Source: Phycisphaerales bacterium (lineage in GTDB: Bacteria > Planctomycetota > Phycisphaerae > Phycisphaerales > SM1A02). From it: a stretch of DNA of 57,947 bases. Where the stretch lies: assembly GCA_009692045.1 (NCBI GenBank), contig SIAA01000010.1, positions 1-57,947 on the forward strand, in the 5' to 3' direction. A program made the translations under genes and the position numbers. The notes beneath the pieces were generated by a model that did not search any database, had not been told where the DNA came from, and worked only from the letters and a program-made list of their open reading frames with translations. Every line of letters starts with the position of its first letter. Position 1 is the stretch's first letter. Positions 1 through 57,947 of the stretch are shown piece after piece.

Positions 1-860
<860 letters not shown>

Positions 861-920
861 TGTTGATCTCCAAGTCTCTGCGCCGCGATTACTGCGGATC
901 GGCAACGCACCGTCCGCGGA

Positions 921-992
921 AGCCACCGAAGGGGCTTGAACCCTCGACCTCACCCTTACCAAGGGTGTGCTCTACCACTGAGCTACGGTGGC
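921..992 (-). tRNA. tRNA-Thr (anticodon GGU)
   Basis: The minus strand folds into a complete cloverleaf. The acceptor stem is GCCACCG/CGGTGGC, the D stem GCTC/GAGC, and the anticodon stem CACCC/GGGTG encloses the loop TTGGTAA, giving anticodon GGU for threonine. The T arm has the loop TTCAAGC. The discriminator base is U (T in the DNA) and no CCA end is encoded. It lies about 60 bases upstream of tuf on the same strand and is probably co-transcribed with it. No other tRNA is visible next to it. Confidence 0.96.
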
Positions 993-1000
993 GTCCGATG

Positions 1001-1024
1001 AAAAACCGCCCTTTATGGGGGCGG
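1001..1024 (-). terminator. Intrinsic terminator between the pseudopilin gene and tRNA-Thr
   Basis: On the minus strand a perfect 6-bp stem CCGCCC/GGGCGG with a 7-base loop is followed by TTTTT. It lies about 55 bases after the pseudopilin stop codon and only 8 bases before the first base of tRNA-Thr. It probably ends the pseudopilin transcript, but it also lies in the leader of the tRNA-tuf transcript if the promoter is upstream. Confidence 0.75.
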
Positions 1025-1034
1025 CATGGCAGCG

Positions 1035-1062
1035 ATTGTAATCATCTTCGATCAAGCCGCAA
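1035..1062 (-). promoter_or_regulatory. Possible sigma70-type promoter for tRNA-Thr and tuf
   Basis: On the minus strand TTGCGG is followed after 16 bases by TACAAT. Transcription would start near position 1028, just before the terminator-like hairpin. The match to consensus is moderate and the site was found by eye only. Confidence 0.35.
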
Positions 1063-1079
1063 GGGGCTCAAGCGACAAT

Positions 1080-2018
1080 TCACGGACCCGGGTTGGGGTT
1101 ATCGGGTCTATCCAGATTGGTGACCCTGATCCCTCTTCCATTGGGCGTGCCGTTCGTGGGTGATCCCGAGAATGGCCCCTGAAGTTCCACGATGTCGTCC
1201 CACTTGGCTTCAGTTGCCACGTGACCGTCCAAGAGCAGAAACAGGCAGGTATTGCCGGTGTAGCGCAGATCGGGCTCAAATGTTGCCGGATTCAAGGAGT
1301 CGTAGGGGATCGATGAGTCCTCGATCACCTCGCCGCGCAAACTATCCACCAGATACATCGCATCCGATGGTCGACGAATCTGGCCATTCGTATACCACTT
1401 GCCGCCTGCGGATGGCCGCGCGTCAAAGAAGTTGTTGGCCGCGAAGTAGCCGCGGTGGCCGATCTCGAAATCGGCAGCACCCGTGCCGAAGGGATACATC
1501 TCGTTGTTGGTATTGAGCCGGTTGTAGGTCTTGGAGAGATTCACCGAAGATCGCAGAGGATTGCTGTCGAAACCCGGCAACGCGTCATAGACCCAGCGGT
1601 CGGGTGAATCGAACACATAGGGATAGGTCGTGCCGTCGAGCAGATTGAGCGGGCCCAGTTTGGCATGGGTCCAGAGAATGTCCGTCCAAGTGCCGATGTT
1701 TTGTACGCCTAGCCGTGGTTGCCCCTCGGCGGCCGTCGAGGTGCGCACTTTGCCGGGATACCCCGCGTTGGTGTAGTCGAAGCGACTGGGAACGATGTGC
1801 TCCCGGTTGTCGGAGGAATAGCCGGTCAGCAGAGCAAATGTCTGGCGCATGTTGTTCTGACTGGATGCCCAGTCGGCGTTCCGCCCAACTGCCTGCAGAG
1901 CAGGTAGCAGGATCGCCAGCAACAGTCCGATGATGCCGATCACCGTAAGCATCTCCACCAGAGTGAAACCCTGCGGGCAGGGGCGAGTCGGCGGGCACAT
2001 TGGGATTCGAATGGGCAT
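1080..2018 (-). CDS. Prepilin-type N-terminal methylation domain protein (pseudopilin-like)
   Basis: A 312-residue protein with a class III (type IV pilin-like) leader. Residues 17-22 read GFTLVE, so a prepilin peptidase would cut after Gly17 and methylate Phe18; Glu22 is the conserved Glu5 of the mature protein. A hydrophobic helix follows to about residue 42. The rest is a soluble exported domain, with a DGH motif near residue 264, as in the large planctomycete families of secretion-system-like pseudopilins with an H-X9-DG C-terminal signature. The pairing with that family is by memory of its pattern. The role is unknown: such proteins are numerous in planctomycetes and most have no tested function. 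No pilus or type II secretion genes are nearby. No clear ribosome binding site precedes the ATG. Confidence 0.8.
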   Translation of the reverse strand: MPIRIPMCPPTRPCPQGFTLVEMLTVIGIIGLLLAILLPALQAVGRNADWASSQNNMRQTFALLTGYSSDNREHIVPSRFDYTNAGYPGKVRTSTAAEGQPRLGVQNIGTWTDILWTHAKLGPLNLLDGTTYPYVFDSPDRWVYDALPGFDSNPLRSSVNLSKTYNRLNTNNEMYPFGTGAADFEIGHRGYFAANNFFDARPSAGGKWYTNGQIRRPSDAMYLVDSLRGEVIEDSSIPYDSLNPATFEPDLRYTGNTCLFLLLDGHVATEAKWDDIVELQGPFSGSPTNGTPNGRGIRVTNLDRPDNPNPGP

Positions 2019-2085
2019 ACTTGCGGACGTAGTCGAGTGGACTCTCCACTACAAGGATACTCCGCTCAGCACCACCGAGCCAGAA

Positions 2086-3723
2086 TCAGCCCATATTGAG
2101 GGTCATCAGGAACTCGGCGTTCGACTTGGTCTTGCCCAGCCGGCTACGCAGCAGCTCCATTGCTTCGATGACATTCATGTCGCTCACCACTTTGCGCAGG
2201 CGCACGATGAGATCGAGCTCCTTGGGATCCAGAAGCAGCTCTTCGCGGCGGGTGCCGCTGGCGCCGATGTTGATAGCGGGCCAGATGCGCTTCTCCACCA
2301 ACTTGCGGTCAAGGTGCAACTCGCTGTTGCCCGTGCCCTTGAACTCCTCAAAGATCACCTCGTCGGCTCGACTGCCGGTATCGACCAAAGCAGTGGCGAG
2401 AATAGTGAGGCTGCCGCCATTCTCGATATTGCGGGCACTACCGAAGAACTTCTTGGGCTTGATGAGCGCCGCATTATCAACGCCGCCCGAGCCGATCTTG
2501 CCTGATGTAGGCATGGCGTTGTTATAGCCGCGTGCCAGACGAGTGATGGAGTCGAGCAGGATTACCACATGCTCGCCAAACTCCACCATGCGGCGCGACT
2601 TCTCGATCACCATCTCGGCGACCTGAATGTGCCTGGATGCTTCTTCGTCGAAGGTGCTAGCGACAACCTCGACGGAGTCCGCTGTATTGCGCCGGAAGTC
2701 TGTCACTTCCTCAGGACGCTCGTCAACAAGTAGCACGATCACATGCACATCGGGGTGGTTGGTACTAATGGCGTTGGTTATCTGCTGCAGGATCACCGTC
2801 TTGCCTGTGCGTGGTGGCGCCACGATCAGCCCGCGCTGACCGAATCCCAGCGGTGTCACCATGTCGATGATGCGCGGCTCCAACTTGCCGGGCTGCCCTA
2901 GCACTTCCATATGAATGCGCTTGTCCGGGTGCAGCGGCGTCAAGTTTTCAAAGGTGGTCAGATCATGAATGATCTCTGGGTCACGCCCGTTCACCTCATC
3001 GATGCGGAGCATGGCGAAGTAAGTCTCGCCCTCTTTGGGCGGGCGCACGACTCCCTTCACCACATGGCCGCGGCGCAAACCCCAGCGACGAATCATGGTT
3101 TCACACACAAAAACATCGTCTTCGCTGGCCATGTACGAGTAGGCGGCACTGCGTAAGAATCCGTAGCCATCTGGCATCAGTTCAAGAGTGCCCTCGGCGT
3201 TGAGGACACCGTGCTGCTGAGCTCGAGCCTTAAGAATTTCGAACACAAGCCGCTGCTTTGGCAGCCCGATCTTGTCATCGAGACCCTCCTGTTTGGCGAG
3301 TTTCACTACCTTCTCGCCGGGTAGCGATTGCAGGCTCAGCATGTCCAGGTCTGACTTGTTGGCGATGGACTTGCCCTTGAGGCGCTCGAAGATCTCTACA
3401 GCCTCGGCCTCCAACTGCTCGTCGGTAGGGAGAGATCCTGGTGTTACGGCTACGGCTGCTCGGGGCTGAAACGCCCTGCTCTCCCCGCCGCCACCACCGC
3501 CACCACCACCACCACCACTGCCTCCGCGACGACGACGACGTGATCTGCTACCCATATTTTGTTGGTTCTGTTGGCGTTGCTGGCCATGAGACTGCTGAGC
3601 AGCCTGATGTTGTTGGGGACGCTGTTGGCTGCGTTGCTCTGATGATCCACCATCGCTTAAGGGTGCTACGACCGATGACTGTGTTTCTGGCGATTCCACT
3701 TTGTGCTCTTGATCTCCCTGCAT
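2086..3723 (-). CDS. rho: Transcription termination factor Rho
   Basis: Rho is the hexameric RNA helicase that ends transcription. I place the start at the ATG at 3721-3723 (MQGDQEHK), 13 bases after the coaE stop, giving 545 residues. A longer reading would run far back into coaE. The N-terminal 80 residues are a Gln/Arg/Gly-rich, low-complexity extension ending in a poly-Gly tract at about 67-80. Next come the Rho N-terminal helical domain, the RNA-binding cold-shock domain ([14 protein letters not shown], about 178-191), the P-loop APPRTGKT (about 302-309), a Walker B-like strand with VDERPEEV, and the conserved [10 protein letters not shown] and [18 protein letters not shown] segments. 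It is the last gene of a minus-strand run with coaE and cysS. Confidence 0.97.
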
Positions 3724-3736
3724 GGCAGGACTCTGG

Positions 3737-4351
3737 TTAACCCGCTTGCGATTCACACTTGGTGATAATCTGAGCGAGCAAGGCGCGAACTTGCGCCAGT
3801 AACGCGATCTGATCGACCTCGTTACCAAGTACATGATGGGATAAACTGCGCTTTCGGTCAAGTGGCCACTGGGCCGCCTCCCGGCGATTTAGGTCATCTT
3901 CGATCCAGCCGCGGGTCTCCAAAACCCGCTTCAGACGCACTTCGCGTGGCGATTCAACGAAAACAATGGCATCGCACGTGGAGTGCGCGCCCGACTCCAG
4001 CAGCAGCGCCGCATCCACGATCAGGGCCTTGGTACCCAAAGGCGGATGTTCGAACAACCGCCGACGGCGCTCGTTGATCCACGGATGGGTTATTCCCTCG
4101 AGGCGACCGCGCTCTCGAGGGTCCGCAAAGACAATGCGCGCGATCTGAGCCCGGTCGAGGGTTCCATCAGGCGACACCACGCGACGACCCCACCAACTCT
4201 CCAACTGTTGCCTAACTGCCGGATCACGCAGCGCCTCACGCGCCATCTTGTCCGAATCAGCCACCAGGCAGCCTTCGCCCCGCAGCATCTCGGCGACAAG
4301 CGACTTACCGGCACCGATGCCGCCAACCAGACCTATCACGGGAATGCTCAC
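3737..4351 (-). CDS. coaE: Dephospho-CoA kinase
   Basis: CoaE adds the 3'-phosphate to dephospho-CoA in the last step of coenzyme A synthesis. The open frame extends upstream to 4603, but that part overlaps cysS and resembles no CoaE. The GTG at 4349-4351 gives a 204-residue protein starting SIPVIGLVGGIGAGKS, the normal length and N-terminus of the family. The P-loop GGIGAGKS is at residues 10-17, followed by LVADSDKMARE and the Thr-His-Pro-like HPWI segment. rho begins 13 bases downstream and cysS ends about 95 bases upstream, so the three are probably one operon. The start codon is the only uncertain point. Confidence 0.93.
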   Translation of the reverse strand: MSIPVIGLVGGIGAGKSLVAEMLRGEGCLVADSDKMAREALRDPAVRQQLESWWGRRVVSPDGTLDRAQIARIVFADPRERGRLEGITHPWINERRRRLFEHPPLGTKALIVDAALLLESGAHSTCDAIVFVESPREVRLKRVLETRGWIEDDLNRREAAQWPLDRKRSLSHHVLGNEVDQIALLAQVRALLAQIITKCESQAG

Positions 4352-4445
4352 CAGAGGAAGATAGCAGCGGAGTGCCGTCCCCAGAACGCTCAATCCCCTG
4401 AGGTCGATCAGAGGTGGGCTTACTCGGGGTTTCCCAGAGCGCCAC

Positions 4446-6002
4446 TCAAGCCCGGTTCCAAGTGGTTCCTTGGGGGCCATCCTTGATTTGCACGCCCATC
4501 GCAGCAAGTTGATCGCGGATGCGATCGCTCTCGGCAAAGTTTTTGGCAGCGCGTGCTGTCTGGCGCAGAACCAGCAACGCATCGACTTGAGCCGAGAGGT
4601 CATCAGCGGCGATTGAGGTCAAGGCTGTATTGCGATCCAACACGCCTAGAACGGAGTCCATGCGATTCAGCGCCGCAAGGTCGACAGCACTAGAGCTCGT
4701 GGTCTCACTCACCCGCGCACACGCCTCGTTGAGAATGCCTATCGCCTTGGCAACATTGAGGTCATCACAGAGTGCCTCGGCGAACTGCTCGAAGGCAGAG
4801 GCAATGGGGCCGATGTCCGCGTCTGCGGCGCTGCGGTCCGCTGCGCTGCCCCTAGGCGCTGGGCTCCCCGCAGCGCTGGCTGACTTTGCGAGCATCTCGC
4901 GCACGCGACACCAGCGGTCAACCTGCCGCTGGCAATCGCGCACCCCTTGCAGAGTGAAGTTGCTGTTTACCCGGTAGTGGGTACGCACGAGTTCCAATCG
5001 GATGGCAGCGGGTGTAATCCCCTTGGCGAATAGATCGCGCACAGTGAAGAAGTTGCCCTTGCTCTTTGCCATCTTCTCGCCCTCCACCAGCAGGTGGCGC
5101 GTGTGAAACCAGTTCCTGGAAAAACTCTCGCTATGGTGGGCAGAGCAACTCTGAGCGATTTCGCACTCGTGATGGGGAAAGATGTTGTCCTCCCCACCCG
5201 AGTGAATGTCGATCTCGTCACCCAACAGCATCGCAGCCATGGCACTGCATTCGAGATGCCAGCCGGGATATCCCTCGCCCCAGGGACTGGGCCAGCGCAT
5301 GATGTGGTTGGGATCGGGCTTCCACAGCATGAAATCAGCGGGGTGACGCTTCACCGCCTGGTGGGCCGCGTTGATGCGCTCGCCCGCACCCTCGCGAAGG
5401 TTCTGCAGCGTGTTGCCCGAAAGCTGGCCATACTTGGGGAAGCTGAGCACATCAAAGTAAACCGCACCGTCAGACGCTTGGTAGGCATTCCCTCCCGCGA
5501 TGAGCTTCTGCACCAGCTCGATCATGCGATCAATGCACCGCGATGGCCGCGGCATTATCTGGGGATTCGTCTGCTCCTCGATTGCGACCTTTAGACCAAG
5601 GTGCCGCGCATCCTCGAGGAATCTATGAGCATAAAACTCGGCAATGGCGTAGGGATTCCTAGCGTCAATCTCCGTTCCCAGCGGCAACTGCCCCGCCTTC
5701 TTTGCTTCGAGCAGCCGCCGCCCCGCCACGGCCATTTTGTCCTCGCCCCCGCCATCGGCGTTGGTGTCATCGGTCATGTGACCAACATCGGTGATGTTCA
5801 TCACATGGTGCACCTCGTGACCGACGAGCTCCAGGGTGCGCCGCAGAATGTCGGCATTCAAGAAAGACCGAAAGTTGCCGATGTGAGCGTCGTCATAGAC
5901 GGTTGGCCCGCAGGAGTAAAATCGGATCGGTTGCCCCGGCCCCGCTAGCGGCTCAATGATTTCGCAACTGCGCGTGAGAGTATTGGTGAGTCGAACCTTC
6001 AT
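4446..6002 (-). CDS. cysS: Cysteine--tRNA ligase
   Basis: Class I aminoacyl-tRNA synthetase of 518 residues. The HIGH-type motif is HIGN (40-43) and the KMSKS-type motif is KMAKS (310-314). The zinc ligands expected from E. coli CysRS are present: Cys31, Cys252 in the ECSAMAA segment, and His277 and Glu281 in HHECEIAQ. Residues 77-115 include a longer loop rich in Asp and Gly that is not in the E. coli enzyme. The start ATG overlaps the stop of the upstream acetyltransferase gene by four bases (ATGA), so translation is probably coupled to a glycan gene, which is unusual. Confidence 0.96.
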   Translation of the reverse strand: MKVRLTNTLTRSCEIIEPLAGPGQPIRFYSCGPTVYDDAHIGNFRSFLNADILRRTLELVGHEVHHVMNITDVGHMTDDTNADGGGEDKMAVAGRRLLEAKKAGQLPLGTEIDARNPYAIAEFYAHRFLEDARHLGLKVAIEEQTNPQIMPRPSRCIDRMIELVQKLIAGGNAYQASDGAVYFDVLSFPKYGQLSGNTLQNLREGAGERINAAHQAVKRHPADFMLWKPDPNHIMRWPSPWGEGYPGWHLECSAMAAMLLGDEIDIHSGGEDNIFPHHECEIAQSCSAHHSESFSRNWFHTRHLLVEGEKMAKSKGNFFTVRDLFAKGITPAAIRLELVRTHYRVNSNFTLQGVRDCQRQVDRWCRVREMLAKSASAAGSPAPRGSAADRSAADADIGPIASAFEQFAEALCDDLNVAKAIGILNEACARVSETTSSSAVDLAALNRMDSVLGVLDRNTALTSIAADDLSAQVDALLVLRQTARAAKNFAESDRIRDQLAAMGVQIKDGPQGTTWNRA

Positions 6003-6544
6003 GGAGGCGGAAGCCTAGGCCGAGGCTTAGCGCGCTGCGCGGGGTTGCCGAAGTAAATGGTCCACGGCTCCAGGTCGCGCATCGCAACCCCTCGGGCTCC
6101 AAGGATTGCTCCCTCGCCCACATGCACACTGGGACCTACGAAAGCATCGGCACATATCCACACATCGTTGCCAACTTCGATGGGTTCCCGTAGCAGTTGC
6201 ATGCCAGGATCGTTGTAATCATGCGTTCCAGCACAGAGGTGCGCCCCCTGGCTCAGGGTAACCCGATGGCCGATCGTGATGGGGCCAAGACAGTAAAGGA
6301 TGGCGTTGTCACCGATGGCGCTATCGCTGCCCACAGCGAGATTCCAGGGACACTCCACCTTTACCGAGCGCCGAATGCGAACGGTGTCAGCGATGCGTGC
6401 TCCGAACGAGCGCAGAAGCATGCGACGCCATCCATAGAAGTTATGGAGACTGAATCGGAACGCGGTGCCCTGCACGCATGCCCACAGCACGCGCGCCATC
6501 TTTTCACGAAATGGGTACGGGCTGACTCCGCGGGCGTCACTCAT
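5999..6544 (-). CDS. WcaF-like acetyltransferase (left-handed beta-helix)
   Basis: A 181-residue protein matching putative colanic-acid acetyltransferases of the WcaF type. The N-terminal part (SPYPFREKMARVLW, then YGWRRMLLRSFGA) is typical of that group. The middle and C-terminal parts carry the hexapeptide-repeat pattern of a left-handed beta helix (for example VGSDSAIGDNAILY, IGHRVTLSQGAHL, VGNDVWICADAFVG) with the catalytic His in AGTHDYNDP. It would move an acetyl group from acetyl-CoA to a sugar of a surface polysaccharide. It overlaps both neighbours by four bases: the GT2 gene upstream and cysS downstream. The family is clear; the acceptor sugar is not. Confidence 0.85.
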   Translation of the reverse strand: MSDARGVSPYPFREKMARVLWACVQGTAFRFSLHNFYGWRRMLLRSFGARIADTVRIRRSVKVECPWNLAVGSDSAIGDNAILYCLGPITIGHRVTLSQGAHLCAGTHDYNDPGMQLLREPIEVGNDVWICADAFVGPSVHVGEGAILGARGVAMRDLEPWTIYFGNPAQRAKPRPRLPPP

Positions 6545-7425
6545 GGGCGCACCGAAGAGGCCGAGGCCGCGTGCCGCGCGGCCTTCAACTTCAAATCGAT
6601 CATTGACTCATAGCAATGCATCATTCGCACATAGTTCCAGCCCGCACGACCATCCAGCAGTCCGCCCTGGCCGATGAGAACCCACAGAGATCGTAGGAGA
6701 CTTCGGCAAGGGAGGCGAAACGCCGCGGCCTTGATAGCGCGGCGCCGCCTAAGCCGATCTTGCGAGAACAGGCCGGACCAGTCGGACTCCGCCGACTGGC
6801 AGAGGTACTGCTCGACCTCCTGAGTCGAGTAGCGATTGTGCTTGGCAAACCAGTCATCGAGCCCCTTGGCGAAGGCAAAGTGCAGATAGGGTTCGCGCAG
6901 CTTTCCTAATGTGCCCTCGGTGAGTTCTCGCTGCCCGTGACCATGGTCTTGGTAGCGCATCCGCTGCTTGTGGAAGAGGCGCATCTGATAAACGGGATAG
7001 CCACTCGATCGCCGCAGCCACTGCCCGAGAAACATCAACTTGTTGGGGATGAAGTAGCCAGCGTGCTGCGGGTTCGAGACAATGACGCTGGCGATCTCCC
7101 GAATCAGCGCCGGAGTCAGTTCCTCGTCGGCATCCAGCTGCAGCTGCCAGTCGTAGCGGGTGGGAATATTGTCGATGGCCCAGTTGCGCTGCGCCCCGAA
7201 ACTGCGGAACGGATTGGTCCACACCTGTTTGCCGTGATCACGCGCGATGCTGCATGTCTGATCAGTCGAGCCGGAATCAAGCACATGGACATCGTCACTG
7301 ACGGAACATGATCGCAAGCAACCAGGAAGGCTGCCCTGCTCATTCAGCGTCAATATGACAATGGATACTGGTAACGGTGAGGGCACTCTCAGATATCGGC
7401 ATTTGGGGGTCACGGGGTGAAGCAT
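6541..7425 (-). CDS. Glycosyltransferase family 2 (WaaE-like)
   Basis: A GT-A fold glycosyltransferase of 294 residues from the ATG at 7423-7425. It has the N-terminal SIVILTLNE strand, the LDSGSTDQT segment and the metal-binding LDADEEL motif, followed by the GYFIPNKLMFLGQWL segment seen in WaaE/KdtX-like enzymes. It would transfer a sugar from a nucleotide sugar to a surface glycan at the inner face of the membrane. A GTG at 7384-7386 would give 281 residues and leave a more normal distance (about 60 bases) to the divergent epimerase gene, which starts only 21 bases from the first ATG. It heads the run with the WcaF-like gene, cysS, coaE and rho. Confidence 0.86.
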   Translation of the reverse strand: MLHPVTPKCRYLRVPSPLPVSIVILTLNEQGSLPGCLRSCSVSDDVHVLDSGSTDQTCSIARDHGKQVWTNPFRSFGAQRNWAIDNIPTRYDWQLQLDADEELTPALIREIASVIVSNPQHAGYFIPNKLMFLGQWLRRSSGYPVYQMRLFHKQRMRYQDHGHGQRELTEGTLGKLREPYLHFAFAKGLDDWFAKHNRYSTQEVEQYLCQSAESDWSGLFSQDRLRRRRAIKAAAFRLPCRSLLRSLWVLIGQGGLLDGRAGWNYVRMMHCYESMIDLKLKAARHAASASSVRP

Positions 7426-7446
7426 CCCTAGTAGGCTTCTGTCCCC

Positions 7447-8466
7447 ATGAGAATTTGCGTTACTGGTGCAACGGGATTCATCGGACAGTACTTCTGCGAG
7501 CAGTTATCTGCGGCTGGCAATGAAGTGATCGGTGTCGATCTTGTGTCGCCCGCCTCTGGTGCGCCCATGAACAGATTCGTCCAAGGTGATGTGCGTGACA
7601 GGTCTGCCATGGCGTCGGCGCTCGAGGGCTGTGACTGCGTCCTAGGTCTGGCGGCGGCGCACCATGACTTTGGCATCGATCGCGAGACTTACTTCGCTGT
7701 CAACGAGACCGCATCACAACTGCTTTGCGACCTGTGTGACGAGCGAGGCATCAAACGCGTCTGCTGGTTCAGCTCCTGCGCGGTGTATGGATCCTGCCCC
7801 GCGCCACGCAACGAGACAAGCACGCCACAGCCACTGAGTCCTTACGGTGCATCCAAGTTGGCGGGAGAGAGAGTCTTTGCAGCGTGGGTTGGGAAGGGTG
7901 GCGGTCGCTCTTGCCTGTGCATTCGCCCCACCATCACCTTCGGCCCGCGCAACTGGGCCAATATGTACTCACTGATCCGCCAGGTCGCCAGCGGCCGATT
8001 CGTAGTTGCTGGGGCAGGCGCAAATGTCAAGAGCCTTTCCTATGTAGAAAACCTGGTGAGCGCCACGCAGTTTCTCTGGTCGCGGCAAGGTGAGGGAATG
8101 AACACTTTCAACTGGGTTGAGAAACCGGATCTGAGCAGTGCTCAGATTTCCCAGACCGTGGCGGATGCTCTGGGCAAGAAACGAGCGGGTGTTCGCCTTC
8201 CCTTCTGGCTGGTGCGCGCGTTCGCTCTACCGTTCGATCTCGTGATCGCTGTAACTGGAATGAATCTTCCCGTGAGCGGCATGCGGGTTCGCAAACTGTT
8301 TCTGGAGGAGACGCGATTTGAATCGGCGAAGGCTCGTGATGCCGGAGTTGTTCCAACGATCACCACTCAAGAGGGCATCCGCCGCATGGTGGATTGGTAC
8401 TCACGCGAAGGTCGCCGCAGCCAAGTCAAGTGGCGCCAGCCTCCCCGGGAAACGCAGCGGTTCTAA
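7447..8466 (+). CDS. NAD-dependent epimerase/dehydratase (extended SDR)
   Basis: A 339-residue extended short-chain dehydrogenase. The Rossmann motif GATGFIG is at residues 7-13, Asp31 follows the second strand as expected for NAD binding, and the catalytic pair is in YGASK, preceded by SSCAVYG. Enzymes of this type interconvert nucleotide sugars or related substrates. The substrate cannot be read from the sequence; the context of glycosyltransferases and GDP-fucose genes suggests a nucleotide sugar. It is convergent with the deacetylase gene, with a 10-base gap. Confidence 0.85.
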   Translation: MRICVTGATGFIGQYFCEQLSAAGNEVIGVDLVSPASGAPMNRFVQGDVRDRSAMASALEGCDCVLGLAAAHHDFGIDRETYFAVNETASQLLCDLCDERGIKRVCWFSSCAVYGSCPAPRNETSTPQPLSPYGASKLAGERVFAAWVGKGGGRSCLCIRPTITFGPRNWANMYSLIRQVASGRFVVAGAGANVKSLSYVENLVSATQFLWSRQGEGMNTFNWVEKPDLSSAQISQTVADALGKKRAGVRLPFWLVRAFALPFDLVIAVTGMNLPVSGMRVRKLFLEETRFESAKARDAGVVPTITTQEGIRRMVDWYSREGRRSQVKWRQPPRETQRF

Positions 8467-8476
8467 GAGTGCTCTG

Positions 8477-9334
8477 TCAAGGCGCGCGCGCGGCGAGCAG
8501 AGCTTCAACTGAGGTCCATTTGCGAGAGGCCAGCAGGGCCTCCCACCGCGATTCGCATCTGGCAAGATTCACATAGTGACGAAATGCGTAGGAGCGCTTG
8601 ATGCCGCTGATCCGAGGCTGATCTGGGTCGATCTCCCAGGGATGAATGTAGAAGACATAGGGAGTGTTCTTTCTCAAAATCGCCCCCACCCCCCGCGCGA
8701 AGATGCCGTAGGGAATCATGCGAAAGTAACCGCCTCCACCCCAAGGAATGTTGCGGCCGAATAGGGGTAGGCAAGAGACGCACACCTCGCGGAATCCAGC
8801 GCTGATTTGCGCTCCGGGTGCGCCCACGGGCATGCCGCTGAGTCTGCCGTAGCGATCATGCCCGAGCGAGGGGAAACTCGACGAGTCGTAGGTGAATCCC
8901 TCATCCCGCAAAATGTCGATCGCCCAATCCGTTATGGAGAAGTTGGGCGCGCGGTACCCCTCTACGCGCCTGCCGGAAATCTCTTCGAGGAGGCCCTTGC
9001 TCCGGCGAATGTCCTCGCGAAATCTCTCTGGGCCGATCTCATAGATGAGTTCATGGCCGTAACCGTGGCTGGCTATCTCGTGACCGGCCGCGGCGATGTC
9101 TCGTATCAGCTGCGGATGTCGCTCGGCCACCCAACCCAATATGAAACAGGTCGACTTGACCCCATGCTTGGCCATGAGCTCCAGCATGCGCCGGGTATTG
9201 CGCTCGACGCGCCGCTCCCGCGTCTCCCACGAGTCGCGAGGCACTCCGGCTTTCAAATTCTCTACCTGAAACCAGTCCTCGACATCAATGGACATCACGG
9301 CAAGTGGGGCAAGTTGGAGGGCGGACGGCGGCAT
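8477..9334 (-). CDS. Polysaccharide deacetylase (XrtA/PEP-CTERM locus type)
   Basis: A 285-residue NodB-fold deacetylase. The metal-binding motif begins with MSIDVEDWFQ (residues 14-23), where the first Asp would be catalytic, and continues with SHGYGHELIYE, which supplies the two His ligands. RAPNFSITDWA and FYIHPWEID complete the active site. The pattern SIDVEDWFQ with the C-terminal HPWEID and RHY segments is typical of deacetylases linked to exosortase/PEP-CTERM exopolysaccharide loci. No exosortase is in the window. It is the last gene of the run fcl - GT4 - formyltransferase - deacetylase, with only two bases to the upstream stop. It probably trims N-acetyl groups from the exported polymer. 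Confidence 0.88.
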   Translation of the reverse strand: MPPSALQLAPLAVMSIDVEDWFQVENLKAGVPRDSWETRERRVERNTRRMLELMAKHGVKSTCFILGWVAERHPQLIRDIAAAGHEIASHGYGHELIYEIGPERFREDIRRSKGLLEEISGRRVEGYRAPNFSITDWAIDILRDEGFTYDSSSFPSLGHDRYGRLSGMPVGAPGAQISAGFREVCVSCLPLFGRNIPWGGGGYFRMIPYGIFARGVGAILRKNTPYVFYIHPWEIDPDQPRISGIKRSYAFRHYVNLARCESRWEALLASRKWTSVEALLAARAP

Positions 9335-9336
9335 GA

Positions 9337-10137
9337 TCAGAGCAGTTTGTGACCACGCGCGCGGAAAGCGCGAACATCCTCGGACGCAGGGAATCTGTAG
9401 TACCGAGCCTGCGTCATATCGAGCGGCTGTCCCTCTGGGAACTTCCCCGAAGTGGCGATATCAGTGAGGGTCTGCAACATCAGCCGCGCACCCTCCCGCT
9501 TGGTACCGGTGATCACGCGATCGAGCCTGTCCGCCTGCGCCACGGGAAACTCCCGAGTGGCGATGACCCCGCCCGCATCGAGTTTCTCAGCCATCTCGTG
9601 AATGGTGATCGTTGCCACGCTCTCGCCATTCTTCAGTTGCCAGAATGTGGGCATCATGCCGCGGTACTGCGGCAATCGGCCCGAGTGAATGTTGAGGCAT
9701 CCGAGAGCGGGCACTGAGAGCAGAGGCGCTCGAAATATCTCTGGCGCCGCCACCGAGACGAGAACATCTATCTTGAGAGCCTGGAGGCGCTCCAGATAAG
9801 AGGCATCATTCACACTTGCCGCTTCAATCAACTGCACATTGGCTGTCCGGGCGCTCGCGCCAATACCTCTGCCCAGCAGTTTGGCCACACCCCACCGCCA
9901 CAGCAGGCGCGAGAAGTCGACCATGCCGTAGAACCGCAGGATGCGCCGAGCCGTCTTGTGCATCGGTTCATGAAAGGCACGCGACACAGTGATTCCGACG
10001 ATGTCGATCGAACTCGGCACCTGCGCCAAGAACACCTCAAAGAACTTCACCACATAAAGAGGATCGTCTTCGGTGATGATCATGACCCGAAGCGGTCGGC
10101 GCGCGCTGCTCTCTCCTAGGTTGCCCGAGACTGCCAT
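9337..10137 (-). CDS. Formyltransferase-family protein
   Basis: A 266-residue protein with the formyltransferase catalytic triad pattern. LNIHSGRLPQYRG supplies Asn and His, and EKLDAGGVI supplies the Asp, as in PurN, Fmt and the ArnA formyltransferase domain. It lacks the Fmt C-terminal tRNA domain. Its place between a GT4 enzyme and a deacetylase makes N-formylation of an amino sugar likely, but no sugar aminotransferase lies in the window. The start is the ATG at 10135-10137, which shares one base with the upstream GT4 stop (TGATG); a GTG three bases earlier is also possible. Confidence 0.75.
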   Translation of the reverse strand: MAVSGNLGESSARRPLRVMIITEDDPLYVVKFFEVFLAQVPSSIDIVGITVSRAFHEPMHKTARRILRFYGMVDFSRLLWRWGVAKLLGRGIGASARTANVQLIEAASVNDASYLERLQALKIDVLVSVAAPEIFRAPLLSVPALGCLNIHSGRLPQYRGMMPTFWQLKNGESVATITIHEMAEKLDAGGVIATREFPVAQADRLDRVITGTKREGARLMLQTLTDIATSGKFPEGQPLDMTQARYYRFPASEDVRAFRARGHKLL

Positions 10138-11423
10138 CACCGTCGGTGCCTTCTAGAGGCGCGATCGATGACTTCGAGGTAACTCGTCGTCGCGGCTTCA
10201 ATGGTGAACTCCTGCAACATAGCGGCACGAGCCCGCACTCCCATCGCCGCGCGCTCGGCTCGATTGCTTCGCAGGTAGCGCACCGCGGCTTCAAGCGCCT
10301 CCAAGTCCCCAAGTGGCACCCAGATACCCGAACCTGTCCCCTCAACCATGCGTTGCAACTCGGAGCCAATCTCGCTTATGGCGATTACCGCCTTGCCCAC
10401 CGCAAGTGACGAATAGAGCTTGCTCGGAAAAGAGATGCCTTCAATACCCTTGGCGATCGATACCAGAGATACATCACAGGCATTGAGTGAGTCATTGAGG
10501 GAACTGAAGGGCTGATAGGGCAGCATGATCACATTGGAGAGCCCGCGCCTCATCACCTCGGCGGCAATCCAGTCGCGTTTGCCTCCAGCGCCCACGAATA
10601 CCAGGCGGAAGTCATCGTCAATCTTGAACCGCTCGGCAAGTTCCAAGAGCGAAGCGAACTCGTAATACAACCCAAGATTTCCCGAGTAAAGCAGGGTAAA
10701 GCGCGAGTCGAGTCCGTGCTGCTTGGCGAACTCTGTCTCCTCCTTGGGCAAAGGTAGCAGCTGCTTGGGATCAGCCCAGTTGTGAATCACATGAACATGA
10801 TCCGGATCGACCCCATAGGCCGAGCACACCAGGTCCTTGGCGCGGTCGCACAGCACAATTGTTTCGCGTGCGCGCCTATACATGACGCGGTTCACTAAAT
10901 GCCAGACGCGTTCCACCGGGCCACTAGGGCGAATCTTGCCGACCCACACGGCGAGTTGCGGATAGGAGTCATGGAGCAGCACAACATAATCGTGGCGGCG
11001 CATCCAGGAGACGATGCCACCGATGATGCCGAGAAACGGAGGATTCGTCGTGTACATGAACACACGACCCTCGCTTCTACGCAGCAACTGGCGCACAAAC
11101 AGCGGCATAAGGAATGTAACGGAGTTGAGCAGGCGACCCAGGAGGCGATCCTTCCCCAGTCGGGTGGTGCGCATGCGATGCACGGCTACGCCCTCTGACA
11201 TCTCATGACCCGCGCACGCCTGCCAGGTGGAGCGAGGGCCGTAACAGGGGAAGCTGGTAGCGACGCTCACCGCTCGACCGCGCGACGCGACCTCGGTCGC
11301 GAGTTCGTGGAGCAGATGCCCCGTGGAGGCAACATCAGGGAAGTAGTACTGATTGAGGATGACCAACTCACACTGCTCAGAGACGCGGGCGACTTCAGCC
11401 GATGATGAACTCTGCGGTGTCAT
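10137..11423 (-). CDS. Glycosyltransferase family 4 (WcaI-like)
   Basis: A GT-B fold enzyme of 428 residues. The N-terminal LILNQYYFPDVASTGHLLHEL segment is typical of WcaI-like GT4 enzymes. The C-terminal half has LLYSGNLGLYYEF and the nucleotide-sugar-binding segment GIEGISFPSKLYSSLAVGKAVIA, which holds the E-x7-E-like region. It would add a sugar during assembly of a surface polysaccharide, at the cytoplasmic membrane face. It begins 15 bases after the fcl stop and is coupled to the formyltransferase gene. The donor could be GDP-fucose, given the neighbours, but this is only inference. Confidence 0.86.
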   Translation of the reverse strand: MTPQSSSSAEVARVSEQCELVILNQYYFPDVASTGHLLHELATEVASRGRAVSVATSFPCYGPRSTWQACAGHEMSEGVAVHRMRTTRLGKDRLLGRLLNSVTFLMPLFVRQLLRRSEGRVFMYTTNPPFLGIIGGIVSWMRRHDYVVLLHDSYPQLAVWVGKIRPSGPVERVWHLVNRVMYRRARETIVLCDRAKDLVCSAYGVDPDHVHVIHNWADPKQLLPLPKEETEFAKQHGLDSRFTLLYSGNLGLYYEFASLLELAERFKIDDDFRLVFVGAGGKRDWIAAEVMRRGLSNVIMLPYQPFSSLNDSLNACDVSLVSIAKGIEGISFPSKLYSSLAVGKAVIAISEIGSELQRMVEGTGSGIWVPLGDLEALEAAVRYLRSNRAERAAMGVRARAAMLQEFTIEAATTSYLEVIDRASRRHRR

Positions 11424-11438
11424 TCGAGTTGCATCCCG

Positions 11439-13529
<2,091 letters not shown>

Positions 13530-13566
13530 CACCGCGCACTGAGTCGCGGGGGATGTAGCGCTCGCG

Positions 13567-13872
13567 CTAGTCGAACAGTGTCGGCTCTGGCTTGGGCAAC
13601 TCGGCAGTCTTGGGGCACGCCAGTTCAACTGGCCCGCGGTAATCCTGATAGTCGGCATTGGGGTGAGCGCCGATCCACTCCACGAATGCCAGTACTCCAG
13701 CCAACCCTGCACGGTCTCTCCAACTGTCGCCAAACACCGTTTTGATTCCCAGCCATATGTGGGCGAATGCGTTTCGTTTGGTGAGTTCAGGGTGAGGCAG
13801 CAGCTCAGGCTGAATCAACTCGCCCACTCGGCGAACGGCCTCCGTCACCGTGGCTACCTCGTCAGGCAACAT
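13567..13872 (-). CDS. Small hypothetical protein, 101 residues
   Basis: I do not recognise the family. The protein is soluble, with no signal peptide or membrane helix, and has a Trp-containing helical core (AFAHIWLGIKTVFGDSW, AFVEWIGAHPNADYQDY) and a Pro-rich tail. Its ATG lies inside the end of the upstream small membrane protein gene, with an 11-base overlap, which suggests coupled translation. It is convergent with gmd. It could be spurious, but coding-like composition and the overlap support it. Confidence 0.55.
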   Translation of the reverse strand: MLPDEVATVTEAVRRVGELIQPELLPHPELTKRNAFAHIWLGIKTVFGDSWRDRAGLAGVLAFVEWIGAHPNADYQDYRGPVELACPKTAELPKPEPTLFD

Positions 13873-14197
13873 CAGGGCAGAGTAGACCGCAGGAAGGGCC
13901 CATCCATTGCGGATCGGAACGCCTCAGGCGTTTTTGCAATCGCCACGCCGCCGCCTGCATGGGTAGCAGAACCGCCGCATTGATGAGGGCGAATCCCCAA
14001 AGAGCTCCGAATGGCCCGTGATGCCGCACTAAGAACACAGTACCCAGTGTTCCAACCAGCACGCCGATCGATGCAATGGCGATCACCAGAGCGTGCTTGC
14101 CGTGAAGTTGCAAGTACCAGAGGGACATTCCGAGGAACGCGCCACTACTGGCGGCAGCACTCTTGACTCGCCGCCCCCGTCCCGAGTCTGAATGCAC
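13862..14197 (-). CDS. Small membrane protein, 111 residues
   Basis: I do not recognise the family. It begins with a GTG and a basic stretch (RGRRVKS). Two or three hydrophobic helices follow (about residues 15-33, 36-57 and 63-82). The tail is basic. It sits about 60 bases downstream of the lipoprotein gene and overlaps the next gene by 11 bases, so the three are likely one operon. The arrangement suggests a small inner-membrane protein, but nothing more can be said. Confidence 0.5.
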   Translation of the reverse strand: MHSDSGRGRRVKSAAASSGAFLGMSLWYLQLHGKHALVIAIASIGVLVGTLGTVFLVRHHGPFGALWGFALINAAVLLPMQAAAWRLQKRLRRSDPQWMGPSCGLLCPDVA

Positions 14198-14257
14198 ACC
14201 GCCAGTTTCGGAGCGAAGAGTCTCGTGGTCGCGGCTGCTAGGTAGTCGATGGATCCA

Positions 14258-15190
14258 TCATCGGCGATCCAGATTGAATACCAATCGTGGGCCGCCCTTG
14301 GCCAACTCACGAGGGTCGCGCCCGACCGTGAAGGTCATTTCCTCCGGACCCTCAAAGTATCCAGCGCCACCGAGCGACTCACTCGACCCGTCGTCCCATG
14401 TAATAGTCAGACCCAGAAACCCCTGCGCATCCACAGCGCCTGCCGCGGTGCCGCTGCGCATTGGAGCTGGCTCGGTGCCATCGCTGTACGAATCATTGGC
14501 AAGTGATCCCGTCAACTTGCCATCCGCTGTGATCGTAAACACCCCAGTTCCCCAGTCACCTGCGCTGTCGTACCAGTTCATGCTCCACCGCCCCGCGAAT
14601 TGTGCCAGAAAGTCGGGGGCGCTCCTGTCCGGCGCCACACCGTAGGGCGGACGCGCGGCACTCCCTTGCTCAGATAGATAGAAGGTGATCTTGGTGCCTG
14701 GTTCGGGATTGCCGTCTTTATGCTTGGACGCAGTCAGGCCGAGGCAGTTGGCACCATGAGATGTCCATGATCCCTCGTAGGCATCAACTGGGCCGTTGCT
14801 CCAGTGAATGTCCAAGCGCACGCTGGAACTAATGCCAAACTCGCCCCTGAGTTCTCCCGTTCTCGGCGCGGCGTTGGTCCGTGCCCACACCTCATCGACG
14901 ACGCTGCCAGACACCGCGCCATCCGCCGCAACAATCAGCCGCGCCTGTCCGCCAGATGTCTCAGACTCTGTCATGAATCCGCCACTGAAGCGCCCTTGCG
15001 GCGAGTTGCTTCCCTGCGATGGCGCGGCGGTTCTATCAGCCGTGTGGGTGGAAGCGCCTTCAAATCTCGCTGGTCCAGATTGACAGCCTGCGACAACAGC
15101 TGTGGCCAGTACCGCACAGCGGAACACACGCGCTACTCCAAGACGGACCCCAGAACTCAACTGCGAATATGGAAATGGAGACCGCTGCAT
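14258..15190 (-). CDS. Putative lipoprotein with a duplicated domain
   Basis: A 310-residue protein with a lipobox-like end to its signal sequence (LATAVVAGC, Cys36), so it is probably lipid-anchored. The mature part contains two similar halves of about 100 residues. The first begins GRFSGGFMTES and runs through VAADGAVSGSVVDEVW to GLTAS. The second begins GRWSMNWYDS and runs through ITADGKLTGSLANDSY to the GLTITWDDG segment. Both share a pattern of aromatic beta strands and an ADGxxxGS turn, which points to a beta-sandwich or beta-barrel fold. I do not recognise the family. The first in-frame ATG is used, but a GTG at 15125-15127 would give a shorter, more typical lipoprotein leader. Confidence 0.65.
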   Translation of the reverse strand: MQRSPFPYSQLSSGVRLGVARVFRCAVLATAVVAGCQSGPARFEGASTHTADRTAAPSQGSNSPQGRFSGGFMTESETSGGQARLIVAADGAVSGSVVDEVWARTNAAPRTGELRGEFGISSSVRLDIHWSNGPVDAYEGSWTSHGANCLGLTASKHKDGNPEPGTKITFYLSEQGSAARPPYGVAPDRSAPDFLAQFAGRWSMNWYDSAGDWGTGVFTITADGKLTGSLANDSYSDGTEPAPMRSGTAAGAVDAQGFLGLTITWDDGSSESLGGAGYFEGPEEMTFTVGRDPRELAKGGPRLVFNLDRR

Positions 15191-15542
15191 AGGCGGCAGA
15201 GCCTATAAGAAAACGAGCAACATCTGCGCTGTGTTAGTTTCCCCCCTGTATTCGCTGTGCGTGGCGCAGGAAATACTCTCGTGCAACCAAGAACACTCGT
15301 ACTTGACTGGTTAGTAACCCGGTGGCAATGACCCCAAGCATCCTTGTTTTGCGGACTTTTCCTCCTGTGTCTGTTCCCCTTGTGGGTTGATCTCCTCTCT
15401 TTGGGCTCGGACTGGTAGCCATCTACCTTCCCCTGCTGAACTCCATCGGGCACATCGTTCCTGCAGTGTTGCAACGGCAGTACAACCCAGGACTGATCAG
15501 TTCTATTGTCCTGTTTATCCCGCTAGGAGCTGGTTCGCTGCT
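15191..15542. other. Intergenic region without a convincing gene
   Basis: About 350 bases between two minus-strand genes. Short open frames occur on both strands, but none has a recognisable protein or a ribosome binding site. A weak inverted repeat CAGGAC/GTCCTG lies about 35 bases after the stop of the upstream exported protein; it is not followed by a T run. The region should hold the promoter of the lipoprotein gene, but I cannot place it. Confidence 0.5.
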
Positions 15543-17111
15543 TCAGCCACCCCATCCTGCCAAGACAATCGCCAGATCGCTGCCATCTACCAGGCCACTC
15601 TGGTCGGCGTCCCCCACCGGATCACTCGATGCGAATGCCGCCAGCACCAGACCGAGGTCGACGCCATCGACCAGATTGTCACCGTTGCGATCAGCAGGAT
15701 TGGATACCGGGGCAGGCCCCAGTACACCATCGTCACCGACGCGGGCGCCGAGCAGGTCATTAGTGCCGGTGTCTCCGCCCTCCCAGAGCAGGACGCTGCC
15801 TTCGCCGTCAACTCGACTAGTAACGAGCCGATATGCGCTAGCTGTGTTCTGCGCCAGCGTGGTTGGGGTTGACCACTGCGCTACGCCCTGGGCGTTGAAG
15901 CGCTGAGCCCGCACGTCGCTGTTAACAGCCGCTGTCGAGCGATTGAAGAACACCACGGGTCCGGAAGGTGTGAGTCCGGTAGCGGCCCAGGTGTACGAGT
16001 AGACAGTTTCCATTTCAGCTGCCATGACTCCGAGATTTCCCCACTGCCGCGCCCCGGTCGTCCCGTCGAAGGACTGTACGCCGATGCCGAACATGGAGGT
16101 GCTGGCAACATGCTCGCTCCACGAGGCGTAGATGCGGTTTGCAGATTGATCCCAAACTGCAGTAGGCGAGACGCGCTCATTAGTTGTAGTGCTGGTGACG
16201 CTCGAACCGTTGGTGCCGAACATCCGGGCGCCGGTAGCTCCACCGAGCCGCTGCACCCAACTCTGAAGCGGGCCGGTGAGGTAGTAGCAGAAGATCGCGC
16301 CGCCCGAACCATCAGCGATGAAGGGAGGGGAGTTGCCAAACTGCAGACTGCCGGTAGAGAACACAGGCGCTGTTGGGGAAGTCCACATGGCCACGCCGAG
16401 CGGGCTCAACTTTTGCGCGTGCAGCACCTTGGCGCCGCTGAATCCAACCGCGCGCACTGCGGCGACGATGATGTTTCCTGCGCCGTCATCTTTCACATCA
16501 GAGCAGGTGAATCCGGCGGTGGTGCCGTCTGACATGGTGTAGGGAATCAGCCACTCCTTGCCGCCCGTTGCTGACACGCGCTGCACAGTTGCCTTGTTGC
16601 CCTGTGTCCAACCCACGCCGAACTTGCCGCCAACCAGAGAGCACATTTTGGGGGAGTTGGATGAGTCGGCAGTGTTGGCAGTCATCTGCGCTCCGCCTGG
16701 ACCCCAACTGGCTGACCCAGCTAGGGTGATTTTCGCGGCCGTGATCTGCACGACCGGCGTCCGATCATCTCGGAATGCCAAGCCAGCGTTACCGAACTCG
16801 TCGACGGCGAATCCGTAGTCCTGAGTCGATGACTGGCTGAGATCGGCAACCATCACCGGGGCCCCCCACACGGCATTGCCCGCCGAGTCAAAGCGAGCCA
16901 GCATCATGTCATATCCCAGCCCGGTGCTGGAATAGAAAGACATGTAAAAGCCACCGCTAGGGATGGGAAGAATCTTGGGTTGCGACTGCTCACCCACGCC
17001 TCCCGCCAATGTGGTGGGGGCTGTCGCGCTGGTGGACCAGTCTGCAGAAGCTGTGCAGGCGAGAATGAATGCGGAGGCAAGCGTAGCGAACGATTGATGG
17101 TGCGGTGTCAT
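15543..17111 (-). CDS. Exported protein with a dockerin-like C-terminal tail
   Basis: From the ATG at 17109-17111 the protein has 522 residues. Residues 1-24 form a signal peptide (ASAFILACTASADW). The body is a series of beta-rich repeats of the kind seen in propeller-like extracellular proteins (for example FDSAGNAVWGAPVMVAD, FNAQGVAQWSTPTTLAQ). The last 52 residues are a dockerin-like pair of calcium loops: NPADRNGDNLVDGVDLGLVL and DADQSGLVDGSDLAIVL. Such tails are common in planctomycetes and there is no sign of a cellulosome. The partner upstream carries a similar tail. The role is unknown. A TTG overlapping the upstream stop is an alternative start. Confidence 0.8.
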   Translation of the reverse strand: MTPHHQSFATLASAFILACTASADWSTSATAPTTLAGGVGEQSQPKILPIPSGGFYMSFYSSTGLGYDMMLARFDSAGNAVWGAPVMVADLSQSSTQDYGFAVDEFGNAGLAFRDDRTPVVQITAAKITLAGSASWGPGGAQMTANTADSSNSPKMCSLVGGKFGVGWTQGNKATVQRVSATGGKEWLIPYTMSDGTTAGFTCSDVKDDGAGNIIVAAVRAVGFSGAKVLHAQKLSPLGVAMWTSPTAPVFSTGSLQFGNSPPFIADGSGGAIFCYYLTGPLQSWVQRLGGATGARMFGTNGSSVTSTTTNERVSPTAVWDQSANRIYASWSEHVASTSMFGIGVQSFDGTTGARQWGNLGVMAAEMETVYSYTWAATGLTPSGPVVFFNRSTAAVNSDVRAQRFNAQGVAQWSTPTTLAQNTASAYRLVTSRVDGEGSVLLWEGGDTGTNDLLGARVGDDGVLGPAPVSNPADRNGDNLVDGVDLGLVLAAFASSDPVGDADQSGLVDGSDLAIVLAGWGG

Positions 17112-17143
17112 GTTTGGGTCCACGGGTAACTGTACTGCTGGTC

Positions 17144-18838
17144 TCAAGTTCCGAACGAAGCGAGAAGAATTGCCAGATCGATGCCGTCCACGACCCCGTT
17201 GCCATCAATGTCTGCCGCGGCGTCCGCGGTGCTGAAGGCGGCGAGAAGCACGGCCAGATCAGCGCCATTGACGGCTCCGTCGCCATTGATGTCGGCAGGA
17301 TTCACCGGCGTGCCCGCCTCGGTGTAAGTGCGAGTGCCACCGGTCCCGAGATTATTGACCCAGTCCTTAGCAGTGACAAAGTATGAGACCGCCGCCGCTG
17401 GCGCCTGAGCCGGAATCACACCGCGCCAGAGATTGTTGCCCGACCAGAGCATCGCCACCTGCTGAAGCGCACCGCCATTGACAGTGAAGTTGAGAAACAC
17501 GCCGCGATCGTGGAATCCACGATCACTGGTGTGACTGTCGAATACCTCAGTCCGAACCGCGTGCGAGCTCGGGGCAGAGCCGCTTACTACAACCTGCTCT
17601 GTGCGAAGCACCGTCGGCGCTCGCGTGTCTACCGAAGTTCCCACATTCATATAAATGCGATTCTGAAAGGAACCACTCTCGCCCTGGGCGGTCACCACAT
17701 CCAGTTTGCCATCAGCGTTGAGATCTCCCACCTTCACATCGAGAGATGAGTCGCTGACGCTGGTGATGATGCCAGACACTTGCGAAAATGTTCCGGTACC
17801 GCCGTTACGGAATACTCGCTCGGGAGCACCAAGGGCGCCGATGATCAGATCGAGATCGCCGTCATTGTCGTAGTCGAAGAATCGACTGTCGTTGTCGTCG
17901 GCGGTGGGATTGGGCGTGATCTGCGTGGAGATATTGGTCCACGAAGTTCCCAGGCCATTGGCGTTGCGAAGCAGCAGCTCGGCGGAGGAGGGGCCGGCGT
18001 TCACGCCGATCAGATCCAAGTCGCCGTCCCCCTCAATGTCGCCCGCGTCATAGGAGTATGCGGTGGCATCGGTGGGCATGACGATGTTGGTAAACACGCC
18101 CGCACCACTATTGGCCCAGAGTTTGCTGGAGTTGGTGCCGGTAGCGCGCGTACCCACATGAATGTCGAGATCGAAGTCTCCATCGGCATCCATAAAGATG
18201 ATGTCCATCTGCTCCGAGATGGTGCCCGTCGGAAACCCCGCGGCAGTGCCATCGGTGTAGATTCCCAGCCCGTTATTGAGGTACAGCTTGGGCTGCCCGG
18301 CGCCGAATCGGCTGGCGGTGCCCGAGTTGTTGAGAATAATGTCAAGATCGCCGTCGTTGTCGGTGTCGCCGAACTGGGCGCGGGCGCTGGAGAGAGTTGC
18401 CGCGGGAAGCCGCGCTGCCGACTGATCGGTAAACACCCCGGCGCCGTTATTGATGAGAAGCTTGGGCTGCTTGTTGTAGTCCTGTGCCAAGATCATGTCC
18501 CAGTCACCGTCCTGATCGCAATCGCCGAACTCCACGCCGCGGAACCATCCGGTGATACCGGCGGCACGCGCATCAGTCTGATCCGCGAAAACGGCGGCTC
18601 CATCGTTTATGTAGATACGGGGCTTCAGAGCGGCACCAGCCGACGAGTAGCCCTGCCCATTGGCGAACACAATGTCGAGATCACCATCTCCATCAATGTC
18701 ACAAAACGAAAGCTGGTTGGTGTACTCGGCCTGCACCGGAAATCGGGTGGAGGTCTGATCTTGAAACACGATCTGGGCGGACGTCAGACTGCTGACGGCA
18801 CAGCAGATAGCGCTAGCGCATGCGGTACGAATGAACAT
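17144..18838 (-). CDS. Exported FG-GAP/VCBS repeat protein with a dockerin-like tail
   Basis: A 564-residue protein with a signal peptide (residues 1-21, ending LTSA). Its body is made of repeats with calcium-binding DxDxDxD loops: DIDGDGDLDIVFA, DCDQDGDWDMILA, DTDNDGDLDIILN, DADGDFDLDIHVG, DIEGDGDLDLIGV, DYDNDGDLDLIIG and DLNADGKLDVVTA. Seven such loops suggest a beta-propeller of the integrin-alpha type. The C-terminus has a dockerin-like module with NPADINGDGAVNGADLAVLL and DIDGNGVVDGIDLAILL. Such proteins are usually adhesive or bind extracellular polymers. It is followed 32 bases later by a second protein with a related tail. Confidence 0.85.
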   Translation of the reverse strand: MFIRTACASAICCAVSSLTSAQIVFQDQTSTRFPVQAEYTNQLSFCDIDGDGDLDIVFANGQGYSSAGAALKPRIYINDGAAVFADQTDARAAGITGWFRGVEFGDCDQDGDWDMILAQDYNKQPKLLINNGAGVFTDQSAARLPAATLSSARAQFGDTDNDGDLDIILNNSGTASRFGAGQPKLYLNNGLGIYTDGTAAGFPTGTISEQMDIIFMDADGDFDLDIHVGTRATGTNSSKLWANSGAGVFTNIVMPTDATAYSYDAGDIEGDGDLDLIGVNAGPSSAELLLRNANGLGTSWTNISTQITPNPTADDNDSRFFDYDNDGDLDLIIGALGAPERVFRNGGTGTFSQVSGIITSVSDSSLDVKVGDLNADGKLDVVTAQGESGSFQNRIYMNVGTSVDTRAPTVLRTEQVVVSGSAPSSHAVRTEVFDSHTSDRGFHDRGVFLNFTVNGGALQQVAMLWSGNNLWRGVIPAQAPAAAVSYFVTAKDWVNNLGTGGTRTYTEAGTPVNPADINGDGAVNGADLAVLLAAFSTADAAADIDGNGVVDGIDLAILLASFGT

Positions 18839-18936
18839 ATGGTGTAGAAGAATAGCCCAGCAGAGCCTTAGTTCAATCGTGAAGTACCGACTTCTCTCAA
18901 TCGGTAGCGATAATATCAGTCACTGGAGCGGCGGAC

Positions 18937-19800
18937 TCAATCGCGGCGCCGTCGTTTGATGGTGGTGCGCATCATGGTGGGTTTCGCAGCAACCGTGGCC
19001 GCGCTGGTCGATCCGGCGTTAGCCAGAGGGCCTGCCCTTTGCGCGGCGGCCGCCTGCGCGTTCGCTTGGGCAACTATGAACCTGATTCTGTCGCGAGAGG
19101 CGTGAATCCCCGCAGAGTCCATCCCCTGCAGATACGCCGCGCTCTGCGCATCTGACTCCGACAGTTCCTCAAAGACCAACACGCCCTTATCGGTTTCTAT
19201 ATGCACTGCACGCACTCCCAAATCAGAGAGCAGTTCCATGACCGCAAGAAACTTGGGGTCATCTCTGGCTACACCCCCACGAATGAGAGATCCGAACATG
19301 CGAGCCGAAGTGAGATGAATGGCCTCATTCACTCTGCGCTCATTGGTGATGGCTGCCATCGCCTGCCCCAGCATCTCGCGTGATTGCAAGCGCACCGGGA
19401 GCTCTTCGCCATTGAGACGGAATGATCGTTTCTGAAAGTTAGCCAACGCTGTGACCAACGCTCGGCCTGTGGCAATGTTGCCCTTCGAATACGGGTCGCC
19501 GACCACCGCAGTTCGATCACCAGCCGCTACCGTCTCCACGATGTCTGCCGTGCCCGCAGTGGCATCGATGGTCAGGCTGCGAATCCCCATCTCGTGCAGA
19601 CACCACAGGCAGGCTTGCGACATGGGATTGTCATTGGTCGCATCGACCTTCATCCCCTCGGCATAGGCAGCGCAGATGAGAGCTGGGAGGGCCAGTCCCT
19701 CGTGAAAGCGTGCGATCACCGCCGCTCCCAGTTTCGCGAACTGTTCTTGCGTCTGAGTGACTAGGTGAACTTCGACATCGTTGATTTTTACACGTGCCAT
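18937..19800 (-). CDS. Conserved-looking protein of unknown function, 287 residues
   Basis: I do not recognise the family. There is no signal peptide. The first 230 residues look like a soluble alpha/beta domain, with segments such as MGIRSLTIDATAGTADIVETV and LGVRAVHIETDKGVLVF that suggest repeated beta-alpha units. An Ala-rich linker follows and the protein ends in a basic tail (RTTIKRRRRD), which could bind nucleic acid or a membrane surface. It lies between the FG-GAP protein gene and the fucosidase gene on the same strand, with gaps of about 100 and 65 bases, so operon membership is open. Confidence 0.6.
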   Translation of the reverse strand: MARVKINDVEVHLVTQTQEQFAKLGAAVIARFHEGLALPALICAAYAEGMKVDATNDNPMSQACLWCLHEMGIRSLTIDATAGTADIVETVAAGDRTAVVGDPYSKGNIATGRALVTALANFQKRSFRLNGEELPVRLQSREMLGQAMAAITNERRVNEAIHLTSARMFGSLIRGGVARDDPKFLAVMELLSDLGVRAVHIETDKGVLVFEELSESDAQSAAYLQGMDSAGIHASRDRIRFIVAQANAQAAAAQRAGPLANAGSTSAATVAAKPTMMRTTIKRRRRD

Positions 19801-19864
19801 GCGAACGGTTCAGCCTACTACGGTTCGGACATCCCTAGGGCTCAGCTCTAGCCACGGCATCCGG

Positions 19865-21859
19865 TCACCCGGTGGGCGCGCCGGCGGAGACGGAATCGGT
19901 TGCAGGTGTGCCCGCGATGTCCACCATCAGCACGCTGTCCACATCATCAGGTGCCTGCTCGGGCAGGCTGAAGGTCCAACCGTGGCAGTCATCAGTTCGT
20001 GCCACCTTTACGGCGAACGCAGTCTCCCCGAGGAGGCGTGCGCCGATCACCTCATTGCGCAGTGAGGGCAGAATCAGTTGGTGATTGGAGTCGGTCGGCC
20101 AGTCAAAGATGTGCAGATACAGGCGCGTGTTGCCCTGAGGCAGTTCCTTGCTCGTGCAACGACCAAACTCCAGTTGCCCTAATGGACTGGCACTAGTGCC
20201 ATGAATGGACTCTCCGTTAGTTTCCATCCACCTACCGATTTCCATCAGCCGATCCACGCTCGCTCTGGGAATGAGGCCATCGCCTTGGGGACCAACATTG
20301 AGCAGAAAGTTTCCGCCCTTGCTCGCAATGTCAGCAAGCCCCTGAATGAGCGCCGGTGCGTTCTTCCAGTTGGTGTCTGATGTCTTGTACCCCCAAGTGC
20401 CATTCATAGTCATGCAGGTCTCCCAGTCAATGCCTGGGATTCCACTAGCTGGCACCTCCTGCTCGGGTGTGCCGTAGTCCCCAGCCCACTCGCCGGTTGC
20501 GTCCAATCCCTGCATACCGGAGCGCCCCTTGTCAACGCGATTGTTGATGATGATGTTGGGAGCCACAGAGCGAACATGCGCCGCGAGGTCAAGCCCGAGT
20601 TCATGCGTCCATGTTCCCTCCCACTCACCATCGAACCAAGCAATGCCGATGTCGCCGTAGCCCCCGCCGAGCAGCTCGCTCAACTGCGCCTTCATGTGCC
20701 GCGAGTAACGCTCCATACTGGCATCGCCTACGGGACGCGCATCCCACTCTCGCCTGGGTAGGTAGTCGGGATGAGTCCAATCCATGATGGAGTGGTAGAA
20801 GCACAGACGCATTCCCTGCCTTGCACACGCGGCTGCCAACTCCTTGAGGATGTCGCGGGCGAACGGAGTGTGCATCACGCTCCATTGGGTTTCCTTTGTG
20901 TCCCACAAGCAGAAGCCGTCATGATGCTTGCTGGTGATCACGATGTACTGCTGACCCGCGCACTTGGCGAGTCGCACCCATTCATCCGCGTCGAAGCGCA
21001 CCGGATTGAACTTGCTAAGCAGGGTGGAATAGTCCGCGGGCTGGATTTGTCCGCTGAGCATGATCCACTCTCCCGCCCCGCCCACTTGAGAGCCTTGCCA
21101 CTCCCCCGCAGCCACCGAGTACAACCCCCAGTGAATGAACATTCCGAAGCGGGCCCCGCGGAACCATTCCATGCGCTCGTCTCGTTCCTGCTCCTTGAGA
21201 CTGGCGGCAGACTCGCCGCTCTGCGCCTGACCAAGCCGGCGCACGAAGATGTCCTTGAATCCCAAGGGGGTGCCGTGGCTCTGTAGTTCGATGGCGCCGC
21301 TGGCGAAAAGCGGCAGAGCGCGATCCCAGTAGTTCTCCAGCGGGACATCATCAACGACCAAGCGGTCATTGAGCCACACCGTGACTCTGTCGAGCCGAAC
21401 AATGATGTGAAAACGATTCCACTCGCCCACGGGAAGGTCGGCTCGCTCGAGAGGCGTTGCCGCACCGATCTTGTTGTTGAACAGGCCACCAGAACCAGAG
21501 GCGTCGTCCCAAATTTGCACTTGGGGCGCACCGCGCAGATAGATGCCGCTGTCTCCGCCTTTCTCGATGCGCCAGTCGCACCAGAGATCAACGGAACCGA
21601 AGTCCTCGGTTGTACACAGGCTTTCCCCCTTGCCGTCGAAGTGCAGGATGCCATCCTTGGCGCTCCAGTGTTGGCGCATGCTGATGTCGGCGGCGGCCTG
21701 ACGACGCGCAAGCTCCTCCGCCGGCATGGCCTGGCGCTTGATGGGGTCATCAACGATCCCCTGCCACCCCGAAAGGTCGACGCCGTTGAAGAGTGCTTTG
21801 AATCCCGCGGGTGGCGTTGTACAGATCAGAATGGTCGCCAGGGCAGTCGTCATGATCAT
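19865..21859 (-). CDS. DUF1080 domain fused to GH29 alpha-L-fucosidase
   Basis: From the ATG at 21857-21859 the protein has 664 residues; the longer frame begins at a TTG. A signal peptide comes first (MTTALATILICTTPPAG). Residues about 20-210 match DUF1080 (3-keto-disaccharide hydrolase-like, a concanavalin-type sandwich): FKALFNGVDLSGWQG, GDSGIYLRG, GEWNRFHIIV and the GAIELQSHG segment. From about residue 228 it is a GH29 alpha-L-fucosidase: WFRGARFGMFIHWGLYSV, SKHHDGFCLWDT, and the nucleophile Asp410 in IAWFDGEWEG. GGNFLLNVGPQGDG is also conserved. It would release fucose outside the cytoplasm. The genes for making GDP-fucose are 7 kb away in the same window. Confidence 0.9.
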   Translation of the reverse strand: MIMTTALATILICTTPPAGFKALFNGVDLSGWQGIVDDPIKRQAMPAEELARRQAAADISMRQHWSAKDGILHFDGKGESLCTTEDFGSVDLWCDWRIEKGGDSGIYLRGAPQVQIWDDASGSGGLFNNKIGAATPLERADLPVGEWNRFHIIVRLDRVTVWLNDRLVVDDVPLENYWDRALPLFASGAIELQSHGTPLGFKDIFVRRLGQAQSGESAASLKEQERDERMEWFRGARFGMFIHWGLYSVAAGEWQGSQVGGAGEWIMLSGQIQPADYSTLLSKFNPVRFDADEWVRLAKCAGQQYIVITSKHHDGFCLWDTKETQWSVMHTPFARDILKELAAACARQGMRLCFYHSIMDWTHPDYLPRREWDARPVGDASMERYSRHMKAQLSELLGGGYGDIGIAWFDGEWEGTWTHELGLDLAAHVRSVAPNIIINNRVDKGRSGMQGLDATGEWAGDYGTPEQEVPASGIPGIDWETCMTMNGTWGYKTSDTNWKNAPALIQGLADIASKGGNFLLNVGPQGDGLIPRASVDRLMEIGRWMETNGESIHGTSASPLGQLEFGRCTSKELPQGNTRLYLHIFDWPTDSNHQLILPSLRNEVIGARLLGETAFAVKVARTDDCHGWTFSLPEQAPDDVDSVLMVDIAGTPATDSVSAGAPTG

Positions 21860-21981
21860 GAACACCAGAGTGGGCGTAGTCGCCTCCCAAGTCAAGGGGG
21901 TACATCTCAATCTTTCAATCGCAACGGATAGTTGGGCTCAGGCGCACCAATCGCCCTACCTAGTAGCGGTACGCTGCACCT

Positions 21982-22767
21982 ATGAAGTGGGCCACCCGAT
22001 GCATCCTCATGTTCTTCATAGTGGGCGGCGCTCACGATTTACAGAGGCAGCAGACTCTGTTTTTCTCGCGCGCCTCGACAGGTCAGGAAGCCACGAAGGA
22101 GGCGTCACCACCGGCTCCCCAAGTGAATAGCGAACCGCGCAATGACGGTTGGTGGAAACAAAGGTACGAGTCAATGAACAAACAGGTGGCCGCGGGAAAT
22201 GTGGGCTTGGTGTTCATCGGGGACTCCATAACGGAGGGCTGGGATAATCAAGGCAAGGATGCTTGGGCTGCGAACTTTGCCAAGTTTGGCGCCGTGAATC
22301 TGGGGATCGGCGGCGATCAGACCCAGCATGTGCTGTGGCGACTTCAGAATGGAAATCTGAAAGACATCAGTCCTAGAGTCGCGGTGTTGATGATCGGCAC
22401 CAACAACACCGGATCCGGTGTCAGCCCCGAGGTCACTGCGGCGGGGGTACAAGCGATCCTCAACGAGATCAAGACGCGATGCCCAGACACCAGCATTCTG
22501 CTGATGGCTGTCTTTCCCAGAGGCGAGACCGCTGATGATCCTCTGCGACTGGCCAACGACAAGGTGAATGGTTTGATAAAGCCACTCGCCGATGGTGGGC
22601 GCGTTGTGTTCATCGACATCGGGCCGCTTCTGCTCATGCCCGGTGGCAAACTTGATCGCGGCATAATGCCGGACTTGCTCCATCTCTCGCCGCAGGCCTA
22701 CCAGACTTGGGCCGACGCCATCGTGCCCAAGATCAACGAGCTGATGACACCGGCCGCCAAGCCTTAG
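21982..22767 (+). CDS. SGNH/GDSL hydrolase (PAF acetylhydrolase beta/gamma-like)
   Basis: A 261-residue exported or membrane-anchored hydrolase. The N-terminal 18 residues are hydrophobic. Block I is FIGDSITEGW with the nucleophile Ser82. Block II is the Gly of NLGIGGDQ, block III is IGTNN with the oxyanion Asn, and block V is PDLLHLS with the catalytic Asp and His. The pattern matches the PAF-AH beta/gamma-like acetylesterase group that is common in planctomycetes and other glycan degraders. It is divergent from the fucosidase gene, so the two could share control and act together on acetylated, fucosylated glycans. The substrate is not known. Confidence 0.87.
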   Translation: MKWATRCILMFFIVGGAHDLQRQQTLFFSRASTGQEATKEASPPAPQVNSEPRNDGWWKQRYESMNKQVAAGNVGLVFIGDSITEGWDNQGKDAWAANFAKFGAVNLGIGGDQTQHVLWRLQNGNLKDISPRVAVLMIGTNNTGSGVSPEVTAAGVQAILNEIKTRCPDTSILLMAVFPRGETADDPLRLANDKVNGLIKPLADGGRVVFIDIGPLLLMPGGKLDRGIMPDLLHLSPQAYQTWADAIVPKINELMTPAAKP

Positions 22768-22771
22768 TCGG

Positions 22772-23833
22772 TCAGGCGCCATCGTCCAGCATGATCACCT
22801 GATCGCTGGCACAGCAGATACTTAGAGACTGACCCTCACGCGTCGAAAGGCGCGGATTGTGTTCGAGAACCTTCAGTTGCATTGATCCCACTTCGAGCAG
22901 GTGTTGAGCCGTTGCGCCCAGATACACGGTACCAGCGCACTTGGCGAAAAACGCTCCCGGCGTCGATTTGTCGCAGACGCTCCACGCTTCATTGCGGATG
23001 CTGACCACTCGCTTGGATCCTAGGACCGCACCGCGCCCGTCAGCACAGCGAAGCGCGCCCGCTGAAGTCTGCAAGACTGCGCCGATCCCCTCGACACTTG
23101 TCACAACGCCCTCAACCAGATTGGTTTCGCCCAGAAAGTCGGCGATGAATCTGGTTCGGGGTCGCTCGTACAGATCCCGCGGTGTCCCCTGCTGCACTAT
23201 GCGTCCCTGGTCCATCACCACCATTTGATCTGCCATCGAGAGGGCCTCATCCTGATCGTGGGTCACATACACGGTGGTCAAACCCACCGAGTTGCAGATG
23301 CGCTTGATCTCGCTCCGCATCTGCAAACGCAGCTTGGCGTCAAGATTGCTAAGCGGCTCATCCAGTAGCAATACCTTGGGGCGAAAGACGATGGCCCGAG
23401 CCAGGGCAACTCGTTGCTGCTGACCACCCGAGAGTTCTACCGGCTTGCGCTGGGCGTAGGCTGACATGCGCACCATCTCCAGTGCTTCCCCGACGCGCCT
23501 CCGCTTATCGTCGGCGGACACCTTGCGCACTTCCAGACCGAAGGCAACATTTTCAGCAACCGTCATATGTGGCCACAGCGCATATGACTGAAACACCATT
23601 CCGCACTCGCGTTTCTCCGCGCGCACGCTCGACACCTCGCGCTCACCAAGATGGATGGTCCCCGCAGTGGGTTCGATGAATCCGGCGATCATGCGCAGAA
23701 TTGTGGTCTTGCCACAACCTGATGACCCGAGCAGAAAGAAGAGTGACCCCGCGGGAATCGTGAGATCAACCGCATCGACAGCCTTGGTTTCACCGTAATG
23801 CTTACTGAGGTTTCCAAGGCGAATGGGGATCAC
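22772..23833 (-). CDS. ABC transporter ATP-binding protein (PotA/UgpC/FbpC-like)
   Basis: From the GTG at 23831-23833 the protein has 353 residues beginning IPIRLGNLSKHYG; the frame continues upstream but that part is not family-like. Walker A is GSSGCGKTT, the Q loop lies in MVFQSYALWPHM, the signature is LSGGQQQR, Walker B is VLLLDEPLSNLD, and the His switch is YVTHDQDEA. The C-terminal 110 residues are the TOBE-type regulatory domain of importers for sugars, polyamines or iron. No permease or binding-protein gene is adjacent, so the substrate cannot be named. It is convergent with the SGNH hydrolase gene and divergent from the DUF721 gene. Confidence 0.88.
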   Translation of the reverse strand: MIPIRLGNLSKHYGETKAVDAVDLTIPAGSLFFLLGSSGCGKTTILRMIAGFIEPTAGTIHLGEREVSSVRAEKRECGMVFQSYALWPHMTVAENVAFGLEVRKVSADDKRRRVGEALEMVRMSAYAQRKPVELSGGQQQRVALARAIVFRPKVLLLDEPLSNLDAKLRLQMRSEIKRICNSVGLTTVYVTHDQDEALSMADQMVVMDQGRIVQQGTPRDLYERPRTRFIADFLGETNLVEGVVTSVEGIGAVLQTSAGALRCADGRGAVLGSKRVVSIRNEAWSVCDKSTPGAFFAKCAGTVYLGATAQHLLEVGSMQLKVLEHNPRLSTREGQSLSICCASDQVIMLDDGA

Positions 23834-23871
23834 CCGCGCAGGATACGGGGGGTGAGCATTACCATGGAGCA

Positions 23872-24273
23872 ATGCCCCAACGGCGCAATGGTTCACAATC
23901 CGCTTCCGGCGAGGTGCGCACCGAGGCTGAGGTAAGTCGGGCAATGGCGCTAGTAGCTGCTAGAGGTACTCGCCGCGATATTGCGGCTCGTGCCAGTGTG
24001 TCTCCCGACTTTGCAGCTCTTGCTCGAGAACTGAAGGGGAAACAACGCCAGTTAGGTAACACCGTTGACTGCTGGGAAGACCTCGCGCCGGTGGGTCTCC
24101 GCAGTTGCGTCCGGGTCGAGTCCTTCGTAGGCGGAGTCCTGCATTTGATCGTGGCGGACTCATCGACCGCATTCGTGCTCGACCGCGCGCTTCGCTCTGG
24201 ACTTGAGACCGCCCTGCGCCAGGCGACTGCCGGAAAACTGTTGCGCGTGCGCACTCGCATCGGCGCGGTGTGA
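23872..24273 (+). CDS. DUF721/DciA-family protein
   Basis: A 133-residue protein. The C-terminal two thirds match the DUF721 pattern: CWEDLAPVGLRSCVRVESF, then GVLHLIVADSSTAFVLDRAL, then a final VRTRIG strand. DUF721 proteins include DciA, which helps load the DnaB helicase at replication origins in bacteria that lack DnaC or DnaI. The N-terminal 35 residues are basic and polar. Its neighbours mnmE and yidC often lie near bacterial origins. The match is by pattern memory only. Confidence 0.68.
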   Translation: MPQRRNGSQSASGEVRTEAEVSRAMALVAARGTRRDIAARASVSPDFAALARELKGKQRQLGNTVDCWEDLAPVGLRSCVRVESFVGGVLHLIVADSSTAFVLDRALRSGLETALRQATAGKLLRVRTRIGAV

Positions 24274-24295
24274 TGACCGCATCTCCAAGTCACCG

Positions 24296-24312
24296 ATCGG
24301 CTACTTGCCGAT
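24296..24312. repeat. Short inverted repeat at a convergent gene junction
   Basis: ATCGGC-TACTT-GCCGAT forms a perfect 6-bp stem with a 5-base loop. It covers the mnmE stop codon and lies about 25 bases after the DUF721 stop. There is no T run on either side, so it is not a typical intrinsic terminator; it could protect 3' ends or be chance. Confidence 0.35.
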
Positions 24313-25683
24313 GCAGAATCGGGAAAACACGAGCCCGAGAATGGCGTCGGGATCAGTCCGGCCTGCAATGAGCCCTATTGAGTCAAGCGCCTCTCGCAAT
24401 CGCAACGCCAGTAGTTCAGGTGCGCGCGAGTGCCGCTGATCGAGATCGGCTTGGGCCAGGGCAACTGCGCTCTGCAGCGCGGTTACTGCACAGCGGAGCG
24501 CTTCGGCGTGTCGAGGTGCAAGAGAGAGCCCTTCGCCGCCTCTGATCACCGGCATCAGGCAAACTCTCTCCCTGATGCAATCCCTCAGGCGTTCCAGCCC
24601 CGTCCCGGTGACTGCGCTGGTATGCAAAATGCTTGACTGCGTCTGCTCATTACCAGCGAGATCACACTTTGTCATGACGAGCATTCCGTTGGGCGGAATC
24701 TCAGCGGGCCTCTGTCCCCACCGCGACGCATCGACACACCACAGCACTAGATCAGCGGTGCTTTGGGCCTGATCTCCCACCTGCTGCGCCTTCTGCCCCA
24801 GACCGATTGCTCCCTCCTCTACCCCTGCGGTATCAACCAACAGCACCTCGATTCCCAAGTTCACCGATTCCTCCACTGCATCACGGGTCGAGCCAGGCTG
24901 ACCAGAGACAACTGTGCGGGCCCTTCCGAGCATGGCATTGAAGAGTGCACTCTTGCCGGCGTTGGGCGCGCCGCGCAGCACGACCCGAGGCAACGCTTGC
25001 TCAATCGGCATCGTGCCAGCACTGCCGAGCACTCGCTCGATTCGTGCAACTGATGCCGTTGCTGTTTCGACCACATAGGCGGGCGATGCGGGTGACGCAT
25101 CCGACTCATCTATGAAGTCAATCCCGACTTCGACTAACGCCAGCAGTGCGCCCACCTCCTCCGACTCACGAGCAGCCAGTCGAGCCAGACCGCCGTCACG
25201 AAGGGAGACCGCGGCCGCTAGCTGCCCCGCTGACTGAGCCGAGATGCTGGCAGCAATTCCCTCGGCTTCACTCAGACCGATGCGACCACTCAACCATGAA
25301 CGCGCCAAGAACTCACCCGGATCCGCCCGCCGCGCCAGCACTCCATCGCCGCCCGGCAAGGCGCGGGCTAGCTCCATCACACCCTGTAGAACCATCTCGA
25401 GCAGCGCTGGATTGCCCGGAAGCAGGAGCTCAACCGTGTCCTGCCCGCAGGCGCTGCGCTGCGCAGGAAACAAGAGCGCGATCGAAGGCACACTCATGTT
25501 TGCCAGAGACAGTCGCACTAGGCGGACTGTGGGAGAAGTGGGCATCGCCGGGCACTCTGCGCCGAAGTCCTTGCTCGCACTCACGAACGCTCGCCACGCC
25601 GCGGGGCCAGCAAAGCGCACGATCCCTCGCAGCGATACCCCTGGTGGACTGCTGACCGCGAAAATGGTGCTGAGCGTGTCCAT
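24301..25683 (-). CDS. mnmE: tRNA uridine-5-carboxymethylaminomethyl modification GTPase
   Basis: MnmE works with MnmG to modify the wobble uridine of several tRNAs. The 460-residue protein begins with the tetrahydrofolate-binding domain (STIFAVSSPPGVSLRGIVRFAG). The inserted G domain has the P-loop GAPNAGKSALFNA, the switch TVVSGQPGSTRDAVEE, the G3 motif DTAG, and MTKCD for G4. The C-terminus is FSRFCIGK, with the Cys that is the hallmark of the family. The first domain carries a Ser-Leu-Arg-rich variant of the usual GEGAI loop. It begins 11 bases after yidC, as in many origin-linked clusters. Confidence 0.95.
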   Translation of the reverse strand: MDTLSTIFAVSSPPGVSLRGIVRFAGPAAWRAFVSASKDFGAECPAMPTSPTVRLVRLSLANMSVPSIALLFPAQRSACGQDTVELLLPGNPALLEMVLQGVMELARALPGGDGVLARRADPGEFLARSWLSGRIGLSEAEGIAASISAQSAGQLAAAVSLRDGGLARLAARESEEVGALLALVEVGIDFIDESDASPASPAYVVETATASVARIERVLGSAGTMPIEQALPRVVLRGAPNAGKSALFNAMLGRARTVVSGQPGSTRDAVEESVNLGIEVLLVDTAGVEEGAIGLGQKAQQVGDQAQSTADLVLWCVDASRWGQRPAEIPPNGMLVMTKCDLAGNEQTQSSILHTSAVTGTGLERLRDCIRERVCLMPVIRGGEGLSLAPRHAEALRCAVTALQSAVALAQADLDQRHSRAPELLALRLREALDSIGLIAGRTDPDAILGLVFSRFCIGK

Positions 25684-25694
25684 GCACGCAGCTG

Positions 25695-27890
25695 CTATCT
25701 ATTCTTGAACTTCGAGGGCTTGTTGAGCTTGTCCTGGCTCTTCTGCTGGGCGCGCTCCAGTGCTGCTGCGAACGCTCGGCCCACCGCACCCTTAGGCTTG
25801 CTACCAGGAGGAGGCTTGGGAAGTTTATCCTCGCGCGCCATTCCCTCGCGGATCAACTTGCTCTCCATGATGCCGATGCAGGTTGAAGTGAGGATGTACA
25901 GCGTGAGTCCGCTGGGCGCGGCATACAGCATCAGCGGAAACATGACCACCATCATCACGCGCATCAGTTTCTGCTGCTGCTCCTGTTCGGGGGTCTGATT
26001 CGCCGCCTGGGGAGGCGCCATGTACTTCTGCTGAACCCAGAACACCACTCCCATCAGCAGCGGAATGAGGTTGATTGAGTGCAGACTGAACAGCCAGAGA
26101 TTGATGGAGTTGGGAAGGCGGATAAAGCTGTCGGCCGCGCTCAGGTCGGAGAGAAATGACCACCCGTTGATCTGCTGAAAGATGCCGAAGAAGGCCGGTT
26201 GCTGCCGCAACTCGAATGCCAGATAGAGCACGGCATACAGAGCCATCCAGATGGGCATTTGCAGGAAGGTCGGAAGCATTCCGCCCGCACAGCCCAGAGG
26301 ATTGACCCCCTTCTCTTTGTACAGGCGCATCGTCTCCGCCTGAAGTTTCTTGGCATCTGTCGAGTACCGCTTCTGCAGCGCCTCGAGTTCGGGCTTCAGC
26401 TCTGACATGCCCTTGCCAAAGCGCGCCATCTGAACCTGTGACTTCTTGGTGAGAGGGTGCAGAAGGGTGCGAACCACTATCACCAGCACGATGATGGCGA
26501 GCGCCCAGTCAAACACCACATAGTCGTGGAGGAAATCCAAGAATGCCGCGAGGCCATCGGCAAGCCATGCAAATGTGCAGCAGGCGCACATGCCACCCAG
26601 CGAGTAGCGAATGAGTCCTGTCATGCCCAATGAGGAGAGCGGCTCGGCTGCGCCCAAGACGTTGCGATCCAGTGGCCCCGCGTAGACCTCAGACAGGAAC
26701 GAATAGGTAGTTCCTGCAGCTACTGGCACCGATGCCGAGTGCAACTCGCTGAACACCACATCCACACCCGATGCATCCTTACCCATCGTGGCCTTGATGG
26801 TCTCCACCGCACTACCCAAGACTTTCGAGTCTCTCTGTGGTGGCGAATAGGGCGCGTGTATCGCCAAGGCGAAATACCTGCTGGCACTGCCGATCCATGC
26901 CAAGCGCAACTTGTCGCGCAGCCCAATCTCGGTAGGCCAAATGGTGAACTCGCTGGCGCTCACCTTCTTGATGACATCGGCACGCTCCATGGTGCCGTCG
27001 TGCCATAGAACCGTGTTGCCGCCGGCATCACGATCCTCACTCAGCAGGTAACCAGTCTGGAGTCGCCTCGCATCAATGAAAGCTCCTGCCTCCAGAGTCA
27101 GATCGCCCGGGCCATAGGAGATGAAGCGAACCTCGTGCTGCCTGTCATCTAGATTTGCTGCTGAGAGGACCTGCGCGATGTCGTAGCCCGCACCCATCTT
27201 GGTGATTTCGAAGTTGCGCTCAATTCTGAGAATGGGTGAGTCGCCCTCGGCACCAATCAGAGTGGCAAACGAGCCCGGACGCTCCGAGGACCACACGGCG
27301 CCAAAGAGACTGATCAGTACTCCGTCAACCTCCACGCTGTGCATCGCCAGCATGGGAACATCGATACCGGGATTTCCGAGTACTCCGTAGGCACGCAGGT
27401 TGAATCGCTCTCCCTCTGCTGGCAGAGGCGGGATGTTTGAGGCGCCGATGGTTGCCGCGGTGGCGTGGGTGATCGCCTCTTGCCGAGCCTGTGCCGTCTG
27501 CCAGAAATCGCTGAACTCGATACGAGTGATCCCGGCAGCATGCGCTGCAAAGTGAATGGCAAATCGTCCGTGAAGAGGATCGACGGTGCCGGCAATCGAG
27601 TCAGCTGTCGCTAGCTGGGCAGGATCAGCCGGTGAGGCTCGCAAGACAACAAGCGGTGCGTTCATCGAGGCCGCGCCTGCGACTGCTTCCGCTGACTCAT
27701 TGCCAACCGGAGCTGGCGCGGTTCCCGCTGCACTTCCAGCCGCGCTTCCTGTTGCGGCAGCCGCAACGGGCTGCTCGACTGGCACAGGTGGTCGCTTCGG
27801 GCCCTTGCCAAACACCACGGCTGCAAATACCCCAGCGGCTAGAGCTACAACTCCGAAAGTGATTATTGACTTACGAACAGCGGGGTCCAT
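25695..27890 (-). CDS. yidC: Membrane protein insertase YidC
   Basis: YidC inserts and folds inner-membrane proteins. The 731-residue protein has an N-terminal membrane helix (SIITFGVVALAAGVFAAVVFG), an Ala/Pro-rich linker, a large periplasmic beta domain (about 75-440), and the conserved C-terminal helices. The groove Arg is in IIVLVIVVRTLLHPLTKKSQ, followed by the MARFGKGMSELKPELEAL helices and MLPTFLQMPIWMALYAVL. The tail is basic. The long periplasmic domain is the Gram-negative form. It forms an operon with mnmE. Confidence 0.95.
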   Translation of the reverse strand: MDPAVRKSIITFGVVALAAGVFAAVVFGKGPKRPPVPVEQPVAAAATGSAAGSAAGTAPAPVGNESAEAVAGAASMNAPLVVLRASPADPAQLATADSIAGTVDPLHGRFAIHFAAHAAGITRIEFSDFWQTAQARQEAITHATAATIGASNIPPLPAEGERFNLRAYGVLGNPGIDVPMLAMHSVEVDGVLISLFGAVWSSERPGSFATLIGAEGDSPILRIERNFEITKMGAGYDIAQVLSAANLDDRQHEVRFISYGPGDLTLEAGAFIDARRLQTGYLLSEDRDAGGNTVLWHDGTMERADVIKKVSASEFTIWPTEIGLRDKLRLAWIGSASRYFALAIHAPYSPPQRDSKVLGSAVETIKATMGKDASGVDVVFSELHSASVPVAAGTTYSFLSEVYAGPLDRNVLGAAEPLSSLGMTGLIRYSLGGMCACCTFAWLADGLAAFLDFLHDYVVFDWALAIIVLVIVVRTLLHPLTKKSQVQMARFGKGMSELKPELEALQKRYSTDAKKLQAETMRLYKEKGVNPLGCAGGMLPTFLQMPIWMALYAVLYLAFELRQQPAFFGIFQQINGWSFLSDLSAADSFIRLPNSINLWLFSLHSINLIPLLMGVVFWVQQKYMAPPQAANQTPEQEQQQKLMRVMMVVMFPLMLYAAPSGLTLYILTSTCIGIMESKLIREGMAREDKLPKPPPGSKPKGAVGRAFAAALERAQQKSQDKLNKPSKFKNR

Positions 27891-27943
27891 ATTCCTGATT
27901 TCCTAGGGACTGAGGCGCAGCGGCGCGCCGTTGATCTCATTTG

Positions 27944-28717
27944 CTACCGCCCCTGCCGGAGACGATCTCCCAGCCAGTCATGTAGTTCGGGCGTGTTGTG
28001 AATCCGCTTCACGGTGCGTTCAATGTCGTAATCGAGCCTGAAGAACTCGACTTTGTCCGCTTGGCCATCAACCTCTGCCTCGAGAATCGCGTATGACGCG
28101 CGCGGATCTGAATCCCGCGGCTGTCCCACCGAACCTGGGTTGATGATTACCTTTTCACCAAGGCGCATGGTGTAAACATTCTCAAAGTCACTCGGGCAAT
28201 AGAAGTCGGGCTCGTCAGTGAAGATGCCGGGGACATGGGTATGCCCCACCAAGCAGTAAAGATCGATACGCTCGAATATCTGCCTCATCTTGATGACGCT
28301 GTTGACCACGTCCTCGGGAAAGAGGTATTCGTTGATGGGACGGCGCGGAGTGCCGTGTACGCACAGATATGAACCAAACGCCACGCGGACGCGCAGCCTT
28401 CCCAGGAAGTTCCAGCGCTTCTCAGCCGTCGCTCGATTGGTCTCACCATCAAGTTGGCGACGGGTCCAATAAGCCGACTGCTCTGCGGCGGCATTGAAGT
28501 TGGTCGGCTCGTACAGAACCCCGAAGTCGTGATTACCCATCAGACTCCACTCGCAGCGCGAGGCCACGAGATCGACGCACTCCACGGGATCGGGGCCGTA
28601 TCCAACGATGTCGCCGAGGCTAATAATTCTGTCAACCCTCTGCCCATCAATATGAGAGAGCACTGTTTCCAGTGCTGAGAGATTCGAGTGGACATCACTG
28701 ATGATCGCAGTTCGCAA
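27944..28717 (-). CDS. Metallophosphoesterase family protein
   Basis: A calcineurin-like phosphoesterase of 257 residues. The metal motifs are DVHSN, GDIVGYGPDP, GNHD, and GHTHVPG near the end. I choose the TTG at 28715-28717, because a GGAG ribosome binding site lies six bases upstream and the protein then begins MRTAIISDVHSNLSALE, the usual form; an upstream TTG adds 11 residues. Proteins with this pattern are often annotated as YfcE-like or ApaH-like, but the substrate cannot be inferred. It is divergent from lpd. Confidence 0.85.
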   Translation of the reverse strand: MRTAIISDVHSNLSALETVLSHIDGQRVDRIISLGDIVGYGPDPVECVDLVASRCEWSLMGNHDFGVLYEPTNFNAAAEQSAYWTRRQLDGETNRATAEKRWNFLGRLRVRVAFGSYLCVHGTPRRPINEYLFPEDVVNSVIKMRQIFERIDLYCLVGHTHVPGIFTDEPDFYCPSDFENVYTMRLGEKVIINPGSVGQPRDSDPRASYAILEAEVDGQADKVEFFRLDYDIERTVKRIHNTPELHDWLGDRLRQGR

Positions 28718-28808
28718 TCGGGGCTCCGTAAGGGTGGCAAATGCTAACAAGCGCCCCGGAGGTACCGGAGTTCCCTAGAATAGCCGCCCTTCAACAGGCA
28801 GGAGCCCT

Positions 28809-30290
28809 ATGGCAGAAACACGGCATTTCGACCTTCTCGTAATCGGATCAGGCCCAGGCGGCTATGTAGGTGCGATTCGCGCTGCCCAACTGGGAATGAG
28901 TGTGGGCGTGATCGAGCGCGACAAACTGGGTGGCGTATGCCTCAACTGGGGTTGCATCCCCACCAAGGCGCTTCTGCACAACGCCGAGCTATATATGGAA
29001 GCGATTCGCCATGGCGCTCAGTGGGGATTCGAGATCAAAGATGATGGCGTTCGGGTGAACTGGGAAAAGGTGATCGGCCGAAGTAGAGGCGTAACCACTC
29101 AGTTGAATGCTGGCATCGGCTTCCTGTTCAAGAAGAACAGGATCACCCACATTGCCGGACACGCCAAGATCGTTGCCGGTAAAACTGCGGCGGGCCCCTG
29201 CAAGGTCCAGGTAAGTACCTCCAGCGGTGACTATTACCGAGGCTCCGGAGAGGGTGCCACCAGCACTGTGACGGCTGATCGCATTCTCATTGCCACCGGA
29301 GCGGCTCCCCGCGATCTGCCCGGATGCCCCAAAGACGGCAAGACCATCATCTCCAGCTACGAGGCCATGAACCTCGCCAAGCGCCCCGACTCCATGCTGA
29401 TTGTCGGTTCAGGCGCCATTGGTATGGAGTTCGCCTACTTCTATAATGCCTTCGGAACCAAGGTGACAGTTGTCGAGATGCTCGACCGCATCCTGCCTGT
29501 GGAGGATGATGATGTGAGCGCCGCTGCGCTAAAGATCTTCTCGGCGCAGGGAATGCAGTTCCGCACCGGTGTGACGGTGAAAACGGTAACCAAGTCAGCC
29601 AAGGGGGCGACGGCGACTCTCGCTGACACCAAGGATCCGAGCAAGACAGAGACGATAGATGTCGATGTGGTGTTGACAGCCATCGGCGTCGCTGGTCGAT
29701 TCGATGGTCTCTTCGACCTCAGCCTGGGAATCCGTATTGAGAAGGGCCACATCTGGACCGACTACCGCTCCAAGCCCGAGCCTACCTATTCCACAAGTGT
29801 TGCCGGGATTTACGCCATCGGTGATGTGATCGGTCCGCCTTGGCTTGCTCATGTCGCCAGCGAAGAAGCTGTGGCCTGCGTCGAGCGGATGAAGGGGCAC
29901 CACACTCTCGGCGTCGACTATGACGCCTTTCCTGGATGCACCTATTGCAATCCACAGATCGCCTCTATCGGCATGACCGAGCGCGATGCCAAGACTAAGG
30001 GGCTCAAATACAAGGTTGGCAAGTACCCCTTCAGGTCACACGGAAAAGCCATCGCGGTCGGCGCGACCGATGGTTTCGTGAAGCTCATTACCAGCGAGCC
30101 CTACGGCGAAATCCTCGGGGCACACATCATCGGTGAGGATGCCAGCGAGTTGATTGCAGAAATGGGACTAGCGAAGCGACTTGAAGCAACAGCCGAGGAC
30201 ATCATCAGCACGGTGCATGCTCATCCGACCATGCATGAGGCTCTACACGAAGCCGCGCTGGCGACCGAGGGCCGCGTGATTCACGGCTGA
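28809..30290 (+). CDS. lpdA: Dihydrolipoyl dehydrogenase
   Basis: Flavoprotein E3 of pyruvate, 2-oxoglutarate and glycine-cleavage complexes; it reoxidises dihydrolipoamide with NAD. The 493-residue protein has the FAD motif GSGPGGY (13-19), the redox disulfide GGVCLNWGCIPTK with Cys44 and Cys49, the NAD motif GSGAIGMEFAYF, the second FAD motif GIYAIGDVI, and the C-terminal HAHPTMHEA with the catalytic His-Glu pair. A loop around residues 135-160 is longer than usual. No E1 or E2 gene is in the window. Confidence 0.95.
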   Translation: MAETRHFDLLVIGSGPGGYVGAIRAAQLGMSVGVIERDKLGGVCLNWGCIPTKALLHNAELYMEAIRHGAQWGFEIKDDGVRVNWEKVIGRSRGVTTQLNAGIGFLFKKNRITHIAGHAKIVAGKTAAGPCKVQVSTSSGDYYRGSGEGATSTVTADRILIATGAAPRDLPGCPKDGKTIISSYEAMNLAKRPDSMLIVGSGAIGMEFAYFYNAFGTKVTVVEMLDRILPVEDDDVSAAALKIFSAQGMQFRTGVTVKTVTKSAKGATATLADTKDPSKTETIDVDVVLTAIGVAGRFDGLFDLSLGIRIEKGHIWTDYRSKPEPTYSTSVAGIYAIGDVIGPPWLAHVASEEAVACVERMKGHHTLGVDYDAFPGCTYCNPQIASIGMTERDAKTKGLKYKVGKYPFRSHGKAIAVGATDGFVKLITSEPYGEILGAHIIGEDASELIAEMGLAKRLEATAEDIISTVHAHPTMHEALHEAALATEGRVIHG

Positions 30291-30330
30291 GTTCGACCCA
30301 CTGACGCCGCGCGCGCTTCACTTGCCTGAT

Positions 30331-30651
30331 TCATCGATGAGTTCGTTGCCAGACATTGTGATCCCAGAAGGTGAACCACCGCAGGACCACCTCTTCCTGC
30401 ATGGTGTGCGTCCACTGCTGCCCGAATCGCGCCGTCATCCAGGTGCAGAACGCCTGCTCCTGCATGGAGTGGCCCTTCGGCCACAGCCACCAAGACGACT
30501 CGGAATACTTGGGCTGCGAATCACCTGTGCCACCAGGGCCACCCGCGTCACCAGCCGCTGCAACACCCTGTGCCAGCGCGAACGCGAATCCCACAGCTGC
30601 GGCAGCACGGGCCAGTCGACCAAGTTGAGTTACACATTTATTGGTTTGCAT
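30331..30651 (-). CDS. Small exported Trp-rich protein
   Basis: A 106-residue protein that I do not recognise. Residues 1-33 form a clear signal peptide: a basic start, a hydrophobic core (AAAVGFAFALAQG) and an Ala-x-Ala-like cleavage site. The mature part of about 73 residues starts with a Gly-rich stretch. It has eight Trp, four His and a single Cys, including the run SSWWLWPKGHS and the C-terminal segment VLRWFTFWDHNVWQRTHR. The ATG lies 11 bases after the stop of the HTH-TPR regulator gene, with a weak AAGAGA site, so the two are almost certainly co-transcribed. It could be the precursor of a signal peptide, a small cell-envelope protein, or a toxin-like peptide. The composition is unlike its neighbours. 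Confidence 0.65.
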   Translation of the reverse strand: MQTNKCVTQLGRLARAAAAVGFAFALAQGVAAAGDAGGPGGTGDSQPKYSESSWWLWPKGHSMQEQAFCTWMTARFGQQWTHTMQEEVVLRWFTFWDHNVWQRTHR

Positions 30652-30662
30652 TGTGGTTTCTC

Positions 30663-31916
30663 TTAGTCGTCAACAACCGTGGCCTTTTCAAGGATCATCC
30701 AACCGACATCTCGGAAGGCTGGGAATCGACCCATGGTGCCGGCGATAGTGCGGACCTCCTCACGATCGAGGGTCCAGGGTTCGTTGGCATCGGCTCGGTC
30801 AGCGATGCGGCGGCGCATGTGCTCGAATGTGAATGCCCGCTCACGCAGTGACCAGTTCATCAGGCGTTCGGCAATCTCCGATGCCTTGTTGGTGAAGATC
30901 GCCAAGTGACGCTGCACCTCCGGCGAGTCTGGGCAACGCGAGGCGATGTTGCATCCAAAGATGGCCCACCAGCCCCAGCTCTCCAGCCAGTCGCCCCGCT
31001 CCGCCTGCGCCACATCAACGACGGTGTCCAGACCAGCAGCGATTTCGTCAAGCGCATCAAGAGGGTCGCGAATGCCGAGCACTGACTCAACTTCGATTAG
31101 AGCGCCCGCGCAACTGTTGGCAATGCCAGAATATGACTCATCACTAAACTGGTCCGCGAGGCTGCGGTAGGCGGCCGCTGATGCACACAGGTCCTCGCGA
31201 GCGCGGGATGCATGCAGGCGGGAATCCTCGGGGTCGACATCAATCAGGCGCCGCTCGCTGTTGCCGCGCACATAGAACGCGAAGGCTTCGCCAACGCGAC
31301 CGAATCGATCATCGGGCGGTGCGTTGGCGAACCGCATCACAAGGTCGTCGGCGGTTGCACGGGCTTCAACAAGATGCCAGAGCGCATAGTGGGCATTCGC
31401 CAAGTTCGCCTGCAACATCAAGCGGGTTTTGCGAGGGATCCCTGGCTCCGCCAATCCGGTCTGCACCGAAGCCAATGCCTTGGTGTAGCGACCGAGGCCA
31501 TCCCATCCGCCGGCAAGCCGATTGGCGGCGAGGGCGCGTTCACTCGCCTTTGTGGCGGCGGCTGCCATCTGCAGTGCCTTGGCCACCATTCCCGTGTAGT
31601 CACCACAGCGGTGACAGGCGCGAGCTGCTTCGTCAAGGGAAGCAAACACCCCGACGTCCCCTGTCTCGGTTGATTGCTGCTGGATGCACCCGCCATCGTT
31701 GGTGCATACCGACTCGGCAACATCTCCGATCGTCCAATCAAGGGCGTCAGCGAGTGCAACAACTAGGTCGAGCTTGGGATTTCCGCTGTCGGGAATGAGC
31801 TTGTTGAACTCTCGGCCGAGTCCCTTGGAGGCTTCAGCTCGAGTCCAGCCTCGGTAAACCTGGGCAAGGTGAACGATTTTTCGCAGCCGGTCTCTCTGAA
31901 CGCTTGTGTCGCTCAT
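30663..31916 (-). CDS. HTH (XRE-like) regulator with TPR-like repeats
   Basis: A 417-residue cytoplasmic protein. Residues about 8-70 resemble an XRE-type helix-turn-helix: the segment TRAEASKGLGREF, then GNPKLDLVVALADALDWTIG, matches the last helices of that fold. The remaining 340 residues are all-helical with TPR-like pairs, for example ACHRCGDYTGMVAKALQMAA and ANLANAHYALWHLVEARATA. There is a Cys pair (CHRC) at the start of the repeat region. An HTH followed by TPRs is the architecture of peptide-responsive RRNPP regulators. Just 11 bases downstream is a small exported protein. Two inverted repeats lie in the upstream region shared with gmk. Confidence 0.68.
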   Translation of the reverse strand: MSDTSVQRDRLRKIVHLAQVYRGWTRAEASKGLGREFNKLIPDSGNPKLDLVVALADALDWTIGDVAESVCTNDGGCIQQQSTETGDVGVFASLDEAARACHRCGDYTGMVAKALQMAAAATKASERALAANRLAGGWDGLGRYTKALASVQTGLAEPGIPRKTRLMLQANLANAHYALWHLVEARATADDLVMRFANAPPDDRFGRVGEAFAFYVRGNSERRLIDVDPEDSRLHASRAREDLCASAAAYRSLADQFSDESYSGIANSCAGALIEVESVLGIRDPLDALDEIAAGLDTVVDVAQAERGDWLESWGWWAIFGCNIASRCPDSPEVQRHLAIFTNKASEIAERLMNWSLRERAFTFEHMRRRIADRADANEPWTLDREEVRTIAGTMGRFPAFRDVGWMILEKATVVDD

Positions 31917-31978
31917 GATCTATCTGCCTTTCTGCTTTGTCACACTGAGCCAACGGTGGAGGCACTAGTGAGAGGCAG

Positions 31979-32024
31979 CGGCACTGCCGTTACTTTCACT
32001 GGTCTCGAAGATTTATGGAAATCT
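31979..32024. promoter_or_regulatory. Two inverted repeats between the HTH-TPR gene and gmk
   Basis: CGGCA-C-TGCCG lies at 31979-31989 and AGATTT-ATGG-AAATCT at 32009-32024. The second is a perfect 6-bp inverted repeat with a 4-base spacer, a usual operator size for XRE regulators. Both lie in the 150-base divergent region. They may be operators for the HTH-TPR protein, but short palindromes also arise by chance. Confidence 0.35.
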
Positions 32025-32066
32025 CTCCCCTGCTGACTTCGGGTGCATGGTGGATAGACTCGAGCC

Positions 32067-32723
32067 ATGGCAGAGCGGGAAGCAGATTTCAAGAGCACCG
32101 GGGCTCCAGAGGCGAACCCCGCGAATGCGGCGAGCCCAAGTCCAGCCCCCAAAGGACTCCTGCTAGTTCTCTCTGGCCCCAGTGGCGTGGGCAAGACATC
32201 GATTGCCCGGGCCTTGATCGAACGGTTCGGGGGGCACTTCAGTGTTTCAGCCACCACGCGCGCACCCTCGGCGACTGAGAAGGATGGTGTTGATTACCAG
32301 TTCGTCGATCACAAGACCTTTGAGAGATGGATCGCGCAAGGCAGGTTTCTTGAACACGCTCTGGTCTATGGTTGCGACCTATATGGAACGCCGCGAGAAC
32401 CTGTTGAGCAGACGGTCAATCGCGGGCAGCTGGCGGTTCTCGACATTGATGTTCAGGGCGCCGAGCTGGTGAAGAGGAACTTTCCTGACGCGTATGCGGT
32501 GTTCATCCTCGCCCCGTCTGATCAGGAGTTGCTCCGGCGGCTGCGCCAAAGGGGACGGGAGGACAACGCCGCGATCGAGCGCCGTTTCGCCTCGTCACAG
32601 CGCGAAACGGAACGGGCCCGGCACTGCGGTGCTTACGATGCCTTCGCCATAAATGACAACCTGCCGCGGGTGATCGAGGAGATTGCCGCTCTCATCGCCC
32701 CGCGCATTACCATGCGGCAGTGA
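32067..32723 (+). CDS. gmk: Guanylate kinase
   Basis: Converts GMP to GDP. The 218-residue protein has the P-loop SGPSGVGKTS (about 35-44), then VSATTRAPSATEKDGVDYQFV, the GMP-binding YGCDLYGTPRE and VLDIDVQGA. An N-terminal extension of about 30 residues, rich in Ala, Pro and Ser, precedes the usual start. The stop overlaps the GTG start of tmk, so both nucleotide kinases are translated together. It is divergent from the HTH-TPR regulator gene. Confidence 0.95.
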   Translation: MAEREADFKSTGAPEANPANAASPSPAPKGLLLVLSGPSGVGKTSIARALIERFGGHFSVSATTRAPSATEKDGVDYQFVDHKTFERWIAQGRFLEHALVYGCDLYGTPREPVEQTVNRGQLAVLDIDVQGAELVKRNFPDAYAVFILAPSDQELLRRLRQRGREDNAAIERRFASSQRETERARHCGAYDAFAINDNLPRVIEEIAALIAPRITMRQ

Positions 32724-33403
32724 CGACCACCATCGATGCTGGCAACACCGTGACTGCGCCCGCCGACACCTCCTGGACCCGCTCGCTGCTAGGCTGCATG
32801 ATTGTGTTTGATGGGCCCGATGGCAGCGGCAAGAGCACGCAGTTCAGACGATTCGCCGAGTATTGCCGCAGCGCCGGCCTCGACATTGAAGAGGTACGCG
32901 AGCCCGGCGGCACCGCCGTTGGGGAACGCATCCGGGGGATCCTGCTTGATCCCATTCACAACGAGATGACACTGCGGGCCGAGATGCTTCTCTACATGGC
33001 GAGCCGAGCCCAGTTGGTTGAAGAGCGCATAGAACCCGCCCTCAAGCGCGGCGCGTTTGTTCTGGCGGATCGATTCGTCAGTTCGACGCTCGCCTACCAG
33101 GGATCGGCGGGAGGGCTCGACACTGCGGCGATCGAGGCGGTTGCTCGAGTCGCCCTCGCGGGTCGCAATCCCAAGTTGGTCGTGATCTTTGATGTGGACA
33201 CCGACACCGCGATGTCACGGCTGCCGCCCCAACTTGATCGGATGGAGGGCAAGGGAGTGCAGTTCCACCGCAAGGTCCGTGATGGATATCTGGAACAGGC
33301 TTCGCGCCATCCAGACTCCCATCTGGTGATTGACGCTTCGGGCGGTCCTGATGAGGTGTTCGCCGCGCTGATATCAGGATTGCGCGCCCGCCTGACTGCT
33401 TGA
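32720..33403 (+). CDS. tmk: Thymidylate kinase
   Basis: Makes dTDP from dTMP. The 227-residue protein starts with GTG (GTGA overlap with gmk) and has the P-loop FDGPDGSGKST, the REPGGTAVGERIR segment, the DRFVSSTLAYQG motif with the catalytic Asp-Arg, and the LID-like region near QLDRMEG. The first 25 residues are a variable extension. Confidence 0.95.
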   Translation: MTTTIDAGNTVTAPADTSWTRSLLGCMIVFDGPDGSGKSTQFRRFAEYCRSAGLDIEEVREPGGTAVGERIRGILLDPIHNEMTLRAEMLLYMASRAQLVEERIEPALKRGAFVLADRFVSSTLAYQGSAGGLDTAAIEAVARVALAGRNPKLVVIFDVDTDTAMSRLPPQLDRMEGKGVQFHRKVRDGYLEQASRHPDSHLVIDASGGPDEVFAALISGLRARLTA

Positions 33404-33410
33404 CCGACTT

Positions 33411-34205
33411 TCACTGACCCTCGGGGGTTTCGCTGACGGCGGGCGACCCGAGCACGGCGGATCCAATACGCACAATGTTGGCACCGCACTCGATGGCAGT
33501 TTCAAAGTCACCCGACATTCCCATGGAGAGCAGATCAAATCGGGCGCCGCCTGCTCCGGCCTTGCGGACATCTTCGAGAATCTCGCGGCAGCGCGTGAAC
33601 AGACTACGCCTAGTGCTATCGTCGGCATCGATGGGTGCCATGCACATTAGCCCCCGCGGACGAACATTTGCCATGGTGTCGATCTGGTCTACGACGTGGC
33701 GCACCGCTGGCGCGGAGATGCCGTGCTTGCTCTCCTCGCTAGAAATGTTCACCTCAATGAGTACATCAACAGGCTTCTCCCTCTTTCCCGCACACGACTC
33801 GATTTCCTCGGCCAGGCGCAGACTGTCAACCGAGTGAATCAACCGGGACAACTCCACAGCCTTGCTGACCTTGTTGCGCTGCAACGAGCCGATCATGTGC
33901 CATCTGATTTCGCCTTCGATCCCCTGCATCTGGCGGCGACGCGCCAGAAATTCATCCATCTGGGCGGCGCGCTGCGTAAGTTGCTGAATGCGGTTCTCGC
34001 CAAAATCAGTTTGCCCCATCCCCGATAGCTCGCGCATCTGTTCCAGACTTGCCGTCTTGCTCACCACCACTAAGAGCACTTGATCGGCTCTTCGCCCCGA
34101 CTTGATGGCGGCTGTAGCGATGCGGCCTCGGACCTCTTCCAGCCGCTGCCTAAGACACTCTCCCGTTGCAGATCCGTCACTAGAAAGGTGTGCCGTCGAG
34201 TCCAT
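33411..34205 (-). CDS. YggS-family pyridoxal phosphate homeostasis protein
   Basis: The frame extends to 34310, but the ATG at 34203-34205 has a near-perfect AGGAGG site upstream and gives 264 residues. The PLP-binding Lys is Lys50 in LLVVVSKTASLEQM. FGENRIQQL, WHMIGSLQRNK and RFDLLSMGMSGDFETAIECGANIVRIGSAVLG are all family signatures. Such proteins bind PLP and keep its free level in balance; they have no known catalysis. It is divergent from gpmI and convergent with tmk. Confidence 0.93.
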   Translation of the reverse strand: MDSTAHLSSDGSATGECLRQRLEEVRGRIATAAIKSGRRADQVLLVVVSKTASLEQMRELSGMGQTDFGENRIQQLTQRAAQMDEFLARRRQMQGIEGEIRWHMIGSLQRNKVSKAVELSRLIHSVDSLRLAEEIESCAGKREKPVDVLIEVNISSEESKHGISAPAVRHVVDQIDTMANVRPRGLMCMAPIDADDSTRRSLFTRCREILEDVRKAGAGGARFDLLSMGMSGDFETAIECGANIVRIGSAVLGSPAVSETPEGQ

Positions 34206-34293
34206 GACGCCTCCTAGGTGGACAGTATATGAGCCTGCTCTCTTGCACAATACAGCGCGCCGAGGGAGCAGCCACTTCTGCGCCGCCGTATCC

Positions 34294-34310
34294 TTGACAT
34301 GTCGTGTCAA
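34294..34310. repeat. TTGACA/TGTCAA inverted repeat over the gpmI start
   Basis: TTGACA-TGTCG-TGTCAA is a perfect inverted repeat. It covers the GTG start of gpmI at 34304. It looks like a regulatory palindrome or two opposed -35-like hexamers, but no matching -10 is seen at a suitable distance. Confidence 0.3.
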
Positions 34311-35917
34311 TAACCACGCGCAACACTCCCTGTGTTCTCATCATTCGCGATGGCTGGGGGCGAAATCCCCATCCGCAGCACGATTCTTTCAACGCCATCA
34401 AGTTGGCGCGCACACCTGTCGCTGAGGGGCTTGAGTCGCAGTGGCCCACGGCACTCATTCGCACCAGCGGCGAGGATGTTGGATTGCCTGTGACTGCCGC
34501 CGGGGCGGTCATGGGTAACAGCGAAGTTGGCCACCAGAACATCGGCGCTGGGCGCATCGTCGATCAGGAACTGATGCGGATCACCAGAGCCATTCGCAGC
34601 GGCGCTTTTTTCGAAGCGCCACAACTGACCGCCGCATTCATCAGGGCTAAGGCCAGCGGGCGCGCCCTGCACCTGATGGGGCTGGTTAGCAACGGACAGG
34701 TTCACAGTGATTTGGACCATTTATGGGCACTGATCAAAATGGCGGAGCGGCTTGGTTTCCCGGCTGATCGACTCTTTGTGCACGCCTTCACGGACGGGCG
34801 CGACACCCCCACTCGAGCCGGACTTGGTTTCATCGAGGAGGTCGAGACCCATCTCTCTGGTCGGGGACGAATAGCGACCGTGATGGGCCGCTTCTGGGCG
34901 ATGGACCGTGACTATCGTTGGGATCGGGTAAAGCGAGCCTATGACTGCCTGACGGGAGTGGGGTCGAGCCTCGCCTCCAACAGTGCTGCCGATGCCCTCC
35001 GTTTCGCTTACGACAATCCCATTGATGAGAACCGCAAGGGCGATGAGTTTGTGCAACCGACCCGCATCTTGGCGGATGAAGGGGTGTTGCAAAGCGGCGA
35101 CTCTGTCGTGTTCTTCAACTTTCGCGGAGACCGCCCCCGCGAGTTGGTGAAGTCGCTGCTGTACGAGGACGCGCCTTTCGCGGCATTGAAGGGCGGTGGC
35201 TTTGCGCGAACGTGGCGCCCCCAGGATCTGTACTTCTGCACCATGTCTGACTATGAGCACGGGCTTCCAGTGCATGTGGCGTTTGCGCGCCCACCCAAGA
35301 TGCCCGACATTCTCGGCGACTGGCTGGCGCAAAAATCACTACGACAGCTGCGCTGCGCCGAGACAGAAAAGTTTCCCCATGTCACGTTTTTCTTCAACGA
35401 TTACCGCGAGCCTCCCTTCGAGGGCGAGGTGCGCACGCTGATTCAAAGCCCGCAGGATGTTGCGACCTATGACCTAAAGCCCCAGATGAGCGCCGCGGGT
35501 GTCCGCGATGCTGTCATTGCTCGACTGCATACAGAGGACTGCGAAGATGTCATCATCGTCAACTTCGCCAACGGTGACATGGTGGGACACACGGGAAATC
35601 TGCGAGCTGCCATCGCTGCGTGTGAATGTGTCGACGGCTGTGTTGGCGCCATCGTGGAAGCGACTCTCACCCGCGGTGGCAGCCTCATCGTTACCGCCGA
35701 CCACGGAAATGCTGAGCAGATGAAGGACCCGCTGACGGGAGCCCCGCACACCGCCCACACCAACTACCCCGTTCCGCTGACGGTTGTCGGGGCAGAGTTT
35801 CGCTCCAAGCGCCTGCGCGAAGATGGACGCCTCGCCGACATTGCCCCAACTCTGCTCGCCATGATGGGGCTAAGCAAACCTGCGGCGATGTCAGGCAGCA
35901 CCCTTATCTGCGACTGA
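34304..35917 (+). CDS. gpmI: 2,3-bisphosphoglycerate-independent phosphoglycerate mutase
   Basis: Glycolytic enzyme that interconverts 3- and 2-phosphoglycerate with a phosphoserine intermediate and Mn. The 537-residue protein starts at a GTG. The phosphoserine is Ser73 in VMGNSEVGHQNIGAGR; an Asp for metal binding lies in RDGWG. HAFTDGRDTPTRAG, VMGRFWAMDRDYRWDRV and TADHGNAEQM are family motifs. Confidence 0.95.
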   Translation: MSITTRNTPCVLIIRDGWGRNPHPQHDSFNAIKLARTPVAEGLESQWPTALIRTSGEDVGLPVTAAGAVMGNSEVGHQNIGAGRIVDQELMRITRAIRSGAFFEAPQLTAAFIRAKASGRALHLMGLVSNGQVHSDLDHLWALIKMAERLGFPADRLFVHAFTDGRDTPTRAGLGFIEEVETHLSGRGRIATVMGRFWAMDRDYRWDRVKRAYDCLTGVGSSLASNSAADALRFAYDNPIDENRKGDEFVQPTRILADEGVLQSGDSVVFFNFRGDRPRELVKSLLYEDAPFAALKGGGFARTWRPQDLYFCTMSDYEHGLPVHVAFARPPKMPDILGDWLAQKSLRQLRCAETEKFPHVTFFFNDYREPPFEGEVRTLIQSPQDVATYDLKPQMSAAGVRDAVIARLHTEDCEDVIIVNFANGDMVGHTGNLRAAIAACECVDGCVGAIVEATLTRGGSLIVTADHGNAEQMKDPLTGAPHTAHTNYPVPLTVVGAEFRSKRLREDGRLADIAPTLLAMMGLSKPAAMSGSTLICD

Positions 35918-35966
35918 TCAGGGAGATCGATACGCCTCGGAGTTGCTCCACCCTCTCAGTCTCTGC

Positions 35967-37370
35967 TCACTCGGGGCGAGAGTGATGGGGCCTCGCCTTG
36001 CGCGCACTAAATGTGAGTCGCACCGGCACCTCACTGAAGGGCAACTCGTCGCGCAATCGATTCAGCAAGTATCGCTCGTACTGTCCCTCGAACAACTTGG
36101 GCTTGTTCACGACCATCGCGATGGTGGGAGGACGGATTGCAATCTGGGTGATGTAATAAATCTTGGCAATCGTTCCCAGTTTGGAGCTTGGTCCACGCGC
36201 TGTCAGAATCTCCTGAACAACGGCGTTCAGTTTGCCGGTGGTCTCGCGATGTCCGGCTTGGGTGTGCAGGTTGAACGCCATGCGTACCGCGTCCTCTACC
36301 CCCTCGCCCGTCTTGGCGCTCACGCAGACAATGGGTGCAAAGGACAACTCCGGCAACTCTTGGGTGAGATACTTCAGATAGGAGTCGGCCTCGAGGTTCT
36401 TGTCGACCAAGTCCCACTTGTTGAGGACGACCACCGTGGGCTTGTACTGCTCCATCAGATCCATCGCCAGCTTCTTCTCCACCTGTGAAACTTTTTCTGT
36501 GGCATCGAGCAGCAGGATGCAGACATCGGCACGCTTTATGGCGGTTCCTGTGCGGGTGTGCGAGTAAAACTCCACATCATCGGCCCACGATCGCTGCTTG
36601 CGCACACCGGCGGTGTCGATCGCCACGAAGATGCGGCCATCTGCTTCGAAGCGCACATCGATGGAGTCTCTTGTTGTGCCGGCAATCTCGCTGACGATGA
36701 CCCGAGGCTGCCCCGCCATCGCATTCACCAAGCTGCTCTTGCCCGCATTGCGCCGACCCACGATCGCCAGATTCATTTCTGTTCGGGGAGCTTCCGGTGT
36801 CGGCTCTCCCACGCCCACCCAGATGAGCTCTTTCAGACCGCGCACACCAAGACCACTGGTCGCACTGACACAATGCACTTCACCCAATCCAAACTTGCCA
36901 GCCTCGCTCGCCGCCGCAGCCCAACTGTGATCATCAACCTTGTTGGCAACCATGATGGTTCGTCCGGCAAAGCCTCCCTTGCGAATGATGCCGGCCACCG
37001 CGCGGTCTAGCGCCACCAGCCCGACCTGCGCATCAATCACGAAGAGGATGACGGTTGCTTCGCGCAATGCCGCGTGAATCTGCGACTCAACTTCACTGGA
37101 AAGCCGCGAGAGGTCGCAGCCAGCATCGTCAAGACTGCCACCCTCCGCCGTATAGATGCCATACCCGCCGGTATCAGCCAGATCGACCAGTCTGGTGATC
37201 GATCCCTCTGGTGCGTCCTCGGGGGGACGCACTTCCAGTAGGGTGGTAATGCGGTCACGGGTGACGCCAGGCGTTGGGTCAACGATGGAAACCCGCTTGC
37301 CAATCATGCGATTGAAAAGGCTGGATTTGCCCACATTGGGGCGCCCGATGATGGCTACTAGTGGAAGCAC
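35967..37370 (-). CDS. der: GTPase Der (EngA), ribosome assembly factor
   Basis: Der has two tandem GTPase domains and a C-terminal KH-like domain and acts in 50S subunit assembly. The 467-residue protein starts at a GTG. G domain 1 has the P-loop GRPNVGKSS (9-17) and DTGGYG; G domain 2 has GRRNAGKSS, DTAGVRKQ and VLNKWDL. The KH domain region ends PVRLTFSARKARPHHSRPE. It is divergent from the RicT-like gene, with about 65 bases between the starts. Confidence 0.96.
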   Translation of the reverse strand: MLPLVAIIGRPNVGKSSLFNRMIGKRVSIVDPTPGVTRDRITTLLEVRPPEDAPEGSITRLVDLADTGGYGIYTAEGGSLDDAGCDLSRLSSEVESQIHAALREATVILFVIDAQVGLVALDRAVAGIIRKGGFAGRTIMVANKVDDHSWAAAASEAGKFGLGEVHCVSATSGLGVRGLKELIWVGVGEPTPEAPRTEMNLAIVGRRNAGKSSLVNAMAGQPRVIVSEIAGTTRDSIDVRFEADGRIFVAIDTAGVRKQRSWADDVEFYSHTRTGTAIKRADVCILLLDATEKVSQVEKKLAMDLMEQYKPTVVVLNKWDLVDKNLEADSYLKYLTQELPELSFAPIVCVSAKTGEGVEDAVRMAFNLHTQAGHRETTGKLNAVVQEILTARGPSSKLGTIAKIYYITQIAIRPPTIAMVVNKPKLFEGQYERYLLNRLRDELPFSEVPVRLTFSARKARPHHSRPE

Positions 37371-37435
37371 GGGGGGTCAATCCTAGAGTAAACACCGGAT
37401 CGCATCTCTGGTCGAATTTATCTAACCTTGTCTCA

Positions 37436-38428
37436 ATGCCGATCCTCCCCCTGCCCATCTTCGAGCGAGATGCCGATCCGTCAGAGCGGGGATCGATGAC
37501 CTTGGAGGAGGAGTACGCCCGCGTCAAGGCGCCAACCACGCTGGTAGTGCGCTTCGGTTCGATGAAAATGGTGGCGGAGTATCCCTCAGACTCTGGAGTC
37601 CGCCCCGGGTGCGGATCAAAACTGGTCGCGCTCACTCATCGGGGCACAGAGATCACGGAGATGCTCACAACTACCTGCAGCAACTCCGGCTGCGGCAAGA
37701 GTGTGTCGCGTCAAGAAATGATGCGCTACATCGAGCAGTCCGGCGGCGAGGAGTTCCCCTTTCACACCAACGGCCGCGTTCTGCGTCTGGCTACCTCTGA
37801 AGACATGGCTATCTGGAGTCAGGCACAATCACTCGCTTCCACCCGCCGCCTGGAGGTAGCCGAACTGGCTGGCTCCCTGCAGCTGGCCATGCGTATCGTC
37901 GAAGTCGAGCCGGTACTTGGTGGCGAGTCGGTGACGGTGCATTACACCTCGGAAGAGCGTGTTGATTTCCGAGAGATGGTGCAGGTTCTCGCGAGCCGAT
38001 TCGGTGCACGGATTGAGATGCACCAAGTTGGCGCCCGCGACGAGGCCAGGATTGTGGCTGACTATGAACGGTGTGGGCAGCACTGCTGCTGCAAAAACTT
38101 CTTGAAGGTTCTCAAACCGGTCTCCATGAAGAGCGCCAAGGTGCAGAAGGCCACGCTCGATCCGCTCAAGATCAGCGGTCGATGCGGTCGCCTCATGTGT
38201 TGCCTGCGCTACGAGGACGAGACTTACGAGGAGCTATCCGCGCGTTTACCTCGACGCAAGGCTCATGTAGGCACGCCGCTGGGGCCGGGGATTGTGCAGG
38301 ACAGCAAGATCCTGGTGCAACTGTCGCTGGTTCGCCTCGACGCTGATGGTCGCGATGTTGCCATCCCTGTCGAGGAACTCACGGAGGTCGATGGCTCGCC
38401 TCTCATCACCAAGCGCAACTCTGGGTGA
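37436..38428 (+). CDS. PSP1-domain protein (RicT/YaaT-like)
   Basis: From the ATG at 37436 the protein has 330 residues; the frame extends upstream but overlaps the der promoter. The PSP1 domain is in the second half and has the Cys-rich motif CGQHCCCKNFL, followed after about 35 residues by CGRLMCCLRYEDETYEEL. RicT, with RicA and RicF in Bacillus, forms a complex with two 4Fe-4S clusters that affects RNase Y and mRNA processing. Neither partner is in the window. The first 150 residues are longer than in most PSP1 proteins and also carry Cys (TTTCSNSGCGK). Confidence 0.82.
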   Translation: MPILPLPIFERDADPSERGSMTLEEEYARVKAPTTLVVRFGSMKMVAEYPSDSGVRPGCGSKLVALTHRGTEITEMLTTTCSNSGCGKSVSRQEMMRYIEQSGGEEFPFHTNGRVLRLATSEDMAIWSQAQSLASTRRLEVAELAGSLQLAMRIVEVEPVLGGESVTVHYTSEERVDFREMVQVLASRFGARIEMHQVGARDEARIVADYERCGQHCCCKNFLKVLKPVSMKSAKVQKATLDPLKISGRCGRLMCCLRYEDETYEELSARLPRRKAHVGTPLGPGIVQDSKILVQLSLVRLDADGRDVAIPVEELTEVDGSPLITKRNSG

Positions 38429-38470
38429 AGCGCCCGGCGGCGGTGAACATCGCGCGTAGACTGCCCGCCC

Positions 38471-40093
38471 ATGCCCGACTCCTCATCGCCTGCGCACCAA
38501 GACTCATCGCTGCGCGAGACGATTCAATCGCTAATCGTCGCATTTGTGATGGCGATGGCTTTCCGGGGATTCGTGCTGGAGGGGTTTGAGATTCCTACTG
38601 GATCGATGGGGCCCACACTCATGGGTCGGCACCTACGAATCCACAGCAAGGCTACCGATTACGAGTATCCCGCCGATGCTCAGCCACTCATGGAACTTGC
38701 CAACCGAATATCGATGCGGCAAGCACGCGACATGCCGCGACCTGTGATTGATCCGATGATCAATCAGTCCATGCCGATCGTGGCTGAGAGTGCTCTCGCT
38801 CTGGCCTCGCAGATCCGGCTCGGAGATCGAGTGCTGGTGCTCAAGTATCTCTGGCCCATCACCTCCCCCCAGCGCTGGGATGTGGTGGTGTTTCGCAATC
38901 CCACTGATCCCATCGGGGATTCGCTTTACTACATCAAGCGTCTGGTGGGCATGCCCAGCGAGTCATTCGCCTTTGCCGATGGTGATGTGTTCACGGGTGC
39001 GCTGGGCGCAAGCCCCTCGCAGATGACGGTGCAGCGCAAGCCGCTGTATGTCCAGAACGCGGTATGGCAGAGTGTCTATGACAGCGACTTTCAGCCCATA
39101 GAAGTGACGCGTCTGGAAGAGGCTACGAGGCGTCCGTGGGAGGGTGCGCCCTGGAAGGGTGCCGACTGGGACATGCGCGGCAAGCGCGTCTGGTCGCACG
39201 ATTCCTCTGCCACCACCCATCTGGTTTGGGACAATTCCATAATCCCCATAGATGATTTTTGCAGCTACAACATTTACCGCGCCGACTCGGTGCTGTTCCC
39301 GGTGAGCGACCTCCGTGTTGCTGCCAGCGTCGAGGCCAATGAGCCGAGCGAGCTGCGCACCTCGCTCGAGTTGCAAGCGCGGAGCAGAAAGTTCTCATTC
39401 ACCATCGGCGATGGGCAACTTCGTCTCGCCATCGCGCAGCAGGAGACGAATGTTCTGGAGCAGGAGGTCGAAGTGGCACTCACGCTTCCCGGTGACGGTC
39501 CGGTGTCACTGGAGTTCTGGCATGTGGATCAGCGCCTCAGTGCCTGGGTGAATGGCCGTGAAGTTGCCGCGCTCGAGTATGACCTCGGTGGCCCCGGTGC
39601 GCGTATTCAGGCGGCCCACTACGGTCGCACCCTCGAGCAGTACCTAGCAAACCCTGTCACGCAGCGACCTACGCCGCCCCAGCTTGATTGGAGCTTCAGC
39701 GGAACTCCTGTTCGCCTTCGCCATGTGCGAGTCGACCGCGATCTCTACTACCGACCCGCGTTTCTAAATCCCAGCCCTCAGGAGCAGTTCGTCGGTAACG
39801 GAGCACCACTAACCGGTTTGGCATTCGGGATGAATGTGACCGATCCAGCTCAACTGGATCAGCGAGATCATGTGATGTGCGGTGACAACTCGGGGGCAAG
39901 TCGAGACTCACGCTTGTGGGGGCGTCCTCATCTGCTACTGAAGGATGAACTCAACTTCGAGAAGCCCTTCCTCGTGCCGAGCGAACTGATAATCGGCAAG
40001 GCGTGGAGTGTTTACTTCCCGGCGCCGCTGCCTATCTGGCCCGGCGGTGCCACCATCATTCCCGACTTTGGGCGCCTGCGCTTTATTCGTTAG
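38471..40093 (+). CDS. lepB: Signal peptidase I with a large insertion
   Basis: A 540-residue type I signal peptidase. The membrane anchor is at about 18-36. The catalytic Ser45 is in PTGSMGPTL, the general base Lys156 in YYIKRLVGMPSE, and the last conserved box is GDNSGASRDSRLWG (471-484). Between boxes D and E about 270 residues are inserted (roughly 185-455), much of it beta-rich with LEFWHVDQRLSAWVNGREV, which resembles a concanavalin/LamG-type sandwich. There is also a longer loop between Ser45 and Lys156 than in E. coli. The insert faces the periplasm and may bind substrate or cell wall. It ends 11 bases inside the convergent exported-protein gene. Confidence 0.9.
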   Translation: MPDSSSPAHQDSSLRETIQSLIVAFVMAMAFRGFVLEGFEIPTGSMGPTLMGRHLRIHSKATDYEYPADAQPLMELANRISMRQARDMPRPVIDPMINQSMPIVAESALALASQIRLGDRVLVLKYLWPITSPQRWDVVVFRNPTDPIGDSLYYIKRLVGMPSESFAFADGDVFTGALGASPSQMTVQRKPLYVQNAVWQSVYDSDFQPIEVTRLEEATRRPWEGAPWKGADWDMRGKRVWSHDSSATTHLVWDNSIIPIDDFCSYNIYRADSVLFPVSDLRVAASVEANEPSELRTSLELQARSRKFSFTIGDGQLRLAIAQQETNVLEQEVEVALTLPGDGPVSLEFWHVDQRLSAWVNGREVAALEYDLGGPGARIQAAHYGRTLEQYLANPVTQRPTPPQLDWSFSGTPVRLRHVRVDRDLYYRPAFLNPSPQEQFVGNGAPLTGLAFGMNVTDPAQLDQRDHVMCGDNSGASRDSRLWGRPHLLLKDELNFEKPFLVPSELIIGKAWSVYFPAPLPIWPGGATIIPDFGRLRFIR

Positions 40094-42152
40094 CCGCGGC
40101 GGTTGCCAGGGCTTTCTTGGCGTTGACCAGTCGCTCCTGCGCCTCGGAGTCGCGCTGGTGCACATCAAGCAGATGGGTTCCTGTCAGCCCCAGTGTGGGA
40201 GAACTCGCCGACACCTCTTCGGCGATGCCTGATGTAAAGAATGGCTGATCCAGCGCGAGGCGAGCCTCTCGATTCAGCTGCAGGCATAGCCCCAGATCAA
40301 AGATGTCCGTCGGTCGCACCATAATTCCCAAAGCGTCAGGTGAGCCGATGCCAACAACCTCATCCGTTACGGCGCTGAGCAATCCATCTCGGCCACACGC
40401 CAATGCCAACAGTTGTGTCGGTGTGAGCGAAAGCAGTTGCTCCATCCTGCGGCTCTTGACTCGAGCATCAGCTTCTGGGATCGAACTCCCGCGCCGCCTC
40501 GCAAGTTTCTCCCTATCAGCCTCGCTGGCAGCCTGAATCTGGAATGGATCAGCACGCGCCAACACCTCGGCCGCGACTGCGACGCGAGTGCGCCCTTCCG
40601 CATCCAGCGCCTCGCGCTCCAGCGCGGACACAAGCGCCATCGCCGCCTCATCACAAATGGACATCGCCCACACCGAGTGGCTGAGGCTTGGATCAGAGGC
40701 GATGTGCGCTGCCACTCGAAATGCAATGGCGATCCGCCGAGCAACGAACGCGCTGCGCTGCTCCCTCTCGCCCGCGCCCTTGGTGGGAAGCTTGGCACAC
40801 TCGGCAGCCGCATCGGCGAGGACCATTCTCACCGCCGCGCGCACCTGCGGCAAGACGCTCATTCCCATGTTGGGACCGGCTCCGGCAACACCAGGATCAA
40901 AGGAGACGCGCCGAACAGCGGCGGCTTCCTCCAAAGCGACAAGCACCGACCGTTCGTAGCGTGTTGTGATCTTGCGCGCTGAGGCCAACTCTTCCTCGGG
41001 CGAGTTGGATCCGAGAACTCGGACGAGTTCAAGCGTGGTCTGGCGATCCCCATCCAATGAGGCCGCCACCCTGCCGATGCGAAAGTACAGCTCGGCCGCA
41101 TTCTGATCCTTGGTCGATGCCGCGATTGCCAGCGCCGAATCGAGTCGGGTCACGAAAGCCTTGAGAGCCACCTCGCTCCTCTGTTTGCGCTCCAGAAGCT
41201 TTTCCATGGAGGGGAGGAACGCCTTAAGGACATTGTCCGACCTCTGGATCTCACTCTCTATTGCCGCCATAGCTGCTTGGGCCTGAGCCGGATCTTTCAT
41301 GGTCATGGTCTTGGCACCGCGGGCGTACCAGCCAGACACCTCGTCCACTGACGACTTCAGATCATCCTCTGAGATGGTTGGCGCGTCGCCCGCATCTGCA
41401 TCACCAGCGTCCTCACCGCTGGCGACCGCTGGCTGCTGGACTGGTTCCACTAACTTCAGAGCCTCGGCGTAGCCCTCCGGCGTCGAAAGAGAGTTGACGA
41501 GCAGTTCTACCTCTCCGGAGATGGCCTCAGCGCATCGAAATGGGTCATCCCCTGCAAGAGAACTTGTCGCATCTTTCAGCCGTGTCAGATCCGCCACACT
41601 CAGGTTGCCGCTATCTAACACAGAGTCCGCAACATTGATCGCCCTCCCGGAAACTGCCATGGCTAACGCCGAAGAAATGGATGTTCTGTCCTGACTCAGG
41701 TGTGATGTCATCTTCAAACAAATGCGCGCTGACTCGGCTGCTGTCTCGGTATCACCATCATCCAGCGCCAGGCGCGCCCGCGCCTCCAGTGCTCTCGCTG
41801 CTACGCGAATGTCACCAAGATGCCGCATCTCCATGATCATTCCCTTAGAGCGATCCAGACTCCAGTCACACTTCTCCTGCTCGGCCGCTTGCAGCAGGCT
41901 GTCCCATACCGGAGCAAGGCGGGTCACCAGCTGCTCTGCGCCTGCAAACCGCTGTCCCCGCATACCTCTGGGCATGTTCGGGTCGGCCAACTCACCCAAA
42001 GCAATCTGCTCCTCGGGCGTGAGTAGCCCCGCCGCCCCATTCAAAGAGAGGAGATCGAAGGCGCGCTGATAGTGATCTGTGGTGCTGTCCGCCAGCGGCG
42101 TAGATGCCGTGCCCGCGCACATGATGGCCACGATGACCGACGCAACCTGCAT
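40083..42152 (-). CDS. Large exported protein of unknown function, 689 residues
   Basis: I do not recognise the family. Residues 1-21 form a signal peptide (VASVIVAIMCAGTASTPLA). The rest is mostly helical, Ala/Glu/Arg-rich, and TPR-like in places (AARALEARARLALDDGDTETAAESARICLKM). An acidic linker of about residues 240-260 (SGEDAGDADAGDAPTISEDD) separates two helical parts. It is convergent with lepB with an 11-base overlap. It may be a large helical scaffold outside the inner membrane. Confidence 0.65.
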   Translation of the reverse strand: MQVASVIVAIMCAGTASTPLADSTTDHYQRAFDLLSLNGAAGLLTPEEQIALGELADPNMPRGMRGQRFAGAEQLVTRLAPVWDSLLQAAEQEKCDWSLDRSKGMIMEMRHLGDIRVAARALEARARLALDDGDTETAAESARICLKMTSHLSQDRTSISSALAMAVSGRAINVADSVLDSGNLSVADLTRLKDATSSLAGDDPFRCAEAISGEVELLVNSLSTPEGYAEALKLVEPVQQPAVASGEDAGDADAGDAPTISEDDLKSSVDEVSGWYARGAKTMTMKDPAQAQAAMAAIESEIQRSDNVLKAFLPSMEKLLERKQRSEVALKAFVTRLDSALAIAASTKDQNAAELYFRIGRVAASLDGDRQTTLELVRVLGSNSPEEELASARKITTRYERSVLVALEEAAAVRRVSFDPGVAGAGPNMGMSVLPQVRAAVRMVLADAAAECAKLPTKGAGEREQRSAFVARRIAIAFRVAAHIASDPSLSHSVWAMSICDEAAMALVSALEREALDAEGRTRVAVAAEVLARADPFQIQAASEADREKLARRRGSSIPEADARVKSRRMEQLLSLTPTQLLALACGRDGLLSAVTDEVVGIGSPDALGIMVRPTDIFDLGLCLQLNREARLALDQPFFTSGIAEEVSASSPTLGLTGTHLLDVHQRDSEAQERLVNAKKALATAAANE

Positions 42153-42289
42153 TCGCTCAGGATACCGTTGCCATTGTGCCGAGTGTGCTGAATACTTATC
42201 TGCTTGCCCTGATACTCATCGCCGCCGAGGCATGATGAGACTCTGTAGGGCGCGTCCCCCGAGTCCCGTCATGCCGCTAGTCTTGAACC

Positions 42290-43240
42290 ATGCGACTGAG
42301 CAGGTATTCCGCCGACGCGCTGCTGCTGCTCGCGGCATTCATCTGGGGCGTCGGATTCGTGGCGCAGCGGGTGGCGATGGACTCCATGGCCGAGACTGGA
42401 GCCAAGGTGGCACTGCCGCTTCTGTTCACCGGCATTCGCTACAGTTTGGGGGCCATGTTGGTGGGCGCGCTCTTGCTCCTGATGAAGGCAAGGGAGAAGC
42501 GAGTTACGCCGCGCGAACCAAACTCCAGCCCACCGCCGACAAACTCACGGCGGATACTGTGGATCGGGGGACTGGCTGCAGGGTCGATCATGTTTCTAGG
42601 AAGTGCTCTCCAGCAGATTGGACTCGTCACCACGACTGCTGGAAACGCCGGTTTCATCACTGGCCTCTATGTCATCTTCGTGCCCTTCTTATGCGCGCTA
42701 TTGGGACAGCGTCTCGGATGGCATGTGTGGGTTGCCGCGAGTGCTGCCCTGATTGGGCTCTATCTGCTCAGTGTGGTGGGCAAACCTCATATCAATACCG
42801 GTGACATCTGGGTTCTTGCGTGCGCCGTTGTCTGGTCCGCTCATGTGATTGTCATCGGCTGGGCAGCACCTCGTGTCAATCCTCTTGAGCTGGCGCTGAT
42901 TCAGATGGTGATCACCGGGGTACTCGGACTCATCTTCGCATTCGCGTTGGAACCCGTCACTTTGGAGGCTGCTCTGGCTGCACCGGGGAGCATCCTCTTC
43001 AGTGCTGTGTTTGCCGTGGCCATTGCCTTCACCCTGCAGGTGGTGGGACAAGCTGCAGCACCACCAGCGCACGCTGCCATCTTGATGAGTCTCGAAAGCG
43101 TATTCGCTGCTGCTTCGGGCTGGGCCTGCCTCGACGAGCACCTTGGTGTCATGCAACTGATCGGCAGCGCCCTCATGCTCGGAGGCGCGATCTTGGTGCA
43201 AACTCAGCCACTCACTGAATCCCGCCGGTCCCCTTCTTGA
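42290..43240 (+). CDS. DMT-family (EamA) transporter
   Basis: A 316-residue membrane protein with about ten helices arranged as two EamA repeats. The start LLLLAAFIWGVGFVAQRVAMDSM and the later GSIMFLGSALQQIGL, TTAGNAGFITGLYVIFVPFL segments are typical. The second repeat ends with PPAHAAILMSLESVFAAASGWACLDEHLG, a strong family signature. Substrates of this family are metabolites, amino acids or nucleotide-sugar-like compounds and cannot be chosen here. The last 29 bases overlap the end of the convergent ExbD-like gene. Confidence 0.88.
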   Translation: MRLSRYSADALLLLAAFIWGVGFVAQRVAMDSMAETGAKVALPLLFTGIRYSLGAMLVGALLLLMKAREKRVTPREPNSSPPPTNSRRILWIGGLAAGSIMFLGSALQQIGLVTTTAGNAGFITGLYVIFVPFLCALLGQRLGWHVWVAASAALIGLYLLSVVGKPHINTGDIWVLACAVVWSAHVIVIGWAAPRVNPLELALIQMVITGVLGLIFAFALEPVTLEAALAAPGSILFSAVFAVAIAFTLQVVGQAAAPPAHAAILMSLESVFAAASGWACLDEHLGVMQLIGSALMLGGAILVQTQPLTESRRSPS

Positions 43241-44051
43241 GCGCTGCTCCGCTGGCGACCGGAAGCGGGTTGAGTGCATATCCAAGATCGCTTAGCAGCG
43301 TCTCCAGATGCTTGTACTCCCCGAATGAGTCCTGCCATACTCCAATGTTCAGCCTGATGGCGCGCGGATCGGCATCAGGAACTAGCGCCTTGAAGGCGAG
43401 TTCCGCTGTCCGTGCGTCGCCTACGACCATTCCCTTTCCGGGTGGTGGTGATACCTGCTCGGATGTCGAGTCAATGATCGGGCGGGACAATCTGCCGCCA
43501 GACAGAAGAAGCAGGACGGGCTTGCGACCTTTGGTATCAGGCTGCAGTCTGCTAAGCCTTACAAACTGGGAAGCGGGAGGAAGATGGCTCAGCCGCAACT
43601 GGGCCTCTTGAAGTGCTGTTTGCTCCTGCTCCAGCTTGAGCTTTACTTCAGTCGCCGCAGCTTTCGCCACCAGCAGTTCCTGCTGCCTGTTTCGTAGCTC
43701 CTCCAATACTTTGACTCGCTGCGCTTGCTGTTGGGCCATCTGCGCCCAGGCATCACTCCATCTCTTCACGAGTGACGCATCGCCCACTGGAGGCATGGCC
43801 GCCAACACTTTGGCTAACTCCTCAACTTGCCGCTCAAGCGCCAGTGCTTCTCGGGCGAGGCGCTCCACCTCATTGATGGTGTGTTCGTTAGTTGTCTCGG
43901 TGGAAGTTTGCGGCGGCTTGGCAAACACCACGATCACCAACATCAGAAACATGATCACTCCCAGGGTGTTGCACAGAGCATCCAGGAATAACTCCAGCGC
44001 CTCGCTGGGATTGAGAACGCGCTTGCGACCACCGCTGACTCTTCGTCTCAC
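43212..44051 (-). CDS. Single-pass ExbD/MotB-like protein 2 (last gene of the GTPase operon)
   Basis: A 279-residue protein that starts at a GTG with a GTGA overlap. A basic N-terminus (RRRVSGGRKR) is followed by one membrane helix at about 22-44 (LFLDALCNTLGVIMFLMLVIVVFA). Asp24 lies at the start of the helix, as in the ion-conducting B subunits ExbD, TolR and MotB. Next comes a coiled coil of about 100 residues, then a C-terminal domain that includes VWQDSFGEYKHLETLLSDLGYAL. The upstream gene product has the same plan and a similar C-terminal segment, so the two are paralogs. There is no recognisable OmpA-type peptidoglycan-binding motif. I infer that it pairs with the TolQ-like protein. 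Confidence 0.7.
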   Translation of the reverse strand: MRRRVSGGRKRVLNPSEALELFLDALCNTLGVIMFLMLVIVVFAKPPQTSTETTNEHTINEVERLAREALALERQVEELAKVLAAMPPVGDASLVKRWSDAWAQMAQQQAQRVKVLEELRNRQQELLVAKAAATEVKLKLEQEQTALQEAQLRLSHLPPASQFVRLSRLQPDTKGRKPVLLLLSGGRLSRPIIDSTSEQVSPPPGKGMVVGDARTAELAFKALVPDADPRAIRLNIGVWQDSFGEYKHLETLLSDLGYALNPLPVASGAALKKGTGGIQ

Positions 44052-44851
44052 GGCGACACCTCAAAGAAGGAGTCGTTGCCCACCCACAACTGCCAACCGA
44101 CCGCAAAACCGCGCGATGCCACCGCTCTACGCAGGTCATCGAACTGCGCGACCGCATCGTCGTGAACTATGAACAATGCATAGGAGTCGGCGGCGGTGCG
44201 GCTCTTGAACGCTTCCCCTAGGCCTTTCAGTGCGTCCGCGGTGGCAGACTCACCTCTCTGCCTGGGCACACCGCCGGCGTCGACACTGCCCCAGACAACT
44301 CGCAAGTGGTCGATCTCGATCATGACCGCTTCGAGCGGATCGGTCTCGCCCTGGTGCCGGCGCACGCGCGACTTCAACTGCGATTCGGTGTGCCGCTTGG
44401 TGACATCACTCCACTGGGTGATCGTCACCTCCGTAAGTGCTTTCGCCTCCTTAGTAGCAGCCTTGACCTGCGCCGTCTCTGACTCAAGAGTCTGCAACCG
44501 CTTCTCTATGGCGGCCAACTCGGTGCTCTCTCGGGCAACTCTGGCCTCGACACGGTCGACCTCTTCGACAGAGATGCTGGGCTGCGACTTGCGCCTCTCG
44601 ACCTCCTCCATCATCTGGGTGAGGCGAGCCGAGGCATCCTCCGCTCGCCGGCGCGACTCAGCAATGGCGTCGATCTGTGATTGATCCGGAGTTGCAGCGA
44701 CGACGCGATTCGTAATCTCTTCAATCTTGCTGGAGAGTGGATCGAGAGCGAGAAGCAGGGTCACAAGAATCATGATGCCCGTCACGCAGGCAATGATGTC
44801 CTGAAACGAGAAGAAGGACATCGGACTATCGGTTGGTTTCCTGCGCGCCAT
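44048..44851 (-). CDS. Single-pass ExbD/MotB-like protein 1
   Basis: A 267-residue protein with one membrane helix at about 16-38 (FQDIIACVTGIMILVTLLLAL) and Asp18 at its start, the place of the ion-carrying Asp in ExbD and MotB. A long coiled coil follows (about 55-150, rich in Glu, Arg and Lys). The C-terminal domain has YALFIVHDDAVAQFDDLRRA and resembles that of the downstream gene product. The helix pattern F-x-D-x6-G-x-M is shared by the two proteins. The gap to the upstream channel gene is 43 bases, the only gap in the operon, and it overlaps the next gene by four bases. Confidence 0.7.
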   Translation of the reverse strand: MARRKPTDSPMSFFSFQDIIACVTGIMILVTLLLALDPLSSKIEEITNRVVAATPDQSQIDAIAESRRRAEDASARLTQMMEEVERRKSQPSISVEEVDRVEARVARESTELAAIEKRLQTLESETAQVKAATKEAKALTEVTITQWSDVTKRHTESQLKSRVRRHQGETDPLEAVMIEIDHLRVVWGSVDAGGVPRQRGESATADALKGLGEAFKSRTAADSYALFIVHDDAVAQFDDLRRAVASRGFAVGWQLWVGNDSFFEVSP

Positions 44852-44894
44852 GACTTTATCTGCCTGCGAGGATCTGCGACTCGTGCGGGGTGAT

Positions 44895-45779
44895 TTACCA
44901 GTCGGTCAGCTTGAGACGGCTGATGACATGGTCGTTGCAGAAGTCAGACATGCCATCGAGCAGCGCTTCCTCGCCTTGATACACCATGGTCATCAACAAC
45001 TGAACGCCCACAGCAGCGACGAGCGCCACTAGTGTTGTCTCGAATGCTGTGGCAAGTCCGGCAATAACGGGGGTGAGTTTCTCCCTGATGTCTGTAACAG
45101 CTTCTGCCGCCGCGACGACCCCCGTCGTATCGGGATTGGCCATGAGAACTCCCTCAAAGTTGCCGATGGCATGACCTAGTCCAACAACGGTGCCAATGAA
45201 ACCGAGAACGGGAATGGTCCAGATGAGGGCGCGGATACCGGTGTAGGAACTGTCAATGGCGCTGGTGTCCGAGGAAGCCTGGGAGTCGATTACCGCTCCC
45301 ACATCCTTCACCTCTCCGATGTTCTTGAGGTTAGAGAGGGCGAGATGCAGGCGATTGAAGAGCAGGAACTCCCGCGGGCGCGCCACTAGACGCCGGATTC
45401 CTGCCAGTACTTCTGGTGCCGTGGCGGGAGAGAGCACCCAATCGCTGCGCCGAGGAAACACCTCCTCCACTTTGAGTGCCTTCATCTGAATGCGGGTCTT
45501 GGTCCACTTGGCGAGCAGGATGAACAGGCACCAGTAGGTGAGTAGGGCACAGGCCCAGTTGGTCCAGCAGCGATTCATCATGTTGAACATGTACCCATCA
45601 CTCCAGATACTGAGCACAAAGAAAGTGGCTACGGTGAGTATCACAGAGATGCCGAACCACAGTCCACCTCGCGCTCGGGTGAATCCGCCACTGCGACACC
45701 CCATCATGCATTCAAGGTCACCCGTCGCCGAATCAAGGGTGCCTGACAACTCCTCTGAACCAACAGCTTTTGAGCTCAT
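44895..45779 (-). CDS. MotA/TolQ/ExbB-family proton channel protein
   Basis: From the ATG at 45777-45779 (ATGA overlap with the upstream gene) the protein has 294 residues; a longer frame would run into that gene. The first two membrane helices are at about 38-60 and 69-91. The last two carry the family pattern: IPVLGFIGTVVGLGHAIG, then LTPVIAGLATAFETTLVALVAAVGVQLLM. A cytoplasmic loop of about 110 residues lies between the pairs. In the family five copies surround two B-type helices and use the ion gradient for work. It is followed by two possible B-type partners in the same operon. Confidence 0.88.
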   Translation of the reverse strand: MSSKAVGSEELSGTLDSATGDLECMMGCRSGGFTRARGGLWFGISVILTVATFFVLSIWSDGYMFNMMNRCWTNWACALLTYWCLFILLAKWTKTRIQMKALKVEEVFPRRSDWVLSPATAPEVLAGIRRLVARPREFLLFNRLHLALSNLKNIGEVKDVGAVIDSQASSDTSAIDSSYTGIRALIWTIPVLGFIGTVVGLGHAIGNFEGVLMANPDTTGVVAAAEAVTDIREKLTPVIAGLATAFETTLVALVAAVGVQLLMTMVYQGEEALLDGMSDFCNDHVISRLKLTDW

Positions 45780-46891
45780 GGCGATTCCTCCTGGGGCGAA
45801 TGATCGGTCTCCGATTCTGAATCCACTGACCAAGTCTCGTGAAGTGCCAGGCCCGTGAGCATGGTGAAGCAGATACCAGCCACTTGCCACTTGGTTGCAT
45901 CCAGCACGGCAAAGCGGTCGCCGCCTAGAGCACACTCATGACTGCCGACAAGAAGCGCGGCAGCGAGAGCCAACACTACGCCAACAATGGCGAACCAGGC
46001 GGCTGATTGGATCAGGCCCTTGCCGGCTCGATGTACGCAGAGTCCGATGGTGAGGGCACTTGTTGCCGCCACGAACGCCGAAGTGATGCTGAGAACGCCG
46101 CTGTTCATAGCCGTGAGCGCACTGATCGGAACAATCACCGCAACTAGAGCGCACAGCAGATAGGTACACCACTGGGGCACCATGTTCGTGCGATGCCAGA
46201 TCGCACAGAGCATCGCCACTGCGCCAGCGAGCATCGTTAGGCCCGAGCCGATGACAAGCCAGGCGCGCGCCGGGCCAAGCCCCGCCGCAATGCTGGAGAG
46301 TTGAACTGCTGCCGTGGCGGCGATGGCAATGGTGATGGCACGAGCACGAGACTCGTGGACGGCTAGCGCCACAGCCACCGTGCAAGTCATGCAGGCGATC
46401 AGCAACAACATGATCGAGTAAGGAAGAGCGTTACCGCCCTCTGCAACCTGCCACCACCAACGCACTCCCTCCGCGCCTCTGCCCACGGGAAGGAGAACAC
46501 AGAGACCAATCACCAGCACGCAGGCAATATCCACAGCGACGATCGACACTCGCAGCCCCCCTACCACCATCGTGTTTGCTCGTGCTGTCGCGGCGGCGCT
46601 CCACCTACTGCCCCGTGGGACTGCAGCCTCAAAGTCGGACTCGGCCAGCGGCGGATCGTCAGGGGATTGAAGCGCACTGCTGGGAGCACTGTGCTCTCTT
46701 GAGCCTTTTGCGTCCGACCAGAGCTCGCGCACCGCACTTGCGTCAACCCACGAAACTCCGTCGGCACTGACAGAGTGAATACGGGACAACTCCCCTCGCT
46801 TCGCCATCACACGCAACTGCTCCAAAGTGTATGGCCCCTGAACTAATGCACCCAATCTCATCCGCCACGAGCGTGATGCCTTGTCACTCAT
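45776..46891 (-). CDS. GYF_2-domain multipass membrane protein
   Basis: From the ATG at 46889-46891 (ATGA overlap with the upstream gene) the protein has 371 residues. Residues about 10-55 match the GYF_2 (DUF4339) pattern: ALVQGPYTLEQLRVMAKRGELS, then DGVSWVDA. Such small domains bind peptides or partner proteins in the cytoplasm. An acidic linker follows, then seven or eight hydrophobic helices with no recognisable transport signature (for example VAVDIACVLVIGLCVLLPVG and FAIVGVVLALAAALLV). It lies between the 962-residue protein and the TolQ-like gene and may connect the motor to the rest. Confidence 0.72.
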   Translation of the reverse strand: MSDKASRSWRMRLGALVQGPYTLEQLRVMAKRGELSRIHSVSADGVSWVDASAVRELWSDAKGSREHSAPSSALQSPDDPPLAESDFEAAVPRGSRWSAAATARANTMVVGGLRVSIVAVDIACVLVIGLCVLLPVGRGAEGVRWWWQVAEGGNALPYSIMLLLIACMTCTVAVALAVHESRARAITIAIAATAAVQLSSIAAGLGPARAWLVIGSGLTMLAGAVAMLCAIWHRTNMVPQWCTYLLCALVAVIVPISALTAMNSGVLSITSAFVAATSALTIGLCVHRAGKGLIQSAAWFAIVGVVLALAAALLVGSHECALGGDRFAVLDATKWQVAGICFTMLTGLALHETWSVDSESETDHSPQEESP

Positions 46892-49776
46892 GGGACCTGC
46901 CCCATCCAGATTGGTGTTCCCGGAGGCAGCCCACTGGCGCCGCTGCTTAGCTCGATGGCACCGCTCGAGCCGACCTTTCCCACTTGGTGGAATACGCATT
47001 GGCCACTCGCATCCAGATCAATGCTCCAGAGAAGTTCGCCAGATAGAAGCGAACCCCGAGCGGGCACCGCAGCGGGGCCGCCAGGTCCATCGAGCATCAT
47101 CCCCACGGGCTTTAGCGCCAGTTGCAGCACTCTGGCAGCATCAGCGTTGCCGCGATCGCGCCCGCGAGCGATCGCCGAAGTGTCGAGTGCCGAGAGCAGA
47201 GCTGCTTCCAGCTCTTTGGTACCCGGCCGTTTGGCAAACTCGCTTTCAGCAACCCAGTCGATACCCTCTGCCTCAGCCGTTTGCCAGCGCTCCACTGCTT
47301 GGGTGAGGGCGGGCGACAAGAGAGGCGCATCTGCTGCAATAGCTTCACACAGTCCGATCAAGAGATAAGTTCGAATGGCTGGATCAACTCGCTTCGCGTT
47401 CTGAATCAGTTGTAGCGCGCGCAATGCGTTGGTGATGCTCGGGTCGGCAGAGAGCCCCTTGACCAGGGGCAACAAGGTGCTGCACAACTCCGCCTGAGGG
47501 GACTGCCCCTCAAACACGACAGCCTTGGCGGCGATTCTCTCGAACCTGGTCTTCAGGTCATTGGGCGAAGTGAACACTTCATAAATGCGGATTCGCTCCC
47601 CATCAATCAGTGAGTCTGAAACGAGTCTGTGAGGATCGAAGTAGAACGATCGCCCATCCACCAACCGCACCTGATGGAAGCTCATGGGCGGCCACTGGTT
47701 CAGTGTCAAAGTCAGGGCTTGGACCCACGACGATCCCTCGACAAGAGAGGTTCGATATGCCTGAACTCCCAGCACGAGAGGCGAGAGGGCTGCCGTCTTT
47801 AAGAATTCGTCAAGTCGACCAAGGCGCTGTGACACATCTCGTGACGAATCCGGTCGGGACTCGAGCCTCAGTTGCTCAGCAAGGGCCGACCACCGTGCCA
47901 CGGTTTCCCAGCAGGATTGCATTCCCGCTGCTACCAAGAAGTCGGCAGACAGGAGGGAGTCCTCGTGTTTCTGGGCAAATGCTCGCAGTCGCTCCGCGAA
48001 GCGCGTGGGGTCAACGGTCGCTTGGGCGCAGGCGCGCAGATCATCGCTCAGGACTAGATCCTTGCTAGCCGATTCGCGCGCCAACTCCACATCCCCTCGA
48101 ATCTGCTTCAGTCGCTGGGTGAGGCTGGCCGCCGCCGCGCGCGCGCCGGAAGAGATACCGGGGCGCCTCTCCAACTCGCTCAGTTGCAGGTCAACCTCAT
48201 CGACGCGCATCATCGCATCCGATCCGAGTGGGTCGAGTTGATTCAATCCGACCACGGCTTCGCCAATGATGGTGAGTGCATCGGCAAACTTTGAGTCGCG
48301 CTCGGCTTGTCTAGTGGCTTGGGCGGCGGTGTACTTCGCTTCCCAGTCCGCCGTTTCTGCCAGCTCCTCTTCGGTGCTGGCAATGTCGGCAGCGGATCGC
48401 AATCGATCGGCTCGCGCCCCCTCTGAATCGGGAGTTCCAGCCGACTCCATGAGGGAGCGGAAGGATGCTGCCCGCTCCGTCTCCGCCGTTACCGCCATGA
48501 CGAGGGCCGACTCTGCTACTGCCAGCACCTCGCTCCCAGGATCCAATACAGCTCCCTCATCCAAGAGGCTTTGCGCTCTATCGAGGTACCCAGTGGCGAT
48601 GTTCATGGTCACCGCTGCCGCGATCTCTGTTGACTTTGCCGTTCGCAGGACGCTTTGCACAGCCACGAACCCCGCCGCTGCCATCAGCGCCAGCACCAGC
48701 AGCGACGCGCCTCCTATGGCAACGCGTCGACGCCGCTTGGCCATGCGAATCTCCCCTATGCGCGCCTGCGCCAACTCCTGTAAATCATGGGGACATCCAT
48801 CCCGATTCCCATCGACAGCACGAAGTCCCTGCACCAGCGCCTCCATGCTCGAGTCTGACTTCTCCAGCAGGCGGGAGAGATTGTCGACACGCGCGCGCTC
48901 GCTTTGACGGTGCGCCACCTCTCTCTCGCGCGCCTCCAGCCAGTCAACTACCAGTTTCACATTTTCCGTGGCTGCCGCTGACACCTTTACCGGAGCGTCC
49001 GACATGAACCACTCCAGCACGCGCCACTCTGCCACGCGAGCCGATGCGGCCGCGACATCCTCGGCCATGTAATCGGCGTAGAGAAGTTCTGACACCTTTT
49101 GGGCTCGCGCTGCCGCGGATTCTGCCGCATCCGCCCACAGTCGTTTTCCCATTTTGTGGGCGACGGCGGCGGCGTCAGGATGAGTCCAATCGCCAGCGGC
49201 CAGCTCGGTGCAAATGGCCCACGCGTCGTCACGGAAGCTCTCTGTCTTCATGTAGATATCAAACTCCGCCACCATCTCCTGCAGAGCAGCCTCCTCGAAC
49301 GCCAGTACATCCTGCCGCCACGCAGCGTTGGTTGGGTCGCGCGCCACCAATGAACGCAGGGTTTTCAGCCGAACTCGCGCGGGGGCCAAAGCCAGATTCT
49401 GTCTTCGATAGCGCGTGAGTGTGGCGCGCATTGCTTCGATCTGTTGCAAAGACGCATTGAGCTCAGAAACCACCTCGGGCGCCAGCCGTGCTGGGGCTGG
49501 CAGTGAGTTGACACCACAGAACTTGGCCCAACTGGCTAAGAGCTCGCTGGAGAGGGCCACTGCCAATTCGGGAAAGTCTCGCAAACTCTGAATCTCCCAC
49601 TCCGCCTCTACTCTCTGGCCGCGGCGCGTCATCTCCACGCATCGAGTGAGCACGGCGTGAACCTCTCTTGAGGTTGCCGCAACCGAAGTTGCCACTCGGT
49701 TGACTTCCTCGCGATCCCTGATCACGCCCTCTAAGACAAGGCGCACCGAGTCGAGTAGTTCTGCCGCTCGTCCCAT
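46888..49776 (-). CDS. Large single-pass membrane protein of unknown function, 962 residues
   Basis: I do not recognise the family. The N-terminal 345 residues are helical and, because KRRRR lies just before the membrane helix at about 352-376, they should face the cytoplasm. The following 585 residues would face outward and are also mostly helical, with Ala/Glu/Arg-rich coiled-coil-like stretches. The last 60 residues look like a beta-rich domain (LLWSIDLDASGQCVFHQVGKV). Its start shares one base with the upstream stop (TAATG). The size and the central anchor suggest a scaffold that spans from the cytoplasm to the envelope. Confidence 0.7.
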   Translation of the reverse strand: MGRAAELLDSVRLVLEGVIRDREEVNRVATSVAATSREVHAVLTRCVEMTRRGQRVEAEWEIQSLRDFPELAVALSSELLASWAKFCGVNSLPAPARLAPEVVSELNASLQQIEAMRATLTRYRRQNLALAPARVRLKTLRSLVARDPTNAAWRQDVLAFEEAALQEMVAEFDIYMKTESFRDDAWAICTELAAGDWTHPDAAAVAHKMGKRLWADAAESAAARAQKVSELLYADYMAEDVAAASARVAEWRVLEWFMSDAPVKVSAAATENVKLVVDWLEAREREVAHRQSERARVDNLSRLLEKSDSSMEALVQGLRAVDGNRDGCPHDLQELAQARIGEIRMAKRRRRVAIGGASLLVLALMAAAGFVAVQSVLRTAKSTEIAAAVTMNIATGYLDRAQSLLDEGAVLDPGSEVLAVAESALVMAVTAETERAASFRSLMESAGTPDSEGARADRLRSAADIASTEEELAETADWEAKYTAAQATRQAERDSKFADALTIIGEAVVGLNQLDPLGSDAMMRVDEVDLQLSELERRPGISSGARAAAASLTQRLKQIRGDVELARESASKDLVLSDDLRACAQATVDPTRFAERLRAFAQKHEDSLLSADFLVAAGMQSCWETVARWSALAEQLRLESRPDSSRDVSQRLGRLDEFLKTAALSPLVLGVQAYRTSLVEGSSWVQALTLTLNQWPPMSFHQVRLVDGRSFYFDPHRLVSDSLIDGERIRIYEVFTSPNDLKTRFERIAAKAVVFEGQSPQAELCSTLLPLVKGLSADPSITNALRALQLIQNAKRVDPAIRTYLLIGLCEAIAADAPLLSPALTQAVERWQTAEAEGIDWVAESEFAKRPGTKELEAALLSALDTSAIARGRDRGNADAARVLQLALKPVGMMLDGPGGPAAVPARGSLLSGELLWSIDLDASGQCVFHQVGKVGSSGAIELSSGASGLPPGTPIWMGQVP

Positions 49777-50747
49777 TAGTTTTCCTGTACCGATAGCTGT
49801 ATAGAGGCGCGAATGACGGAGGTCGCCTCATCGGTGAGGTCTATCTTTGCCACCAATCCAGGTAATAGCGGGGGCGAGGCGCGTGAGGCCAACTCCTTCT
49901 CGAGAGCACTCAGTCTTGCCAGATCAGACTCGAGAATTTTCTTCTCGGTTTCGCTTGCTCCCTTCAGCATTCGCTCAGTCTGGCGCAGATCGCTGCGCAC
50001 GGACTTGAGTTCATCCGTTGCCTCGCTGTGAACCCTGACCATCATTCCGCGCCTCGCGCCAAGGTAGGAGACCGCCACTTGCCATCCCGCCGGATCGACC
50101 AGAACTACCGAAGTGGGAGAACTGGTTAGGACTGTCCATTGATCGCTCGCAGTAGACGAAACCATAATCGAGTCGGACAGTGTGGGAAATGGGTGGTTCA
50201 TCACCTCGCCCGGCTTGACACTCGCCGACACCATCTCGCACGGCGGTTCCACTCGAATAACTCTCCCCTTGCCGCAGTCAAGCTCGATGACAGCGCCACT
50301 GAGGAACTCGTCCAATGCCGGGAGTGGCTCCGCGGCGCTGCCCTCAAAGAATGTTCCCCACTTGAAGCGCAACTCATTGCCGCTCCATGACAACTCTCCG
50401 AGCTCGATGGGCTTCGCCTTGGGGATGTCAACAACGAATGAAATGGCATTCGCCTTTTGCTTCAGGTGAAAGGCTGCACTACTAGGAGCGGGCTGGAACT
50501 TCACGGCAGTGATCGCCGACGGAGCACTGGCGATCAGTTCGGTTGATGGCCGCACCTTGCCGTAGCCATCAACTTTTCTTGCGAAGGCTGTGAGGCTTCT
50601 GGCCATTACTTCAGACCCCTCGGGAGGCGGGGAAGCGGGACTGCCATTCTGATTGGCAGCGCCCGTCGCTGATGGTGTTACGACCTGATGCGCCGCGCCG
50701 AGTAGGCACGCCCACATAATCGTCATTATGACAACCGGCATTCTCAC
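49776..50747 (-). CDS. Exported protein of unknown function, 323 residues
   Basis: I do not recognise the family. A hydrophobic N-terminus (VVIMTIMWACLLGAAHQ, about 4-20) looks like a signal peptide. Next is a Pro/Ser/Ala-rich linker, a beta-rich domain with an Ig-like look, and a coiled coil at about 238-285 (ELKSVRSDLRQTERMLKGAS). The last 35 residues return to beta strands. It resembles the C-terminal half of the upstream protein in style (beta domains that flank a coiled coil). It begins with GTG, in a GTGA overlap with the upstream gene, and shares one base with the downstream one. Confidence 0.65.
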   Translation of the reverse strand: MRMPVVIMTIMWACLLGAAHQVVTPSATGAANQNGSPASPPPEGSEVMARSLTAFARKVDGYGKVRPSTELIASAPSAITAVKFQPAPSSAAFHLKQKANAISFVVDIPKAKPIELGELSWSGNELRFKWGTFFEGSAAEPLPALDEFLSGAVIELDCGKGRVIRVEPPCEMVSASVKPGEVMNHPFPTLSDSIMVSSTASDQWTVLTSSPTSVVLVDPAGWQVAVSYLGARRGMMVRVHSEATDELKSVRSDLRQTERMLKGASETEKKILESDLARLSALEKELASRASPPLLPGLVAKIDLTDEATSVIRASIQLSVQEN

Positions 50748-53254
50748 TTTGCTGGCACCTCGCCGTAAATTTCCAACAAGGGCACTCCATGATCAGTAGA
50801 GACTGTTGCTCGAAAGCGGCTGATGGCAGTCAGCGCTTGGATTGTCAGTTCTGATTTACCAAGAGGACTGTCGGCGAGCTTCTGGTCTACTTGTCGGAGC
50901 GCGCTCGTCTCTTTCTCCAGTTCCGACTTCAGCGCGGTCAGCGCCTGATTCAAAGCATCGCGCCGCTGTTCCACATTGCCGCCGAAGTCCTTCACGAGGT
51001 TGGGAAGTCGGCGGGTCATTATCGCCTTCGATGAGTTGGCCAACAGCCCACGCAGGTTCTCAAGGATTTCTCTCTCGCGCGCGCTCGGTGCGACCCCGCC
51101 GGTTCGAGCAAGTTCGTTTTCAATACTCTGCTCCGCTTGGAGGATGGCCACATCCGAGCTCAATCCCCCGACTGTTGCTTTCAGATGTGCCAGCTCAGTC
51201 TGCAATGAGCTCGTCTGCGCGGCAGACGCGGGGGTGAACTTCGCTGTAATCGCCTTGCCGCTTGCCTGGAAACCGAGGACCACTTGCCCCATCTCGGATC
51301 CTTCAGACTCAATGACCAACTCATGAGAGTCACCAGGCTTCAACACCCGTGGCTCCCCCTCACCCATCTTCACGGTTACCGACTTGAGCGCGGCTGCGAT
51401 TGGCTTCACCACCTGAGCCGCTCCACTAAGGTTGGCCCTCTTCGGCGATCCGAACCGCACCCAAGATGCTTGACCACTCTTGTCAGTAACCTTAAATCCA
51501 ATGAGGCTGGCGAGATCGCGGATCCCTTCTCCATCTTTGAGCGATAATTCTTTGAGTTTTTCTTGGCACACTTGAGTGAGCTTCTCGACGCTCCACTTCC
51601 AGACAACAGAGTCACTCTCAGTCTCCCACTCACCGAGCGTCTCCCCAAACACCTTCAGCTTGGGACCGTCAACCACGAGCTCTACCTTCGCCGTATCGGG
51701 AATCAGAATCGCGGCGCTGCTGCCCTCCATGATCAGTTGTTCGGGCAGTGGTTCGAACTTGAAATTCTTAGTACTCAGCGCGGGCACCTCGATGCTGGCC
51801 CACACTCGCGGAGCATTCGACAACGGCGCCGCCGCGGCGGCGGCAACCGATCTCTCAGCAGCGACCCGCGCCTTGGTAGCCGCCATCACCTGTTCCTGAA
51901 GCTCTTTGGACTCCGACTCCAGATCCGCCACTTGCCCTCTAAGCGTGTCGATCTCGCCTTGAAGCGTGTCCGATTGAGTCAGAGCCGCGCTCAGTTTCCC
52001 CTTGAGCTCCTCGATATCTCTCCTCTGATCCCTGGTGTCGGCAGTGACAGGCAAAGGCACCGCGGCGGCGACCTCGGATACGACTGATGGCGATTCCTGC
52101 TTCACTTGTGCAGCTATCTCCGCTGTTGCCAAGCGCGACTTTAGGAGCGCGATCTCCGATTGTGCCATCAGCCAAAGCACTGCTGTCAATACCAGTCCTA
52201 TTGTCACCACCACCAGACCGGCGAGCAGCACCGCCTGACTCTTTCTAGCCATCCTGCCGATGGAGGTCGGTGTCTCCGAGCGACATTCACGACTTGTGTT
52301 CACGCCTCTGGTGGTATCGCGAGAAGCCGCATGAGCAGTTCTCTCGCCGTTGCCCTCTACCACTGGCTCGACTTCGTATGAGCCACTATCCGATTGCCGT
52401 GTTTCGTTCCCGCCGCCAAACAGGAAACTGCTGGAGCCATCCGCGCGACCCTCGTCCTGCTTTGCGGGCACGAACACATGGCCGGCGCGCGCGGCGTTGA
52501 TGGAGGCATTGGTTCGGTGGAGAGGATGCTTAGCGCAGAGGTCAATCACCTGTGCCGAGCGTTGCGCTGCCTTTGCCGCCTCGCTCCCCTCCAAACAAAA
52601 CCGCCAAGAGCATCGCAGTCCCGCCACCGGCTGCATGAAGTAGGAAGAGAAGGTGACTCGCCATCTTGCCTCAGCTGGCAATAGCGAAAGTGCTTCGTCC
52701 ACAAGGGCAAGAACCGGCGTCCCCATGGGATAGATCACATTGACGGGACGCGTGGCGTCGAGCAGGAAGAATCCGACCAGCACCCCGGCCCATCCAGCGT
52801 CACCTGAAACCTGCTCCCATGTTTCGCAACTCGCCGAAGTGCGGTTGCCTGTTATCGGCACGACTCGCTCTTTCTCGATGTGGGTCGCCTCCCCCTGCCA
52901 CCCGTCAGACATGGTCCCCGATTGCAACATCATCCAGGCGGCTCCCTCGCTCACCAACTCATCGGGCTTGAGCACTACATAGTGTGCGTGCTTGTTTGAT
53001 CGCTGGGTGTGATCGGGCGACGCGCCGCGCACCGCGGCGAGTATGTGCCGCTCGACTCCCGCGAACTCGACGATCCAGTGCGAGAAGGCGACCGGAGATT
53101 CGCACATCCCCTCGGGCGATCTGTATCCGCTGAGGGGCTCCAGCTTGCTGATCAATGAGGTGGGAAATCCACGCGTAGCCGCGACCGTGCAAAATCCGCT
53201 GGACCCGGGGGCCAATCCCCTCGTGGCGGATGTGTAGTACATCTCAATCGCCAT
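50744..53254 (-). CDS. GAP1-type (GTPase-associated protein 1) membrane protein
   Basis: From the ATG at 53252-53254, which overlaps the GTPase gene by 11 bases, the protein has 836 residues. The first 235 match the GAP1 N-terminal pattern known from GTPase-linked loci: EMYYTSATRGLAPGSSGFCT, then LEPLSGYRS, DHTQRSNKHAHYVVL, and PAEARWRVTFSSYFMQ. A polar linker follows, then one membrane helix at about 342-364 and a coiled coil of some 60-80 residues. The outer part has two beta-like domains and a second coiled coil. In the published survey of such loci, GAP1 proteins pair with the double-GTPase family; here it pairs with the GTPase gene just upstream. Assignment is by pattern memory. Confidence 0.68.
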   Translation of the reverse strand: MAIEMYYTSATRGLAPGSSGFCTVAATRGFPTSLISKLEPLSGYRSPEGMCESPVAFSHWIVEFAGVERHILAAVRGASPDHTQRSNKHAHYVVLKPDELVSEGAAWMMLQSGTMSDGWQGEATHIEKERVVPITGNRTSASCETWEQVSGDAGWAGVLVGFFLLDATRPVNVIYPMGTPVLALVDEALSLLPAEARWRVTFSSYFMQPVAGLRCSWRFCLEGSEAAKAAQRSAQVIDLCAKHPLHRTNASINAARAGHVFVPAKQDEGRADGSSSFLFGGGNETRQSDSGSYEVEPVVEGNGERTAHAASRDTTRGVNTSRECRSETPTSIGRMARKSQAVLLAGLVVVTIGLVLTAVLWLMAQSEIALLKSRLATAEIAAQVKQESPSVVSEVAAAVPLPVTADTRDQRRDIEELKGKLSAALTQSDTLQGEIDTLRGQVADLESESKELQEQVMAATKARVAAERSVAAAAAAPLSNAPRVWASIEVPALSTKNFKFEPLPEQLIMEGSSAAILIPDTAKVELVVDGPKLKVFGETLGEWETESDSVVWKWSVEKLTQVCQEKLKELSLKDGEGIRDLASLIGFKVTDKSGQASWVRFGSPKRANLSGAAQVVKPIAAALKSVTVKMGEGEPRVLKPGDSHELVIESEGSEMGQVVLGFQASGKAITAKFTPASAAQTSSLQTELAHLKATVGGLSSDVAILQAEQSIENELARTGGVAPSAREREILENLRGLLANSSKAIMTRRLPNLVKDFGGNVEQRRDALNQALTALKSELEKETSALRQVDQKLADSPLGKSELTIQALTAISRFRATVSTDHGVPLLEIYGEVPAK

Positions 53255-54560
53255 GTGATTCCCCAGAGTCAACTTCATCCAAGGCAGGTGGTTCGGCAGC
53301 GCGGCCCCTCGTTGACAGTGTGCCGACTAGCGATCGAGACCAACGCGCAAACGCATAGGTGAATGGAACATCAATCCAGCGCGGAAGCACCTGCTGGGGT
53401 CTCACGCGCAGCAGGCCGTTGGCTGGATCAATCGTGGGCGCGCATCCCAAGGCGCTCACGGGAATGAACTCGACTCGACTGAATGCCGCTTCGGCTGCGG
53501 CGACAAACTCGGGAACCGTGCCACTCATGAGTGTGTGTAGTTTGGCACTCACCCGTTCAATCCGCGCGGTGTCCATCACGGCAACACCACCTGCCGCGCC
53601 TGGCGCGTAGGGGTCGCTGCGCAGATCCTCATCGGGGATCAGCTGCTCCCAAGCATCACTCTTGGACAAGATGACGAGGAGTGGCTGGGTCAACTTTTGC
53701 CCTGCGCTCATGCCCGAGTAGGAACGCACTCGATCAATCATCTCGGAGAGAACGATGTCCTGTCGGCTTGATCTCTCCCCCGGCCGCAACTGCGGATCTA
53801 GAGCCGTCTGGGAGAGCGTGCGGCGAAACCGCACATCCTGGGTGGGATCGAACACAAACAGGATCACTCTTGAGCGCGCCAGATGTTGTGTCCCCGGCGC
53901 GGTCGCCGAGTCGGCGCCTGGAAGAAAGTGCTCTCCCGCGTTGTCATACAGACAGAGCACCTGGCGCAACTCGTCCTTCGCGGCGCCGTTGGGATGGGCG
54001 TCTGTTGGAGTCATAGTGAACAGAAATGGGTGCGGTAGGAGAGTTGGTTGCCCGGGATCGAACTGAACAGAGTTGTACTGAAGGCCCTGCATCTCAGTCT
54101 TCTCGATGTGGACAAACTCGTGGGGATTCTCCCGTAGAAACAGGCGCTCCTCATTGGCATTGACCACACTGTTGATCAGAGGCTCAGAGTCAGTGAACGA
54201 GAGACCAAACTTGGATGGCATGGTCTGGCGCATGCGCCAGCAGGCGCAGGTGATTATGTAACTCTTGCCGCTCGCCGGTGATCCGACCATGGAGAAGATC
54301 TTGGGACGGCACTCCAGCAGCACCATGGGGAGAGGGAGATGGCAGCGCGGACAGGCCACGCGCTGGCAACGGGACCCCTTCTCGTCTATCGCCTCCCCGC
54401 TGGGGCTGAAGCGCGAGGGAAGAAACCGGCGCTGATCATCGCTGGTGAGAAGTTGGTCGCCGCGCAGGTCTTGGTGACTTGAGATCCAAAGAATTTCCTC
54501 CGGCCGGAAACGATGCCAGCAATGAGGGCAGAGCGGTTTGTTGATTAGAGGTCGCCGCAC
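53244..54560 (-). CDS. Zinc-ribbon P-loop GTPase (double-GTPase-like)
   Basis: From the GTG at 54558-54560 the protein has 438 residues; the frame continues to 54884 but that part is Pro-rich, antisense to the divergent vWA gene and unlike the rest. A zinc ribbon is formed by CPHC (11-14) and CPRC (70-73). The G domain has the P-loop GSPASGKS (93-100), a Walker B-like LYDNAGE (204-210) in the place of DxxG, the VILFVFDP strand, SKSD (299-302) in the place of NKxD, and PVSALG for G5. This matches the DO-GTPase group found with GAP1. The start has no strong ribosome binding site. It is the first gene of the eight-gene operon. Confidence 0.75.
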   Translation of the reverse strand: MRRPLINKPLCPHCWHRFRPEEILWISSHQDLRGDQLLTSDDQRRFLPSRFSPSGEAIDEKGSRCQRVACPRCHLPLPMVLLECRPKIFSMVGSPASGKSYIITCACWRMRQTMPSKFGLSFTDSEPLINSVVNANEERLFLRENPHEFVHIEKTEMQGLQYNSVQFDPGQPTLLPHPFLFTMTPTDAHPNGAAKDELRQVLCLYDNAGEHFLPGADSATAPGTQHLARSRVILFVFDPTQDVRFRRTLSQTALDPQLRPGERSSRQDIVLSEMIDRVRSYSGMSAGQKLTQPLLVILSKSDAWEQLIPDEDLRSDPYAPGAAGGVAVMDTARIERVSAKLHTLMSGTVPEFVAAAEAAFSRVEFIPVSALGCAPTIDPANGLLRVRPQQVLPRWIDVPFTYAFARWSRSLVGTLSTRGRAAEPPALDEVDSGESHGD

Positions 54561-54630
54561 GGTTTTGTGCCTACTCGCAGAGGCAACTGTATATAGTAGT
54601 AGGCGTCTATTCGAACCCAACGGTACCGGC
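54561..54630. promoter_or_regulatory. Divergent promoter region of the GTPase operon and the vWA gene
   Basis: Seventy bases separate the two chosen start codons. TATATA lies at 54590-54595 and can serve as a -10-like core in either direction. On the minus strand TTCGAA lies about 16 bases upstream of the element. The exact promoters are not certain. Confidence 0.35.
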
Positions 54631-55617
54631 GTGCTAACAACCTGCACACAACCATTTCGTGATCGTTCGCTTGGTGGAGCGGCGGTCGCATGCGCACTTC
54701 TGATTGGCATCCTGATTTGGGCCATGCTCGCCCCGGTGGCAGGAGCGGGTGGTACGGGTCGTGGAGGCATTGGTAGTGGCAGCGGCCCTGGGACTGGGGA
54801 TGGCGGCGGGACGGGAATATCGGGCGCAGGTCCCGGAGCCGGACTAAAAGGCACCGGCCCGGGGGCGGTACCTGATGGAGACACAGATGTACTTCGAGGA
54901 ACACCAGATGGCGTGGATCCCCAGAGTGATACTCAACCATTGAATGAACTGGCGGGAGCCACGGTGGTGATCCCGGAGTTTGGTTTCGATGTCGATGAAG
55001 TGCCGCCTCCAGTTACGCCTCCGACCACGGCTTCGACCGCGCCATTCGGAACCGATCCCAATGCCAAGACGCGCGAAGGAGTGAGTGGTGCTGCAGGCGG
55101 CGCTGAGTTCATGGGAGTTCGATCAAAGGGCCAGAAGTTCGTCTATGTATTTGACATCTCAGGAAGCATGGCCACAGACAACCGAATCATCCATGCACAG
55201 TTGGAGTTGCAGCGGTCGATTGACCGACTCGGTCCAGATACCGAGTTCTTCATCATTCTGTTTGAGTCAGGCGCGCACCCCATGCTCAACCCAACACTGG
55301 TGCGTGCCAATAAGGGCAACAAGGCCAAGTACATCGCCTGGGTCAAGGAGCAAGTTCCTCAGGGAGGCACGAGACCAGAAGCAGCAATGGCGCAAGCACT
55401 CGCCATGAAACCAGATGCGATTTTTCTTATGACTGATGGCGAGTTCGAGGATATCGCCGCTGTAGATGCGGCAATCAATAGTGGCAATTCCAGCCGCGAA
55501 GTGATGATTCACGCCGTGGCGTTTCATTCCCAAGATGGTGAAGCGCAGCTACAAGCAATCGCGGCGAAGAACAACGGTCAATACCGCTATGTTCCGCCGC
55601 CTAGTGCTGTGCCGTGA
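54631..55617 (+). CDS. Membrane-anchored von Willebrand A domain protein
   Basis: From the GTG at 54631 the protein has 328 residues; a longer frame from a TTG at 54538 would overlap the GTPase gene. One membrane helix is at about 15-37. A Gly-rich, then Pro/Thr-rich linker of about 120 residues follows. The vWA domain has a complete metal-ion-dependent adhesion site: DISGSM (175-180), the Thr in GGTRPE and the Asp in LMTDGEFED. No MoxR-type AAA gene is next to it. The domain would lie outside the cytoplasm, and the linker would give it reach. The divergent position suggests it belongs with the operon. Confidence 0.83.
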   Translation: MLTTCTQPFRDRSLGGAAVACALLIGILIWAMLAPVAGAGGTGRGGIGSGSGPGTGDGGGTGISGAGPGAGLKGTGPGAVPDGDTDVLRGTPDGVDPQSDTQPLNELAGATVVIPEFGFDVDEVPPPVTPPTTASTAPFGTDPNAKTREGVSGAAGGAEFMGVRSKGQKFVYVFDISGSMATDNRIIHAQLELQRSIDRLGPDTEFFIILFESGAHPMLNPTLVRANKGNKAKYIAWVKEQVPQGGTRPEAAMAQALAMKPDAIFLMTDGEFEDIAAVDAAINSGNSSREVMIHAVAFHSQDGEAQLQAIAAKNNGQYRYVPPPSAVP

Positions 55618-55629
55618 GTCTGGGCCGCG

Positions 55630-56295
55630 CTAGCTGCTCACGCCCTCAAGCGCCACAACCACCCGTGTCTCATCACTGACGGCGCCGTTGTCGGCTCCAT
55701 AACTCACGCCAAAGTCAGTGCGCTTGATGGTGAACATCGCCTCGAATCCTGCACGCTTCCCCATGGGGCCGTCAGCTTCTCCCAGCGCCTGCATCTTCAC
55801 AGTAACTCGCTTGGTAACTCCGCGAATGGTTAGGTCGCCGGTCACCTCAAACTGATCGTCTGCCAGCGCCTTGCTCGAAACAGACTTGAATGTCATGGTG
55901 GGAAACTCGACAACATTGAAGAAGTCGGGGCTCTTGAGATGACCATCGAGTTTGGGATTGTTCGAGTCAACGCTGTTGGTATCGATGGTCACATCGAGTT
56001 CAAGCGTGGCTCCTGCCTGGTAGTTCGCCGTTCCACTGATGTTGTTGAACATCCCCCAGAACCTGCCTGCGCCCAGGTGTCGTACGCCGAACATTGCCAT
56101 CGAGTGGACATCGTCGATTTTGTAGTTGGTGGAGGGTGTACTCGATGCAGCCGGAACAGCTGCGGACTGCCCGTTTGTGATTGCTGGGGATGACTGAGTT
56201 GCGATGACCGTGTCGCCACCGACCAAGTTCGCAGCGGTCGCCGACATGAGAACTAATGCCAGCGCCGATGATGAAACAGTTGTGAACGATGTCAT
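55630..56295 (-). CDS. YceI-family periplasmic protein
   Basis: A 221-residue exported protein. A signal peptide ends near residue 27, then an Ala/Ser/Thr linker leads to the YceI domain: YKIDDVHSMAMFGVRHLG, then DVTIDTNSVDSNNPKLDGHL, SPDFFNVVEFPTMTFKS and GDLTIRGVTKRVTV. YceI is a lipocalin-like barrel that binds isoprenoids or amphiphilic molecules. The gene is convergent with the vWA gene, with a 12-base gap. Confidence 0.92.
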   Translation of the reverse strand: MTSFTTVSSSALALVLMSATAANLVGGDTVIATQSSPAITNGQSAAVPAASSTPSTNYKIDDVHSMAMFGVRHLGAGRFWGMFNNISGTANYQAGATLELDVTIDTNSVDSNNPKLDGHLKSPDFFNVVEFPTMTFKSVSSKALADDQFEVTGDLTIRGVTKRVTVKMQALGEADGPMGKRAGFEAMFTIKRTDFGVSYGADNGAVSDETRVVVALEGVSS

Positions 56296-56634
56296 TGTTG
56301 CCTCTGTAGTTGGAACTGAAAATGGAGTCAGTCCACGGACTGACCGGATTGCTGCCGGATACCAAAGAAATCTTCAAGACCTACCAAAGCCATGCAGCGT
56401 AGCCAAACTCGTAACACTAGCTGAGCAGCGGCATGGTTCGGCCGATTGGCGATGCAGCCGCTGAGTGTTGGAAACCCCGCTGATTTGACACTCCTAAAAC
56501 GGGCTTCCTCGAAATGCGCTAGTCACCAGACAACTGCCTGATGGTGCCAGAACCGCTGGCAATCTAAATGGGGGGCTACATCCCCCGCCCCGTCCGCTCA
56601 GTTTCGCTCTATAGCAACTTAGAGGTGTTGCGTC
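56296..56634. other. Intergenic region after parB with two hairpins
   Basis: About 340 bases without a gene. TGCCAG-AACCG-CTGGCA (56545-56561) and a short GGGGG/CCCCC hairpin around 56571-56586 lie 50-90 bases beyond the parB stop on the minus strand. Neither is followed by a T run, so they are weak candidates for 3' end structures. The promoter of the YceI gene must lie at the left side of this stretch; I cannot place it. Confidence 0.45.
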
Positions 56635-57789
56635 CTATAACTCGTCTGCAGGAACGCCCATTAGGCCCAGCAACCCCTCGAACTGCTCATTGGAGTAGAA
56701 CTCCAGGGTGACGCTTCCAGTCCCTTGTTTGCGCCCCGACTTGATCGTGACCTTGGTTCCGATCTTTGCGCCAATCCGCCGCTCGAGATCAGCAAGGTGG
56801 GCGACTACTCCGAGGTGGCCATGCGGCAGGCGCTGGTTGGGGGACATTGACGATTGTAACCTTTGAACTTCTCTTTCAAGTTGGCGTACCGACCAAGACT
56901 CACTGACTGATTGCTCACCCACCTTTTTTCGAATGCTGGGGTTTGTGATCGCCAGTAGAGCCTTGGCGTGACCCTGAGAGAGGTTTCCGCTGCGAACGCA
57001 GCCTGCCGTCCATGGGTCGAGTTCACACAATCTAAGTAGGTTTGCGACCGACGCTCTGTCCAATCCGACTCGCCTTGCCACCTCCTGCTGGGTGAGGACA
57101 AACTCCGTTGCCAACCTTTTCATCCCCTCTGCTCTATCCATCGGGTTGAGATCTTCTCGCTGGATATTCTCGACTAGCGATCGGACAGCAGCGTCACGAT
57201 CATCGGCTGACTGAACGATGCAGGGGATCATGCCTCTTTTTAGCTCTTGAAATGCCCTAAACCGCCGTTCGCCCGCAATGATCTCGTAGCCAGAACCTAT
57301 CCGTCTTACTGTAATGGGCTGGATCAAACCGGTAGCCTCGATACTTGAGGCCAACCCCTTGATCCCCTCCTGGTCAAACTGTTTTCGAGGCTGGTTCCTG
57401 TTCGGCGTGATCTGAGATAAAGGAATGCTCAGGATCGAGCCTTGCGAAGTTGCAGGCTCATTGGTTTCTTGGATTGACGCCCCTAGATGCCGAGACTGCT
57501 CCTGACTGACCGCCTCAGGCCTTCCGCCATCTGACTTGGGGAGGTGGCTCATTGGAGCTCTACCTTTGGCTTCCACCACATCCAACTCACCTGGACCGAA
57601 GTCTGCCTTAGGGTGGTTTTTGTGCTGCGGTTTTTCAACTGCAACGTTGCTTGAAGCGCCCACAACTACTACCGACGGGCTGGCTCCTGCCGATTTCACA
57701 ATAGGAATCAGGCGACCCAATCCGCGACCGAGTCGCGCAACGGCGCCATGCTTGGGGGAGGACGATCCTTCGTTTCCATTGGCATCCAT
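56635..57789 (-). CDS. parB: Chromosome partitioning protein ParB
   Basis: CTP-dependent clamp that loads at parS and organises the origin region. From the ATG at 57787-57789, with GGAGA seven bases upstream, it has 384 residues; a TTG two codons earlier is less likely. The N-terminus has LGRGLGRLI. A long variable linker of about 90 residues follows. Then come the conserved SILSIPLSQITPNRNQPRK, the CTP-binding GERRFR, the segment NIQREDLNPMDRAEG and the DNA-binding helix-turn-helix TQQEVARRVGLDRASVANLL. The dimerisation region is at the C-terminus. A parS site lies 18 bases upstream. parA is expected beyond the window edge. Confidence 0.95.
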   Translation of the reverse strand: MDANGNEGSSSPKHGAVARLGRGLGRLIPIVKSAGASPSVVVVGASSNVAVEKPQHKNHPKADFGPGELDVVEAKGRAPMSHLPKSDGGRPEAVSQEQSRHLGASIQETNEPATSQGSILSIPLSQITPNRNQPRKQFDQEGIKGLASSIEATGLIQPITVRRIGSGYEIIAGERRFRAFQELKRGMIPCIVQSADDRDAAVRSLVENIQREDLNPMDRAEGMKRLATEFVLTQQEVARRVGLDRASVANLLRLCELDPWTAGCVRSGNLSQGHAKALLAITNPSIRKKVGEQSVSESWSVRQLEREVQRLQSSMSPNQRLPHGHLGVVAHLADLERRIGAKIGTKVTIKSGRKQGTGSVTLEFYSNEQFEGLLGLMGVPADEL

Positions 57790-57806
57790 GCTCAATCTCC
57801 ATGATT

Positions 57807-57822
57807 TGTTCCACGTGGAACA
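57807..57822. promoter_or_regulatory. parS site
   Basis: TGTTCCACGTGGAACA is a perfect 16-bp palindrome. It differs from the classic TGTTTCACGTGAAACA by one symmetric change in each arm. It lies between parB and its upstream region, so ParB may also control its own gene here. Confidence 0.9.
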
Positions 57823-57862
57823 TTGTCAGTTTTTCGAAGTGGAACACTGTCAGCTTTTCAAA
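57815..57862. repeat. Two tandem 24-bp repeats that begin in the parS half site
   Basis: Units at 57815-57838 and 57839-57862 match at 21 of 24 positions. Each begins GTGGAACA, a parS half site, continues with TGTCAG, and ends in TTTTC-A-A. The second unit therefore supplies an extra half site next to the full palindrome. The remaining 85 bases to the window edge hold no gene that I can see. Confidence 0.85.
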
Positions 57863-57947
57863 TCCGTGCCACTATAACACGGCCCAGATGGTCACATTCG
57901 GTTCAGTACACCTTTTCTGGTCATCCAGGTTGTGGTTGTCATGCTCT

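Follow-up and report, generated by a model that had tools for sequence, protein, structure and literature searches.

The window analysed here, the whole stretch of 57,947 nt from a freshwater planctomycete, contains eight minus-strand genes between positions 43212 and 54560, with a gene for a vWA protein lying divergently alongside (Table 1). The genes are packed tightly: GTPase and GAP1 overlap by 11 nt, EXP and SCAF by 1 nt, and GAP1/EXP, SCAF/GYF, GYF/TolQ and Exb1/Exb2 by 4 nt each, so that the TolQ-Exb1 junction, with a gap of 43 nt, is the sole non-overlapping one among seven. On re-reading, the coordinates agree exactly with the eight-gene order and junction overlaps of the original prediction, and the confirmed overlaps support its view that the operon is made as one transcription unit. 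A scan for promoters and terminators gave nothing above shuffled sequences. Judging from relatives, the GTPase probably starts at the GTG at 54560, in a reading frame that stays open to 54884, and the vWA protein probably at the GTG at 54631; with these starts, the two divergent genes would lie ~70 nt apart.

Table 1. Genes of the operon and the divergent vWA gene (window coordinates)
Gene product	Position	Strand	Features
vWA protein	54631..55617	+	VWA_3 47.7 bits (Pfam); vWA domain with DISGSM
DO-GTPase2-type GTPase	53244..54560	-	split N-terminal zinc ribbon CPxC...CPxC; P-loop GSPASGKS; DNAGEH motif
GAP1 protein	50744..53254	-	GAP1-N2 70.2 bits, GAP1-M 45.3 bits (Pfam, cut-offs 24)
EXP	49776..50747	-	N-terminal signal or TM (aa 1-19, hydropathy)
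SCAF	46888..49776	-	helical-repeat cytosolic half; TM ~aa 359-377; helical + small beta periplasmic half
GYF membrane protein	45776..46891	-	N-terminal GYF domain, then ~7 TM helices (hydropathy)
TolQ/ExbB/MotA-type channel subunit	44895..45779	-	MotA_ExbB 26 bits, cut-off 22.9 (Pfam)
Exb1	44048..44851	-	putative ExbD/TolR-like axle subunit 1: TM helix, coiled coil, small alpha/beta domain
Exb2	43212..44051	-	putative ExbD/TolR-like axle subunit 2: TM helix, coiled coil, C-terminal domain

The first two genes of the operon encode a switch. The window copy of the GTPase scores 24.1 bits against the Pfam DO-GTPase2 model, below the cut-off of 27, and 14 of 20 relatives match; across the relatives the P-loop is kept in all 85, DNAGE is kept in 81 of the 85, and the CPxC pairs are also conserved. 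GAP1 has a single TM helix (aa 342-360, by hydropathy) with its GAP1-N2 and GAP1-M domains on the cytosolic side, and the coiled coil and C-terminal region that follow the helix are probably periplasmic. Two marks of a GAP1-N2 GTPase-centric system, a zinc-ribbon DO-GTPase adjoining GAP1 and the pairing of GAP1-N2 with GAP1-M, are found here.

The three proteins encoded between GAP1 and the channel subunit are less familiar. EXP has no Pfam match, its family members are confined to close relatives, and it belongs to the long form of the operon only; the idea that it is a copy of the C-terminal half of GAP1 was rejected (hhalign probability 7%). SCAF is adjacent to GAP1 in 41 of 41 GAP1 loci with room for it, and its AF2 model has a mean pLDDT of 86. 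No Pfam or PDB family could be assigned to it, and because a fold search returned just weak helical-repeat matches, we do not claim SCAF as a member of a "TPR-like" family. The window copy of the GYF protein reaches 24.1 bits for GYF_2 (Pfam cut-off 25.8), and the GYF protein of one relative scores 85 bits.

The last three genes are those of a candidate motor. By hydropathy, the TolQ-like protein has three TM segments in the window copy and four in most relatives. Its motifs GFIGT..GL and TT are conserved, with the key Thr positions present in 68/68 loci, as in a channel subunit. Exb1 and Exb2 each carry an invariant Asp in the TM helix (Asp18 in FxFQD and Asp24 in LD..CN..G, respectively; both 68/68), and the two proteins are homologous to each other (hhalign 98.8%). 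No ExbD model, including PF02472, matches either of them. The AF2 model of Exb1 (pLDDT 89.5) retrieved TolR (5by4, Z 7.8) and ExbD (8pek, Z 7.3) in a fold search, among unrelated folds of up to Z 9; RNase-H-like domains match equally well as TolR, and this C-terminal fold is thus compatible with TolR/ExbD and not diagnostic of it. PDB profile searches with TolQ, Exb1, Exb2 and SCAF yielded a sub-significant match for TolQ only (E 0.26) and coiled-coil noise. The putative ExbD-like identity of both proteins is drawn from their place after TolQ, the TM helix with its invariant Asp and their mutual homology, and for Exb1 also from the compatible fold.

The divergent vWA protein consists of a TM helix, a Gly/Pro-rich linker and the vWA domain, an order like that of TonB and TolA. 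The S-x3-H motif by which TonB and TolA bind their motors is absent from it, as its TM helix has no His, and the SHLS motif has no match in any vWA protein of the module.

The linkage between switch and motor is no accident of chance. The genome of 2.17 Mb holds one GAP1-N2 match, which is in the operon, and this single match lies beside one of the four MotA/ExbB genes of the genome, the remaining three being on other contigs; moreover, the arrangement recurs across phyla. The GTPase, GAP1, scaffold, TolQ-like and two ExbD-like genes are kept together at 68 distinct loci in the Planctomycetota, Verrucomicrobiota, Lentisphaerota and Thermodesulfobacteriota. Of the 77 TolQ-subfamily loci where the sequence before TolQ extends for 8.5 kb or more, 69 carry a GTPase gene and a GAP1 gene upstream of TolQ in the same orientation, and two Exb genes lie downstream of TolQ in 105 of 113 loci with room (some loci are duplicates). 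It should be mentioned that the profile for this TolQ-side census was built from TolQs of the module, so that the association rate is partly built in. The median junction across loci is -4 nt both for GTPase-GAP1 and for Exb1-Exb2, and at two loci (L163 and L187) the gene order is shuffled and the genes still lie together. The distance matrices of the module proteins correlate at 0.60-0.88. Separate trees of the GTPase, TolQ and SCAF each separate the phyla, with five phylum-label changes each (minimum four, shuffled mean ~17), and on the evidence of these trees the module is old and mostly vertically inherited. The neighbourhood survey, which asked whether the halves usually occur apart with other partners, thus leaves the original view of one system, and not a mere local fusion, standing.

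The halves do separate in places. In six f1 genomes the motor is present and the sole GTPase-family match is a zinc-ribbon remnant located at the module; a seventh, G028, lacks any GTPase-family match, which means that control by GTP is not universal. Conversely, 10 of 41 GAP1-scaffold loci have no linked TolQ; two of the genomes concerned (G030 and G281) contain no TolQ relative at E 1e-10, and others contain only distant ones. At one of these motorless loci the GYF domain is fused to a T2SSE (type II/IV secretion) ATPase (317 bits), which fits a switch able to drive different envelope motors. Because the motor persists beside a GTPase remnant and GAP1-scaffold loci occur without a motor, gating by the GTPase is at most a regulatory layer. 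For the GTPase-gated, ion-driven complex first proposed for this operon, the analysis supports a single system with conserved catalytic residues in both GTPase and motor and a fitting topology; the gating itself stays a proposal.

The computations show that the genes of the module are linked, that its catalytic residues are conserved and that its inheritance is old and shared, and they support a topology in which the switch parts are cytosolic and the coiled-coil and arm parts periplasmic. We consider it fairly probable that the whole is one inherited envelope machine: a PMF-driven motor of the MotA/TolQ type with a two-protein axle, regulated from the cytosolic side by GTPase and GAP1 and probably provided with a vWA arm. 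The MotA/TolQ-type ring would presumably encircle a mixed Exb1-Exb2 axle; as protons (or sodium) flow, the axle helices that bear the Asp would rotate or shift. The vWA protein, with its inner-membrane helix and flexible Gly/Pro linker, is likely the arm that would transmit force or displacement across the periplasm. In the switch half, the GTPase with its zinc ribbon and GAP1 with its membrane anchor may sense a cytosolic or envelope signal and, by way of SCAF, which spans the membrane, and of the GYF protein, would set when or where the motor works. As to its role, we judge envelope maintenance, transport or surface motility likelier than phage defence.

A bolder reading, which we offer tentatively, is that GTPase, GAP1, SCAF and GYF form a plug-in switch for different motors, ancient in the PVC group and misfiled as a conflict system; this would be a new machine class, whose usual motor is the TolQ ring with a two-protein axle and, in one genome, the type II/IV secretion ATPase of the GYF fusion. 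A machine for gliding or surface adhesion, comparable to Agl-Glt of Myxococcus, is a rather unlikely reading of the module; its GTPase would then correspond to MglA, and TolQ-Exb1-Exb2 to AglR-AglQ-AglS. GltJ of the Myxococcus machine carries zinc-ribbon and GYF domains. The layouts are similar, since in Myxococcus xanthus one TolQ and two TolR homologues are linked on the cytosolic side to a Ras-like GTPase (PMC3169522), and both systems have a big multi-protein envelope scaffold. However, the GTPases belong to different families, general Pfam scans recognise no homology between the components of the two machines and no Glt homologue among the operon proteins, and the Myxococcus genes are scattered whereas those here form one operon. 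Carriers of the module are further found among Lentisphaerota and Thermodesulfobacteriota, in which gliding is not known.

Less probable still is an anti-phage or conflict system of the GAP1-N2 or Zorya-like type, in which the motor would detect an attack and an effector would then be freed by the GTPase/GAP1 pair, although Kaur et al. (eLife 2020, PMC7159879) proposed a conflict role for GAP1-N2/DO-GTPase systems generally. Like Zorya, the operon pairs a MotA/TolQ-type channel with an Asp-helix partner at the envelope; ZorA models weakly match up to 11 of 18 TolQ relatives at E <= 0.01 (best 4.5e-5), and Exb2 weakly matches a ZorB model (7e-4). Unlike Zorya, there are two axle proteins and a GTPase/GAP1 pair instead of ZorC, ZorD or ZorE. 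The ZorA match of the operon is sub-significant, with no PADLOC model matched by TolQ of the window at E 0.01, and the combination of ZorA and ZorB with ZorC/D or ZorE is not found. Pfam and defence-model scans of the operon recognise no nuclease, peptidase or similar effector, no match to the module was found on plasmids or phages, the trees follow the phyla, and each of 35 genomes (35/35) has one motor copy, all of which disfavours the defence role entertained at first. Equally doubtful is that two independent systems, GTPase/GAP1/SCAF signalling and a TolQ/Exb motor, are co-expressed and not physically coupled: each half is found without the other, but the tight packing, the persistence in four phyla despite rearranged order and the correlated divergence argue against it.

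The recurrence of this gene set in many planctomycetes and their relatives suggests that two parts treated apart in the literature, the switch of a "conflict system" and a motor of the cell envelope, together make up a single old machine. This in turn suggests that part of the GTPase-based "conflict systems" catalogued in planctomycetes is an envelope machine, and predicts a motor axle built of two different Asp-bearing proteins. The cultured carriers, Victivallis vadensis DSM 14823 (L175) and Botrimarina colliarenosi Pla108 (L173), offer a conserved switch-motor operon for the study of possible GTPase control of a predicted ion-driven motor.

We found no description of the switch-motor combination in the literature, in agreement with the original prediction; the single halves, or relatives of them, have however been described separately. 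The operon shares with the systems of Kaur et al. a zinc-ribbon DO-GTPase directly upstream of a GAP1-N2/GAP1-M protein with a TM helix and, as in the planctomycete versions, a coupled GYF protein with a TM-rich region (PMC7159879). In contrast, the main text of that paper names no TolQ, ExbD, MotA or proton channel, and the FNIII protein said to be typical of GAP1-N2 systems is missing, with no FNIII match among the operon proteins (Pfam, E <= 1) or the SCAF relatives. On the motor side, a 2025 paper in Mol Biol Evol (PMC12204202) describes vWA force-transducer motors (vWA-TolQ-TolR2) from PVC and other bacteria, which likewise have a TolQ-like channel, two dissimilar TolR-like genes and a vWA protein built from a TM helix, a linker and the vWA domain. 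That family has a TonB-type SHLS motif and no GTPase is mentioned for it, whereas the window vWA lacks SHLS and the operon has a GTPase. Two such simpler, SHLS-like loci (L200 and L201) coexist in the genome of the window, with TolQ and ExbD that match Pfam and vWA helices that contain S-x3-H. Membership of the window module in the 2025 family was therefore dropped, and by its sequences the module looks like a divergent sister of these motors.

The original prediction had joined a GTPase-GAP1 pair and a TolQ/ExbD-like motor into one system, and our neighbourhood survey, read within the order and then at 80 loci from named genomes, finds the two halves together in four phyla. The system is real and conserved, recurring in 68 complete modules once identical TolQs are removed (a module being linked genes for the GTPase, GAP1, the scaffold SCAF, TolQ, and the ExbD/TolR-like proteins Exb1 and Exb2). 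The identical gene set occurs in Planctomycetota, Verrucomicrobiota, Lentisphaerota, and Thermodesulfobacteriota, and cultured carriers include Victivallis vadensis and Botrimarina colliarenosi. Of the order's 201 genomes, 34 have GAP1-N2 and 35 have the module TolQ (E < 1e-100), which never exceeds a single copy. TolQ loci that had 8.5 kb or more of upstream sequence numbered 77 (duplicates included), and in 69 of them GTPase and GAP1 precede TolQ on the same strand, a rate inflated by a census profile that was made from module TolQs; the other eight are six loci of a second TolQ class (L081-L086), accompanied by two Exb genes and lacking a GTPase, and two with a degraded GTPase. Where GAP1 loci had room, SCAF was found in 41 of 41 and TolQ in 31, and this rate of about three quarters, although it counts several near relatives, is the fairer figure. 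At two loci (L095, L096), one GTPase is flanked by two GAP1 genes, ahead of SCAF-GYF-TolQ.

Coordinates of the features discussed
Feature	Location	Strand or orientation	Context
Eight-gene operon	54560 down to 43212	minus	window
vWA gene	start ~54631	divergent from the operon	window
540-aa signal-peptidase-like protein	38471-40093		window
GYF domain fused to T2SSE-type ATPase	L092:6256-8247		genome G491, downstream of GTPase-GAP1-SCAF

The predicted operon overlaps (11, 4, 1, 4, 4, and 4 nt) were matched exactly, with start codons chosen to agree with relatives; a 43-nt gap lies between the fifth overlap and the sixth. Pfam profiles bore out GAP1-N2, GAP1-M, MotA_ExbB, and vWA above the cut-off, whereas DO-GTPase2 and GYF_2 fell slightly under it, and Exb1 and Exb2 matched no ExbD model; the domain search gave zero matches for SCAF and the exported protein. 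The signal-peptidase-like protein at 38471-40093 seems, by eye, much over the usual length, with a large insertion.

GAP1 and SCAF each have a single TM helix at about residue 350 between a big cytosolic part and a big C-terminal part; in the GYF protein, the GYF domain precedes several TM helices, and the vWA protein consists of a TM helix, a Gly/Pro linker, and the vWA domain. Hydropathy shows three TM segments for the window's TolQ, where most relatives have four, so its topology may be MotA-like. Exb1 and Exb2, homologous to each other, have one N-terminal helix apiece. Conservation is complete for the helix Asp of both and for TolQ's key Thr positions (68/68), as it is for the P-loop of the GTPase (85/85). 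The Exb1 model (pLDDT 89.5) ends in a C-terminal alpha/beta domain that aligns to TolR (Z 7.8) and ExbD (Z 7.3); because RNase-H-like domains reach 9, the modelled fold by itself does not prove that identity. The SCAF model (pLDDT 86) comprises helical repeats and small beta domains, and a PDB fold search with it gave no convincing relative.

A mobile defence cassette is one possible reading of such a module. Nevertheless, the sequences fit better an old, mostly vertical, often-lost unit. Among the six core proteins, pairwise divergences show correlations of 0.60 to 0.88 (without an unrelated control gene), and separately built GTPase, TolQ, and SCAF trees (FastTree) require five phylum label changes each (minimum 4, shuffled mean ~17). 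GTPase relatives were found in none of the 72,556 plasmids or 50,697 phage records searched. An envelope function is more probable than a defence role.

Either half may occur without the other. Ten GAP1-SCAF loci are missing a linked TolQ: in four, another part of the genome holds a second, complete module; TolQ relatives are absent from two genomes at E 1e-10; and the others carry distant ones only. L092, which has no TolQ/Exb, encodes a fusion of the GYF protein with a type II/IV secretion ATPase, and its GAP1 and SCAF are both shortened, ending right past their TM helix. From this single example, we read the switch as able to serve more than one envelope motor. Conversely, six genomes (G057, G144, G179, G120, G199, G018) have, as their sole genome-wide GTPase-family match, a zinc-ribbon remnant located at the module, and the whole genome of G028 gave none; TolQ, Exb1, Exb2, SCAF, and vWA nonetheless persist where contigs permit checking. 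The predicted pairing of switch and motor holds as a conserved system; regulation of an ion motor by the GTPase, a coupling that we infer, is plausible, though these genomes indicate that it would not be universal. At five loci of one family (L063, L064, L065, L071, L073; genera g7 and g23), the GTPase is reduced to a zinc ribbon and the motor, SCAF, and vWA are retained, which is, judged from sequence, natural loss of the GTPase. A second TolQ class (470-660 aa; L080-L087) accompanies Exb1/Exb2-like genes, and GTPase, GAP1, and SCAF are absent there.

Kaur et al. (2020; PMC7159879) described GAP1-N2/DO-GTPase systems, with planctomycete versions having a GYF protein that bears a TM-rich region; TolQ, ExbD, MotA, and proton channels go unmentioned in its main text. 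Within the open-access papers searched, DO-GTPase is mentioned in two only. A 2025 study of PVC bacteria (PMC12204202) reported vWA proteins of TonB-like layout adjoining TolQ and two TolR-like genes; those motors are without a GTPase, unlike the window module. The window genome has two more vWA-TolQ-ExbD-ExbD loci (L200 on contig C70, L201 on C41), with canonical, short TolQ and ExbD that Pfam recognises and a vWA helix that contains S-x3-H; both loci are likely such force-transducer motors. Since the window vWA lacks this motif, the module looks like a divergent sister of the simpler vWA motor, joined to a GAP1 switch. At L088 and L089, TolQ adjoins vWA protein pairs with an Asp in the TM helix (LDCICCGFG), resembling the 'TPH-vWA' pairs of PMC12204202. 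The closest working counterpart of the window module, by analogy, is Agl-Glt of Myxococcus, which combines a single TolQ with two TolR proteins and a Ras-like GTPase (PMC3169522).

Follow-up and report, generated by a model that had tools for sequence, protein, structure and literature searches.

GTPases of the double-GTPase (DO-GTPase) group have been described together with GAP1-N2 domains, zinc ribbons and, in planctomycetes, neighbouring GYF and TM-rich proteins, and all of these arrangements were read as biological conflict systems (Kaur et al. 2020, eLife, PMC7159879). The main text of that study (PMC7159879) makes no mention of ExbB, TolQ, MotA, PilM, longin, roadblock, DENN or TagF, and within the literature that we could search there was neither another paper naming DO-GTPases nor one linking a GTPase with ExbB and GYF, or GltJ with zinc and GYF. 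Two other described systems invite comparison. In Zorya, ZorA and ZorB form an ion-motor-like pair with a coiled-coil axle protein. In the MglA/MglB-AglRQS-Glt system of Myxococcus xanthus, the small Ras-like GTPase MglA and the roadblock protein MglB are accompanied by a motor of one TolQ-type and two TolR-type proteins and by envelope-spanning partners.

The locus reported here lies in a stretch of 57,947 nucleotides from a Phycisphaerales bacterium (contig SIAA01000010.1 of GCA_009692045.1, from position 1), called the window below. It opens as the GAP1-N2 systems of Kaur et al. do (PMC7159879), with the same zinc-ribbon DO-GTPase followed by a GAP1 protein carrying GAP1-N2 and GAP1-M, but in contrast to those conflict systems it continues into a constant hub protein and a TolQ/ExbB-like motor triad and has no FNIII protein or variable effector. 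No FNIII or effector domain was found in its eight proteins or in the divergent neighbour V, and the gene set is constant in relatives. As far as our search extends, the GTPase-GAP1-hub-motor operon, its PilM alternative, its GTPase-less variants and the resemblance of GAP1 to TagF and longin/DENN proteins have not been described.

An operon of GTPase, GAP1, hub and putative motor genes

Eight co-directional genes, A to F, R1 and R2, run along the minus strand from 54560 to 43212 (Table 1). Neighbouring genes overlap by 11, 4, 1, 4, 4 and 4 bases and the sole gap, of 43 bases, lies between F and R1, so that by its layout the locus is a single transcription unit. The preliminary description had confined the unit to 50744-54560; its coordinates, genes and motifs stand with corrections to DxxG and NKxD, but the unit was ended too early, and the conserved six-gene continuation with its TolQ/ExbB-like motor was overlooked. 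YceI and ParB genes (window 55630-57795) adjoin the operon both here and in locus L016, a conserved synteny.

Table 1. Features of the operon, with positions in the window unless a locus is named.
Feature	Position	Strand	Basis
A: zinc-ribbon DO-GTPase, 438 aa, GTG start	53244..54560	-	PF19993 E 3.3e-5; conserved residues, 89 homologues
Split zinc ribbon of A, CPHC and CPRC 56 residues apart	54342..54530	-	conserved cysteines
B: GAP1, 836 aa from second ATG	50744..53254	-	PF20013 70.2 bits, PF20014 45.3 bits
GAP1-N2 and GAP1-M domains; longin/DENN- and TagF-like predicted fold	52535..53248	-	pLDDT, fold matches
Candidate GTPase-contact loop of GAP1, D89-x3-R93-S-N95-xx-A98	52985..53014	-	conservation vs GTPase presence
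GAP1 membrane helix, N-terminus inside	52106..52249	-	charge bias and predicted model
GAP1 coiled coil, predicted periplasmic	51863..52027	-	helix 418-472 in predicted model
C: 323 aa, hydrophobic at the N-terminus, predicted to lie in the periplasm	49776..50747	-	hhalign link to GAP1 C-terminal part
D: 962 aa hub, one membrane helix	46888..49776	-	present in almost every homologous locus with sufficient DNA
E: GYF domain and multi-helix membrane protein	45776..46891	-	PF14237 24.3 bits (cut-off 25.8)
F: TolQ/ExbB/MotA-family channel subunit, 294 aa	44895..45779	-	PF01618 25.3 bits (cut-off 22.9)
R1: one-helix coiled-coil protein, SFFSFQD motif, Asp18 opening helix	44048..44851	-	motif conservation
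R2: R1 paralogue, LFLD motif, Asp24 opening helix	43212..44051	-	motif conservation; hhalign
V: von Willebrand A protein, divergent and membrane-anchored; position of true start uncertain	54538..55617	+	PF13768 47.7 bits
Reduced GTPase and shortened GAP1 region, hub and motor kept	L022:13038-14482; L023:15480-16945		
Contiguous genes for FHA-GTPase, short GAP1, D, PilM and one-helix proteins (PilO/GspM-like; proline-rich)	L060:9446-18962; 15 further loci of this kind		

Gene A reads from its GTG at 54560 to the stop at 53244. Both its P-loop (G93-SPAS-GKS100) and its zinc ribbon, with conserved C11/C14 and C70/C73, had been recognised before and are borne out, whereas the claim that LYDNAGE stands in place of DxxG is wrong, as DNAG is itself a DxxG and the Glu occupies the position of Ras Gln61. 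The reported substitution of SKSD for NKxD is real but replaces just the first Asn, K300 and D302 being invariant in 89/89 homologues. Across the same 89 proteins the P-loop GK98-99 and D206-NAGEH (DNAGE 89/89) are also invariant, G93 is conserved and C11, C14, C70 and C73 are nearly invariant. The DO-GTPase2 family (PF19993) matches A at 24.1 bits, just below the cut-off of 27, and matches 7/8 orthologues with a best E of 2.3e-9; together with the G motifs with Glu after DxxG, the N-terminal zinc ribbon and the position upstream of GAP1, this agrees with the earlier assignment to the DO-GTPase group. Against PDB sequences the GTPase profile gave chance or coiled-coil matches only.

The mechanical GAP1 reading frame starts at 53278, but M9 of this frame is the first residue conserved among orthologues, and we therefore place the true start at the second ATG (53254), which gives exactly the 11-base overlap with the GTPase gene reported earlier. 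A profile check had been proposed for GAP1, and both of its domain scores exceed the cut-offs of 24; the third domain, GAP1-C, gave no Pfam match in the protein at E up to 1. In the predicted model the C-terminal part consists of a membrane helix (344-391), a coiled coil and a beta domain, in keeping with the helix and coiled coil of the preliminary description, and the N-terminal flank of the helix carries more positive charge in 25/32 orthologues. It is a reasonable reading that this anchor ties the GTPase to the membrane. The suggestion that a membrane-anchored GAP1 might be new does not hold, since GAP1 with C-terminal membrane segments was already described (Kaur et al. 2020, PMC7159879). 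Three loci (L168, L169 and L184) have a second GAP1 gene upstream of the GTPase gene.

The GTG start of C overlaps the GAP1 stop by 4 bases, and the protein shares a domain with the C-terminal periplasmic part of GAP1 (hhalign probability 95 over 72 columns, E 3.9e-8). D is predicted, with a mean pLDDT of 87, to consist of about 350 aa of cytoplasmic helical repeats, one membrane helix and about 580 aa in the periplasm, the helical repeats lying on both sides of the membrane helix and the charge distribution indicating a cytoplasm-first orientation in 33/34 sequences. Its predicted fold matched generic helical repeats only, with no recognisable relative, and the PDB sequence search gave chance or coiled-coil matches. 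E, whose start was assigned from its 4-base overlap with D, is a multi-helix protein that scores below the GYF_2 (PF14237) cut-off (Table 1) and shares the GYF and TM-rich neighbour feature of the planctomycete systems of Kaur et al. 2020 (PMC7159879). V, a divergent VWA protein, stands beside the operon in most Phycisphaerales loci; because the VWA profile drifted, matching YceI as well, only VWA genes directly divergent from the GTPase gene were counted.

F belongs to the MotA/TolQ/ExbB family by its PF01618 score (Table 1), carries the invariant motifs P197-V-x-GF-x-GTxxGL and GLxTAFxTT, and among PDB sequences gave nothing better than TolQ at E 0.84. R1 and R2 are paralogues (hhalign probability 99.2) that fit the ExbD/TolR/MotB layout, with a single N-terminal helix, an Asp invariant in all examined and a gene position after the channel gene. 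At the start of the membrane helix, the R1 motif F[SA]FQD is present in 24/24 F-linked loci displayed and the R2 LD in 22/22 R2 displayed, one locus being counted under two ids. In Pfam and other profile searches neither protein matched ExbD (PF02472), TolR or MotB, so that the putative axle function is argued from position, topology and the aspartate; against PDB sequences their profiles gave chance or coiled-coil matches only. R2 weakly matches ZorB (E 7e-4, in 1/12 R2 sequences) and PRK09039, and the PADLOC matches of R1 (DruC, JetC and others) were judged to be coiled-coil artefacts. The window genome contains three canonical ExbB sets elsewhere.

Like F, AglR carries PF01618 (PMC3169522); AglQ and AglS carry PF02472, which R1 and R2 do not, and no Glt-type domain is found among the eight genes. 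A specific kinship with AglRQS based on the one-TolQ-two-TolR layout was considered and rejected, as the same genome has two more ExbB sets with two ExbD genes apiece and as planctomycetes have stand-alone zinc-ribbon ExbB genes with two axle-like genes and no GTPase. Because R1 and R2 fail the ExbD profile and the one-plus-two layout is common in the genome, the likeness to AglRQS is a works-like statement and not one of membership. Among sets that lack a GTPase, the closest relatives of F-R1-R2 that were found are the stand-alone planctomycete ones (L177-L181, with SLFPFLS... and SLDSLLD... motifs). The Zorya comparison likewise stops short of membership, with no match to ZorC, ZorD or ZorE and only the weak one to ZorB.

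Conservation of the core and exchange of its output

A GTPase profile recovered 411 relatives in GTDB species genomes, and profiles of the window proteins were then applied to these and to genomes related to that of the window. The best 80 of the 411 are almost all from Planctomycetota and Lentisphaerota, with a few from Verrucomicrobiota and Kiritimatiellota; no relative came up when genome contigs were searched with GAP1 alone. Nearly every locus with enough DNA has the A-B-D core, and Phycisphaerales, Pirellula and other Planctomycetota share the order A-B-(C)-D-(E)-F-R1-R2. F-R1-R2 is present in 21/47 loci having at least 3.5 kb beyond D, and A-B-D stands without F at many loci of planctomycetes. 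The window belongs to a supported clade (98*) of the GTPase tree, whose 22 rows comprise 15 with the motor, 7 too short to judge and none without it. Conversely, wherever an examined genome gave a strong F match (E < 1e-80), GTPase, GAP1 and D adjoin, except in L167 (at a contig edge) and L175 (D only), and weaker F matches belong to the stand-alone zinc-ribbon ExbB sets. The operon is present in 33/397 genomes of the class, and identity to L016 is 56% for F and 48% for A, next to 46% for the housekeeping ParB and 54% for YceI.

In 16 loci of Lentisphaerota and Verrucomicrobiota, mostly the former, PilM (PF11104, up to 83.7 bits) comes after the A-B-D core together with one-helix proteins, the first of which weakly matches T2SSM or PilO in most members. 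The GTPase of these loci has an added FHA domain and their short GAP1 has no membrane helix. PilM here takes the place of the motor after the same core. The core thus joins up with at least two types of envelope machine, and D is the link they have in common.

Several loci depart from these arrangements. At L175:2860-7000, where GTPase and GAP1 are missing, a histidine kinase-like gene lies upstream of a shortened D-like gene with F, R1 and R2. L019:3566-10147 has GAP1 and D without a GTPase gene, beside a xylose isomerase-like gene and with ParB and YceI close by; its genome (G017) has a more complete operon elsewhere. The contig L032 (CALQCP020000004.1), which bears the title Chitinophaga pinensis, has almost the same operon as planctomycetes and is probably a mislabelled bin.

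The GAP1 loop and predicted fold

In two planctomycete genomes of the same family (L022 and L023) the GTPase gene keeps its zinc ribbon without the G domain, and GAP1 is cut down to its N-terminal part and membrane helix. The retention of D, F, R1, R2 and the VWA gene makes the GTPase look like a switch whose output is the machine. The GAP1 loop D-x3-R-x-N-x2-A has R93 and N95 in 44/44 loci with an intact GTPase, very diverged ones included, while D89-R93-N95-A98 is degraded in 2/2 GTPase-less loci and only there, a sample of two losses in which both GAP1 copies also lost other conserved residues. Being kept where the GTPase is intact and degraded where it is missing, the loop is tied to the GTPase.

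The GAP1 model has a pLDDT above 90 over most of residues 11-260. Its sole Foldseek match under 1e-3 was TagF (E 2.2e-4), which represses type VI secretion and is also the best structural match of the N and M domains together (VIA; Z 8.5 over 226 residues, rmsd 4.5). Next to it stand DENND1B bound to Rab35 (Z 7.9 over 235 residues), DENND10 (7.7), a Lokiarchaeal longin (7.3) and the longin domains of GATOR1, FLCN, Lst4 and C9orf72 (5.4-6.8); about half of the 50 listed VIA chains are longin/DENN/roadblock or TagF proteins, although common arrangements also reach Z values within this range of 5-8.5 (under 8). Known longin/DENN GTPase regulators are eukaryotic or Asgard.

With regulators of this type (DENND1B, FLCN, NPRL2 of GATOR1, C9orf72-SMCR8) the predicted GAP1 model shares a longin-like strand order and a second alpha/beta domain that follows. 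Its loop with the invariant Arg sits, in the predicted model, between the 4th and 5th strands of the longin-like domain; the arginine finger Arg78 of NPRL2 is likewise on a longin-domain loop (PMC8534245), and a catalytic role of R93 is putative. TagF works on an FHA protein (PMC5995506); an FHA domain is also part of the GTPase in Lentisphaerota. In contrast to TagF, however, the operon has no T6SS genes and there is no match at the sequence level, the GAP1-N/M profile having matched neither TagF nor longin/DENN proteins and having given chance or coiled-coil matches only among PDB sequences. We treat the resemblance of the predicted fold to TagF and longin/DENN proteins as a lead, to which a GTPase as the genetic partner of GAP1 and the invariant Arg on the loop of the longin-like domain add weight.

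A proposed GTP-controlled envelope machine and its alternatives

We consider the chances even that the eight genes build one inner-membrane machine, in which a GTPase/GAP1 switch drives an ion-driven motor through D. Such a machine would join cytoplasmic control to periplasmic arms. The zinc-ribbon GTPase would act as a molecular switch, bound to the inner membrane through GAP1 and its zinc ribbon, and GAP1 as its regulator, the longin/DENN-like N and M module touching the GTPase through the D-x3-R-x-N loop and the helix providing the membrane anchor. D would relay the GTP state to the output, with F as a TolQ/ExbB-like channel ring and R1 and R2 as axle proteins with a membrane aspartate, and the work done would reach the periplasm by way of D, GAP1, C and the divergent VWA protein. 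The GTP state may toggle the motor or its coupling, comparable to the control of AglRQS by MglA in Myxococcus. Observation supplies the layout of the operon, its conservation, the exchange of its output module, the joint loss of the GAP1 loop and the GTPase domain and the likeness of folds; for this machine we infer GTP switching, direct GTPase-GAP1 contact, ion flow with motor activity and the movement of a cargo; that it serves surface attachment, movement or export rather than defence is a guess.

Kaur et al. 2020 (PMC7159879) class GAP1-N2 systems, the planctomycete GYF/TM-rich ones included, as conflict systems, and the operon could accordingly be an anti-phage or self-killing device with a threshold set by the GTPase and with membrane proteins that kill or depolarise the infected cell, the ExbB-like channel working in a Zorya-like way. 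Its patchy presence (33/397 genomes) would suit such a role, as would the MotA/MotB-like motor that Zorya too employs and the weak R2-ZorB match. Yet the operon proteins include no toxin, nuclease or FNIII component and gave no strong PADLOC match, the output module does not vary and equals housekeeping ParB and YceI in conservation, synteny with YceI-ParB extends to a related genus, and a search of 72,556 plasmids and 50,697 phages at E 1e-10 gave no GTPase relative. A constant and conserved output, the missing effector or FNIII component and the lack of plasmid or phage relatives make this reading less likely, and we regard it as improbable.

We likewise doubt that GTPase, GAP1 and D are a positioning or cytoskeletal module for polarity, division or scaffolding, the ExbB-like genes being a TonB/Tol-type energiser of outer-membrane import or stability that the GTPase regulates loosely. 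The occurrence of D with GTPase and GAP1 but without the motor in Lentisphaerota and some Planctomycetia, that of D and the motor without GTPase and GAP1 in L175, and the actin-like nature of PilM speak for it; the operon nevertheless has no TonB- or TolA-like partner, its fixed gene order and translational overlaps argue for one complex, and the window genome already has its three canonical ExbB sets. Least probable of all, and in our view very unlikely, is that the neighbours are functionally unrelated genes sharing an operon for expression only, with GTPase and GAP1 acting alone: many loci do have A-B-D without F-R1-R2, but the order is invariant over deep distances and the strong F family is strictly linked to A-B-D.

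Beyond the single machine, a GTPase with a longin/DENN-type regulator may be a general switch for envelope machines, acting through D on a motor in Planctomycetota and on a PilM-based pilus or secretion platform in Lentisphaerota, and GAP1 and TagF may be bacterial counterparts of the eukaryotic longin/DENN regulators; we put this forward tentatively, as possible but appreciably less probable than the machine itself.

DO-GTPase/GAP1 systems are known from computation only and were previously filed as conflict systems. The constant motor or PilM output on the same core points to a different and testable function, namely GTP control of envelope machines, and the GAP1 loop that vanishes with the GTPase domain names the residues to mutate. 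If true, the resemblance to TagF and longin proteins would link the GTPases of bacteria both with T6SS regulation and with the GTPase regulators of eukaryotes.
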